Shown here piece by piece: positions 1-45,088 of a DNA stretch of 45,088 nt. The DNA is taken from positions 1 through 45,088 of the forward strand of contig JAMONT010000029.1 in NCBI GenBank assembly GCA_027066455.1, read 5' to 3'. The translations under genes were made by a program, and so were the position numbers. The stretch's first letter is position 1, and each line of letters opens with the position of its first letter. The stretch comes from Candidatus Altimarinota bacterium (lineage in GTDB: Bacteria > Patescibacteriota > Gracilibacteria > BD1-5 > UBA6164). The notes beneath the pieces are model-generated. The model did not search any database. It saw nothing but the letters and a program-made list of their open reading frames with translations, and was not told where the DNA came from.

Positions 1-1
1 A

Positions 2-421
2 AGTCTACTTTTAGTAGCAACTATGGGTTTAGCATCTTGTTCAGATTCTCAAGCACCTTTAACAGAGGCTCAACAAGCTGAAAAGTATTGAATGAGTGTT
101 TCTGAATTTAAAGAGCAAAAAGAAGCTGCTGCTAGAATGAATATGACTATTGAAGACCATTTAAAAATGTCTGATAATTCAGGAAATTGAGATAAAATGG
201 ATATGGATATGTGAGATGATTCTTCTATGATAGAAGATGATTCTAGTGATTCACAAAAAATGCCAAAAGGTGCTCATAAAATGCCTGATGGAACTATGAT
301 GGATGCAGATGGAAATACTATAAAAACTAATGATGAAACAACTAAAGAATGAGAAATGCATGTGAAAATGATGCATGATTGAGATAAAAATGTTGCTCCA
401 CATCCTCCAAGTGAACATTAG
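2..421 (+). CDS. Met/His/Asp-rich lipoprotein, 5' end missing
   Basis: The gene enters from the left edge already in frame and ends at TAG 419-421, giving about 139 residues. The visible N-terminus is the end of a hydrophobic signal followed by a lipobox-like ASC, so the mature protein is probably an outer-face lipoprotein. The rest is hydrophilic and rich in Met, Asp and His (MDMDMG, HMKPDG-like stretches, HVKMMHDG, HPPSEH at the end), a composition seen in periplasmic copper/silver binding proteins. Four or more Gly codons are TGA. Downstream lie a CDF cation exporter, a VKOR-like protein and an RND pump, which fits a metal-handling role. No named family was recognised; metal binding is inferred from composition and context. 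Confidence 0.75.
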
Positions 422-435
422 AATTATTAAAAAAA

Positions 436-483
436 TCCCTCTCTCTTGAATTCTCTCTCCCTGGTAGGGAGAAAGAGGCTACA
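436..483 (+). repeat. GC-rich palindromic repeat, family A copy 1
   Basis: The copy starts TCCCTCTCTCTTGAATTC and ends GGGAGAAAGAGGCTACA, with an inner stem CTCTCCC/GGGAGA around a short loop. It begins 14 nt after the TAG of the lipoprotein gene and points the same way. The GC content contrasts sharply with the AT-rich surroundings. Related copies are at 1002, 5406, 18844, 20776, 30164 (minus), 34182 and 34954. Confidence 0.9.
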
Positions 484-591
484 AGAAATAAGAAAATTAC
501 TAAGAAATTAGTAGTTTTTTTTAGCTTTATTTAAGGTTAATTTTTATAATTGCAAAAATAGAAAAAAATTATATTTTATAAAAAAAATAAA

Positions 592-999
592 ATGAAAAAA
601 ATATTTTCTCTACTAACATTTTTTATATTCTCATTTATAGGATTTTTTCACAATTCTATGATGACTTTTGCTTTGAAAAATAATTATATAGAAAAAAATA
701 TTTGAAAAAGTATAAATTGTTGTAATGCAAATAATAATATAAAAGGTGAATGAAAATGTTTTGATTCTTGTTGTATATGATTAGAAATAGATTATTTAAT
801 ACTTTCAGCAAATAATAATTTTGAAAAAAAAGTATTTAAAATAGTAAAAAATTATAATGTTTTAGCTAAAAATATTTGAGAAAAATATTTTATAAAAAAT
901 AAAAGTTTAGTTAAAAAAACATCTCCTCCTTATTTTGAAAGAAAAATTATTAATTATTCATATCATACACTTATAAAAATCGTGAAATCAAATACATAA
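592..999 (+). CDS. small secreted cysteine-rich protein, unknown
   Basis: The 135-residue ORF starts with a typical Sec signal (MKKIFSLLTFFIFSFIGFF) and is exported. After the signal it carries paired cysteines (INCC, then KCFDSCC), followed by a helical, lysine-rich C-terminal half. Five cysteines within about 25 residues could bind metal or form disulfides; the VKOR-like protein encoded at 2651 would suit the latter. Gly is encoded by TGA at several positions. I do not recognise a family. It sits between two palindromic repeats in the metal/thiol gene group. Confidence 0.7.
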
Positions 1000-1001
1000 A
1001 T

Positions 1002-1051
1002 TCCCTCTCTCTTGAATTCTTTCTCCCCTTTCAGGGGAGAAAGAGGCTACA
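1002..1051 (+). repeat. GC-rich palindromic repeat, family A copy 2
   Basis: Same consensus as the copy at 436, with inner stem TCTCCCC TTTC(A) GGGGAGA. It starts 2 nt after the TAA at 997-999 and lies in the orientation of that gene. Confidence 0.9.
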
Positions 1052-1065
1052 AAAAGAGAAAAAAA

Positions 1066-1127
1066 TAAGTAAGTAAATAAATAAGTAAAAACTTTTTTCA
1101 AAAATAAATAAGTAAGTAAATAAGTAA
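1066..1127. repeat. low-complexity (TAAG)n/(TAAA)n direct repeats
   Basis: Two near-identical runs of AAGTAAGTAAATAA-type tetranucleotides (about 1066-1088 and 1102-1127) are separated by a short A/T spacer. The stretch lies between two GC-rich repeats upstream of the rhodanese gene. No coding potential is seen. Confidence 0.6.
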
Positions 1128-1187
1128 CCACCCCTTAGTCCCCTCCTTAGTAAGGAGAGGAAAGAAATTTTTAATTTCAGGGGAGGT
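1128..1187 (+). repeat. GC-rich palindromic repeat, family B
   Basis: This copy has a different consensus from family A: CCACCCCTTAGTCCCCTCC, then an inner palindrome CTCCTTAGTAAGGAG (1143-1157), ending AGGGGAGGT. Related elements are in the 21538-21685 inverted pair and at 34018. It lies 22 nt upstream of the rhodanese ATG. Confidence 0.65.
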
Positions 1188-1209
1188 AAATAATAATAAA
1201 ATAAAAAAA

Positions 1210-1659
1210 ATGAATCTTAAAAAAATATCAATTATTTTATTTTTAGCAATTGCTCTGTCTTCTTGTTCAGACAATATTGCTGAAAATATTAAAACTATAA
1301 ATAATAATGTAGTAATAGAAAAAAATACTGAAAAAAAAATTAATTTAATTTCAGTGTGAATTTCTGAATTTAAACAAGAATTAGCTAAAAAAGATTGAAT
1401 TTTAATTGATTTGAGAACTAGTCCAGAAATAGATAATTGAATTATAGCTTGAGCTAAACAAATAGATTTTTATGCTCCTGATTTGAAAGAAAAATTAAAT
1501 TCTTTAGATAAAAATAAAAAATATTTAATTTATTGTAGAAGCTGAAATAGAAGTGGAAAAGCATTGATATTGATGAAAAAATTATGATTTACAAATGTTA
1601 TTAATTTGAAATGATGAATAAAAGATTGGATTAGTTCTTGAGAAAAAATAATAAAATAA
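1210..1659 (+). CDS. rhodanese-like domain lipoprotein
   Basis: The 149-residue protein has an N-terminal signal with a lipobox-like cysteine (ALSSCS), so it probably sits on the outer face of the membrane. The body is a single rhodanese domain. It contains the D-L-R-T region before the fold and the active-site loop YCRSGNRSGKA, whose Cys would carry a persulfide. It ends with the usual LKGGIKDW-type tail. Gly positions in the loop and tail are TGA. Rhodanese domains transfer sulfane sulfur; exported single-domain versions are often linked to thiol or metal stress. The CDF gene starts 2 nt after its stop, so the two are almost certainly co-transcribed. Confidence 0.9.
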
Positions 1660-1661
1660 AA

Positions 1662-2588
1662 ATGGAAAAACACAAACATAATCACAATGAAAGTAAAAAT
1701 AATATTCATAGTTCTTGTGGACATAATCACCATACTGGCTCTAATATAAAATTAGCATTTTTTCTTAATTTAGGTTTTACTATAATTGAGTTTATTTGAT
1801 GATTTTTGACAAATAGTGTAGCAATTATGGCTGATGCTATTCACGATTTATGAGATACTTTGTCTTTATGACTTGCTTGGAAATTGGAAAATGTGTCTGA
1901 AAAATGAAGAACAAAAAAATATACTTATTGATATAAAAGATTTTCTTTGCTTGCTGCTATGATAAATTCTGTAATACTTATTTTTTGAAGTATTTATGTT
2001 TTATCAGAAGCTATTCCTAGACTTATAAATCCAGAAACTAGTGATTATGTTTGAATGTTTTTTCTAGCATTATTATGAGTAGCAGTAAATTGATATGCTG
2101 CTTATAAAGTTATGAAGTGAAATTCTTTAAATGAAAAAACTATTTCTTGGCATTTAATAGAAGATGTTTTGTGATGGGTTTGAATTTTGATAGTTTCAGT
2201 AATAAATTTTTTTATTGCTGTTCCTATACTTGATCCTATTTTAGCAATATTTTTTACAATTTTTATTTTATGGAATGTTATAAAAAATCTGAAAAAAGTA
2301 GTTAAAATTCTTATGCAAGAAGCTCCTCCACAATTGAATATGAAAGAAATAGAAGAAAGTATTGTAAAAATAAACTGAATTTCTAATATACATGATGTTC
2401 ATATTTGGACAATGGATTCAAGTGAACATATTATGACTTGTCACATTAAATTAGAAAATAAAATAAATATTGAAGATACTACTAATTTAAAAAATGATAT
2501 AAGAAAAATTTTAAAAAGTTATAAAATAAATCATTCTACAATTGAATTTGATGTTTGATTAGTAGAGTGTGAATATAAAAACTGCTAA
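1662..2588 (+). CDS. CDF family cation efflux protein (CzcD-like)
   Basis: This 308-residue inner-membrane protein exports divalent cations such as Zn, Co or Cd in exchange for protons. The N-terminal tail is His-rich (about seven His in the first 29 residues). The family's metal site is present as H61xxxD65 in TM2 (AIHDLGD) and H164xxxD168 in TM5 (WHLIED). That His/Asp arrangement is typical of the Zn/Cd-type branch. Six hydrophobic segments precede a cytoplasmic C-terminal domain containing GISNIHDVHIWT, normal for the family. It starts 2 nt behind the rhodanese gene, giving an operon. Many membrane glycines are TGA. The metal itself is not determined by the sequence. Confidence 0.93.
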
Positions 2589-2650
2589 AAAATTCTAAAA
2601 AAAAATTAAATTAGAAAAAATAAAAAATTTAACTCTTAAATAAAAATATA

Positions 2651-3112
2651 ATGAATAATATAATAAATTTTAAAAATATGGATAAAAAATTGTTGTTTAT
2701 AGTAATAATTTCTATAATCGCAACTTTTAATGCTGGATATTTAACATATATGGCTTATACTACAGTTTGAGTAGAAAATGCTATTTATGCTTGTGATGTT
2801 AATGAAATATTTTCTTGTTCCAGTGTATTTAATGAAAAATTTGCTTGGATTTTTGGAGTTCCATTTTCTCTTATTGCACTTTTTGTATATCCAATAATAG
2901 TTTTAGTTGCTTTACTTTGATTATTTAAAAAAATAAAAAGCCATTATAAAATAATACTTTTAATGTCTATTTGATGAGTTTTATTTAATTCTTATATAAT
3001 TTATAATGAAGTTTTAGTAGCTACTTATTGTCTTTTATGTTTAATGTGCACAGTTATAATTGTTATAAATTGAAGTTTATCTATTAAATGACTTAGAGAA
3101 AAAAATAATTAA
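2651..3112 (+). CDS. vitamin K epoxide reductase (VKOR)-like thiol oxidase
   Basis: The 153-residue protein has four predicted membrane helices. It has the VKOR cysteine pattern: a loop pair (YACDVNEIFSCSSVF) and a CxxC in the last helix region (ATYCLLCLMC). Bacterial VKOR homologues reoxidise the disulfide donor of the cell envelope using quinone. No DsbA-like partner is fused or adjacent, but the nearby Cys-rich secreted protein (592-999) is a possible client. It follows the CDF gene by 62 nt and is closed by a hairpin terminator. The start ATG at 2651 gives a normal family length; a second ATG 27 nt downstream is possible. Confidence 0.9.
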
Positions 3113-3130
3113 TAAATTAAAAATTTATGA

Positions 3131-3167
3131 AAAAAAAATCTTACTTTATTTAAAAGTAGGATTTTTT
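3131..3167 (+). terminator. rho-independent terminator
   Basis: AAAATCTTACTTT pairs with AAAGTAGGATTTT around an ATTTA-type loop and is followed by a T-rich tract. It lies 18 nt after the VKOR stop and separates this operon from the RND genes. Confidence 0.75.
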
Positions 3168-3301
3168 AGGTTTTTTCTTTTATTAAGTAGATTTTTTAAC
3201 AATTTTTTAACATATTTTTTCCTCAGATTATTGATTTATAAAAAAAATCTATATACTTAAAAAGTTCAAAATACAATAAATAATTAAATACAAAATAATT
3301 T

Positions 3302-5404
3302 ATGAAAAAAAAATCACATTTAAAAAAAATAATATTTTTCCTAGTAACAATTAGTTTATTTTTAACTAGTTGTTCTAATAATTCAGAAAAAAATATTTCG
3401 CAAATAAATAAATATTATAAAGTTGAGGAAGTAAAAAAACAAGATATTTCTTTAGATGAAAGTTATATTTCTTATGCAAAATGAATAAAAGAAATTCCTG
3501 TTTCTACAAAAGTCTCTTGAAGAATAACTTATTTATCAAAAAAAAATTGAGATAATGTAAAAGCTTGAGAATTAATTGCTCAAGTAACAAGTGATGAAAG
3601 TCAAAATTGATTAAAAACAGCAAATTCTATAATATTGTCACTAGAAAGTTTGAAATCTTCAACAGCACTTAGTTTTGATGAAGAAATAAAATCAGTTAAA
3701 ACAAAAATTAATCAAATAAATTTGGGTGCTGAACTTTCAGAAATTTGAGTTTCTGGAGCTAATTCTGGTATAAAATCTACTAAAGAGATTACAAAAAAAC
3801 AAATTAACACTTTAGATTGACAAATTAAACAAGCTGAAACCTGAGTTAAACAAGCTGAATCTCAAGTTGAAATATCAAAAAATAGAGCAAAGCAAGCTGT
3901 TTCTTGAATTGAAATAGCTAAATCTGAACTTGAGTCTATAAAAACAGCTTATAAAGAATTAAATAAAACTCTTGAAATAAAAGAAAAAATAATTTATGAT
4001 AATTCTTTTGAAGCTATTACAAATTCTGTAATTTTATATACAAATATTTTTGATTTTATTGATAGATTAATGTGATATTCAGATTTAACAAAAGATAATG
4101 CTAAAAAAATAAAAGATTATTTAAGTGCAAAAAATAAAAAATATTTGAATTTAACTGAAAAAAATTATAAAAATGCAAAAATTCTTTTTTTAGAATATAA
4201 AAATATTTATGCAAGTAAAATTGAAAATTGAAAAGCAACAAAAAAAGAATTAAAAGAAATATTAGAAAAATGACAAAAAATATCTTTACAATTAAAAATT
4301 CTTTTAAAAAATACTTATAATGTTGTTGATTATAGTATAGAAAATGTAAATTTACCATTGTCACAATTAAATTTTTACAAATCAGAAATTTCTAATATGT
4401 GAGTAAAACTTGATATGCCTTGAACTTTAAGCTTAAAGTGAAATTTACAATCAATTCTTAGTTTTGAAGCTGAAAAATCTAGACAATTAGAAGATATAAA
4501 ATCAAAATTAAGAACTGCTCAAAAATGATTACAAGCAGCTGAAAATAATGCTCTTGTTGCAAAAAGTTGAATATTGTCAGCTCAAAATGCTGTATTAACA
4601 GCAAAATCTGGAGTTTTTACTTCTGAAAAAAATTTGGAACAATACAAAGAAATTTGAAAATGAAAAATTATTTGAATTGAAAATGAAAAATTATTAGCTT
4701 CAAAACAAAAAGAATTAACTTTAGATAAAAAAAATGAGATATTAAAAATGATTAATTCTTTAAAAGCTAAAAAAATAGCAGCTTTAAAAGAAATTGATAC
4801 AAAAATAGCTGAAGCAAAATGAAAATTAAATGAATCAAATATTATGATAGAAAATGCTAAAGTTTTTTCTCCTGTTAGCTGAATTGTTACAAATAAAATG
4901 GCTGAAATAGGACAAGTAATTTGAGCTTGATTTCCTATTTACACAATAAATGATAATTCTCAAATTAAATTAGAAGTTGAAGTTAGTGATGATATAGTTA
5001 AAAATATAAAATTAAAAGAAAAAATAAATGTTGAATTTGAATGAATAAATAAAAAATTTATTTGAATAATAAATAATATTCCAAATACAAAAAATAAATT
5101 AACTAAAAAAACAAGTATAGAAATATTAATTCCAAATAAAAAATCTGAAATAAAAATTGGTAGTTTAGCAAAAGTTTATTTTAAAAATAAAAAAAATAAT
5201 TGATTAGTTATACCAAGTTCAGCAATTATAGAAAAATTTATGTTGCCTTGAGTTTATGTAATAAAAGATAAAAAAATAGAATTTAGAAAAATAAAAATAA
5301 TTGGAAATAATTGAGATTTAACTCAAGTAAGTTGATTAAAACAATGAGAAAAAATTATTTCAAAATGAAAAGAAAATTTTTATGATTGAGAAATTTTAAG
5401 ATAA
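3302..5404 (+). CDS. RND efflux periplasmic adaptor, lipoprotein
   Basis: The 700-residue protein starts with a lipoprotein signal (FLTSCSNN). Near the N-terminus is the first half of a biotinyl-lipoyl-like domain (PVSTKVSGRITYLSKKNGDN). A very long charged helical region with repeated KQAE/AKS heptads follows, about residues 90-520. The second lipoyl half is AKVFSPVSGIVTNKMAEIGQ, and a beta-barrel domain plus membrane-proximal domain end the protein. This is the order of HlyD/AcrA-type membrane fusion proteins. The coiled-coil arm is far longer than in most AcrA proteins (about 380 residues in total length), and one insert contains a hydrophobic patch. It would join the downstream RND pump. 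Whether an outer-membrane partner exists is doubtful for a CPR-type cell, so the long hairpin may do something else. Confidence 0.88.
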
Positions 5405-5405
5405 T

Positions 5406-5453
5406 TCCCTCTCTCTTGAATTCTCTCTCCCATTCTGGGAGAAAGAGGCTACA
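5406..5453 (+). repeat. GC-rich palindromic repeat, family A copy 3
   Basis: The family A consensus with inner stem CTCTCCCATTCTGGGAGA starts 1 nt after the TAA of the adaptor gene, in sense. It lies between the adaptor and its pump gene, so it would form a hairpin inside the presumed bicistronic mRNA. Confidence 0.9.
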
Positions 5454-5486
5454 CAAAAAATAAATAATACTTTATTAAAACAATTT

Positions 5487-8400
5487 ATGTTTGCAAAAAT
5501 TGCCAATTTTTTTATAAAAAACTGAAAATTAACTTTTGTACTAATACTTATAACTCTTATTTCTGGAGTATGAGCATATTTTGTTTTGCCTAAACAATAT
5601 AATCCAACTATTATTGTTCCTGCTTTTAATGTAACAATTTGAGCTCCTAGTCTAGATTCTAAGGAAGTTAGAAGACTTATAGTTGAACCTTTGGAAGATA
5701 AAATAATGGAACTTGAATGAATAGATGAAGTTTATTGATTAGCTTGAGAAAATTTTGGTTGAGTAATGGTAAAATTCAAAGTTGGAACAGATAAAGAAAA
5801 AGCAAAAATTAGAATTACACAAAAAATCAGAGAAAATATGAATTTGAAACCTCTTTGAATTTCAGAACCAGTTATAAAAACAATTGACCCAGATGAGTTA
5901 CCTCAAATAACTTTTGCTATTTCATATAAAGAAACTAAAAATGATAAATTATCTGAAGAAAAAAAATATATTTATCTTAGACAAATAGCAAATATAATAA
6001 AAAAAGATATAAGAACAATTAAAAATGTTACAACAATAGATATTGTTTGATGAGAAAAAAAAGATTTAATTATTGAACTTGATATAGAAAAAATTGAAGC
6101 AAAAAATGTGGATATAATGCAAGTTTATGATATTTTGAAAAAAAATAATTTTAGTCTTCCTGCTTGAGATATTAATTCTAATTATTGAGAAAAAACTTAT
6201 ATTCATATAGATTGAAAAATTTCTAATATTAATAAATTAAATAAATTAATAATATGAAAATTTCAAGAAAAAATTATTTTTTTAGAAGATATTGCAAATA
6301 TAAAATATTGAAGTATTAGGATAAATAAAACAAGTACTTTCACTAAAATTGAAAAAACTAAAAATCCTAAAGCACAAGAAACTGTATTTTTATGAGTTTG
6401 AAAAGCAATTTGAACAAATGCTGTTTTTGTAACTAAAGATGTAATAAAAAAAATAAATGAAATAAAAGAAAAATTACCTAAAAATATAGAAATTACAATA
6501 ATTCAAAATGAAGGAAAAACAGCTGAAAATGCTACAAATATGCTTCTTGTAAATCTATTTCAATCTGTAATTATAGTTTTTATTATTTTAGCTTTTTATC
6601 TTTGAATTAAAAATGCTTTTAATACTTCTATATCTATTCCTTTAACTTTATGACTAGTATTTTTACTTGCTTATATATTTGGGGAAAATATTAATAAAAT
6701 CACACTTTTTGCACTTATTTTAGTTTTATGAATGTTGGTTGATAACTCAACTGTTGTTGTTGAAAATATTTCTAGACATTTGAAAGATAGAAGAAAAACT
6801 TGAAAAACTAAATTAGAAGCTGTTTTAGAATGAGTTCAAGAAGTTTGAACTTGAGTTATTTTAGCTACAATTACTAGACTTTTAGCTTTTGCTTCAATGT
6901 TTGCTGTAACTTGAATGATGTGAGAATATATGTGACCAATTCCAAAATTTGCTATTCGGGCATTACTTATTTCTTTAGTTATAGCTTTTACAATAAACCC
7001 TTGGATTTCTTATATTTCAGCAAAAGAAATTTCTGAAAATACAAAAAAAGAAAAATCTGATGAATCTCCTCTAAAAATTAGAAAAAAATATTTAGCTTTA
7101 ATGAAAATATTTTTAAATAATACAAAATCTTGAAAATTAAAAAGAAAAATTTTTAGATATACTTTTTGGATAATGTTTTTTATAATTATTTTTTGACCTA
7201 TATATGCTTGAATTTTTAAAGCTAGAATGCTTCCAAAATCAAATCAAGAGCAAATTTATCTTTGGATAGATACACCAAAAAACTGGACAACAAATAAAGT
7301 AAAAGAATTAAACTCTGATATTAATAAATTTTTCTTAAATCCTAATTTATCAATAAAAACTATAAAAGAACAAGAAAAAATAGATACTAGTTTAGATTGA
7401 GTTGTAAAATCTGTTTCTTTAACAACAGGGCAATCTTTTATGTGAGATTTTGCAAATTTATTTAGATGATGATCAAATAGAGTTTGAGAAAATGAATTAT
7501 CAGCTAGAATTAATTTAGTTTCAAATGAAGATTATAAAGAAAAATATTTTGTAGATAGACTAAATTCTGAACAATATACTATAAAAATAAGACCTTATTT
7601 AAAAAATTTTTTACTTACAAAATATCCAGATTTAAAAATTAGATTATTAGAAGATCCTCCTTGACCTCCTGTTAAAGCTACTTTTTTAGTTAAAATAAAA
7701 TCTGATGGAAATGAAGAAAATATTGATATATTTAGAGAAAAAGTTGAAAAAGAAATAAGAAAAATTTCTAAAAAAGAAAAATTAGTTGATATATTTAATT
7801 CAAATTCTAATCCAAAAAGAAAAATAAATGTAAAATTGGATAATGAACTTATTTCAAGAGCTTGATTAACAACTGAACAAATAGCTTATACTCTTAGAAT
7901 TTCTATAAATTCTATACAAATAAATTTATTAAAAGATGAAAATTCTTTTGAAGCTACAAATATTATTTTAACATCAAAACAAAATAATAATTTAGATATT
8001 TTAAGAAAAATAACTTTCACAAATAAGACTTGAGAAAAAATTTCACTTTGAAGTATAGCAAAATTAGAATACAGTTTTGTTTCAAATGATATAAATACTG
8101 ATTGAAGAGAAAAAACAACTTATATTTATTGAGAAATGTGAGAAAATTCTTTAATTTATCCTGTTATAAAACTATTTTGAATTTTTAAATCAGAAGAATT
8201 TTTATGAAAAAATTATAAATTAATTTCTTGGAATCCTTATAGTTTAGAATATATTTGAATAAAAGATTGAAAAAAATATATTATAGAATGGTGATGAGAA
8301 TGGGAATTAACTATGGATACTTTTAGAGATTTATGAATTGCAATGTTTTTAAGTTTACTTTTCATATATTTTTTACTTGTATGACAATTTTCTAGTTTCA

Positions 8401-8834
8401 AAATTTCATGAATTGTAATGATAACTTTTTTACTTTGATTTTTCTGAGTTTTTCCAGGTTTTACAATTTTATATTTATTAAATAATGAATATTTTTCAGC
8501 TACTTCAATGATTTGAATTATAGCTCTTGCTTGAATTGTAGTTTGAAATGCAATTATTTTGATTGATTATATAAATGTTTTAAAGAAAAATGGTTTAACA
8601 TTAGAAAAAGCTCTTTTAAAAGCTTGATATGTTAGATTTGCTCCAATAATTTTAACAAGTTTAACTACAGTTTTTTGAGCTGCAACAATAGTATGAGATC
8701 CTGTTTGGTCTTGACTTGCTTGGGCAATAATTTGGGGACTTTCTGTAAGTAGTATTTTAACTTTAATAGTAATTCCTATATTTTATTATGAAAGTCAAAA
8801 AGATAATTGGGATAAAGATATGATAAAAAAATAA
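5487..8834 (+). CDS. RND family efflux pump (AcrB/CzcA superfamily)
   Basis: The 1115-residue inner-membrane transporter has the RND layout: TM1, large periplasmic loop, TM2-6, second periplasmic loop, then TM8-12. TM4 reads GMLVDNSTVVVENISR. D419 matches the first proton-relay aspartate of the superfamily, while the second is Asn (N420), unlike AcrB-type DD pairs. The N-terminal region (VSGVWAYFVLPKQYNPTI-like, with a proline-rich entry) also matches the family. It follows its adaptor by 82 nt. Substrate is not decided by the sequence: the neighbouring CDF and Met-rich lipoprotein suggest metals, while the TM4 motif is closer to the hydrophobe/amphiphile branch. Glycines are largely TGA, and residue 491 is a rare CGG codon. 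Confidence 0.92.
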
Positions 8835-8928
8835 GGGATTAATGTAAAAAATATGTATTAAAAAGTACATACTTTTATCTTAAAGTTAATAAATACAAAA
8901 TATTTAATCTATATTTTTCTATATTAAT

Positions 8929-8966
8929 AAAAAAAGTTACTAAATTAATTTTAGTAACTTTTTTTT
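8929..8966. terminator. bidirectional terminator
   Basis: AAAAAAGTTACTAAA and TTTAGTAACTTTTTTT form a near-perfect hairpin with A and T tracts on either side. It lies between the convergent RND pump and RNase R genes and can serve both. Confidence 0.85.
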
Positions 8967-8975
8967 GATAAATTT

Positions 8976-11129
8976 TTATATTTCCTCAAAATCTATTTTT
9001 CCATCTACTTTATCTACTGATTCAACTTTTATTCTTACTTTATCTCAAAGAGAATATTTTTTTTCTGGAATTTCTAATGTTAACATTTCAGCATCAAATT
9101 TTGATTTTTTAACTTCAATTGCTACAAAACCTTCAATTGTATTATCAAGTTCAACAAAAAATCATTTTTCTATTATTCAAACAATTTTTCCATCAAATTC
9201 TTCTCAAATATGCTTTTCCATATATTTTGCAAACATAATATCTTTAACTTTTCTTTCCATATCTTGAGCAAATACTTCTTGTTCACTACAAGTATTAGCC
9301 ACTTCTTTTAATATTTTTTTATATCTTCCAACTCTTACATTATTTAATTCTCCTGATAATTCTTCTTTCATAACTCTATGAATTTGCAAATCTGAATATC
9401 TTCTAATTGGTGAAGTAAAATGGCTATAATATTCTAAAGCTAAACCAAAATGTCCTAAAACTTCAACATCATAATATGCTTTTGTCATTGCTCTTAAAAT
9501 AATTCTTTGCAAATAATAAAAACTAGGTGCTTCTTCTATTTGCTTCAAAAGAATTTGAAAAGATTTTGGAATAACTTTTTCAAAAGGAATATTAAAATTA
9601 AAAATATTTAAAACTCTTCTCAATTTTTCAATATCTTCATCTTTAGGTTCAGTATGAACTCTATACAAAAATGGAAGTTTTGAAAATTGTTTACTTACAG
9701 CTTCATTTGCCATAATCATAAATTCTTCAATAATTTTATTAGAATTATATCTCGGATATTTTTTAATTTCTATAGGAAAACCTGTTTCATCAACTATTAT
9801 TTTTGCTTCTGGAAAATCAAAATCCAAAACTCATAAATCTTTTTTATTTCTTCTAATTATTCATCTTAATTCTTCAGAATTTTTTAACATTTCAACTAAT
9901 TCAGAAGTTACATTTTTTTCTCAAAACATCAATTTTTCTCCAATATTCAATTTTGTTAATCACCATTTTTCCAAAGCTTCTCAATCTTTAGTTAATTGTT
10001 CAACTTCTTTATAAGTCATTCTAAAATTAGTTTTTATATAAGATTCATAAACTTTTGATTCTTTTATTTTTCAATTTCTTCAAATCAAAACTTCAGAAGT
10101 CATCGTCAATTTTATAGTGTCAGGATTCAAACTACAAAGGTCATTTGAAAGTTTTTCAGGTAACATTGGAATTACTTTATCTACTAAATAAATACTATTT
10201 CATCTATTCAAAGCTTCTTTATCTATAGCAGAATTTTCAGTAACATAATGAGCAACGTCAGCAATATGAACATAAAGTTTGAAATCTCCTGAATCCATTT
10301 TTTTCACACTAATAGCATCATCTAAATCTTTAGAATCAGCTCAATCTATAGTAATTGTAAATAAATTTTTCAAATTTTTTCTTCTTTCTAATTCTTCTTT
10401 TTCTATTTCTGGATTCAAATCAGCAACTTCTTTTTTTACTTTTTCACCAAATTCTAATCTAGCACCACCTTCAACAGCAACTCATAAAATATCAACTCAT
10501 CTATCTCAAGGTTTTCATAAATCATTTACAATAATTCATTCAGGATTTTTTCATTTAAAATTAATAATTTTTATTCAAACTTTATTTCCATCAGCAGTTT
10601 TTTTAATATTTTTTCCTGAAATAAAAATATCTTTTTTATAATCAGGATTATCTAAAACTACAAAAGCAAAATTATCCTTTTTTTGTAAAGTTCAAACAAA
10701 AGCTCTATCAGCTCTTTTTAAAACACTTTTAATTATAGCTTCTTTTTTTCAATTAAAATCTGCTATTTCAGCAACAACTTCATCTCAATCAAAAGCTGTA
10801 TTAGAATTTTTATCATAAACATAATATCATTTTTTATCACCAGTTTCTTCATCAATAACATCAACAAATCAAAAATGATTTTTTTGTCTATAAATTCAAA
10901 TAATATCATCTTCTTTTATATTTTTTTCCATATTTGTAGGAATTATTTTCATTATTTTAGCTTCCCTATTTTTTCATAATTTTTTTGGATAAATTTCTAT
11001 TTCTACTTTATCTCAATCAAAAGCTCACATAGAATTATCTAAACTAACAAAAAAATCTTCTTTTGGATTTTTTGTAATAACAAATCAAAAAATTTTTAAT
11101 TTTTTGAAAAAACCTGTTTTTTTCTCCAT
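8976..11129 (-). CDS. rnr: ribonuclease R (RNB family 3'-5' exoribonuclease)
   Basis: The 717-residue protein has the RNase R order: two N-terminal cold-shock-like domains, the RNB catalytic domain and a C-terminal S1-like domain ending [13 protein letters not shown]. The RNB metal site is seen as [12 protein letters not shown] at about residues 263-274, with D265, D268, D270 and D271. [17 protein letters not shown] and [16 protein letters not shown] follow as expected. It degrades structured RNA processively from the 3' end. The ATG at 11127-11129 is preceded by a promoter on the minus strand at 11162-11189. Under the standard code only a 207-residue fragment would be seen. The gene is divergent from the MBL-fold gene at 11285. 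Confidence 0.95.
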
Positions 11130-11161
11130 ATTTTTTAGTTATTTTATAAAATATTTTTTTC

Positions 11162-11189
11162 ATTATAACAGAAAAAAAAACTTATACAA
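11162..11189 (-). promoter_or_regulatory. sigma70-like promoter of the RNase R gene
   Basis: On the minus strand this reads TTGTAT, a 16-nt spacer, then TATAAT, placed 33 nt upstream of the RNase R ATG. Confidence 0.55.
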
Positions 11190-11220
11190 TTTTTTTAACT
11201 CTTTTTTTTTAATTATTTTT

Positions 11221-11248
11221 TTGTGTTTTATATATTTTTACATATTAT
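11221..11248 (+). promoter_or_regulatory. sigma70-like promoter of the MBL-fold gene
   Basis: TTGTGT, a 16-nt spacer and TATTAT lie 36 nt upstream of the ATG at 11285. It is back to back with the RNase R promoter. Confidence 0.4.
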
Positions 11249-11284
11249 AAGTTTATAAATTTAATTTTTTAATTATAAAAAAAT

Positions 11285-12808
11285 ATGCAAATTGATTATT
11301 TATGACATTCTGAATTTTTGGTAACTATTGAAAATTCTTTGTGAGAAAAAGTTAGAGTTCTTTCTGATTCTTGGCTTTCAGATTATGCTTTTTGAGATTT
11401 TATGGAAAGAAACCCTATGATAAAAATTAATTATAATAATTTTCCAAAAATTGATGCTATTTTTCTTAGCCATTCCCACTGTGATCATATTGATCCATAT
11501 AGTTTAGTAGAAATTTATAAAAATATTATCCCAAGACCACTTTTACTAATTCCTGAAACTATAGAATATCTTGTTCCACTTTTTAAAAAATTTTTACCAA
11601 AACAACAAATAAAAATTCTTAAAAATAAAGAAATTTTTGAATTAAATTGAATAAATATTCAAGGAATAATTTTTGAAAATAATTATATTACAAATGAAGA
11701 TGATGTTATGACTTTGGCTATTTCAAATGAAAAAGAATTAGTTTTTACTGATGTAGATACAGTTCCACCTGAAACTTTAGAAGCAACTGATTTACTTTAT
11801 AATATTTTTACTAAAAAAAATTATGAAACAGCTCTTTATATTTCAACAAGAAATGAACTTGAAGGAAATTTCAAAATTATAGAAAGTAAAAATGTAGAAG
11901 ATAGAAAAGAAATTGCAAAAAATTATATAGAAAGAAGAAAGGAAGAAGTAGCTTATAATTATGAAAGATTTGATTATGAATATTTAGCTGAAAGTTCTGA
12001 TATTCAAGAATTACCAAATTTTATGAAAGCCTTTGTTTGACAATGAATTGTTTATCCAACTAAAGTAAATTCAGATTTTTTAAAATTAAGAATTTTAACT
12101 TTAGAAGAAGAAGAAAAAATGGAAAAAGAAATTGCAAAAGAATTTAATTTTAAATATCCTATAAAAAGTTTTGTTGCTTGAAAAAGTTATAAAGTAGAAA
12201 ATAGAAAATTTGTAGAAATTTGAGATATTATTTTTTTGAAAGAAATAAAATATTCTAATCCTGAAACAAATCTAGAAACTCCAGTTTTTTTACCAGAAAT
12301 TTTTTGACCACTTAATGATGTAAAAAGAAATCCTAAAGCTCAAGAATCTATTATTTTAGATTTATTAAATAACAGATTTTTACCTTATTGGCTAGCAAAT
12401 TCTGAAAATAATTTCAAAAATGCAATACTTAATTCTCCTAGTCATAAATATGTTATAAAAATAATTTATGGTACAAAAGAAGATAATTTTCCAAAAAATT
12501 ATTTTTATGATTTTTCTAGTTTCAAATTTATGGAAGAAAGATGAAAACATTGACATCACAACGAAGATTATTGGGCAAATGATTTAGAAGATTTTTTTAA
12601 TTGAAGACAAGAATTATATTCCAATTTTTTACATAATTTAAATCCCAAAAAAACCTATAGATTATGGACTTGTTTATGAGCAAATTTTTTAAATAGTGAT
12701 TTGGTTTATAAAAAATTTGATTTTCATTTTAAAAGAGCAAGTATTTGAAAAAATGTAAATAGTTATGTTTTAATAAAATGGTGAAAAAGTGTAATAGAAA
12801 ATTGTTAA
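11285..12808 (+). CDS. metallo-beta-lactamase-fold hydrolase
   Basis: The 507-residue cytoplasmic protein (no signal) has an N-terminal metallo-beta-lactamase fold. It opens MQIDYLGHSEFLV, as UlaG-like and related hydrolases do. The zinc motif SHSHCDHID spans about residues 62-70 (H63, H65, D67, H68). The fold continues with strands such as LVFTDVDTVPPET. The C-terminal half, about residue 220 on, has an ISTRNELEGN region and is not a domain I recognise. The substrate is unknown. A UlaG/RomA-like role in sugar-phosphate or lipid metabolism is possible but not shown. Confidence 0.8.
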
Positions 12809-12872
12809 GTCCAAAGACATTGTTTAATAAATTTATAATAATAAATATACCAAAACATAACTATAAACAATA

Positions 12873-14028
12873 ATGATTAAAATTTGATATAAAGAGCTAA
12901 AAATATTATTATTACAAATATTAACTTGAGTTACATTTTCAAGTGCTTTGATAATACCATTCTATTTTTCAGGATGAGTGTTAAGTACAGATATTTTTTT
13001 ACTTTTTTGAATTTATCAAATAGGGGTTTTATTATTTGAAATCCCTACTTGAATATTTTCATCTAAGTTTTGAGAAAAAATAGGACTTTCTATTTGATAT
13101 ATATTTATGTTTTTATTTTTTGTATTATTAAGTTTGTGAGAATGATTTTTATATTTTGCTTTACTACAATTTATATTAGCAATTTCAAAAGCTTTTCAAT
13201 CTTGAAGTATAAATTCTTTAATATATGATTTTGCATTAGAAAACAAACTAAATCACAAAAAACTTAGAGCAAATTACCAAATTTTATGATTAATTATATG
13301 ATTACTTACAACTTTAGTATGATCATTTTTAGCATTGAAATTATGATATACATTAATATTTTATATAGAGGCATTACTATTTTTAATAGCATCTGTATAT
13401 ATACTATCATTTAAAGTAAAAAAAACATATAAATTAGAAAATAAAAAAGCTACTCTCATTTTTAAAGATTCAATTACTTTTTTAAAGGGCAATAGAAATA
13501 TAATGTTTTCATGATTTCTTTTATACTTTTTATTGTGACTAGAAGCTTGAATATATATATATATCTATACAAGATACATATTTAAACTCATTAAATTTAC
13601 CATTAGAGTATTTATGATGAGTTTTAGCTTTATTAACCATTGTTTCTATTATTTTTACTAAAATAATATCTAAAAAAGATTATATATATATAAATATGTT
13701 ACTTTTATTGTCATTATTAACCTTTATATTATCATCTTGATTAAATTATTATTTTACTTCAATAATAGTATTTATAACTTTTTTTATTACACAAATTGTA
13801 AGATGAGTAAATATACTTATTGATGATAAGGTGTTATCTAAAATTGATAATTGAATATGAGCTTCTGTTTTATCACTATTAGGTTTTTCAGAAAGGTTAA
13901 TATTTTTTACCCTTTCATTAATTATTTTTATTTTTAAAATAAATGCTTTATTAGTAATATTTGTACTATCTTCAATATTATTTTTTTTATATATTTGATA
14001 TAAATTTTATACTTATATTACTAAATAA
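12873..14028 (+). pseudogene. MFS transporter, frameshifted at an (AT)7 run
   Basis: The first frame starts at ATG 12873 and encodes a typical first MFS half: paired hydrophobic helices and motif-A-like FEIPTGIFSSKFGEKIG between TM2 and TM3. It reaches EAGIYIYIYT and then, after a short off-frame stretch, TAA at 13659-13661. The second half (QDTYLNSLNLPLEYLGG onward, ending IGYKFYTYITK) lies in another frame from about 13567 to TAA 14026-14028. The break coincides with (AT)7 at 13551-13564. Eight or five repeat units would join both halves into a permease of about 385 residues. This could be slippage-based on/off switching, a fixed mutation or a sequencing error. Substrate unknown. Confidence 0.8.
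13551..13564 (+). repeat. (AT)7 dinucleotide run in the MFS coding sequence
   Basis: Seven AT units directly follow the codons GAA GCT TGA. The frame before the run is open from 12873 and the frame after it is open to 14028; they differ. A change of +1 or -2 units restores one frame. A second TA run is at about 13679-13691 and does not break the frame. Confidence 0.85.
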
Positions 14029-14142
14029 ATTTATTAGGCTATAGATTTTCAATTTCAGTTGTAATTTCTTTTTTATTCAATAATGTTATATGTACAAATT
14101 AAAAAGTTTTTATGAATTTTTGGGAAAATTATAATAATAATT

Positions 14143-14203
14143 AAAATAAAATTTTGCAAATTTCAAAAAAATGTTTAAAATGAAAAAAGATTATTTCTTA
14201 AAT
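14143..14203 (+). repeat. 61-bp direct repeat, left copy
   Basis: The copy is identical base for base to 14725-14785. It starts AAAATAAAATTTTGCAAATT and ends GATTATTTCTTAAAT, 11 nt before the ATG of the small antitoxin-like gene. It contains a promoter. The repeat spacing is 582 bp. Confidence 0.95.
14154..14181 (+). promoter_or_regulatory. promoter inside left 61-bp repeat
   Basis: TTGCAA, a 16-nt spacer and TAAAAT lie about 35 nt before the ATG at 14215. The recA promoter has the same boxes and spacing. Confidence 0.5.
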
Positions 14204-14214
14204 TTTAAAAAAAT

Positions 14215-14397
14215 ATGACAAAAGAAAATGAATATGTTTCAATAGATGAAGCAAAAAAAGAAATAAGTAAAAGAATTTTAAAAAGATCAGAAGAAATTTT
14301 TATAACTGCAAGAAATAAAAGAATTTTTTTTGAGAAACAACAAAGAAAAAAAACTTCTGAAAATGTATTAAATAATAAATATTCTTTATATGTATAA
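14215..14397 (+). CDS. small antitoxin-like protein
   Basis: The 60-residue protein is highly charged and helical (SIDEAKKEISKRILKRSEE, then ARNKRIFFEKQQRKKTS) and has no TGA codon, which fits a short Gly-poor peptide. The downstream ORF starts inside its last codons with an 8-nt overlap, the usual coupling of type II antitoxin-toxin pairs. It is preceded by the promoter of the left 61-bp repeat. No DNA-binding motif is certain. The call rests on size, charge, overlap and the RelE/ParE-like neighbour. Confidence 0.6.
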   Translation: MTKENEYVSIDEAKKEISKRILKRSEEIFITARNKRIFFEKQQRKKTSENVLNNKYSLYV

Positions 14398-14731
14398 AAT
14401 AAAAATTTCAAAAAAAGTATATATATTAATTGATAATTTTATTGGTTGATTTCTAAACTGATTTATAGAAAGGTTTAATGATACAGGAATTTTTTCTGAA
14501 AATATTATAAAACATAATTATATAATTTCATCAGAAAAATTAAAAGATAAAATTTTTGATATAATATCATTAGAATTATCTCAAAATAAAATTTTAGCAT
14601 ATAAAGTATTAAAAAATAATATTTTAAGAATAACTTTTTTAGTATGAAATTATATAGTTTTTATAGAATATACTCAAAATGAAACTAAAAAAATAAGATA
14701 TATAAAAAATATTAATTTTAACTCAAAATAA
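14390..14731 (+). CDS. putative RelE/ParE-like toxin
   Basis: The 113-residue ORF starts at ATG 14390, overlapping the antitoxin-like gene. It begins MYKIKISKKVYILIDNFI, as ParE/RelE-type toxins do: a beta strand, then a helix pair. It later has the strands NILRITFLVGNYIVFIEYT and ends KIRYIKNINFN, matching the closing beta sheet of the fold. If correct, it would act as an mRNA interferase or gyrase poison neutralised by the upstream protein. Active-site residues cannot be assigned with confidence. Its last codons and TAA lie inside the right copy of the 61-bp repeat, so the repeat boundary coincides with the end of the gene. Confidence 0.6.
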
Positions 14732-14785
14732 AATTTTGCAAATTTCAAAAAAATGTTTAAAATGAAAAAAGATTATTTCTTAAAT
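14725..14785 (+). repeat. 61-bp direct repeat, right copy
   Basis: Perfect copy of 14143-14203. It overlaps the toxin-like stop codon and leads into the TPR gene at 14830. Confidence 0.95.
14736..14763 (+). promoter_or_regulatory. promoter inside right 61-bp repeat
   Basis: The same TTGCAA, 16 nt, TAAAAT as in the left copy. Here it lies about 65 nt before the TPR gene and probably drives the 14830-18843 group. Confidence 0.45.
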
Positions 14786-14829
14786 AGAAAAAAATACCAA
14801 AATAAATAATAATTAATAAATTAAAAAAT

Positions 14830-15336
14830 ATGGAAAATTTAGACTTTTTTATAAAAGATATAGAAAAATTAAAACTTGATAATAAAAATGAGGAAGCTAT
14901 TTTTAAGCTTGAAGAAGCTATTACTAATTATGAAAATAATTATAAACTTTATGAAGAATTAGCTGATATTTATTTATATTTAGGAAATTTTAAAAGAGCT
15001 GAAAAAGCTGTTGATTATTCTCTTAGTTTATTTAAAACTTCAGCAACTTGAAATTACTTAAAATGATTTATTCTTCTTTGAAAAACCAAATTCAGACAAG
15101 CAATAATTTATCTTGAAAAATCTAATAGTTTAGCTCAAAATAACCCAGAAGTTTTGAGAAATTTAGGTTGGGCTTATGTAATGCTTGGAAATCCTACAAA
15201 ATGATTATGAATTTTAAGAAGAGCTTTGAACCTTGCTCCTGAAGATAGTTTGATTTTAGAAGATTTAGCAATGGCTCTAATATGAGTTTGAGAAATTTCT
15301 GAATGAAATAAACTTTTAGATAAAATTGAAAAATAA
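14830..15336 (+). CDS. TPR repeat protein
   Basis: The 168-residue soluble protein is made of about four tetratricopeptide-like helix pairs. Typical stretches are YEELADIYLYLGNFKRAEKA, VLRNLGWAYVMLGNPTKGLG and the final ILEDLAMALIGVGEISEGNK. TPRs serve as protein-protein docking scaffolds. There is no signal peptide and no catalytic domain. It is the first gene after the right 61-bp repeat and lies 80 nt before the FtsA/PilM-like gene, so the two may work together. The specific partner is unknown. Confidence 0.85.
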
Positions 15337-15416
15337 ATTTAGCTTGAAAAAATTAAAAAATTGAGAAAAAAATTTGAGAAAAATAATTTAAAAATTTTAA
15401 AAAAAAATAAAAAAAT

Positions 15417-16634
15417 ATGTGATTTATAACTCAATTATTTGCTAGAAAAAAAATTTTAATTTTAGATATTTGAAATTACAAAGTCAAGGCTTGAGTTTGT
15501 ATTTTAGAAAATAAAAAAATTAAACTTATTTCTTATGCAGAAAAAAGACAAAATAGAGAAGATTTTATTGCTTGAGAAATTGCTGATATAGAATGAATTA
15601 TTGAAACTATTGAAGATGCACTTTTAAAAATTAAAAAAGATTTATGAAGTATTCCTGCTGATGTTATTATGAATATTCCTTCAAATAAAATAAACACAAT
15701 TACAAGTAGAGTTGATTATGAAAGGAAAAAACAAGATTCTCCAATTAGTATTCCTGAACTTGATACAATTATTTATAAAACAGAATTTGCTAATCTTGAA
15801 AAAGCAAAAAAAGAAATAGAAGAAAAAACTGGATATATCGACACTGATTTAAAATTGGTTACTAGTAGTATTACAAAAATTTTAATTGATGGTTTACAAG
15901 TTTCAAATCCTGTTTGATTTACTTGAAAAAATGTTGTAATTGATACATTAAATATTTTTATTCCTCTTTCAATTTATAATATTGTAAAAGTTTTAGCTAA
16001 AGAATTGAATATGAATTTGGTTTCTATTGTTCCTTTAGAATTTTCAATTCCAAAAATTTTGGAAAAAACTAATTTTAGAGATAAAGATGTTTTATTTATA
16101 GATATTTGAAGTTTTAAAACAAATATAACTGTACAAAAATCAGGAAGTATTATATGACTTGATATTTTAACTGTTTGAATTTCTGATTTGATTTCATTAA
16201 TTAAATCTAAAGATGAAAATTTAACTAGTCCTGAGGTAATAAAAAGATTAGATGAAAAAGATTTTTTTGAAAAAGAAAAAAAAGATTTTTTAGATATTTG
16301 GTTTGATTGAGTTGATATGCTTTTAAAAGAAATTTTAAATGAAGATATTTGTCCTTCTAATATTTATTTACTTGGTTGATGAAATAATGAATTTGTAAAA
16401 GAATATTTAAGAAATATTAATATTTGAAAATATTCTATAAAAACTATAAAAAAATTTGATTTTATAGAAATTGATAAGGAACTTTTTGAAAAACATACAA
16501 TAAAAGATATTTTACTTGATAAAACAAATGCTGGACTTTTATCACAAGTTTTGGTTGCTCAAGATATTTTAAATAATAGAGATGATTTGATTGTAGACAG
16601 ATTAAAGCAAATTATAGATAAATTTGGTTTGTAA
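15417..16634 (+). CDS. FtsA/PilM-like actin-fold ATPase
   Basis: The 405-residue cytoplasmic protein has the ASKHA pattern. A phosphate-1 loop (ILDIGNYKVKAG) lies near the N-terminus, a second loop (FIDIGSFKTNITV) near residue 230 and an adenosine motif (IYLLGGGNNEFV) near residue 325. The region VPLEFSIPKILEK between them also matches the FtsA/PilM family. The DIG and GGG glycines are partly TGA. FtsA anchors FtsZ at the division site; PilM organises type IV pilus assembly. No ftsZ or pilN/O gene is adjacent, so the choice between the two is open. relA follows by 25 nt, giving a likely operon. Confidence 0.8.
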
Positions 16635-16659
16635 GAAATATTTTTTAACTATAAAAATT

Positions 16660-18843
16660 ATGTATGAAAAATGTGATTCTAAAATAAAAAAAATATATGA
16701 AAAGGTTCAAAAATATATGTGAGATAAAATTGATAAAGATATTATTAAACAAAAAATTTTAAAGGCTTATGAATATGCAAAAGAAGCTCATCACTGACAA
16801 TCAAGATTATCTTGAGAACCTTATTTAATTCACCCTGTTGAAGCAACTGGAATACTTTTGGAACTAAATCCTGATCTTGATACAATAAAAGCTTGTTTAT
16901 TACATGATGTTATTGAAGACACTCCAAAAACAGCTCAAGATATAGAAAATATTTTTTGAAAAGATATTAGATTTTTATGTGAATGAATGGAAAAACTTGG
17001 AAAAGTTAGATATAATTGAGAAGATAGAAGTATTTGAAGTCTTAGAAAAATGTTTGTTGCTATGGCTGAAGATTTGAGAGTTATTTTCATAAAACTTTCT
17101 GATAGAGTTCATAATATGCAAACTTTAAAATTTCACCCAAAAAAAGAAAAAAGAATCAGAATAGCTGAAGAAACTCTTAATATTTATGCTCCAATAGCTG
17201 ATAGACTAGGTTTACATTTTATAAAAAATACTTTAGAAGAAGAATGTTTCAAAATTCTTGAACCAAAAGAATATAGACAATTAAAACAAGATTTAAAAAA
17301 ATTAGATGAATCAAAAAAAATATTTAAAACTACAGCTAAAGCAGAAATAGAAAAATTATTAAGACAAGAAAATATAGAATTTAAAATGGATTTTAGAATA
17401 AAATCTATTTATTCTATTTACAAAAAAATGAAAAGAAAAAAATTAACTGATATCAAAGATTTACATGATGTTTATTGAATTAGAATAGTTGCAAAAGATA
17501 TTTGAGAATGTTATAGAATTTTGTGAATGATACATAATAAATGGTCTCCTATTCCTAGAAAATTCAAGGATTATATAGCTTTACCAAAACCAAATTGATA
17601 TAAATCTCTTCATACAACAATTATTTGACTTTTAAGAAAATTTTCAAAACAACCAACCGAAATACAAATTAGAACTGGACAAATGCATAAGCAAGCCGAT
17701 ATTTGAGTAGCTGCACATTTTGAATACAAAGAAAAAGGTAGTAAAATTGCACAAGACATAGATTGGGTAAAAGATTTGAAAGAAATGACTGAAAATTTGA
17801 ATGAAAATAAAGAATTCGTAGATAATTTAAAAATAGATATTTTCAAAAATAGAATTTTTGTTTTAAGTCCAAAATGAGATAATTTTGGACTTCCAGCTGG
17901 TTCAACTCCTATAGATTTTGCTTATGAACTTCATACAGATTTATGAAATCATATTTTTTTAGCCAAAGTAAATTGAAAAACTATTCCTCTTGACAAAGAA
18001 TTACATAATGGTGATGTTGTAGAAGTTATTATAGATAAAAATAAAAAACCTAATCCTTTTTGGTTATCTTTTGTAAAAACAAATAAAGCAAAAAATAGAA
18101 TAAAAGCTTTTTTGAATCTGGAACATCAAGAAGAATATATTGAAAAGTGAAAAGATATTTTGAATACTTATTTGGAAAAATGTAATTTAGCTGTTTTAGA
18201 TAAAGATTTTTCTATCTTAAAAGTTGTTGAATGAAAAGAAAATAATATAGAAGATAGAAATAATATTTTAGAAAGAATTGGAAATTTGAGTATAGCTCCA
18301 CAAACAATTGTTAAGAAAATTTTTAAAATTAATGAGAAAGTTAGAAAAAAAACAATTTGAGTTAAAAGTTCAGAAAAACAAGAAAAAGAAATAATTATTA
18401 TTTGAGAAGATGAAAATTTAAAATTTGTAAAATGTAAAATTTGTAAACCAAAAGTTCCTGATAAAATAGTAGCTTATATAAGTCAAAAAGCTACAATTTC
18501 TATTCATAAAAGAAGTTGTTATATTTTGAAAGATTGAACTAAAGATAGATTTTTATCAGCTTATTTTAAATGATTTAAGGAAGAAAAAATAAGATTTAAA
18601 ATAGAACTTATTTTCAAAGACAAACTTTGAGTTTTAAAAGATTTATCAAATATCATTTTTACTATGTGATTTGATACCTTAGAAATAAATTCTAAAAACC
18701 TTAACACTAATGAACATAAATTTTTTCTATTTTTAGAACATTCAGGCTCAGATTTTTTAATAATAGATAGGTTTGAAGAAAGAGTAAAAAATCATTTTAA
18801 AGATGAATTATTTTCTATCAAATCAAAAGAAATAACAGTTTAA
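16660..18843 (+). CDS. relA: bifunctional (p)ppGpp synthetase/hydrolase RelA/SpoT
   Basis: The 727-residue protein has the full Rel architecture. The HD hydrolase domain (HPVEATGIL, ACLLHDVIEDT) is intact, and the synthetase domain has FRIKSIYSIYKKM, PKPNGYKSLHT and EIQIRTGQMHKQAD. A TGS domain (FVLSPKGDNFGLPAGSTPID) and a zinc-finger-like CKICKPKVPDKIVAY...C region follow, with a C-terminal ACT-like domain. The intact HD signature suggests both ppGpp synthesis and hydrolysis, as in single-Rel bacteria. It is cytoplasmic and ribosome-associated. The stop codon abuts a family A palindromic repeat with no gap. It is the last gene of the 14830-18843 group. Confidence 0.95.
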
Positions 18844-18893
18844 TCCCTCTCTCCTGAATCCTCTCTCCCCTTTTGGGGGAGAAAGGGGCTACA
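18844..18893 (+). repeat. GC-rich palindromic repeat, family A copy 4
   Basis: TCCCTCTCTCCTGAATCC, inner stem TCTCCCC TTTTGG GGGAGA, then AAGGGGCTACA. It begins at the base after the relA stop codon, in sense. Confidence 0.92.
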
Positions 18894-18909
18894 AAATTGT
18901 TTGATTTTT

Positions 18910-18943
18910 AACAGAATGCTTTAGCTTTCTGTTTTATTTTTTT
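18910..18943 (+). terminator. rho-independent terminator after relA
   Basis: AACAGAA pairs with TTCTGTT, with an inner GC/GC pair, followed by TTATTTTTTT. It lies 17 nt past the palindromic repeat and overlaps the end of the convergent EngB gene. Confidence 0.75.
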
Positions 18944-19514
18944 AATCATCAAGTAAAGCTAAAAATTCTTTTTTGTATTTATCTGTTTTTGAAGAATAAG
19001 CAATTATTCTTTGTCAAAAAAATAATTCTTTAGTTTTATTTTTTACTTTTTGTAAATCTGCTTGTTTTATTTTATCAACTTTATTTAAAACAATAATCAT
19101 AGGAATCCCTAAATCCATCAAATATTTATACATTGCAACATCATCACCTGTAGCTCAATGTCTAGAATCTATCAATAAGATTGCTTTTGAAATATTATCC
19201 TTTTTTTCCTCAATATACCAAGAAATAAGAGCATCAAGTTTTGCTCTACCTTCTTTTGACATTTTTGCATAACCATAACCTGGTAAATCTGTAAAATACA
19301 TTTTATTGTTTACCAAAAACAAATTTGCTGTTCTTGTTTTTCAAGGAGTTCCTGAAGTTTTTACCAAATCTTTTTGTTCAAAAATAGAATTCATTAAACT
19401 AGATTTTCAAACATTAGACCTTCAAATAAATATAAATTCTTTTTTTGCTTCAAAAAATACTTTTTCAGTCTCTATAGCAACAGACTTGTAAAATTTTACT
19501 TCTTTAATTTTCAT
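18942..19514 (-). CDS. engB: ribosome biogenesis GTPase EngB (YihA/YsxC)
   Basis: The 190-residue protein has all five G motifs: G1 GRSNVGKSS, G2 TPGKTRT, G3 DLPGYGYAK, G4 NKVD and a G5-like SSK. This order and length match EngB/YihA, a GTPase needed for 50S assembly and division. Both glycines of the P-loop are TGA codons, which strongly supports the table 25 reading. The gene is minus strand, convergent with relA and divergent from the membrane gene at 19592. The start ATG 19512-19514 gives the standard N-terminus before the first strand. Confidence 0.96.
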
Positions 19515-19524
19515 AAAAATAAAT

Positions 19525-19553
19525 TTGTTAAAATATAAATTTTATGATATAAT
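19525..19553 (+). promoter_or_regulatory. strong sigma70-like promoter
   Basis: TTGTTA, a 17-nt spacer and TATAAT, with a TGN extended -10. It lies 38 nt upstream of the ATG at 19592. Confidence 0.6.
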
Positions 19554-19591
19554 AAGCTAAAATATTTTAATTACAACTTTTTTATAAAAAA

Positions 19592-20773
19592 ATGTTAGAA
19601 AAAAATGAAAAAATCAAAAATATTGCTATTTCAAGTTATCTATTAATTTTAATTTCTTGAGCATTACTTTTGAATAAAGATAATCCAAATACAAAAAATT
19701 CTTTTGTAAAAAGTCATATTAAAATAGCTTTTTTAATTCATATTTTAATGCTTTTAACTTATATTCTTTTTATTACAAAATGATATTTTAATTTTTATCA
19801 ATTTTTTAATTTCAATTCTAATCAAATAATTGCAACAGTTTTGTTTATATGATTATTTGCAAGTTTACTTTTTTGAATGTATAAGGCTTTTTTATGAGAA
19901 GAAATAGAAATAAAAAGTTTTACACAAAAAAGAAAAAATAAAATTGTTAACTTGGAAGAAGATATAAAAATTACTGAAAAATGAATATTTTCTATTATTT
20001 TAACTTATATTCCTTTTATTTGATTTTTAAATGCTTGAAGAATCAGAAAAGGTTCATTTTTAAATATTTTAAAATTCAATACTTATATAACACTTTTTTT
20101 AATAATTCTTTATATTTTTTGAGCAAATAGTTCAGCCAATTTTATAATTTTAGCATATATAATTTTTGTAGTTTTTACAGCAATTATGCTAATAATTAAT
20201 AAAACTTTTATAAAAATAGATTTGAGTTTTCTACCTAGTTTTGGAGAAATTTCAGATTATATAAAAATATTTTTTATTTATTTAAAAAATTATTTTTGAA
20301 ATAATTTTAAAACTATAAATATTGTTAAACGAGAATTTATAGAAAAAAAATTAATTATAGAAAAACAAGAAAATGATAATCTTGAAAATATAGAAAAAAG
20401 TAATAATTTTTTAGATAAAATAAACAAAAAAATAATTTATTTTCCAATTATTAATTTAATATTTTTATTTTTTCTAAAAACAAAATATAAAACACATATA
20501 ATTAATGGTTTATTTTTGACCTTATTTACAATAATTTTTATATTTTTAGATTTAAATAAAAAGTTTTATTTAGATAGTAATTATTATCTTTTCATTATCT
20601 TTTGAATTTTTTACTGAATTTGAAATTTGAATATTATTAATTATAAATTTCCTTTTTTCTATGATATTTATGAAACAATAATTTTTGTAAAAAATAAAAT
20701 AAAAAAATTGTTCTGAAAAGTGAAAGAAAAACATAATGAAGAACATGAAATTAATTTAAAAGTAAAAAAATAA
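19592..20773 (+). CDS. multi-pass membrane protein, unknown
   Basis: The 393-residue protein has about eight hydrophobic segments in two groups: residues 10-110 and 135-215, then after a charged linker (about 230-290) residues 290-350. The first part (ISSYLLILISGALLLNKDNP, then SHIKIAFLIHILMLL) resembles small DUF4870-like membrane modules, here apparently repeated or extended. The C-terminus is Lys/Glu-rich and probably cytoplasmic. No catalytic motif is visible. It contains one of only three CGA/CGG codons noticed in the window (CGA at 20330). Its stop is 2 nt before a family A repeat. Confidence 0.75.
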
Positions 20774-20775
20774 AA

Positions 20776-20825
20776 CCCCTCTATCCTGAATCCTTTCTCC
20801 CCTTTTTGGGGAGAAAGGGGCTACA
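20776..20825 (+). repeat. GC-rich palindromic repeat, family A copy 5
   Basis: CCCCTCTATCCTGAATCC, inner stem TCTCCCC TTTTTG GGGAGA, then AAGGGGCTACA. It starts 2 nt after the stop of the membrane gene, in sense. Confidence 0.9.
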
Positions 20826-20907
20826 AGAAAAAATAGTAAAAAAAATTTTGATATTTAAAAAAAATATGATAAAATAAAAAAAAAGTAATATTTAATATAA
20901 AAATAAA

Positions 20908-21537
20908 ATGGATTTTAAAAGATTTAAAAAGAATGTTTGATTCTTTACAGATAAATTAAAAGAAAAAACTACAGAAGTTACTGATTGATTAGCTAAAAAA
21001 TTTAGTGAATCAGCTTTTGTTCTGAAAACTCCTGAAGAATTAGATACTTTTATAAAAAAATCTAAAAATTTTACTTCAAAAGAAACTTGAAAAACTTTTG
21101 AAAAAAGAGTTTTAGTTATTTTTTGAGATTCAAAAACTGATTTTTATAAAGATATGTTAAAATTTTTTCCTATATTATTTACAAAATCTTGGGTTGCAAA
21201 TGATAGTATTAAATTAGTTGATATAAATTCTGAATGATTCACAAAAGAAAAATATAAATTTGATTTTGTACCTTGATTAATAGTTTATCAAAATGAAAAA
21301 TTTTTCAAAGAAATTCCTGGACAAAATAATATTAAAAAAATAGTTAAAAATACTACAATGGATATAGATAAATTAATTGACGAAATAGAATTAGATAAAC
21401 CTGAAAAAGAAGAGAATAATGAAAAAAAAGAAAATATTAAAGAAGAAAAAAATAATGAAGAAATTATTGAAGAAAAAGCTACAAAAAATGAGGAAAAAAT
21501 AGAAGAGAAGATAGAAAAAAAAGTAGAAGAAAAATAA
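20908..21537 (+). CDS. thioredoxin-like fold protein with acidic tail
   Basis: The 209-residue protein has a central stretch resembling a thioredoxin fold: VLVIFGDSKTDFYKDMLKFF, a DSIKLVDINS strand, then FVPGLIVYQNEKFFKEIPG with the cis-Pro-like position. No CxxC is present, so it is probably not a redox enzyme. The N-terminus is amphipathic and the last 45 residues are almost only Glu, Lys, Asn and Ile. No signal peptide is evident. The family is uncertain. The stop codon is immediately followed by an inverted GC-rich repeat pair. Confidence 0.7.
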
Positions 21538-21685
21538 TTATCCCATCCCCCTTCGGGTACTTCCCTTAAGCCTAAAGGAAGAAAAAAATACAAAAAAACC
21601 TATAAATATTAATTTATAGGTTTTCTTTTTCCATAGCTATTCCCCTTCCCTTAGTCTTAAGGGAAGGGGTTAGGGGATGGGATAA
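21538..21685. repeat. inverted pair of family B repeats around a terminator
   Basis: The first 13 nt (TTATCCCATCCCC) are the exact reverse complement of the last 13. The left arm goes on to CTTCCCTTAAG and GGAAG; the right arm contains a long hairpin CCCCTTCCCTTA/TAAGGGAAGGGG at 21642-21669. A terminator hairpin lies between them. The left arm starts right after the stop of the plus-strand thioredoxin-like gene. The right arm lies 16 nt from the stop of the minus-strand VanW-like gene, so each arm is in sense behind its own gene. Confidence 0.8.
21595..21630. terminator. bidirectional terminator within repeat pair
   Basis: AAAACCTATAAAT and ATTTATAGGTTTT form a hairpin flanked by A-rich and T-rich tracts, between convergent genes. 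Confidence 0.8.
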
Positions 21686-21701
21686 TTTTTCAGATTTTTT
21701 T

Positions 21702-23045
21702 TTACCAACCTATTTCTTTATAACAAGAATAAGTTGTCTTTTTAATTTTTCAAGTTATTGGGTCTGTTACAGTATTTTTATAACAATTTTTTTTATATTT
21801 TTTAGAATCAATTTTTGCTTGAGCAGGAAAAGGATTCAATTTCCATCATTCTATTCAATAACAAAATTCTTTTCATTTTTTATATGAATAATAATCCCAA
21901 ATTATACTTTCAGAAGTTTTATTTACAAACTTATAATTTTTTATTGGTCAAAATATTGTAGCATCAAGTCAAATAAGTTTTCAGTAATATCATTTATAAA
22001 ATCACATATGAGGCAATCTTTCTGTACTTGTAAATAAGTCTGGTTGATACATTGTAAAATGGTATAAAATAGTTGGAACTCAACATAATCATCATCATTT
22101 TATTTTAAAAGTTTCAACAGAACCTTTTATAAGTTTTCCAGATTTTGTTCTTTTTGTCCTAAGAGCCAATCATTCTACATAATTTACTCAATTTGTAAAT
22201 AATCATTTTAGAGTATCTATTTCACTACTAGCTTTCAAAATTGGATAAGACATTTTCATTGATTTAAGTCACTTATTTATATTTGTTTCCCTATATTTAT
22301 GGTAAACTGTACAAAGATTTCTTGAATAATAATTTGCTTTATTTTGATAAATATAACAAGCAATATTTTTATCAAAATTAGTTTTTATGAAAACATTATT
22401 TTTATAAAGAAAATTTTTCAATTCTGGATTAATATTCACAATATCTATTGTACATTTTTTTTCTTTTCTAAATTTTTCTAAATGTTTTTTTATATCAAAA
22501 ATATTTTTATTATAATAATCTAATAATATTGGTTTTTTAGTTATTTTTTGAAATTCTAAAATAAAATCTGTATCATCATAAATATTTAATAAAAACATTT
22601 TATCATTAACTATTTCTATTTTTTTATTTTCAGATTTTTTTATTATAGTTCCTGAATTTGTATAATTATTTATTAAATGAGTAAATTTAGACAAATCATT
22701 TATTTCCACATATTTTCAAATAAAAAAATTATTACGTACTCATTTTAAATCATCTTTTTTCTTCTTTTTAGAAATAAAATAATAATATTTTTTATCTTTT
22801 TCCCTTTCAAAACAATTCCCTCTTTTATATAAAGGAAATTTTTTATCATATTTTAATTTTTTTTCTTCACAAATATCTTTAGCTTTGTAAGACATTGATA
22901 AAGTAAAATTTTTAGATTGTTTTAATACAATATTTACTTCTGAATAAGCTAAAGAATTTGTTCAAAAAAATATAAAAAAAATAATTATAAAAATTTTTTT
23001 TATTATGGTAATATTTCAAACACTTTTATTTTTTTTAATTTGCAT
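21702..23045 (-). CDS. secreted VanW-like protein
   Basis: The 447-residue protein has a signal (IFIIIFFIFFGTNSLA) after a charged start, so it is exported. The N-terminal half is Lys/Asn-rich and unrecognised. The C-terminal half matches the VanW pattern: GGGYVGVPTILYHFTM in place of the family's GGGICQ-S-TLYN, then RLPHMGFYKG, GLDATIFGPIKNYKFVNKT and I-W. VanW domains occur in envelope proteins of unknown chemistry, sometimes near vancomycin-resistance genes. The usual Cys of GGG-x-CQ is missing (GGGYVGV), so this is a divergent member. A start at ATG 23043-23045 is chosen because it gives a signal peptide; a GTG at 22709 would not. Confidence 0.72.
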
Positions 23046-23135
23046 TTATTTAGTTTTTTTATTAAAAATATTTTACTTTCATTAATATAACATAGATTTA
23101 AAATAATTACAAAAAAAATCTTTTTAAAATCTTTT

Positions 23136-24338
23136 TTATCAAATTTCTTTTTCAAAATATTCTCCTAATCTTTTTAAACCTTCATCAATTTCATAATCTT
23201 CTCTTCAATAACAAATTCTAAAACATCATTTTCCTGAGGGTCAAAATCAACTTCAAGGAACAATTGCTAATTTTGCTTTTTCTAAAATTTTTTCACATTC
23301 CAAAACATCATCATCAGTATATTTAAATTTTGGGAAAATATAATAGCTTCAAACTGGAATTTCAAAACTTATATATTTTTCAAATTTTTTTAATTTTTCT
23401 ACAACATAATTTCTTCTTTTTAATAATTTTTCTTTTATTGTGGAAGTATATTCAAATAAAAAATCCATAGAATCCAAAATTGCATATTGGCTATTTGAAG
23501 GTGCACAACTAATAATTGAATCGTGAATTTTTAAAATTTCTTTTATTAAAAATTCATTTGCAACCAAATATCATATTCTCCAACCTGTTATTCAAAAAGC
23601 TTTTGACCAAGAATTAATTACAATCAAATTTTTTTTATATTCTGGAAAAAGTTTTAAATGAGAAAAATCAACTACATTTTCATCAAAAATATAAAAATTG
23701 TAAACTTCATCAGTTAAAAGATAAATATTATTTTTTTCTACTATTTTTAATAATTCTTTAACTTCTTCTAAATCAATAAAATTTCCTGTTGGATTATTAG
23801 GATTTACTAGAATTATTGCTTTAGTATTTTTTGTAATTTTATTTTTTATATCTTTTAAATCTAGTTTAAAATCTGAAGTTAAATTAGAAAAAATTTTTTT
23901 ACCTCAAGCAATATCAACTATTTTTGAATATGAAGAATATGTTGGTTCTATAAAAATTATTTCATCAGATTTTTTTGTAATAATTGTTAGTATAATTGAC
24001 ATAATTGCCTGAATAGCACCAGCTGTTATCAAAATTTCATCAACATTAATTCAACAATTATATTTTGGATTATATAATTTACACATTTTTTCCCTAAGTT
24101 CCAAAATTCCAGGTCATATTGTATAATCATTAGATTTTTTTTCATTTATATGTTCTTTCATAGCTTTTTTTAAAACCTCTGGAGCTTCATACCAAGGAAT
24201 TCCCTGACTCAAACTAATTACATTTTCTCAAGATTTTTGTAAAATTTTTGCCTTCAATTCCATAGCTTTTATCTGAGACATTTCTGTATTTTCTAGTTTA
24301 TAATTTTGTATTTTATATTTATTTATTTTTTCTCACAT
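23136..24338 (-). CDS. PLP-dependent aminotransferase, class I/II
   Basis: The 400-residue cytoplasmic enzyme has the fold-type I signature. It has VNPNNPTGNFIDLEE, TDEVYNFYIFDE and the PLP lysine K246 in SWSKAFGITGWRIG. The family's C-terminal Arg lies in KWCFRICYGRED. N-terminal SLSQGIPWYEAP is the usual substrate-entry strand. It resembles AspC-type aspartate/aromatic aminotransferases. In a reduced CPR-type genome the substrate cannot be inferred. It lies 90 nt upstream of the VanW-like gene on the same strand. An AT-rich stretch with a possible -10 follows its start. Confidence 0.92.
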
Positions 24339-24508
24339 ATTTATTTTTTATTTTAAAATTTTATAAACTTCCTAATATATTATATATTTTAATTTTTTTT
24401 TGCAATTTTTTTTACAATTTCATAATTTAAACCTATAAAAGATATACGTCTTGCTTTTATAAAAAAATATTGTACAAATCTTTTTTATAAAAAAACTTAA
24501 AAAAAAAT

Positions 24509-24537
24509 TTGATTTTTAAATGTTATAAGTGTATAAT
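24509..24537 (+). promoter_or_regulatory. strong sigma70-like promoter
   Basis: TTGATT, a 17-nt spacer and TATAAT. It lies 43 nt upstream of the small membrane protein ATG at 24581 and is the best promoter match in the window. Confidence 0.65.
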
Positions 24538-24580
24538 GCTTATGTTTTAAATTATATTTTAATATTTTATAAATAATTTT

Positions 24581-24958
24581 ATGAAAAACTTTTTAACAAA
24601 AACAACAGCATTAACTGCTTGAATAATGTTTTCAATGTTAGGTTTATTTAGTGAAACTTTTGCTGCAATATTACCATGATTTTGAAGAGTAAAAGAATGA
24701 GCAAAATGAAATGAACAAGATTTATCATTATATATACAAGATTTGATTGTATGGTTTCTAGGTTTTTTAGCTTTAATTGCTGTAATAATATTTATAGTAG
24801 CATGATTTATGATAATGACTGCTTGAGGTGATGAAGATAAAGTTAAAAAAGGTAAAACTTGGATGATTAATGCTATTATTTGAATAATTATTATATTTTT
24901 AGCTTGGTCAGTAACAAAATGGATTTTTGATGTTGTTATGTGAACTGCTATTCAATAA
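24581..24958 (+). CDS. VirB2/TrbC-like small membrane (pilin-like) protein
   Basis: The 125-residue protein has a cleavable-looking signal ending ETFAA. A second hydrophobic helix (LIVWFLGFLALIAVIIFIVA) and a third (AIIGIIIIFLAWSVTKWIF) are separated by the short basic loop GGDEDKVKKGK. This two-helix hairpin is the layout of VirB2/TrbC-type pilins and of small CPR proteins annotated as such. It has its own strong promoter and terminator and stands alone, with no VirB/Tra neighbours. It could be a surface fibre subunit or a simple membrane protein. It is probably highly expressed, judging from the promoter. Confidence 0.72.
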
Positions 24959-24973
24959 TCATTTTCTTAAAAA

Positions 24974-25011
24974 ATTCTTGAAAAATAAAAACTTTTTCAA
25001 GGATTTTTTTT
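24974..25011 (+). terminator. rho-independent terminator
   Basis: ATTCTTGAAAAA pairs with TTTTTCAAGGAT and is followed by eight T. It lies 15 nt after the pilin-like gene. Confidence 0.85.
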
Positions 25012-25037
25012 GTTTTGCATTTTTCCTGAAAAAAAAT

Positions 25038-25068
25038 AGTAATTATAAGAAAGATTCTTATAATTACT
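25038..25068. repeat. perfect 13-bp inverted repeat between convergent genes
   Basis: AGTAATTATAAGA and TCTTATAATTACT are exact reverse complements around a 5-nt loop (AAGAT). It lies between the pilin-like gene's terminator and the 3' end of dnaA. It is AT-rich and lacks a long T-tract. It may act as a hairpin for the dnaA mRNA or as a protein site. Confidence 0.6.
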
Positions 25069-25129
25069 ATTATTATTTTAGTAAAAAATATTTATACAGA
25101 TTATTTAATAGTTTATTTATTTAAGTTTT

Positions 25130-26554
25130 TTATATTCAAATTGTATTTCTTAAATGATTCATATCAGTTAAAAGTTTTTTATCTTTTTTTAATAATCAAT
25201 CTAATTTTTTACAACTATAAAGTACAGCAGCGTGATTTCTTCAAGAAAAAATATTTCCTATTCTTTCATAAGTATAATGCATTTTATTTTTTAATAAATA
25301 CATACTTACTTGTCTTGGAATCATAAATTCTTTTCTTCTATTTGTTCATAAAATTCATTCTTTTTCAATTCAAAAATAATTTCAAACAGCTTCTATAATA
25401 TCTTCATAACTTCTAATTGTTACAGTTGGAGCAACAGTTTTTTTAGCTTCTCATAAAATATTATCAGTAAAACTCAATTTATTTAATTTTTTTGCAACCA
25501 TTTCCAAAGTAGGAAAAATTCAAGTTAATTCATATTCTGCAATTAATTGATTCAAAACTCATTCTAATTCTCTAATATTTTGAGTAACATTAGTAGCAAT
25601 AAATTCAAAAATATCTTGACTTAATAAAAATTCTTTTTCACGTGCTTTTTCTTGTAAAATTGCTAATCTAGTTTCATAATCTGGTTTTCAAATATCAACA
25701 GTAATTCCCCACCCAAAACGACTTTGTAATCTTGGTTCAAGTTCAGTTAATTCATTTGGAGATCTATCTCAAGAAAGAATTATTTGTTTATTATCATCAT
25801 ATAATAAATTAAAAATATTGTATAATTCATTTTGAGTTTGTTCCTTTTTTGCCAAAAATTGTACATCATCAATAATCAAAACATCTGCCATTCTATATCT
25901 AGTTCTCATTTTTTCAACTGACCTTTTCTTTACAGAAGCTATATATTCAGTAATAAATTTGTCTGCAGTTATATACATAACTTTTTTTCAATTTCTTTTC
26001 TTCAAAATTTCATTTCAAGTTGCTTGTAATAAATGAGTTTTTCCAAGTCAAACATCTCAATAAATATAAAGTGGATTATATGAATTTCAAGGATTTTTTG
26101 AGACTGCTTGAGAGGCAGAATAAGCCAACTGACTATCTGGTCAAACTACAAAATTATCAAGTGTATATCTTAGATTTTTATCAGCTTTTTTTGTAATTAA
26201 AGATTCTATTTTTTTATCAAAAGTTTTTTTAACCAAACTAGATTGTTTACCAAAATTTTTAATAAAAATAGTACAATCAATAACATCTTTATTTGAAGGA
26301 TTTTCTATATTATTATCAACTTCAAATTCTATTTCTTTAATATTTTTAAATTCTTTTTTAGTAGCTTCAAAAATAACATCATAAAGTTTAGCTTCCAAAT
26401 TACCTTTCATAAAACCTGAAAAACAACCAAAAACAATTTTCTCATCACTAATTTCAAGAATAGACATTTTTCTAAAAAAAGTTAGAAAATCTTGTCTTTT
26501 TATATTTTTTAATAACTCTTCTAAAATATTCTGCAATTTATAATATTTTTCCAT
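25130..26554 (-). CDS. dnaA: chromosomal replication initiator DnaA
   Basis: The 474-residue protein has all DnaA domains. Domain I is at the N-terminus. The AAA+ core has Walker A GDVGLGKTHL (about 166-175; two glycines are TGA) and Walker [11 protein letters not shown] (D229, D230), followed by the arginine-finger strand [12 protein letters not shown]. Domain IV has the DNA-binding signature GRNHAAVLY at about 438. The C-terminus ([17 protein letters not shown]) is normal. It binds DnaA boxes at the origin and opens it. dnaN, recF and gyrB are not adjacent. A promoter lies 55 nt upstream. The standard code would break it into short pieces. Confidence 0.97.
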
Positions 26555-26608
26555 TTTGTTTAATTTTGTAAAAATCTAAAAGTTAAATTTTTCTTCTTAC
26601 TAAAATAA

Positions 26609-26636
26609 GTTATACTTATTTTTTAACAATTATCAA
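26609..26636 (-). promoter_or_regulatory. sigma70-like promoter of dnaA
   Basis: On the minus strand this reads TTGATA, 16 nt, TATAAC. It ends 55 nt before the dnaA ATG. Confidence 0.5.
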
Positions 26637-26906
26637 ATTTTAATTACATATTTTTTTTTGCTTCTTATATTTTTTAGTAAATTCATTTTAATAAATACTA
26701 TAATATTTATAAAAAAATAAAAAACAATATTGACTGTTTTTTATTAGTATAATTTTTTTATACAAAATGTTAAAAACTGTTCTTCTATTGTTTTAAAATA
26801 AGGAATATTTATATTAAAAAAAAATTCACATAAAATTTTTTTTAATGTTAAAAAAATGGAAAATGTTAAATTTTATTTTTAATTTAAATTAGTTTTATAA
26901 TTTTTC
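26637..26906. other. AT-rich intergenic region upstream of dnaA
   Basis: The gap between dnaA and the ATP-grasp fusion gene is about 350 bp and has no convincing ORF. It holds the dnaA promoter, a weak A-tract hairpin near 26720-26742 (AAAAACA/TGTTTTT) and long A/T runs. No clear DnaA-box cluster (TTATNCACA) was found, so I do not call an origin. Confidence 0.5.
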
Positions 26907-29306
26907 CTAAACAAAAAATGGTACAACTATATCTGAAAAATCTATTTCAAGCATATTAGAATTTTTTATTTCTTCCAAATCTTCTATTTTAATTTTTCAA
27001 ATATATAATTCTTTCAAACTTCATCAATCATCTAAATATTTTTTTACTTGTAAATATCAATTTGCATAAACCAAATCTTTTGCAAAAAATCAAGTATCAG
27101 AGAATTTTTTAAATCATCTTTTTATTCTAAAAATATAGTTAAAAACCCTTTCATAATCATCATTATAATATTCTAACATTTTTTGTGTTAATTTTTCAGT
27201 TGAATGAGAATTAGCATAATCTATAAAAAAATATCTTTCAAAAATAGAATAATATTTTTGGTCAACCTCTTTTAAAAATCTAGACTGATTATAAATTGCA
27301 ATTCATTCTTCTGTAGCTAAATAATTAGCTGTTCCTAATCAAAAAATTTTGTATTTTAATTTATTTCAATTTATTTTTCTCAAATGATGTCATTCTATTT
27401 CGTGAGCAATAATACTTCTTAATTCCCTTTTTCACACAACTGTTCCTGATCTCATCATCAAATTATTTCATTTCATAGCAAATCTTGAAGCTCAAATTCT
27501 TTCAATTAAAGAAATTTTTATATTATAAATATGATTAAATTTTTTTATAAAATTAATTATTTCCTGCTTTACAAGTAATTCTTCTTCTTGTTTTATTTCT
27601 CATTTATTTTTTATTAATTCCTTAGAATATTGTAAATTTTCTTCTATTATTTCTCAAAAAATTTTCTTTGAAAAAACAGTCATTTCCTTAGAATCTCAAT
27701 TTTTAAAAGCTTTTAAAAATTTTATTTTATTAAGAATTTCTTGCTTTTTATCTAAAAATATTTTATTTAAAGGAATATCAGAAATTTCTAAATTTTCAAT
27801 AATTTTTTCCAAATCATCTAATTTTATTTTTAATTCTTCATATCTAAAATTTGGATTATATTTTCACTTTTTTTCTATAAATTTTTGTTTTTCTTCCTCT
27901 AAATTAATTGGTTTTATATATCTCAAAAGTCATATTTTTTTATCTATTCTAACAAGAATTTTATCAATATTTACAAGTGATTCTTCATATTTTTTTATAA
28001 TAGCAACATTTTTTGATTTCAAAAAATTTACAGAATCTAAATCTATTGGAAGTTCATTTTTTTTGTATTTGAAAGGATCAAGCAAAAATCATCTCAAAGC
28101 ATCTTTTCATAAAATAATTTTATTATTTTCAATATTTTCTATTTTAAAATTTATTCTTCTAGTTTCTCAAAGAAGTTCTATTTCCAATTTTATTCTTTCT
28201 TTTTTTTCTATATTTTCTTTTGAAATTTTCAAAATATCTATTAAAAAATTTTTATCAATTATAGAATAAAAAATAGAAGGTTTTATATATGATAAATATT
28301 TATATTTTTTTTCTAAATAAAAAATACTTACATATTCTTTTATTCAAACAATTTTTTTTCAAGAAATATTTTCAATTTTTTCTTCTATATTTCCTCAAAA
28401 TAAATCTTTTCATAATCTAACTCATTTTTTCATAGAATCTACAAAAACTCAAGTTACTTTTTTTAATCTATTTTTCAAAGGAGCTAAATTGGCTAATTGA
28501 ACAGATAAACCAGGTCTAATATTCATTTCTAAAAGAAGTGGTCAATCAATTTTATCAAGAACAATATCACAACCAACAAATCAAATATTTGTAATTTCTT
28601 GAACTTTTACAGCTAATTCCAAAATTTTTTCCCAATCTGGAAGTTCTATTCATCTAACATCTCAAATTCCTGGAATTGTTTTCACATTTTTTCACATATG
28701 AGAAATATAAGTCAATTTTCCTGTTCAAATATCAACTCAAACTCAACAAGCTCAAGCATGCAAATTTGCTTTTCACTTTGATTTAGCTGTTGGAATTCTA
28801 AACATTGCCATTACCGGAACCATATTAAAAACAATAATTCTCAAATCTGGCAATCAAAATTTTCCCAAAAGTTCTATTTCAGAATTCAAAATAACTTTTT
28901 TTTCTATAATTATTTTATCTCTATTTCAAGAAAGTGAATAAAATCATTCTAAAATAAAAGCAAAATGAGCCGAAAGTTCTTTTTCACTCATAACAGTTCA
29001 ATCATTTAAAACAAAATTTCAACTTGCATCTTTTTCATCAATTATCAAAATTCATTTTCATCAAAATCAAGCATTTGGTTTTATTACAAAAGGTAATTTT
29101 AAATCATTAATTTTCAAATTTTCTAATTCTTTTTGATTAGACACAACTAAAAGAGTATCTACAACAGATACTCATTTTGATTTTAAAAAATCTTTTGTTG
29201 CAAGTTTTGAATCAGCCAATTTTTTAGCATAACTATCATTATATTCTTTAATATAATCCAAAGTTCTTGCATTTAAACCTAACAATCAGTAAGTTTTAAA
29301 AAACAT
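26907..29306 (-). CDS. ATP-grasp ligase fused to DUF1704-like HExxxH metallopeptidase
   Basis: The 799-residue protein has two parts. The N-terminal ~300 residues are an ATP-grasp, RimK-like amino acid ligase. K76 and the loop AGFGGKGI (79-86) are followed by LPDLRIIVF, MAMFRIPT, ANLHAGA, CDIVLD and the Mg site EMNIRPGLS. It resembles the alpha-L-glutamate ligase-like family. The C-terminal ~300 residues resemble DUF1704 (MATCAP-like) peptidases: zinc motif HEIEGH (H635, E636, H640) followed about 25 residues later by EEGIA (666-670), like the family's QEGLA. A charged middle region connects them. The protein would both add and remove amino acids, or couple two reactions. The upstream gene overlaps by 11 nt. 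Confidence 0.82.
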
Positions 29307-29856
29307 TTATTCAAGAAGTTGTTATATTATAAGTTTCATTTTTATCAGAATAATTAGCATTTATAATATTAATAAATGAAAAATCTCATAATTTTCAATT
29401 ATTTTTTATTTTTAATTCTAAAATTTTTCAAGATAATTTTTCTTGTTTTGATTTTGGAACTACAGATATAATAGTTATTCCAGAAGTTTTATTCAAAGTA
29501 AATACTTCAAAATTTTCATTCAAAGTTTTTATTTCTTCTATATTTATTTGTTTTTCATCAAAAGTGATAGTTAATCAAATATTTAAAGGATTAGAAATTT
29601 CTTTTTTTAAACTAATATTATAAATATTGTCTGAACTTTTTTCTATATAAAAATCTTTTTTTTCTATATTTTCTTTTTCCAAAATAGAACTATTTTCTAT
29701 TTTTACTTGATTAATATCAGCTTTTAAAAAAGAAGGATTTATAGAATTATTATTCATAAAGTCACTTATTCAAAAACCTACAACAAAAGCTAAAACACCA
29801 AATCAGATATTTTTAAACAATTCTTGTTTTTTATATTTTTTCATTACATCAGTCAT
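29296..29856 (-). CDS. membrane-anchored cohesin-like or Ig-like domain protein
   Basis: The 186-residue protein has one N-terminal helix (NIGFGVLAFVVGFGISDFM) that anchors it, followed by a single beta-rich extracellular domain. Stretches such as ISNPLNIGLTITFDEKQINI, VFTLNKTSGITIISVV and GKILELKIKNNGKLGDFSF have the alternating pattern of cohesin-like and bacterial Ig-like domains. It overlaps the ATP-grasp/peptidase gene by 11 nt, so translation is coupled. The two proteins may form a membrane-bound module. The exact domain family is not certain. Confidence 0.7.
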
Positions 29857-29941
29857 AAATTTTTTTAGTTATTTTTTAAACTAGTTTTAGTTTAATCTTT
29901 TTTTTTATTTTGTCTAATTATTTTTTACTATTTTATTTTTT

Positions 29942-30892
29942 TTACCAATCTTTTTCTTGATTTTCATCTAACAAAGAATTATCATAAAGATTTTTTATTA
30001 TTTTATTTTCCTTATACTTTTTATTATAAAATTCTCTAAATTGTCCCTGACTTTTTTCTAATTGCTTAGCATAATTTTTTATAAATTCTTCTTGTTCTTG
30101 TTCTTTTTGCATTTTTTTATTTTCTCTTGCTTCTTTCTGTTTTTTTTCTATATTTTCTTTTTTTGCAGCCCCTTTCTCTCCATCGGGGAGAGAGGATTCA
30201 GGAGAGAGGGTTTTATTTTTTTCTTTGTCATTTTTCTGATTTTTTTCTTTTCCTTTATTATTATTTTTTTTCTGATTTTCATCTTTTTTTCAATCTTCTT
30301 TTTTACTATCTTCATCTTTTTTTTCTTTGTTATTTTTTTCTTTTTTTTCATTATTCTTTCATTTTTTTTCATTATTTTTTTTATTTTCTTCTTCTTCTTT
30401 TTCTTTTTCTTTTTTTATCTCTTCTTTTATTTTTTTAATTTTTTCTTTTATAAATAAAATATTTTTTTCTATTTTTAATTTATATTTTATATTTATTGCT
30501 TTTCTATAAAGTTCTAAAGACTTTTTTAAAAATTTTATTTTTTCTTCTTTTGTAATTAATCTTTTTTGAGCTAAAGGTTCTCATAAAAAATAATAATTTT
30601 CTGATAAAGTTTGATATAATTCAAATTTATTTTTTTCTTCTAAATTATCTTTTTTTTCATTTTCTTTTAAAACTTTTTCCAAAATTTCTTTAGATTTTTT
30701 TTCTTTAGAGTCAGTTATAGTTCTTGCTAAATTTATTTTATTTTCAATATTATCTATTTTTTCCAAAATTTCTATTTTTTTATTTTCATCTTTTTCCAAA
30801 TTAAGAGCATAAAAAGTATATCAAAAGTCCTTTAAACTGTAAAAGTTTAAAGCTAAGAATAAAAGAATTAATATTAGTATTTTTATTTTCAT
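29942..30892 (-). CDS. membrane-anchored coiled-coil/TPR-like protein with palindrome insert
   Basis: The 316-residue protein starts with a signal-anchor (MKIKILILILLFLALNFYSL). A helical region follows (FELYQTLSENYYFLG, FLKKSLELYRKAI), suggestive of one or two TPR-like hairpins, and then a very long Lys/Glu/Asn stretch. The 3' half of the gene is almost pure purine. A family A palindromic repeat sits in frame at 30164-30210 and encodes TLSPESSLPDGEKGAAK, unlike the surrounding composition. The C-terminus ends NSLLDENQEKDW. It is the first gene of a three-gene minus-strand group ending with the ATP-grasp fusion, 85 nt before the next gene. Function unknown. Confidence 0.75.
30164..30210 (-). 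repeat. GC-rich palindromic repeat, family A copy 6, inside a CDS
   Basis: On the minus strand this reads CCCTCTCTCCTGAATCCTCT, then CTCCCC GAT GGAGAG, AAAGGGGCTGCA. It is in sense in the coiled-coil gene and encodes LSPESSLPDGEKGAA in the same phase as the copy at 34954. Confidence 0.93.
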
Positions 30893-30988
30893 TGTAAAAA
30901 ATTATTTTATATATTTTTAATTATATTATTTAATTTTTTTTTGCAAGAAAAAAAGAACAAAAATTTTTGTTCTTTTTAATTTATATTT

Positions 30989-32320
30989 TTAATATCTTTC
31001 TCATATTCTTAATAAAGCATAAAATGCATCAATTCAATTTTTATTTATTCAAGCTTTTGATATATAAACCTTATCAATAATTCATTTTAATTCATAACCT
31101 CAAGAACTTCTAGAACAAATTCATATTCATCGTCAATCATCTTCTCTTATTTTTCAAGTAATATTTCATTCTCATACTATTTTTCTATTCCTAACAACTA
31201 ACCATTTTCAATCTTTTGCAGTAAATAAAATATTGTTATACCCATAATACTTTAAAATATTATTAGTTCAAAGTCATATAGAAGTTCAATCATCTAAAGT
31301 TTGAGTATTAATTCAAAATTTAGGATTATTTATATCTGTAAAATTATGTTGATTTTTTATATTATATCATCAAGAAGTTCACCAACTAGCTAAAGCTATA
31401 TTATAACTACTATTATCTCATTTTTCTACTTTATAAGAGATATAAACAGTAAATTCATTCCTTCATCATAAGATATCAGTACTTCAACTTCATACAATAA
31501 GTCTTCAACTTCAATTACAATATAATCACTTATCTAAATCTGTCTTAATTGTTTTTAAGTTTCAAATGTTATCTATATTATAATTTCAAAAAACATCTTT
31601 TATTCAATTATCAAAATTAAGATAAGCAATTCAATTAAAATCATTAGATATAATAGATTCTTTTCTTGAAATTAAAGATAAAAATCATCATAAATAAGAA
31701 CCTGTTCATTCCAAATAAGAATTATCTTTGAATCTTGCCTTATATATTTCTGTTGTTGTTGATACATTTAAAAATCAAGCTGTTTTTATTGAAGCTATTT
31801 CTTGAATTGGAGTATTATCTATATCTGTTAATATTCACAATTTTTTTCAATAAACTGTTGGAAATTTATCTGTATAATCTGCATAACTTCTAGAAATATT
31901 AAATGCTGATTTATTTTGCAATTCTGTTCAGTCTTCCAAAAAAGCCATTAGTTGAAAATATTTTTTATCTTTTGTTAGATAATATGAAAAATAATCTCAG
32001 CTTTGAGGATCTATACCTTCTGTACTATAATTTATTTGTTCTATTATATTTTTTCATACATAACCTTGATAAGCTATTGTATTTTCTAAAATTCAAGTTC
32101 AGGTTTTTACTTCTACATTATCTTCTGGAAGAGGCAAAGATTTTTTTGCTGAATAAATTTCCAAAGCTTGGCTTATATTTTTCAGTTGAGAAACTCTATT
32201 TGTATCTCTTGATGAACCTAAGTAAGATGAATATCAAATAAATCAAATTGTTGCCAATATTGATAATATTGTTATTACTACTATTAATTCTACTAAAGTA
32301 AAAGCTTTTTTATTTTTCAT
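30989..32320 (-). CDS. type IV prepilin-like protein with large C-terminal domain
   Basis: The 443-residue protein begins MKNKKAFTLVELIVVITIL, a type III (N-methylation) signal cleaved by prepilin peptidase before a Phe, followed by the usual hydrophobic assembly helix. After a short pilin-like part (QLKNISQALEIYSAKKSLPL), the protein continues for 300 residues. FGYLGGFLSLISRKESI, LYCNGSGRLIVGSG and FTVYISYKVEKGDNSSYNIA suggest a concanavalin/LamG-like beta domain. Such large minor pilins can act as adhesins at the pilus tip. It is 30 nt or more from other genes. Ordinary major pilins are 130-170 residues, so this is a special form. Confidence 0.85.
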
Positions 32321-32402
32321 ACAAGGATTTTTAGAAAATACTGAAAAAATAGTTTAAAAGAAAGATAACAATTTCTTTCTCAAAAACTTTGGAAAATATA
32401 AA

Positions 32403-33395
32403 TTATATACTATTTTTAATAACTTCTTCTATTTCTAAAGCAAGTTCTGGATTTTCTTTAAAAAATAATTTTACTTTTTCTCTTCATTGACCTAATTTTG
32501 TTTCTCAATAAGAATAAAAAGCACCTGCTTTTTTCAATACTCATAAATCTACTCAAATATCAAGAATTTCTCCAACTTTTGAAATTCATTCACTATACAT
32601 AATATCAAATTCAGCTTCTTTAAAAGGAGGAGCTATTTTATTTTTTATAACTTTTACTTTTGTAAGGTTTCAATTAACTTCTTTATCATTTCCAGTTCCT
32701 GATTCTATTTTTGCTCTTCTTCTAATATCAAGTCTTTGACTAGCATAAAATTTCAAAGCATTACCTCAAGTAGTTGTTTCAGGACTACCAAACATAACTC
32801 AAATTTTCATTCTAATTTGATTAATAAAAATGATAGTTGTTCAACTCCTAGAAACAACTCAAGTAATTTTTCTAAGAGCTTGACTCATTAATCTTGCTTG
32901 TAATCACATATGAGAATCTCACATATCACCTTCTATTTCAGCTTTTGGAGTAAGTGCTGCAACAGAATCAATAACTATTAAATCAACAGCTCAACTTCTA
33001 ACTAAAGCGTCAACTATTTCCAAAGCTTGTTCACCATAATCAGGTTGAGAAATAAGTAAATTATCTACATCAACTCATATCTTTTTAGCATATTCTGGAT
33101 CAAGAGCATGTTCTGCATCTATAAAAGCTGCAATTCCTCCAGCTTTTTGACATTCAGCTATAGCATGAAGTGTAAGAGTAGTTTTACCTGAACTTTCAGG
33201 ACCATAAATTTCTACTATTCTACCTTTTGCATATCAACCTCAAAGAGCTATATCAAGCCCTAAACTACCAGAAGAAAATGTTTCAACTTTTTGAATTGCT
33301 CATTCATCTCACATTTTCATTATAGAACCTTTTCCAAATTGTTTTTCGATCATTGCCATTGCATTATTCAATGCTTCTTGTTTATCTAAAGCCAT
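32403..33395 (-). CDS. recA: recombinase RecA
   Basis: The 330-residue protein is a standard RecA: Walker [11 protein letters not shown] (65-74, as in E. coli 66-73), Walker [11 protein letters not shown], the L1/L2 loops ([18 protein letters not shown], then [17 protein letters not shown]) and an [14 protein letters not shown] region. It forms a filament on single-stranded DNA for homologous recombination and SOS control. The C-terminal acidic tail is reduced. Gly codons are a mix of GGN and TGA. A TTGCAA-16-TAAAAT promoter lies upstream; no LexA-type box was recognised. Confidence 0.98.
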
Positions 33396-33459
33396 ATTAC
33401 GTATTGTTAAAAATATAAATGTAAATCGTTACTAAAATTTTTTTTTAATTTACAAAAGT

Positions 33460-33487
33460 ATTTTAAAAGATAAATCAATTTTTGCAA
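33460..33487 (-). promoter_or_regulatory. sigma70-like promoter of recA
   Basis: On the minus strand this reads TTGCAA, 16 nt, TAAAAT, ending 64 nt before the recA ATG. The box sequences and spacing match those in the 61-bp repeats. Confidence 0.5.
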
Positions 33488-33567
33488 GTAAAATATCAAA
33501 AAATCATTTGCATTTTTCAAAAAAAATGTTAATATATATTTATATTATAAATAAAAAATACAAACAA

Positions 33568-33756
33568 ATGTCAAAAGAAAATTTTCAAATTCCTGAAAAT
33601 CAACCAAATAAAATTTTAGATTTGGTTAATTTAATTTTATGAAAAAAATTAACTCCAGAAGAAGAAATAAAAGCCTTACAAGAGCAAAGGCAAAATGCAA
33701 TAAATAATATAATAACAGAAAAACCTAAAAATTTAAAACAAAAAACCTGAACTTAA
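33568..33756 (+). CDS. small hypothetical protein, 62 aa
   Basis: The short hydrophilic protein (MSKENFQIPENQPNKILDL...) has a middle helix GKKLTPEEEIKALQEQRQNA and ends with KTGT. It contains two in-frame TGA codons and is followed immediately by a terminator, which supports a real gene. No family was recognised. It is divergent from recA. Confidence 0.6.
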
Positions 33757-33788
33757 AAAAAATACTAAAAAAATTTAGTATTTTTTTT
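33755..33788 (+). terminator. rho-independent terminator
   Basis: AAAAAATACTAAA and TTTAGTATTTTTTTT form a hairpin with a T-tract directly at the end of the 62-aa ORF. Confidence 0.8.
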
Positions 33789-33834
33789 ATTTTTAATTAT
33801 AATGCTAAAAAATATCTTTTATAAAAATTTAATA

Positions 33835-35166
33835 ATGTATAAAATCTGAATAGATGAAGCTGGAAGATGACCTTGGGCTTGATGAGTTGTTGCTTGTGCA
33901 TTTTGTTTCAATCCTGAAAATATGCCAGATAAAAAATTCTTAAAACAAATCTGAGATTCAAAAAAAATTTCTGAAAAAAAAAGAAAAATATTATTTCAGC
34001 AATTAGTTGAAATGAGTTCCCCACCCCTAACCCCTCCCCCTTCAGGAGAGGGGAATTTGGAACCTCAAATCTTTTTCTGAGTTTGAGTTGTTGATAATTT
34101 TGTGATTGATGAAAAAAATATTAAACAAGCAAATAAAGAAGCAATGAGAAGAGCTTTGGTTGAGTTGTTGAGGAAAATAAGCCCCCTATCCCAGCCTTTC
34201 CCCCAAAGGGAGAAAGGAGCTAAAAAATATAAATGAAATATTTCTTGAGTTTTTATAGATTGAAATGATAATTATAATTTTGAAGAACTTGATAAAAAAC
34301 CTGTTTTTGTTATTAAGTGAGATGAAAAAATTCTTGAAATTGGAGCAGCTTCAATAATTGCAAAAGTTTTTAGAGATAAATTAATGAACACTTATTCTCT
34401 ACTTTATCCTAATTTTTGATTTGAAAATCATAAATGATATTGAACAAAAAAACATAGAGAAAAATTGCTTGAAAAAAAAGATATAACTTGAATTCACAGA
34501 ATTTCTTATAAACCTGTAAAAAAAATTCTTGAAAAAAAAGAAAAATTACTTTTACATATTTGTTGCTGACCAGATGCTTCAATTCCCATTATGGATTTGA
34601 AAGAAAAATATGATATTATTTGTTTTTGGTATGATCCAAATATTCAGCCAAAAAAAGAATATGAAAAAAGATTTAAAAATTTTGTAAAAGTTTGTAAAAT
34701 AGAAAAAGTTCCTTATATTAAATGAGAATATGATGTTGAAAATTTTTTAGCAGAAATAAAATGATTAGAAAAAACTCCTGAAAAGTGAGAAAAATGTACT
34801 AAATGTTATGATTTCAGACTTAAAAGAACAGCTCTTGAAGCTAATAAATTATGAATAAAATATTGGACAACAACTTTGAATATTTCTCCTCATAAAGATT
34901 TGGAAAAAATTTTTGAAATTGGGGAGAAGTATTCAAATAATCCACCTTTAAAATCCCTCTCTCCTGAATCCTCTCTCCCTTGCAGGGAGAAAGGGGCTAC
35001 AAAAATAAAAAAAGAAAAATTAGAATTTTTAAAAATAGCTTTTAGAAAAAATGGTGGTTTTGAAAGAAGTGTAGAATATACAAAAAAACATAAAATTTAT
35101 AGACAAAATTATTGTGGTTGTATTTATTCTGATACTTTTCCTGAAAAAAATAAATTTGAAAAATAA
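33835..35166 (+). CDS. RNase HII - epoxyqueuosine reductase QueH fusion
   Basis: The 443-residue protein is one frame with two enzymes. Residues 1-230 are RNase HII: GIDEAGRGP (D7, E8), VFIDGND (D142), KVFRDKL (D181) and HKGYGTKKH. It removes RNA from RNA-DNA hybrids. Residues 237-443 are QueH, which reduces epoxyqueuosine to queuosine in tRNA: LLHICCGPD (C243, C244), CTKCYDFRL (C321, C324) and YRQNYCGCIYS (C427, C429). Three GC-rich palindromes are inserted in frame: 34018-34055 and 34182-34222 in the RNase HII part, and 34954-35001 in QueH. All catalytic residues remain. A start at 33802 would add 11 residues; 33835 gives the usual MYKIGIDEAGRG N-terminus. Each enzyme is clear; the fusion is unusual. 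Confidence 0.92.
34018..34055 (+). repeat. GC-rich repeat, family B, inside RNase HII-QueH gene
   Basis: TCCCCACCCCTAACCCCTCC, then CCCTTCAGGAGAGGGG, encodes SPPLTPPPSGEG at about residues 62-73, between two RNase HII secondary elements. It is in sense, and the proline-rich peptide is foreign to the family. Confidence 0.8.
34182..34222 (+). repeat. GC-rich palindromic repeat, family A-like copy 7, in frame
   Basis: CCCCCTATCCCAGCCTTTCC, then CCCAAAGGGAGAAAGGAGCTA, encodes PLSQPFPQREKGA. The 3' half (GGGAGAAAGG-GCTA) matches family A and is read in the same phase as copies 6 and 8. Confidence 0.8.
34954..35001 (+). repeat. GC-rich palindromic repeat, family A copy 8, in frame
   Basis: TCCCTCTCTCCTGAATCC, stem CTCTCCC TTGC GGGAGA, then AAGGGGCTACA, encodes SLSPESSLPCREKGAT in the QueH part, between IGEKYSNNPPLK and KIKKEKLEFLK. 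It is in sense. Confidence 0.93.
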
Positions 35167-35170
35167 CTAA

Positions 35171-35197
35171 AAAAACCTCCTTATTATGGAGGTTTTT
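35171..35197. terminator. bidirectional terminator
   Basis: AAAAACCTCC and GGAGGTTTTT are perfect complements around a short loop. It lies between the convergent RNase HII-QueH and surface-protein genes. Confidence 0.88.
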
Positions 35198-35215
35198 AAA
35201 ATTTTAAAATAATTT

Positions 35216-38200
35216 TTATTTTTCAAATAAAGGTGGAATATTATTTAAAAAATTATTATTATATTCTATAATTACAGATTGTCTTGCATATGGATCATCA
35301 GTGTTTGTTACAATTCTTGCAAATTTAGAATCTGTAGAACAAAAAGTTCAATCAGTAGTTCAATCAGTTGGATTATTATCAATTAAACTACAAGTTCAAT
35401 CTCAAATAACTTTTCAGGTATTCATTGGTAAATATAAATTATTTTCTTTAAAAACTAATACAAATCTTCTTAAAAAGTTTAAATCATATTTTTGTGCTTC
35501 TTCTTTTGTTGTACAATTAGAAACAAAATATGGACATTTATAAGGATCTTTTCTTGCTCAACCTATAGTATTTTCAGAAAATATATTTCAAAAAATATGA
35601 AGTTGATTTTTTAGTTCAGAAATATTATTTACATTTGTAAATTCTTTCATAGTAGTTCAAACTAATTTTCAAGATTTCAATGTTTTTGATAAATAATAAG
35701 TTCAAACTAAATTTGTAACTTCTGGGTCTATATAAACATTTCAACCAATTCAAGCTTCATCTTTTAATACAATTATTCACAAAATATCATTTTTGTTTTC
35801 ATAAAACATATTAGATTTAATATATAAATCTGCTCAAATTACAACAATTGTCTTTTTTCATTTTACTTCTAAATCATTAGTTCAATTTCAAAGAATAACT
35901 AAATTATCAGAATTTCATCATTTAAAATATAAAATATTATTATTTTGTAATTTTGTTCAGTCAGTATTATTAGAAAAATCAGTTAAATCAGTTATTTTAT
36001 TTCAATTTGTATTTACAATATTTCTTAAAGATTTATAAATATTTCTTTCAATAGATTTTTTAAAATCAAGTTTTGTAAGATTTCAAATATTATTCAAATC
36101 TTTTCATTTAGTATTTGTAATAATTGTATCAATATCATTAGCAATATATCAAACTACATTTAATCCAGATTGTTTTGTTCTTTGAATTTCTGTTTGTCAA
36201 ATTTTTTCTCAAGGGTAAATAACAGTTTTTCAATTTAAAATATACCTAACATAAGTAGAAAAACTAGTTTCTTGTTCATTATCTATTTGAACTCATTGTT
36301 TTTGAGTTAATAGAGTTAAAATTTCTTTTCAAGTTGTTAATAAATCTACTTTAGAATTTCAGTTAAAATTTAAACTTAAATTTCAAGTTGAAACAGGTTC
36401 TTCATCTATTGGATTATATGTAGAACTTCATTCTTGAAAATTTAAATCAAAATTATCACTAATATCTAAAAATTCGAAAAATATTTCTTCATCACTATCT
36501 CAAGCAATAATTCCATTTTGTTCAACTTTTATTTCTGAAGCTTGTGCAGCTCATTCTATTAATCAATTATTTTTTATTGAACCACTAAAAGTTACATTAT
36601 ATATTGGTTTGAATTCAAAATTTATTGTAGAACTCAAAACCGAACCAGAAGAAATAGAAGAACTTCAATCAATATTATCTTCTAAAATAGCTTCTATATC
36701 AGTTATTTCAAAAATTTCTGTATTTTTTATAAATTCTCTTCAATCTGTTATTCAAAATGTTGGAGTATAAACATTAAAATCAATTTTATATTTTCAGTCT
36801 CTATTTTCAGCATAATCATATTCTCAGTCAAAAGTTTTTTCTTTATTAGTTCATAAAATTATTTCTGCCATTGAATTACTATTAATTCTAGCTTCTACTG
36901 CTGAATCATTTTCATTATATTGATTTAAATGTAAATTATTATCATATTCTAATTCTATTTTTACTGTTCTAATATCTGTTGTTCAATCTTTTACAGGAGT
37001 AATTTTATTTCCAAATTCATCTTCTAAATTTATTTTTAAAGAATAATTAGTTCAGTTTGCAATTGCTGTTCAGTTTGCTAAATCTCCTATATCTGTAACA
37101 TTTGTATTAGTTATTCAAGCTAAAACATTATACTGAAAAGTTTTTAAATTTGTAGCACAATTAGCTGCTTCATCACAAACTTTTGTAACTTCATAATCAT
37201 AAACTCTATAATTTCAACTTTCTTTATCACTTTCTCAATCAACTTTTGAAATATTTTCTGAACTTGTCAAAGTTCAAGTAATTGAACCTCTTGAAAAATA
37301 ACTATTCTTATCATTAAATTTTTCAAACTCTGCATTTAATTCAACTATAGGAGAACCAGAATTAACATCTACAATTAATTCAAAATTTTCAGGATTTTTT
37401 GCAATTAAGAAAGAATTATTTGTTGGAATAGAAGTAATATCACTTGCTTGTGGTGGAATATTATCAAATTTAACTGTTCATAAATCATAATTAGCTATAG
37501 GATTTCAAACATTGTCTTTTAAATTTTCAATTTTATATTCAAAAGTTTTTCAATTATCATCATATGCAAAAACTTTATCATAGTAACAAATTTTATTTTG
37601 AGAAGTATTTGTAGTACAAGTGTAAGTAGTTATTGTATTAGTTTTTATTCAATCAATATATTCAACTAATTCAAAAGTATCTATTCAAGAACCATCAAGA
37701 TTATTATATTTATCAGTTAATCTAAAATTTAATGTAACACCTGAATTTGTCCAATTATTAGTTCAAGTTATTCATGTAATTCAAGATGAAGTTAAAGTTG
37801 GAGTTTGATTATCAAAATAAACAGTTTTAGTTTTTTTCATTCAAGGATTTTCATTTCAAACATTATCTGTAATCCATAAGTCATATTGAAAATCATATCA
37901 ATTATCTAGGTCAGAAAAATTTGCAAAAAAATCTCACCATATATTTTGTGTTGCTTGAGGAATATTTGTCAAACTATTATCAACTTGAGAACCATTTTTT
38001 CAGAATACATTATCATTAGTAGTATATTCTATTTCCCTATCACTATTTACCCAATTTTTTCAATTAATAACTTTTATCCAAGCACTTTCATTTTTAAATT
38101 CAATTGTTCAAGTTGGTTCCCTATCATCTAACTCTACTGGATATCAAGAAGATGAATTAGTTTTATCTCAGTTTTTACAAGTAATACTATAGCTTGTTTG

Positions 38201-38983
38201 ATTATCAGAATAACTAAGATCTGAATAATCTAAATTTACTTTTCAAGAAGGATTTATAGTATAAGTTCAACATGAACCATTATTTGGATTTAAACCTATA
38301 TTTCCTGGTATCCATTTTCAATATTCTCAACTATAGTTTAAGGAACAAGTTGTTGGTGTTTTATAATCACAAGATATTGTTGATGGACTTGGTTTAGAAG
38401 AAGCTGGACAGAAACTATCCTCTACTGTACCTCAACCATCTATTTTACAAAATACAGAAGAACTTAGATTTTCTCATCAACAAGCAGAAGAAGGGCAAGA
38501 AGGTGTAGTTCAAACCTGCCAACTATAAGTATAAGTTGGAGGTGGTGGTGTTGGATCTGGTAAATCTGGAGGTGGTGATGTTGGATCTGGATCTGGTGTT
38601 GATCATTGGGAAATTTTACATCTATATACAGTTTTATTATTTCTCAATTTTTTACTACCACTAACTGTACATTCCCGTATTTTAAAAACTTTAGAACCTT
38701 GTGTCTCTGTCCATACATCTTTTGTTATTTTAGCAGTAAAATCATTTTCACCTTTACATATTCATTTATCTCCTATATCACGAGCACATACATAATATTC
38801 ACAATAATTTAGTTCTTTATCAATTATATCTTCATAACATACTGCATCATCATGGTCTAAACAATCAGAAGACCAAGTAATTTTATTACCATCTGACCAA
38901 GTAGCTGTTTGACAAGTTGCATTTGCCACATTAAAAAATCCTATAAAAGTGAAACCTAGTATAATAAGTATTATTTTTTTCAT
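35216..38983 (-). CDS. large secreted surface protein with TSP1-like modules
   Basis: The 1255-residue protein has a Sec signal (IILIILGFTFIGFFNVANA) and no other membrane helix, so it is secreted or surface-bound. A Cys-rich N-terminal part is followed by a Pro-rich linker. Then come a TSP1-like module (YSWQVGTTPSCPSSACGG, TVEDSFCPASSKPSPSTISC) and further Cys-containing repeats. Many Ig/bacterial-adhesin-like beta domains follow (NGYDFQYDLGITDNVGNENP, FDNIPPQASDITSIPTNN). The C-terminal ~200 residues (NVYIDPEVTNLVGTYYLSK, YALFVFKENNLYLPM-like) resemble PilX/PilY-type pilus-associated proteins. A role in attachment to a host cell is plausible. Residue 103 or so is a CGG codon in a TSP1-like KI(R)ECT strand. 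Confidence 0.82.
38538..38597 (-). repeat. 30-bp tandem repeat encoding Pro-rich linker
   Basis: Two imperfect 30-bp units (GGAGGTGGTGRTGTTGGATC...) stand in line. On the minus strand they encode the DPTPPP/DPTSPPP linker between the Cys-rich domain and the TSP1-like module. Confidence 0.75.
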
Positions 38984-39142
38984 ATTTTTTGTTTTAAATA
39001 TTTTAAATTAATCTTTATTATATTAAAACATATTTTTTTATAAAAAACAAATATTTTTATACATATTCTATTAAAATCATATAATTTTCTTGAAAATAAC
39101 AAAGTTTCAATAAAACAACTTTGCAAAAAATAAAAATAAAAA

Positions 39143-39180
39143 ATAGCAATTAATAAGAAAAATTCTTATATATTTGCTAT
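39143..39180. other. imperfect hairpin upstream of the surface-protein gene
   Basis: ATAGCAATTAATAAGAA and TTCTTATATATTTGCTAT pair with a few mismatches. It is flanked on both sides by TTTGCAAAAAAT-like direct repeats, in the 259-bp gap between two minus-strand genes. It could be a terminator of the 39243-39986 gene. Confidence 0.45.
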
Positions 39181-39242
39181 ATATTATTTTGCAAAAAATC
39201 TATTTATTACAAGATTTTTATATTCTACATACCTTTGTTTTT

Positions 39243-39986
39243 TTAAGCAACTTTTTGTAAATTTTCTGGAATATTATTTTCAGCAACAGAGAATTTTTGT
39301 GTTTTTATTAAATCATTAACTGCAACAATTTCTTTATAATAATCTGTATCTTTAACTAGTTCTCCATTTATTCTTCATTTTGGATTTGAAACTATTATTT
39401 CATTTAATTCTTTCAAAGTTCATTCTAATTCATCCTTTTTCGCATCACTAAAAAAAACTTCTCCTAAATTTACTGATTCATAATCAGCATATTCAGCTCA
39501 TTCTTCATTTGGTTTAATTCATTTCATTAATCAATATTTTTCTCTATTATCAACTATATTAATAGATTCTCATCAAACAACAACAGGATTATTTGCATAA
39601 TATTTTCTTCAATCATCAGTTGTTGTATTTGTTTCTTCTGCAACTTTCAATTCTTTTTTTGTTTTTTCTATAATAGCCTCTTTTTGAGGTGTAATATTAG
39701 ATTTTTCTATATTTAAAAATCAATCTTTTGAAATTAAAGCAATATATCATTTTGGTTCTAAGATATTTTTTATTTCTCAAAAAGTAAGTTCTTTTCAAGA
39801 CATCCCATCTTTAGAAGCTCATCTAATTTCTTTTTTTATTTCTTCATCATCAATTTTTCATAATGTATAATTTAACATAAAAACAGTATTATTTTTTTCT
39901 TTTTCTTTTATTTCATTAGCAGGAGCTCAGTTAATTGTCACTTCAGGACCTTTTCACCAAACTTTTTCATTAGGATTCATAATCAT
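39243..39986 (-). CDS. hypothetical soluble protein, 247 aa
   Basis: The hydrophilic protein has no signal peptide or membrane segment and many Glu/Lys/Asn residues. Motif-like stretches are KVWGKGPEVTINGAPANEIK, PVVVGGESINIVDNREKYG and GEVFFSDAKKDELEGTLKEL. I do not recognise a family. The dense in-frame TGA-Gly use and the clean stop support a real gene. Two ATGs in the first three codons are both possible starts (39986 or 39980). Confidence 0.7.
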
Positions 39987-40120
39987 AATAAATTTAAAAA
40001 ATAATTTAATTAAAATCATTATAATATATTTTTTAAAAAAAGCAAAATAAAAAAATAATAAAATTTGAAAAATAATATTTTTGTGATAAAATAAAAAAAA
40101 ACTACTAAAAATAAAAAAAT

Positions 40121-40915
40121 ATGCAAAATATATCTACAATTTACAGATTTAAAACTCCTTTTTTAGATTTAGAAAAAGAGAAAAAAAATCTAAGTTCTGT
40201 TTTGAAAAAAATAGAAAAATCTATAGAATTTGATTGAATTAATTTTAAAAAAAATACTGAAAAAATTTGAAATTACTATAAAATTAATTTAGAATTTGAA
40301 AATAATTTATGAAACATAAAATTTTATTATTTGGCTGAAAATAACTTAGAATACTTTTTTCCTGTTTTTAAATTAGATATTTTTTTGGCTAAAAAATTTT
40401 TAAAAGATAATAATTCTAAAAAAAATTGAGTAAAATTTTTGAATAATATTTTTGAATGTTTTGATTGATTAAATGAAAAAGAATTTTTAATTGATTTAAA
40501 TAATAATTTTTATTACAAAACTGGTTTTTTATGAACAAAAAAATATCCTAATTATGATTTTTCAAATATAGATAAAATAGAAGAAAATTTTAAAGAAAAA
40601 TCCTGAGAAAAATTATTAAAAGATTTTATTATAAAATATAAAAATAAAACTTTTATTTTAACTAGAGAAAATTCAAAATATTATCATAAGCTACATTCTA
40701 TAATTTTATATTTTATTTATCTAACTTTTTTGATACATCAAAATGTAGAAAAAAATATTGTTACAAAAAAAGAACTTGAAAAACTAGAAGATGCTTGAAT
40801 TTATGAAGCACATATTCAACTTATGAAAAAAAGATTAGATTATGTTGATGATTTAAGTGTAGTAAATTTGAAAAAATATAAAGAAAAATTAAAAATATTT
40901 TTTAACTTATTTTAA
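40121..40915 (+). CDS. hypothetical protein, 264 aa
   Basis: The protein is soluble, rich in Lys, Asn and Phe, and predicted mostly helical with coiled-coil parts (FLDLEKEKKNLSSVLKKIEK at the start, YEAHIQLMKKRLDYVDDLS near the end). About ten codons are TGA. No known domain was recognised. It is the only plus-strand gene in this part and stands alone. Confidence 0.7.
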
Positions 40916-41000
40916 AATATTTTTAGTAAAACTATTTTAGTTTTCAAAAGTACTAAATACTTAGAAACTTTCAAATAAAAAAAGTTATTAGAATTTTTTT

Positions 41001-42110
41001 TTATTTCTTTTTTCTAAATTTATTTTTTATTTTAGTTAAAAGTTTTTTTCACTTTTTATCTATTTCTTCTATAAAATCTTCTTTTAAATCACCTTTTTCT
41101 GATAATAAAACTCAAATAGGTTTTGTAGTTTCAAATTTAGAAAACACAATATTCAAAATTATCATAATTGGAACTGATAAAAACATTCCTGCAACTCACC
41201 ATAAACTTCCCCAAAAAACCAATGAAACTAATATAACAAGTGGACTTAGATTTAATTTATTTCAAGTAAATTTTGGGTCAACAATATTTCACATAAAAAC
41301 TTGAACTGCAATTAAACTGGAAGTTAAAAATATAAATTCATAAGAAAATCATTTTAAAACAAAAGCTAATAATATTGGAAAAAATATTGCAATTATAGAA
41401 CCAATATTTGGAACAAAATTTAAAACAAATATAAAAAATGCCCAAAAAATTGCAAAATCTAATCAAAAAAGTGTTAAAATAATATATGAAAAAAATGCTG
41501 TAAAAAAGCTAATAATAGTTTTTAAATAAAAATATTGACTAATTTCATTTTTGATTTGGTTTATAATATTTATTGTTTTTTCTCTTTTATCTTTATTTGT
41601 AAACATTCATCTTATTTTATGATCAATGTATTTATATTCAAAAAGTATAAAAATAACATAAAAAAATATTAGTCAAATATTAGAAAAAAGTCCAGCAATA
41701 CCTCAAGCAATAGATTTTCATAATTCTTCTAAATCCATTTTTGAAGCATATTTTTCTAGATCAAAATCTATTTTAAAAGGCAAAGATTGTTCTATTCAAA
41801 CAAAACGTTTGATTATTTTTTCTTGGTATGTTCATAAATTATTTTGTAAATCTGTAATACTTCAACCTATAAGTTTCCAAATTCAAAAAATAATTAAAGC
41901 ATATGTAAAAAGTGATAAAATAGAAGAAAAAAAGAAATTTAATTTTAATTTTTCTTTATAAAAATTATTAAGTCAAATAATAGCAAAACTGATAAATAAT
42001 GCCACAACTAAAGGAATAATCATATCTGCTAATTTATCAAAAATTACATATATTGATATTATAGAAATTATAATTAATGTAAAATTAAGTAATTTATTAG
42101 GCCTTATCAT
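41001..42110 (-). CDS. AI-2E family transporter (UPF0118)
   Basis: The 369-residue inner-membrane protein has about eight helices. It shows the family's C-terminal signature: FVLNFVPNIGSIIAIFFPIL, then NKLNLSPLVILVSLVFWGSL and GVAGMFLSVPIM. The family includes the AI-2 exporter TqsA and Na+/H+ antiporter-like members, so the substrate is open. The start at ATG 42108-42110 gives MIRPNKLLNFTLII, a normal first helix. It lies 69 nt downstream of the CBS-domain gene on the same strand. Confidence 0.92.
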
Positions 42111-42179
42111 AAAAATTTTTTAAAAAGTATTTTGTTTAATTTTATCTATTTTTTTAAAAATTGCAAAAAAAATAATTAT

Positions 42180-43469
42180 TTAAATAATTATTTTTTTTAT
42201 TTCTATTTCTCAAGTTCAACTTGAATCAATATTCAAAATTTTTAGAACTAATTTAGATTTTTTTTCAAGTTCATCAATTATTTTATATTCTATAATTTCT
42301 CAAGTTTTAGGAAATCTTTCTAATTTTTCTGTGATAATATAACTAAGAGTTTCTCATTCAAATTCTTTTTCATTTAATCAAATATTTTCTAAATCCAAAT
42401 TAAAGTTTTTCAAAACTTCTTTAATTAAAACACTAGATTTTACTATTAAATTATCTTTTTTTATTTCTCTAATTTCATCAGTTTCTTTATCAGTTTCATC
42501 TCTAATTTCTCAAAAAACTTCTTCAATAATATCTTCCAAAGTTACTATTCAAGCCACTCAACCATATTCATCCAAAATTACAGCTAGGATTTTGTGTTGT
42601 TTTTGAAAAATAGAAAAAAGATTTTGAATACTTTTATTTAAAGGAATTTTTACAGGTTCTCTTAATTTTATTTCTCTTAGAGTTTTTGTTTTATCAGAAA
42701 TTTCAAGTAAATCTTTTATAGTATAATAATAATTAATTTTATCAATTGTATCTTCATAAACCAAAATTCTACTATGAGTTTTTTTCATAAAAAATTCCTG
42801 AGCTTCTTCAATTGTAGCATCAATAGAAATTGCATCAATTTTTACTCTTGGAGTCATTATTTCTTCAACATCTATATTTTCAAAATCAAGTAAATTTTTC
42901 AATTTTTTATGTTTAGAATATTCCAAATTTCAGCTATCTTTTCACATATCAATAAAAGCTTCTATTTCTTGCTGAGTAACTTGTTCTACCTTAGATTTTC
43001 AAGTAAAAACTTTTATTATTGCTTCCAAAAGTTTTACTATAGGATATAATAAAAAAATCAAGAATTTATAAAATTTTGCAACAAATAAAGCAATTTTTTC
43101 AGCATTTTTAATAGCAAAACTTTTTGGAGCAATTTCTCAAAAAACTAAAAGTAAAAAAGTAATTATTCAAGTAGCAAGTCAAATTGCAAGTGAAGCTTCC
43201 ATTCCTGACTTTGCAGCCATATCTGTGGCAATTACAGTTGCAAAAGAAGCTGTAAAAGTGTTTACTAAATTATTTCAAATTAAAATAGTAATTAAAAGTT
43301 CATCATTTCTATCTTTTATATATTTCAAATCTTTACTTCAAAATTTTTTTTCTTTCAAAAAACTATCAATTTTATGTTTTCATAGGCTCATTAAGGCCAA
43401 TTCTGTTCAAGAAAAAAATCCAGATAATAAAAATAAAATTACAAATAATAGTATGAGTAGAGGATCCAT
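42180..43469 (-). CDS. CNNM/CorC-type membrane protein with CBS pair
   Basis: The 429-residue protein has an N-terminal CNNM (DUF21) domain with three or four helices (LILLFVILFLLSGFFSGTE, LLITILIGNNLVNTFTASFA). A CBS pair follows (VEEIMTPRVKIDAI; KILAVILDEYGGVAGIVTLED, with the EDIIEE motif). A CorC/HlyC C-terminal domain ends the protein. Such proteins are linked to Mg2+/Co2+ efflux; the old 'hemolysin' name is misleading. The CBS pair probably binds ATP-Mg. It is followed by the AI-2E transporter gene. Confidence 0.93.
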
Positions 43470-43555
43470 ATTTTTAAATAAAAAAATAAATAATATTTTA
43501 TAAGTTTATATATTATTTACTTTTTATTTTTTTGCAAATTTTTTTAAAATATTTA

Positions 43556-44398
43556 TTATGATAATTTTTCATAAATATTATTAGAACGTGTATTAGCTTC
43601 TAAATCATCTACTATTTTTCAATTTTGAAATATAATAGTTCTAGGTGCATAAAATAAAGCTGCTTTCCCTGATTCTTTTAACATTTTTGATACTTGTGTT
43701 TTAATTTTTTCATCTACTATAACTGCAATTTCATCAGTAGATTTTTTATCTCTATTTAATTCAAGTTTTAAATTTTCACAACCTGGACAATCTGCCTGTG
43801 AAAAAACAACAGCAACTTTTTCTCCAGAATTAATAAAATCATTAAAGTTTACTATTTCTTCTATTTCCATATATCATTTTCATTCATTTATTTCTATTGT
43901 TTCAGAAGAATTTTCTACTAACACATCTCAAGGTTGAGGAGTTAAAATTTCATCTCCTTCTTTTCAAGAATCAGTAATAATATTTTCTGAATTATTAGGA
44001 TGCAATTTTCTATCTTCTCAAAAAATATATTCTTCTCAAATTTCTTCTGTAATAGGTATTTCATTAGTAATCACAGTTTCTAATTCTCAAGTATTTTGCT
44101 TAGTTATCTTTATAACTGAGTCTTTCTCTTCATGTATTCCTAAAAGTTTTTCTAAATTTTCTAAAGCTTGACTTATAGGAATTTTTTTTATTCAAGTAAT
44201 TGGGTTATTAAAAAAAGGTTCATCTTGTGTAAAATCACCTATATTATTTTTTTTCCAATCATCATATATATCTTTTACTTCATTATATGTCTCATTTAAA
44301 GCATTTTTTTGTTCTTCTGAAAAATATTCATTATTATTATCATCTATTTTATCAGCAAAATTTTCTTTTGTAAAAAAATCATTTTGTTTTTCATTCAT
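43556..44398 (-). CDS. protein with C-terminal thioredoxin-like domain
   Basis: The 280-residue protein has no signal. The first 170 residues are acidic and unrecognised (MNEKQNDFFTKENFADKI..., later PQPGDVLVENSSETIEINEW). The C-terminal ~110 residues form a thioredoxin-like fold: VAVVFSQADCPGCENLKLEL, with active-site CPGC instead of CGPC, then ALFYAPRTIIFQNGKIVDDL with the cis-Pro. CPGC is rare among thioredoxins but found in some thiol-handling proteins. A cytoplasmic disulfide reductase role is likely. One TGA-Gly codon joins two segments that a standard-code reading would separate. Confidence 0.8.
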
Positions 44399-44459
44399 AT
44401 TTTTTAAATTAAAAATTAAATATATTTATATATTAGCATAATTTTTATTTTTTACAAGT

Positions 44460-44996
44460 TTATTTTTTTAAAATAATAAAACTTTCATTTTCAGCATAAT
44501 TTTCATATGGAATATAAAATTTTGTAAAAATATTTGTAATAATTTTTCTTTTTAAAAAAACATAATTTTTAATTTTTTTAGAAAAAAAGTAATATAATAA
44601 CATAAAAAATCAAAATCAAATATATATAGGAATAAGTAATATATTTAAAAAACTATATTTAAAAAAAGATTTTCAAAAATATAAAATAGGTGATAAAATA
44701 AGTGCTATTCATAAAGAATAAAATATGAGATTTGTTTCATAAGATATTGTAAAAAGAGAAAATGCAAATGCTAAGCAAACTCAATTAATAATAAATAATA
44801 TTTGCCAAGTTATATTATATTCTTTAGTTTTTACTACTATTGAGCTTATAGATGTATATTTATTTTGTTTCATTTTTTTTATTAAAAGTGCAATAATAAA
44901 AGCTATTAAAAAAAACAATAAATAAGCTGTTCAAAAAATATAATAAGCTAAATATTTTGCTTCTAAATAACTATTAATTGTAAAGTCTAAAGACAT
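44460..44996 (-). CDS. small membrane protein, unknown
   Basis: The 178-residue protein has four or five hydrophobic helices (IFGTAYLLFFLIAFIIALLI, ILFIINGVCLAFAFSLF, YSLGIALILSPILYFG, LLIPIYIGFGFFMLLYYF) and short charged loops. The C-terminus is IPYENYAENESFIILKK. No family was recognised. It follows the start side of the thioredoxin-like gene by about 60 nt on the same strand. Confidence 0.7.
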
Positions 44997-45067
44997 TATT
45001 TAACAAAATAGTAAAAGTAAGTATACTGTAAAATAACTTAACAGATTACTTAATAATTACTTTTACT

Positions 45068-45088
45068 ATGAATATAATATATCCAAAA
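45068..45088 (+). CDS. possible 5' end of a further gene
   Basis: ATG at 45068 opens MNIIYPK, which runs off the right edge. The preceding 70 nt are AT-rich like other leaders here. Only seven codons are visible, so this is tentative. Confidence 0.3.

What the first reader, a model, noticed from the sequence alone, without database searches (positions are those of the whole stretch)
26907..29856. ATP-grasp ligase fused to a HExxxH peptidase, coupled to an anchored beta domain
A RimK-like ligase (AGFGGKGI, EMNIRPGLS) is joined to a DUF1704-like zinc peptidase (HEIEGH, EEGIA). Eukaryotic relatives of the peptidase fold remove terminal tyrosine from tubulin, and ATP-grasp ligases add it, so one protein may hold both writer and eraser of an amino-acid modification. 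The 11-nt overlap with a membrane-anchored beta-domain gene suggests a common complex.
Basis: partly seen in the sequence, partly recalled or inferred. Interest (0 to 1): 0.8.

Follow-up and report, generated by a model that had tools for sequence, protein, structure and literature searches.

The report
Peptide-chain writer fused to its eraser
In a group of tiny, mostly uncultured bacteria, the enzyme predicted to add glutamate chains is fused to a dead aspartic protease and to a relative of the human enzymes that trim tubulin tails, as if one trimming enzyme had been swapped for another inside a single protein.

Summary
Under code 25 (TGA=Gly) the 799-aa ORF at 26907-29306 (-) is an ATP-grasp ligase plus a MATCAP/QEGLA zinc peptidase, with both active sites invariant in 106 full-length orthologues. 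Patescibacterial relatives without MATCAP nearby have ATP-grasp fused to an intact retropepsin (DTGA/DSGA in 43 of 43 distinct proteins). MATCAP-fused forms have none (0 of 111); in the window DTG reads KPS. Beside most of these genes (121 of 166 loci) sits a 7TM_transglut (RloB-like) gene; the window's genome has one, unlinked. So this is a Patescibacterial Rlo-type (RloB/RloC/RloA) system in which the aspartic eraser decayed and a MATCAP metallopeptidase probably took its place. Most likely it writes and trims (poly)glutamate-type chains: RloA and RimB cleave polyglutamate, and human MATCAP relatives deglutamylate tubulin. The tyrosine analogy is less likely. The proposed complex with the beta-domain gene is not supported. 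The fusion arose at least twice; the link between MATCAP and retropepsin loss is complete in counts but rests on few independent events. Activity and substrate are inferred, not shown.

The parts
26907..29306 (-). 799-aa protein (code 25): RloC-type ATP-grasp, degenerate retropepsin, MATCAP metallopeptidase
28449..29297 (-). ATP-grasp ligase domain, residues 4-286 (PF14397; nearest NCBIfam model TIGR02291)
   Evidence: catalytic residues invariant in 106 of 106; fold of RimK
28047..28361 (-). middle domain, residues 316-420: degenerate RimB/RloA-type retropepsin
   Evidence: hhalign to intact forms prob 99.1, E 1.1e-18; those are PF05618 in 32 of 32; Foldseek top hits RloA2 and RloA
28275..28283 (-). 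K342-P343-S344 at the place of the catalytic Asp-Thr-Gly
   Evidence: alignments
26961..27962 (-). MATCAP/QEGLA metallopeptidase domain, residues 449-782 (PF08014)
27387..27404 (-). zinc motif HEIEGH, residues 635-640
   Evidence: H635, E636, H640 invariant in 106 of 106
27297..27311 (-). EEGIA, residues 666-670; third zinc ligand E667 (by analogy with the EEG motif of TMCP1)
   Evidence: E667 and G668 invariant; EEG role proposed in PMC10499314
29296..29856 (-). 186-aa protein, one N-terminal hydrophobic helix and a predicted beta region; overlaps the ligase gene by 11 nt in this genome; probably not part of the system

Best explanation
The protein is a cytoplasmic writer-eraser enzyme of an Rlo-type system. 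The N-terminal ATP-grasp domain (RloC type) uses ATP to add amino acids, most likely L-glutamate in chains, to an acceptor whose identity is unknown. The ancestral partner was a C-terminal aspartic peptidase domain (RimB/RloA type) that trimmed such chains. In the lineages where a MATCAP zinc carboxypeptidase became fused, MATCAP took over trimming and the retropepsin lost its catalytic motif, possibly surviving as a structural or allosteric module, since RimB also stimulates RimK. A 7TM_transglut (RloB-like) membrane protein belongs to the system and is encoded elsewhere in this genome. Shown here: domains, conserved active sites, decayed middle domain, gene neighbours. Inferred: glutamate as the residue, trimming by MATCAP, the allosteric role.
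For: Domains and folds; invariant catalytic residues of both outer domains; homology of the middle domain to PF05618 retropepsins; DTGA/DSGA in 43 of 43 proteins without MATCAP nearby against 0 of 111 fused, 5 of 8 with MATCAP as a neighbouring gene on the same strand; middle domain diverged faster in fused forms (identity ratio to ATP-grasp 0.51 against 0.78); fusion needs at least two origins on the tree; 7TM_transglut gene directly upstream in 121 of 166 loci and present in the window's genome. Literature: RloA cleaves polyglutamate, and deleting rloB or rloC rescues the triple protease mutant (PMC12239564); RimB trims polyglutamate, stimulates RimK, and exists as an active RimBK hybrid (PMC11957791); TMCP1/2 deglutamylate tubulin (PMC10499314).
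Against: No activity or substrate is known for any RloC-type ligase, so glutamate is inferred. The ligase scores below the TIGR02291 cut-off. The loss-with-MATCAP link rests on few independent events: 4 well-supported pairs, of which 1-2 agree and none disagree, not significant. Seven fused forms keep a D[TS]G. RloA is secreted in Pseudomonas, whereas here the peptidases are part of a protein with no obvious signal peptide or TM region (by inspection; no predictor was run). pTM 0.51, so domain arrangement is unknown.
Confidence: 0.58

Rival explanations
1. The enzyme makes and trims a free peptide or small molecule (for example poly-alpha-glutamate or an envelope precursor), not a tail on a protein.
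For: RimK makes free poly-alpha-L-glutamate (PMC11957791). The loci carry a 7TM_transglut gene, and 18 loci of the window's family an FtsX-like gene, directly upstream, which fits an envelope role; many related loci carry further RimK-like ATP-grasp genes.
Against: No metabolite pathway is recognisable next to the gene in the window or in the loci looked at; MATCAP relatives studied so far act on protein C-termini.
Confidence: 0.22
2. A bacterial tyrosination cycle: the ligase adds and MATCAP removes a C-terminal tyrosine, as with tubulin.
For: MATCAP1/TMCP1 removes tubulin tyrosine (PMC10499314); fold match to 7z5g.
Against: The ligase groups with RloC/RimK-type models, not with TTL; its ancestral retropepsin partner belongs to a polyglutamate-cleaving family.
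Confidence: 0.06
3. Ligase and peptidase act on different substrates, or MATCAP only processes a precursor; the fusion is structural convenience.
For: No data show that both act on the same bond.
Against: Fusion arose at least twice and MATCAP is a same-strand neighbour in 8 further loci scattered on the tree; both active sites are invariant.
Confidence: 0.1
4. The enzyme forms a complex with the membrane-anchored 186-aa beta-domain protein.
For: 11-nt overlap in the window.
Against: Orthologues in relatives lie elsewhere, mostly next to a TatD-like gene, and occur where no ligase was detected.
Confidence: 0.03

Closest known systems
rloABC of Pseudomonas aeruginosa (PMC12239564)
   Same: RloC-type ATP-grasp, RloA-type retropepsin and RloB-type 7TM_transglut protein; in most Patescibacterial relatives ligase and 7TM gene are adjacent
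   Different: Here the retropepsin is fused to the ligase, catalytically degenerate and apparently cytoplasmic, and a MATCAP domain is added; in the representatives tested the 7TM protein bears a PKD domain or no recognised domain instead of a recognised transglutaminase
RimK-RimB and the RimBK hybrid of Desulfotalea psychrophila (PMC11957791)
   Same: Glutamate ligase joined to a polyglutamate-removing retropepsin in one protein
   Different: RimB lies N-terminal and is active there; here it is C-terminal to the ligase, degenerate, and followed by a metallopeptidase
MATCAP1/TMCP1 and TMCP2 (KIAA0895L, KIAA0895; PMC10499314; PDB 7z5g)
   Same: Homologous HExxxH...EEG metallopeptidase; RxKRG and KDxVY segments shared with the human protein
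   Different: Human proteins are not fused to a ligase and act on tubulin, which is not expected in these bacteria
QEGLA gene of rhizobia beside N-formylglutamate amidohydrolase and a glutathione synthase gene
   Same: MATCAP-family gene next to an ATP-grasp-type ligase gene
   Different: Separate genes and another ligase family; no retropepsin gene adjacent

Membership tests
RloC / TIGR02291 ATP-grasp | Above the curated TIGR02291 cut-off (314.2 bits) | tested here: not met
   256.8 bits over 4-286; the PF14397 cut-off is met (193.1 against 31.4)
RloC / TIGR02291 ATP-grasp | ATP-grasp catalytic residues conserved | tested here: met
   K76, E135, D247, E260, N262 invariant in 106 of 106
RimB/RloA retropepsins (PF05618) | Homologous sequence and fold | tested here: met
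   hhalign E 1.1e-18 to PF05618-positive forms; Foldseek top hits 9g59 and 9g58; no direct Pfam hit
RimB/RloA retropepsins (PF05618) | Catalytic DTG/DSG | tested here: not met
   KPS in the window; DTGA/DSGA in 0 of 111 fused forms
MATCAP (PF08014) | Above Pfam cut-off, HExxxH and EEG | tested here: met
   95.5 bits against 27; motif invariant
MATCAP (PF08014) | Carboxypeptidase activity | not testable with these tools
   needs an enzyme assay
TIGR02421 QEGLA | Above curated cut-off (338.65 bits) | tested here: not met
   119 bits
Rlo system | RloB-like 7TM_transglut partner in the genome | tested here: met
   539-aa protein on contig C73, PF14402 E 3.9e-12, not in the same operon
Rlo system | Secreted, active RloA | tested here: not met
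   no PF05618 match in the genome (the assembly is 97.7% complete); the related domain is internal and degenerate
TTL (tubulin tyrosine ligase) | PF03133 match | tested here: not met
   not among matches up to E 0.1

The most novel reading that the evidence does not exclude
A natural swap of erasers inside one writer-eraser protein: an aspartic polyglutamate peptidase was replaced by a MATCAP zinc carboxypeptidase, and the dead retropepsin was kept as an activator of the ligase. MATCAP enzymes would then have served glutamylation cycles in bacteria independently of tubulin.
Probability: 0.4. Interest if true: 0.8.

Novelty: new variant of a known kind. Interest (0 to 1): 0.66.

Why it matters
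The function of the Rlo system and its substrate are open questions. These fusions tie three protein families, each linked elsewhere to glutamate chains, to one reaction cycle, and give a compact, probably soluble protein on which both halves can be assayed. They also suggest a non-tubulin role for the family that includes the tubulin carboxypeptidases MATCAP1 and TMCP2, and show an active site decaying in MATCAP-fused lineages while the fold persists.

Tried and rejected
Table 11 reading: no long ORF at the locus. Middle domain by Pfam and by PDB sequence search alone: no significant hit; found only through relatives with an intact motif. A separate RimB-type gene in the genome: none. Beta-domain partner: not conserved beside the ligase. 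Independent-pairs test of MATCAP linkage against motif loss: too few pairs to reach significance. The Fisher p of 3e-31 ignores relatedness and is not used as evidence. Literature: no held paper has both DUF1704 and ATP-grasp; the 2009 amidoligase paper of Iyer et al. is not held, so it may already note related gene neighbourhoods. One neighbour scan failed on a mistyped reference and was repeated.

Full report
Observation. The window is read with genetic code 25 (TGA=Gly); table 11 gives only fragments. The relatives found are named Gracilibacteria and other Patescibacteria. The ORF at 26907-29306 (-) encodes 799 aa with 48 TGA codons, one of them being the glycine of HEIEGH. Pfam gives PF14397 ATP-grasp (15-285) and PF08014 MATCAP (474-782), both above cut-off. 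NCBIfam's nearest models, TIGR02291 and TIGR02421, match below their cut-offs. Sequence search of the PDB finds human KIAA0895L/MATCAP1 (E 3e-11 with the single protein; 1.9e-28 with the family profile). The AlphaFold model (pLDDT 86.7, pTM 0.51) matches MATCAP and RimK structures; the low pTM means the arrangement of the domains is not known.

A third domain. Residues 316-420 have no Pfam hit. Relatives without MATCAP nearby, about 430-510 aa long, continue from the ATP-grasp domain into a domain with the aspartic-protease signature DTGA. All 32 such domains scanned match PF05618, the RimB/RloA family. Profile-profile comparison joins the middle domain of the window's clade to them (probability 99.1, E 1.1e-18, 111 columns), and a model of the domain alone (pLDDT 88.6) has Pseudomonas RloA2 and RloA as its best structural matches; the alignment behind that model also held intact relatives, so it is not wholly independent of the profile result. 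In the window the DTG position reads K342-P343-S344, and the segment that in intact forms carries the conserved S-x-x-G...R is shortened.

Decay with MATCAP. Among 171 distinct proteins, the DTGA/DSGA motif is present in 43 of 43 without MATCAP nearby, 5 of 8 with MATCAP as a same-strand neighbour, 2 of 9 with MATCAP elsewhere in the fetched locus (all 9 keep D[TS]G), and 0 of 111 with MATCAP fused, of which 7 keep D[TS]G. The ATP-grasp and zinc-site residues are invariant in 106 aligned fused proteins. The middle domain diverged faster relative to ATP-grasp in fused than in unfused proteins (ratio 0.51 against 0.78). On the ATP-grasp tree fused forms need at least two origins, and a separate clade with adjacent MATCAP (L189, L190, L200) shows Asp to Asn. 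The number of independent, well-supported contrasts is small, and a pair test is not significant (1-2 of 4 pairs agree, none disagree). The link is therefore suggestive in phylogenetic terms, though without exception in direction.

Neighbours. Of 166 loci, 121 have the same kind of gene directly upstream on the same strand; five representatives tested all match PF14402, 7TM_transglut, the membrane half of RloB, two of them with a PKD domain. Eighteen loci of the window's family have an FtsX-like gene there instead (matches to FtsX models are weak). The window's genome carries a 7TM_transglut protein on another contig. The 186-aa membrane-anchored gene has orthologues in most family members, but where checked they lie mostly beside a TatD-like gene, not the ligase; among the relatives examined the 11-nt overlap was seen in this genome alone.

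Interpretation. In Pseudomonas, RloA cleaves polyglutamate, and loss of RloB or RloC rescues the loss of the RloA proteases, as expected of a writer and its eraser (PMC12239564). RimB trims polyglutamate chains, also stimulates RimK, and exists in nature fused to RimK (PMC11957791). TMCP1 and TMCP2, the human MATCAP-family enzymes, shorten polyglutamate chains on tubulin (PMC10499314). The simplest reading is that the window protein builds and trims glutamate-type chains, and that MATCAP replaced the aspartic eraser. The residue, the acceptor and the activity of each domain remain to be shown.

Assessment. The tyrosine emphasis and the beta-domain complex were not supported. The system is a new variant of the RimK-RimB/Rlo kind.

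Noticed in passing
window 33802-35166 (+): RNase HII fused to QueH (epoxyqueuosine reductase); the fusion recurs in several genomes of the family.
   Followed up: partly
window 413, 979, 5383, 18821, 20753, 34931: Six copies of a GC-rich palindromic repeat of about 60 nt; the copy at 34931-35004 lies inside the RNase HII-QueH ORF, in a part where relatives' matches break. A related palindrome lies in ORF 29942-30892 near 30176.
   Followed up: partly
loci with unfused ATP-grasp, for example L186; also L112: RimK-like ATP-grasp genes often lie one to three genes downstream (cluster of 81 proteins, one representative scanned), as if several ligases worked together.
   Followed up: no
L024, L037, L076: Separate MATCAP-family paralogues without a ligase domain in genomes of the window's group.
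   Followed up: no
18 loci of the window's family, for example L009, L073: An FtsX-like gene lies directly upstream of the fused ligase, often 2-22 bp away, hinting at a link to the cell envelope.
   Followed up: partly
window 35216-38983 (-): 1255-aa ORF without Pfam or NCBIfam match.
   Followed up: no

Follow-up and report, generated by a model that had tools for sequence, protein, structure and literature searches.

An old RNase HII-QueH fusion gene with in-frame REP-like inserts in a recoded Gracilibacteria genome

A gene of Candidatus Altimarinota bacterium very probably codes for one bifunctional protein with RNase HII and QueH activity, the result of an old fusion, in which three inserts represent translated copies of REP-like palindromes tolerated in loops. 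RNase HII nicks DNA where ribonucleotides are embedded. QueH carries out the reduction of epoxyqueuosine to queuosine in tRNA, the step that follows Tgt and QueA. The fusion is a new architecture of these known enzymes. A preliminary description of this DNA had proposed a gene of two domains whose inserts keep the frame and avoid the motifs, and this holds, but the fusion is not the singular event that it seemed there, being clade-wide and old. That description did not include the change of partner to a NadD-like domain, the disappearance of the QueH half together with QueA or the rule of strand and frame that the repeats follow across the genome.

We analyzed a stretch of 45,088 nucleotides (the window) and the assembly it belongs to, made of 102 contigs with a contamination of 3.19% and a completeness of 97.66% according to the tool used. 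The gene is located at 33835..35166 on the + strand and is a single open frame of 443 aa once its 20 in-frame TGA codons are translated as Gly (NCBI table 25); translation with table 11 gives no long frame in this region. There is an in-frame ATG also upstream, at 33802, and the nearest homologue starts in the alignment at the equivalent of 33835. A terminator-like hairpin, scored on the opposite strand only, is found 3' of the stop. The genome search gave one RNase HII and one QueH in total, both of them the halves of this gene.

The RNase HII domain (33844..34515, +, aa 4-227) was recognized by Pfam (PF01351) with an E value of 2.3e-28 and 99.9 bits over a cut-off of 25.8. For the QueH domain (34546..35130, +, aa 238-432, PF02677) the values were 2.2e-57 and 194.4 bits over a cut-off of 23.5, with aa 238-371 as the better of two matching stretches; the third insert interrupts this domain. 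None of the NCBIfam RNase HII equivalog cut-offs was reached (top score 162.8 versus 167, NF000595) and no QueH model appeared among the NCBIfam matches listed for the fusion protein. The inserts may lower the NCBIfam RNase HII score. Since the equivalog cut-off was not reached, RNase HII was assigned by Pfam, residues and fold. In an alignment of 30 fused genes, D7, E8, G10-R11-G12, D142, D163 and Y202 were invariant in the RNase HII half, and C243, C244, D247, C321, C324, C427 and C429 in the QueH half, so that the CC, CxxC and CxC cysteines of QueH are all present. We take these to be the catalytic and metal residues, as in the Thermotoga maritima enzymes. The presence of all of them in one continuous frame had been claimed beforehand and is borne out by the table 25 translation, Pfam and the alignment. 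The search with phmmer against solved structures retrieved QueH (7lc5) and RNase HII of T. maritima, and Foldseek with the AlphaFold2 model of the protein matched 7lc5 for QueH and, as best match of the other domain, the T. maritima RNase H2 3o3f. The model had a mean pLDDT of 84.3 and a pTM of just 0.71, and therefore the relative placement of the two domains is unsure.

The preliminary description regarded this domain pair as unfamiliar in other bacteria. Actually, when proteins with both domains were searched for in 99 genomes (our own and 98 relatives, membership being judged by the match span), the fusion appeared in one frame in 42 of them, 40 out of the 48 of its own family and two of the next family (G050 and G064). 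The separate genes in close relatives that would have spoken against the description were not what we found there; besides the 40 fused family genomes, the top 30 fused genes that we aligned were fused in all cases, with no stop between the domains. Among 52 named loci there were 36 fused in one frame, eight that joined QueH to a NadD-like domain and eight with QueH or RNase HII in the absence of the other. These come from scanning species genomes with two seed patterns, a set that covers the fusions carrying the seed motifs and that may omit records near the source genome. The 36 fused loci belonged mostly to Candidatus Gracilibacteria/Altimarinota and included the complete chromosome CP042461. 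The linker between RNase HII and QueH had a constant length in 37 sequences, with no Met ahead of QueH in the source gene and one in L128 and L151. The record titled Peregrinibacteria GW2011_GWA2_33_10 (L145) had a fused gene without TGA codons, next to genes compatible with the standard code, and therefore the fusion is not tied to recoding. Within Candidatus Gracilibacteria/Altimarinota it is an old and clade-wide fusion. Literature searches on QueH with RNase HII or on QueH fusions returned no report of an RNase HII-QueH fusion, and those on queuosine in Gracilibacteria gave unrelated titles.

The QueH half is not always kept. Five family genomes (G002, G008, G010, G020 and G032) had the RNase HII half alone, and QueA was absent from all five; in G024, also without QueA, neither half was matched. 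Over the 48 family genomes, 40 had both QueH and QueA, none had QueH without QueA, two had QueA without QueH and six had neither (Fisher p 2.3e-6). The two with QueA (G016 and G043) had no match to either half, possibly due to assembly gaps. In all 99 genomes the same four classes contained 52, 2, 19 and 26 genomes (p 1.5e-9), a strong association but by no means an exclusive one, QueH rather than another reductase such as QueG being the enzyme searched for. The 19 with QueA and no detected QueH include 17 of the 51 genomes outside the family, and therefore QueA is no general predictor of QueH. Tgt was found in 75 of 79 genomes, among them the source genome, which has QueA too. In the RNase HII tree the RNase HII-only genes of G010 and G020 are nested among those of fused genomes at forks that are starred, although the exact neighbour of G010 is unsure because it is a long branch. 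The base of this tree is not resolved and 15 of its 48 inner branches are open; at least three changes are forced. The simplest reading of these sequence comparisons would be that the QueH half was lost repeatedly where queuosine synthesis ended. The QueH half dropping out along with QueA amounts to a natural experiment about the forces that maintain fusions.

A different partner was found in the sister family f2. The QueH genes of this family have some 200 extra N-terminal residues that matched PF01467, cytidylyltransferase-like, in the six tested (E values from 7.1e-10 to 1.1e-13). Motifs similar to PPHxGH and SSTEIR appear in this domain, from which we presume that NadD is its likely type. 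NadD-like-QueH loci were L198-L203, L155-L161 and L165, the last eight (L155-L161 and L165) coming from the named-locus scan and three of them (L155, L159 and L165) assigned by eye. In the QueH tree the eight NadD-like rows make up one clade (100/100) that adjoins the f2 RNase HII-QueH rows L147 and L149 (83/68). This fits, with moderate support, a QueH that would have switched between RNase HII and NadD-like partners. QueH has differing N-terminal partners inside one candidate phylum. About 165 open codons precede QueH in a record titled Bacteriovorax (L162) and in another of an unclassified bacterium (L164), both among the eight named loci that have one domain without the other, and QueH may have still other N-terminal partners there. 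Upstream of 4001 in L155, the NadD-like half seems interrupted by an in-frame insert, similar in a motif to a DUF559 endonuclease, that is flanked by the peptides SPGEGGARGG and LPFSGEELE, resembling those of the palindromes. It is possible that this insert is an autonomous partner of such repeats. As a mover of the repeats in general DUF559 was discarded, L155 being the only one among the loci examined to have it (by one regular expression).

Three inserts interrupt the fusion gene of the source genome, all of them on the + strand. Insert 1 (class C, 34019..34065) is a C-rich/G-rich hairpin with the approximate peptide SPPLTPPPSGEGNLE, placed in the model in the loop that joins helix 47-61 to strand 79-86. 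The hairpin of insert 2 (class B, 34181..34223) codes approximately for SPLSQPFPQREKGAKK in the loop from helix 88-115 to strand 136-142. The REP-like insert 3 (class A, 34955..35002) codes for SLSPESSLPCREKGATK and falls in the coil of aa 369-396. The block pLDDT values were 74-79 for insert 1, 51-78 for insert 2 and 41-55 for insert 3 (aa 371-390). According to the AlphaFold2 model, then, all three inserts are in loops between secondary-structure elements, which is the point that a structural model had been suggested to check. The three are C-rich first and G-rich afterwards, with a G+C content of 45-53% against 20-30% approximately around them. They had been described as GC-rich palindromes, in frame and between motifs, of which frame and placement hold and the word palindrome has to be qualified. 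Each hairpin has an energy of -12 to -15 kcal/mol, yet when compared with its own dinucleotide shuffles the z values were +0.03, -1.89 and -0.89 for inserts 1 to 3. Hence the inserts do not fold clearly better than the shuffles and hairpin stability was ruled out as evidence.

The inserts belong to three repeat classes with 104 (insert 3), 16 (insert 2) and 3 (insert 1) matches in the genome, the last two counts excluding the copies of the window itself. One scan of viral contigs gave six stretches with the class C palindrome. In the alignment, sequences from other genera also had these sites filled: L005, L006 and L020 at site 1, site 2 in L006, L015 and L025 as well as L005 (there short and A+T-rich), and site 3 in L006, L007 and L014. 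At the DNA level C-rich/G-rich hairpins were found at sites 1 and 3 of L006, site 2 of L015 and site 3 of L007 and L014; site 2 of L005, L006 and L025 did not show clear hairpins, and the inserts of L005 and L020 at site 1 escaped the hairpin script. Site 3 is occupied in L016-L019 and L022 by a long stretch that is not a repeat. Foreign stretches thus recur at the same loops in other genera, several of them palindromic but not all, and therefore these loops are permissive.

The class A pattern GGGAGAAAGRRGCTANAA, with up to two mismatches, matched 104 times in the source genome (63 on the + strand and 41 on the - strand) and the reversed control never. It is for this reason that repetition, and not hairpin folding, is what exceeds chance. 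The hairpin core appeared 90 times in this genome and at most twice in any of the 98 relatives, only five of the 99 genomes having any. We read 103 distinct copies, of which 46 were inside open frames, 24 at the edge of an ORF and 33 intergenic. A copy was considered intragenic when the frame was open for at least 40 codons at both sides, the ORFs being mechanical (at least 60 codons) and not annotated genes. Of the intragenic copies, 43 were sense and three antisense, and 41 shared strand and frame, giving the peptide LSPESSLPxxEKGA. Seven of the 46 were related or composite classes, including insert 2 of the fusion gene. In the composite intragenic elements of L036, L041 and L104 (near 4649) an arm TGCACTT(A/T)ACAG(C/T)ATGACCC takes the place of the leader before the class A hairpin, and L042 and L110 have a third leader type. 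Two ORFs had several in-frame class A copies each, L069:831-3437 with four (a lamin-tail/PKD-like protein) and L083:557-7000 with three (an alpha-2-macroglobulin).

To compare coding and non-coding copies we used the 91 class A copies that could be delimited, 39 intragenic and 52 of the 57 others, leaving 12 out. The distance from CCTCTC to CTACAA was 47 nt in 34 of the 36 delimited sense-frame copies and in 14 of the 30 intergenic ones (Fisher p 1.5e-5), a contrast that is partly built in because the intragenic definition requires an intact frame. All 91 were of either the C..C..G or the T..T..A type at three linked sites, changes in the stem that may represent one inherited change; the former type was found in 28 of the 36 sense-frame copies versus 11 of the 30 intergenic (Fisher p 0.001). 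Among the 57 non-coding copies, the left neighbour was the end of a same-strand ORF in 52 cases and an antisense start in one, with no ORF in the stretch in the remaining four. Those located after a same-strand ORF were mostly 1-40 nt away from it (the edge of the element is approximate), L056 being the only non-coding copy whose upstream stop falls within the element in the nearest-ORF table. Between tandem ORFs, 44 of 45 copies were oriented with the genes (p 2.6e-12). The window shows the same pattern. Five + strand copies are found at most ~16 nt past the stop of a + strand ORF and in its orientation: 437..484, 16 nt past the ORF ending at 421, and directly past the respective ORFs those at 1003..1052 (ORF ending at 999), 5407..5454 (5404), 18845..18894 (18843) and 20777..20826 (20773), this last with a diverged leader. 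Another one, at 30163..30210 on the - strand, is in frame within the ORF 29942-30892 (-) with the peptide TLSPESSLPDGEKGAAK. As a coding REP family, class A is thus unusually disciplined in strand and frame.

The list of ORFs with intragenic copies had 37 entries, 20 of which were scanned in the host survey and one more, the fusion gene, separately. Pfam matches were obtained for 17 of the 20. The hosts included a HerA-type helicase, CysRS, a DnaX-type clamp loader, DnaE, RecQ-type and UvrD-type helicases, FtsJ, HSP90, MutL, a ValRS-type synthetase, a chorismate-binding/GATase protein and alpha-2-macroglobulins, among others. In CysRS the repeat lies between aligned blocks, in a gap of 27 residues versus 3 in the solved homologue; for FtsJ and HSP90 the gap against solved structures was not clean. 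In this small and recoded genome of the Gracilibacteria, coding palindromes have reached dozens of genes while almost strictly observing one strand and frame, and annotators should expect repeat-derived peptides in the core enzymes of such genomes.

The best supported explanation is that a REP-like repeat was amplified recently and that those of its insertions survived that were in frame and located in loops. The N-terminal half of the protein would act as RNase HII and the C-terminal half as QueH, and both would be expressed as one protein. The halves are presumably independent because the QueH half is missing where there is no QueA and because elsewhere QueH is found behind another enzyme, and co-expression is probably what keeps them fused. 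Each insert would be a copy of a short REP-like palindrome that is translated with the gene, and one class of these palindromes became widespread in the genome. Such copies would be tolerated because they are in loops, do not shift the frame and contribute some 16 polar residues. How the repeats moved is something that we infer. The sense RNA hairpin was weaker than the antisense in 86 of the 91 copies, by a mean of 3.0 kcal/mol, although this is one property of the consensus and not 91 independent facts. From the consensus, a C.A mismatch of the sense RNA corresponds to G.U in the antisense, and the messenger would then hold the weaker hairpin, which could be an advantage for the strand observed. 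The single frame is not accounted for in this way, because open examples exist also for both remaining sense frames and for two of the antisense ones (one antisense frame has a stop). Replication strand is an improbable cause of the orientation. Both orientations are present on 10 of the 23 contigs with at least two listed copies (100 listed places), and the copies follow gene direction, which argues against it.

Selective survival is not the only way to obtain such a rule. There is a small chance, which we would not put far above one in ten, that strand and frame are set by the insertion itself, sense-only and in one codon phase, into expressed sequence by way of a displaced strand (the DNA of a transcription bubble or an R-loop) or an RNA copy. 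If true, a transcription-oriented machinery with no known transposase would be adding a standard 16-residue loop to the proteins of the cell. With dozens of genes reached under such a rule, the choice between survivorship and insertion mechanism as its source becomes testable. We consider improbable that the inserts are absent from the product, the hairpins being removed from the RNA or bypassed by the ribosome with the open frame as something incidental. All three inserts do form hairpins, and repeats of the same family are found in genes as conserved as those of CysRS, DnaX, DnaE, HSP90, MutL and ValRS. Such a process would need no open and fixed frame, however, while 41 of 46 intragenic copies keep one strand and frame and the length of 47 nt prevails in the coding ones, with the caveat that the intragenic call itself needs an open frame. 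It seems just as hard to believe that the fusion gene is decaying, with the inserts as a mark of relaxed selection and one half at least inactive. Three inserts within one gene and the loss of the QueH half in some relatives would agree with that, but the functional residues are intact, no second RNase HII or QueH was found in the genome, and the inserts, placed in modelled loops, are of the same kind as those carried by other housekeeping genes. Finally, an assembly or binning artefact, conceivable in a fragmented assembly of 102 contigs with 3.19% contamination, is ruled out for practical purposes by the same junction with its constant linker length in 36 named records, one of them a complete chromosome.

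Compared with the RNase HII of T. maritima (3o3f/2etj), the protein described here has in common the domain match, the DEDD-type residues, the GRG motif and the fold, and adds a C-terminal QueH and two in-frame inserts. In the same way, it shares with the QueH 7lc5 all the conserved cysteines, the domain match and the fold, while here QueH comes behind RNase HII and has one in-frame insert, its partner in the sister family being NadD-like. As for the repeats, GTAG REPs are the first to be compared. The paper on them gives their definition, places them downstream of genes, describes many as head-to-head or tail-to-tail dimers and reports intragenic REPs, with maxima in O. terrae (GTAG) and R. 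conorii (CGTC) (PMC3733652). Like them, class A is a short stem-loop, and in its complement GTAG/GCAG adjoins the base of the stem (consensus TTG[T/C]AG-CCCCTTTCTCCC-loop-GGGAGAGAGG, from which some copies deviate). It also has sub-families that differ by paired changes in the stem, and its copies are found shortly after genes and in part within them. It differs in the large intragenic share, mostly in one strand and frame, and in that no Y1/RAYT was found: the profile search for the transposase (PF01797) gave no match in the source genome and matches in 31 of the 99 genomes. This absence is no proof since the assembly is 97.66% complete, but for lack of a RAYT we call class A REP-like and do not file it as a GTAG REP. 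RAYT was also discarded as the mover, with G031, G035 and G039 having inserts without Y1. Relatives with both inserts in the fusion gene and Y1 matches exist (G015, G011, G009 and G018), something that is only suggestive of a link to the repeats. G060 had 14 Y1 matches, many partial and some at contig ends. Literature searches returned nothing on repetitive extragenic palindromic elements in Patescibacteria.

Coding palindromes are best known from Rickettsia, from the palindromic elements reportedly described by Ogata et al. in 2000. Later papers describe these elements, of Rickettsia and Wolbachia, with lengths of 100-150 bp (PMC10969869, PMC2229807, PMC3767692). They are also palindromes that lie in frame within numerous conserved genes unrelated to one another, to whose products each of them contributes a peptide. 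Here the element is 47 bp long, has another sequence, belongs to another phylum and to a genome in which UGA codes for Gly, and follows a nearly strict strand and frame rule. Class A works like the Rickettsia palindromic elements without being one of them, a 47 bp family of Candidatus Gracilibacteria.
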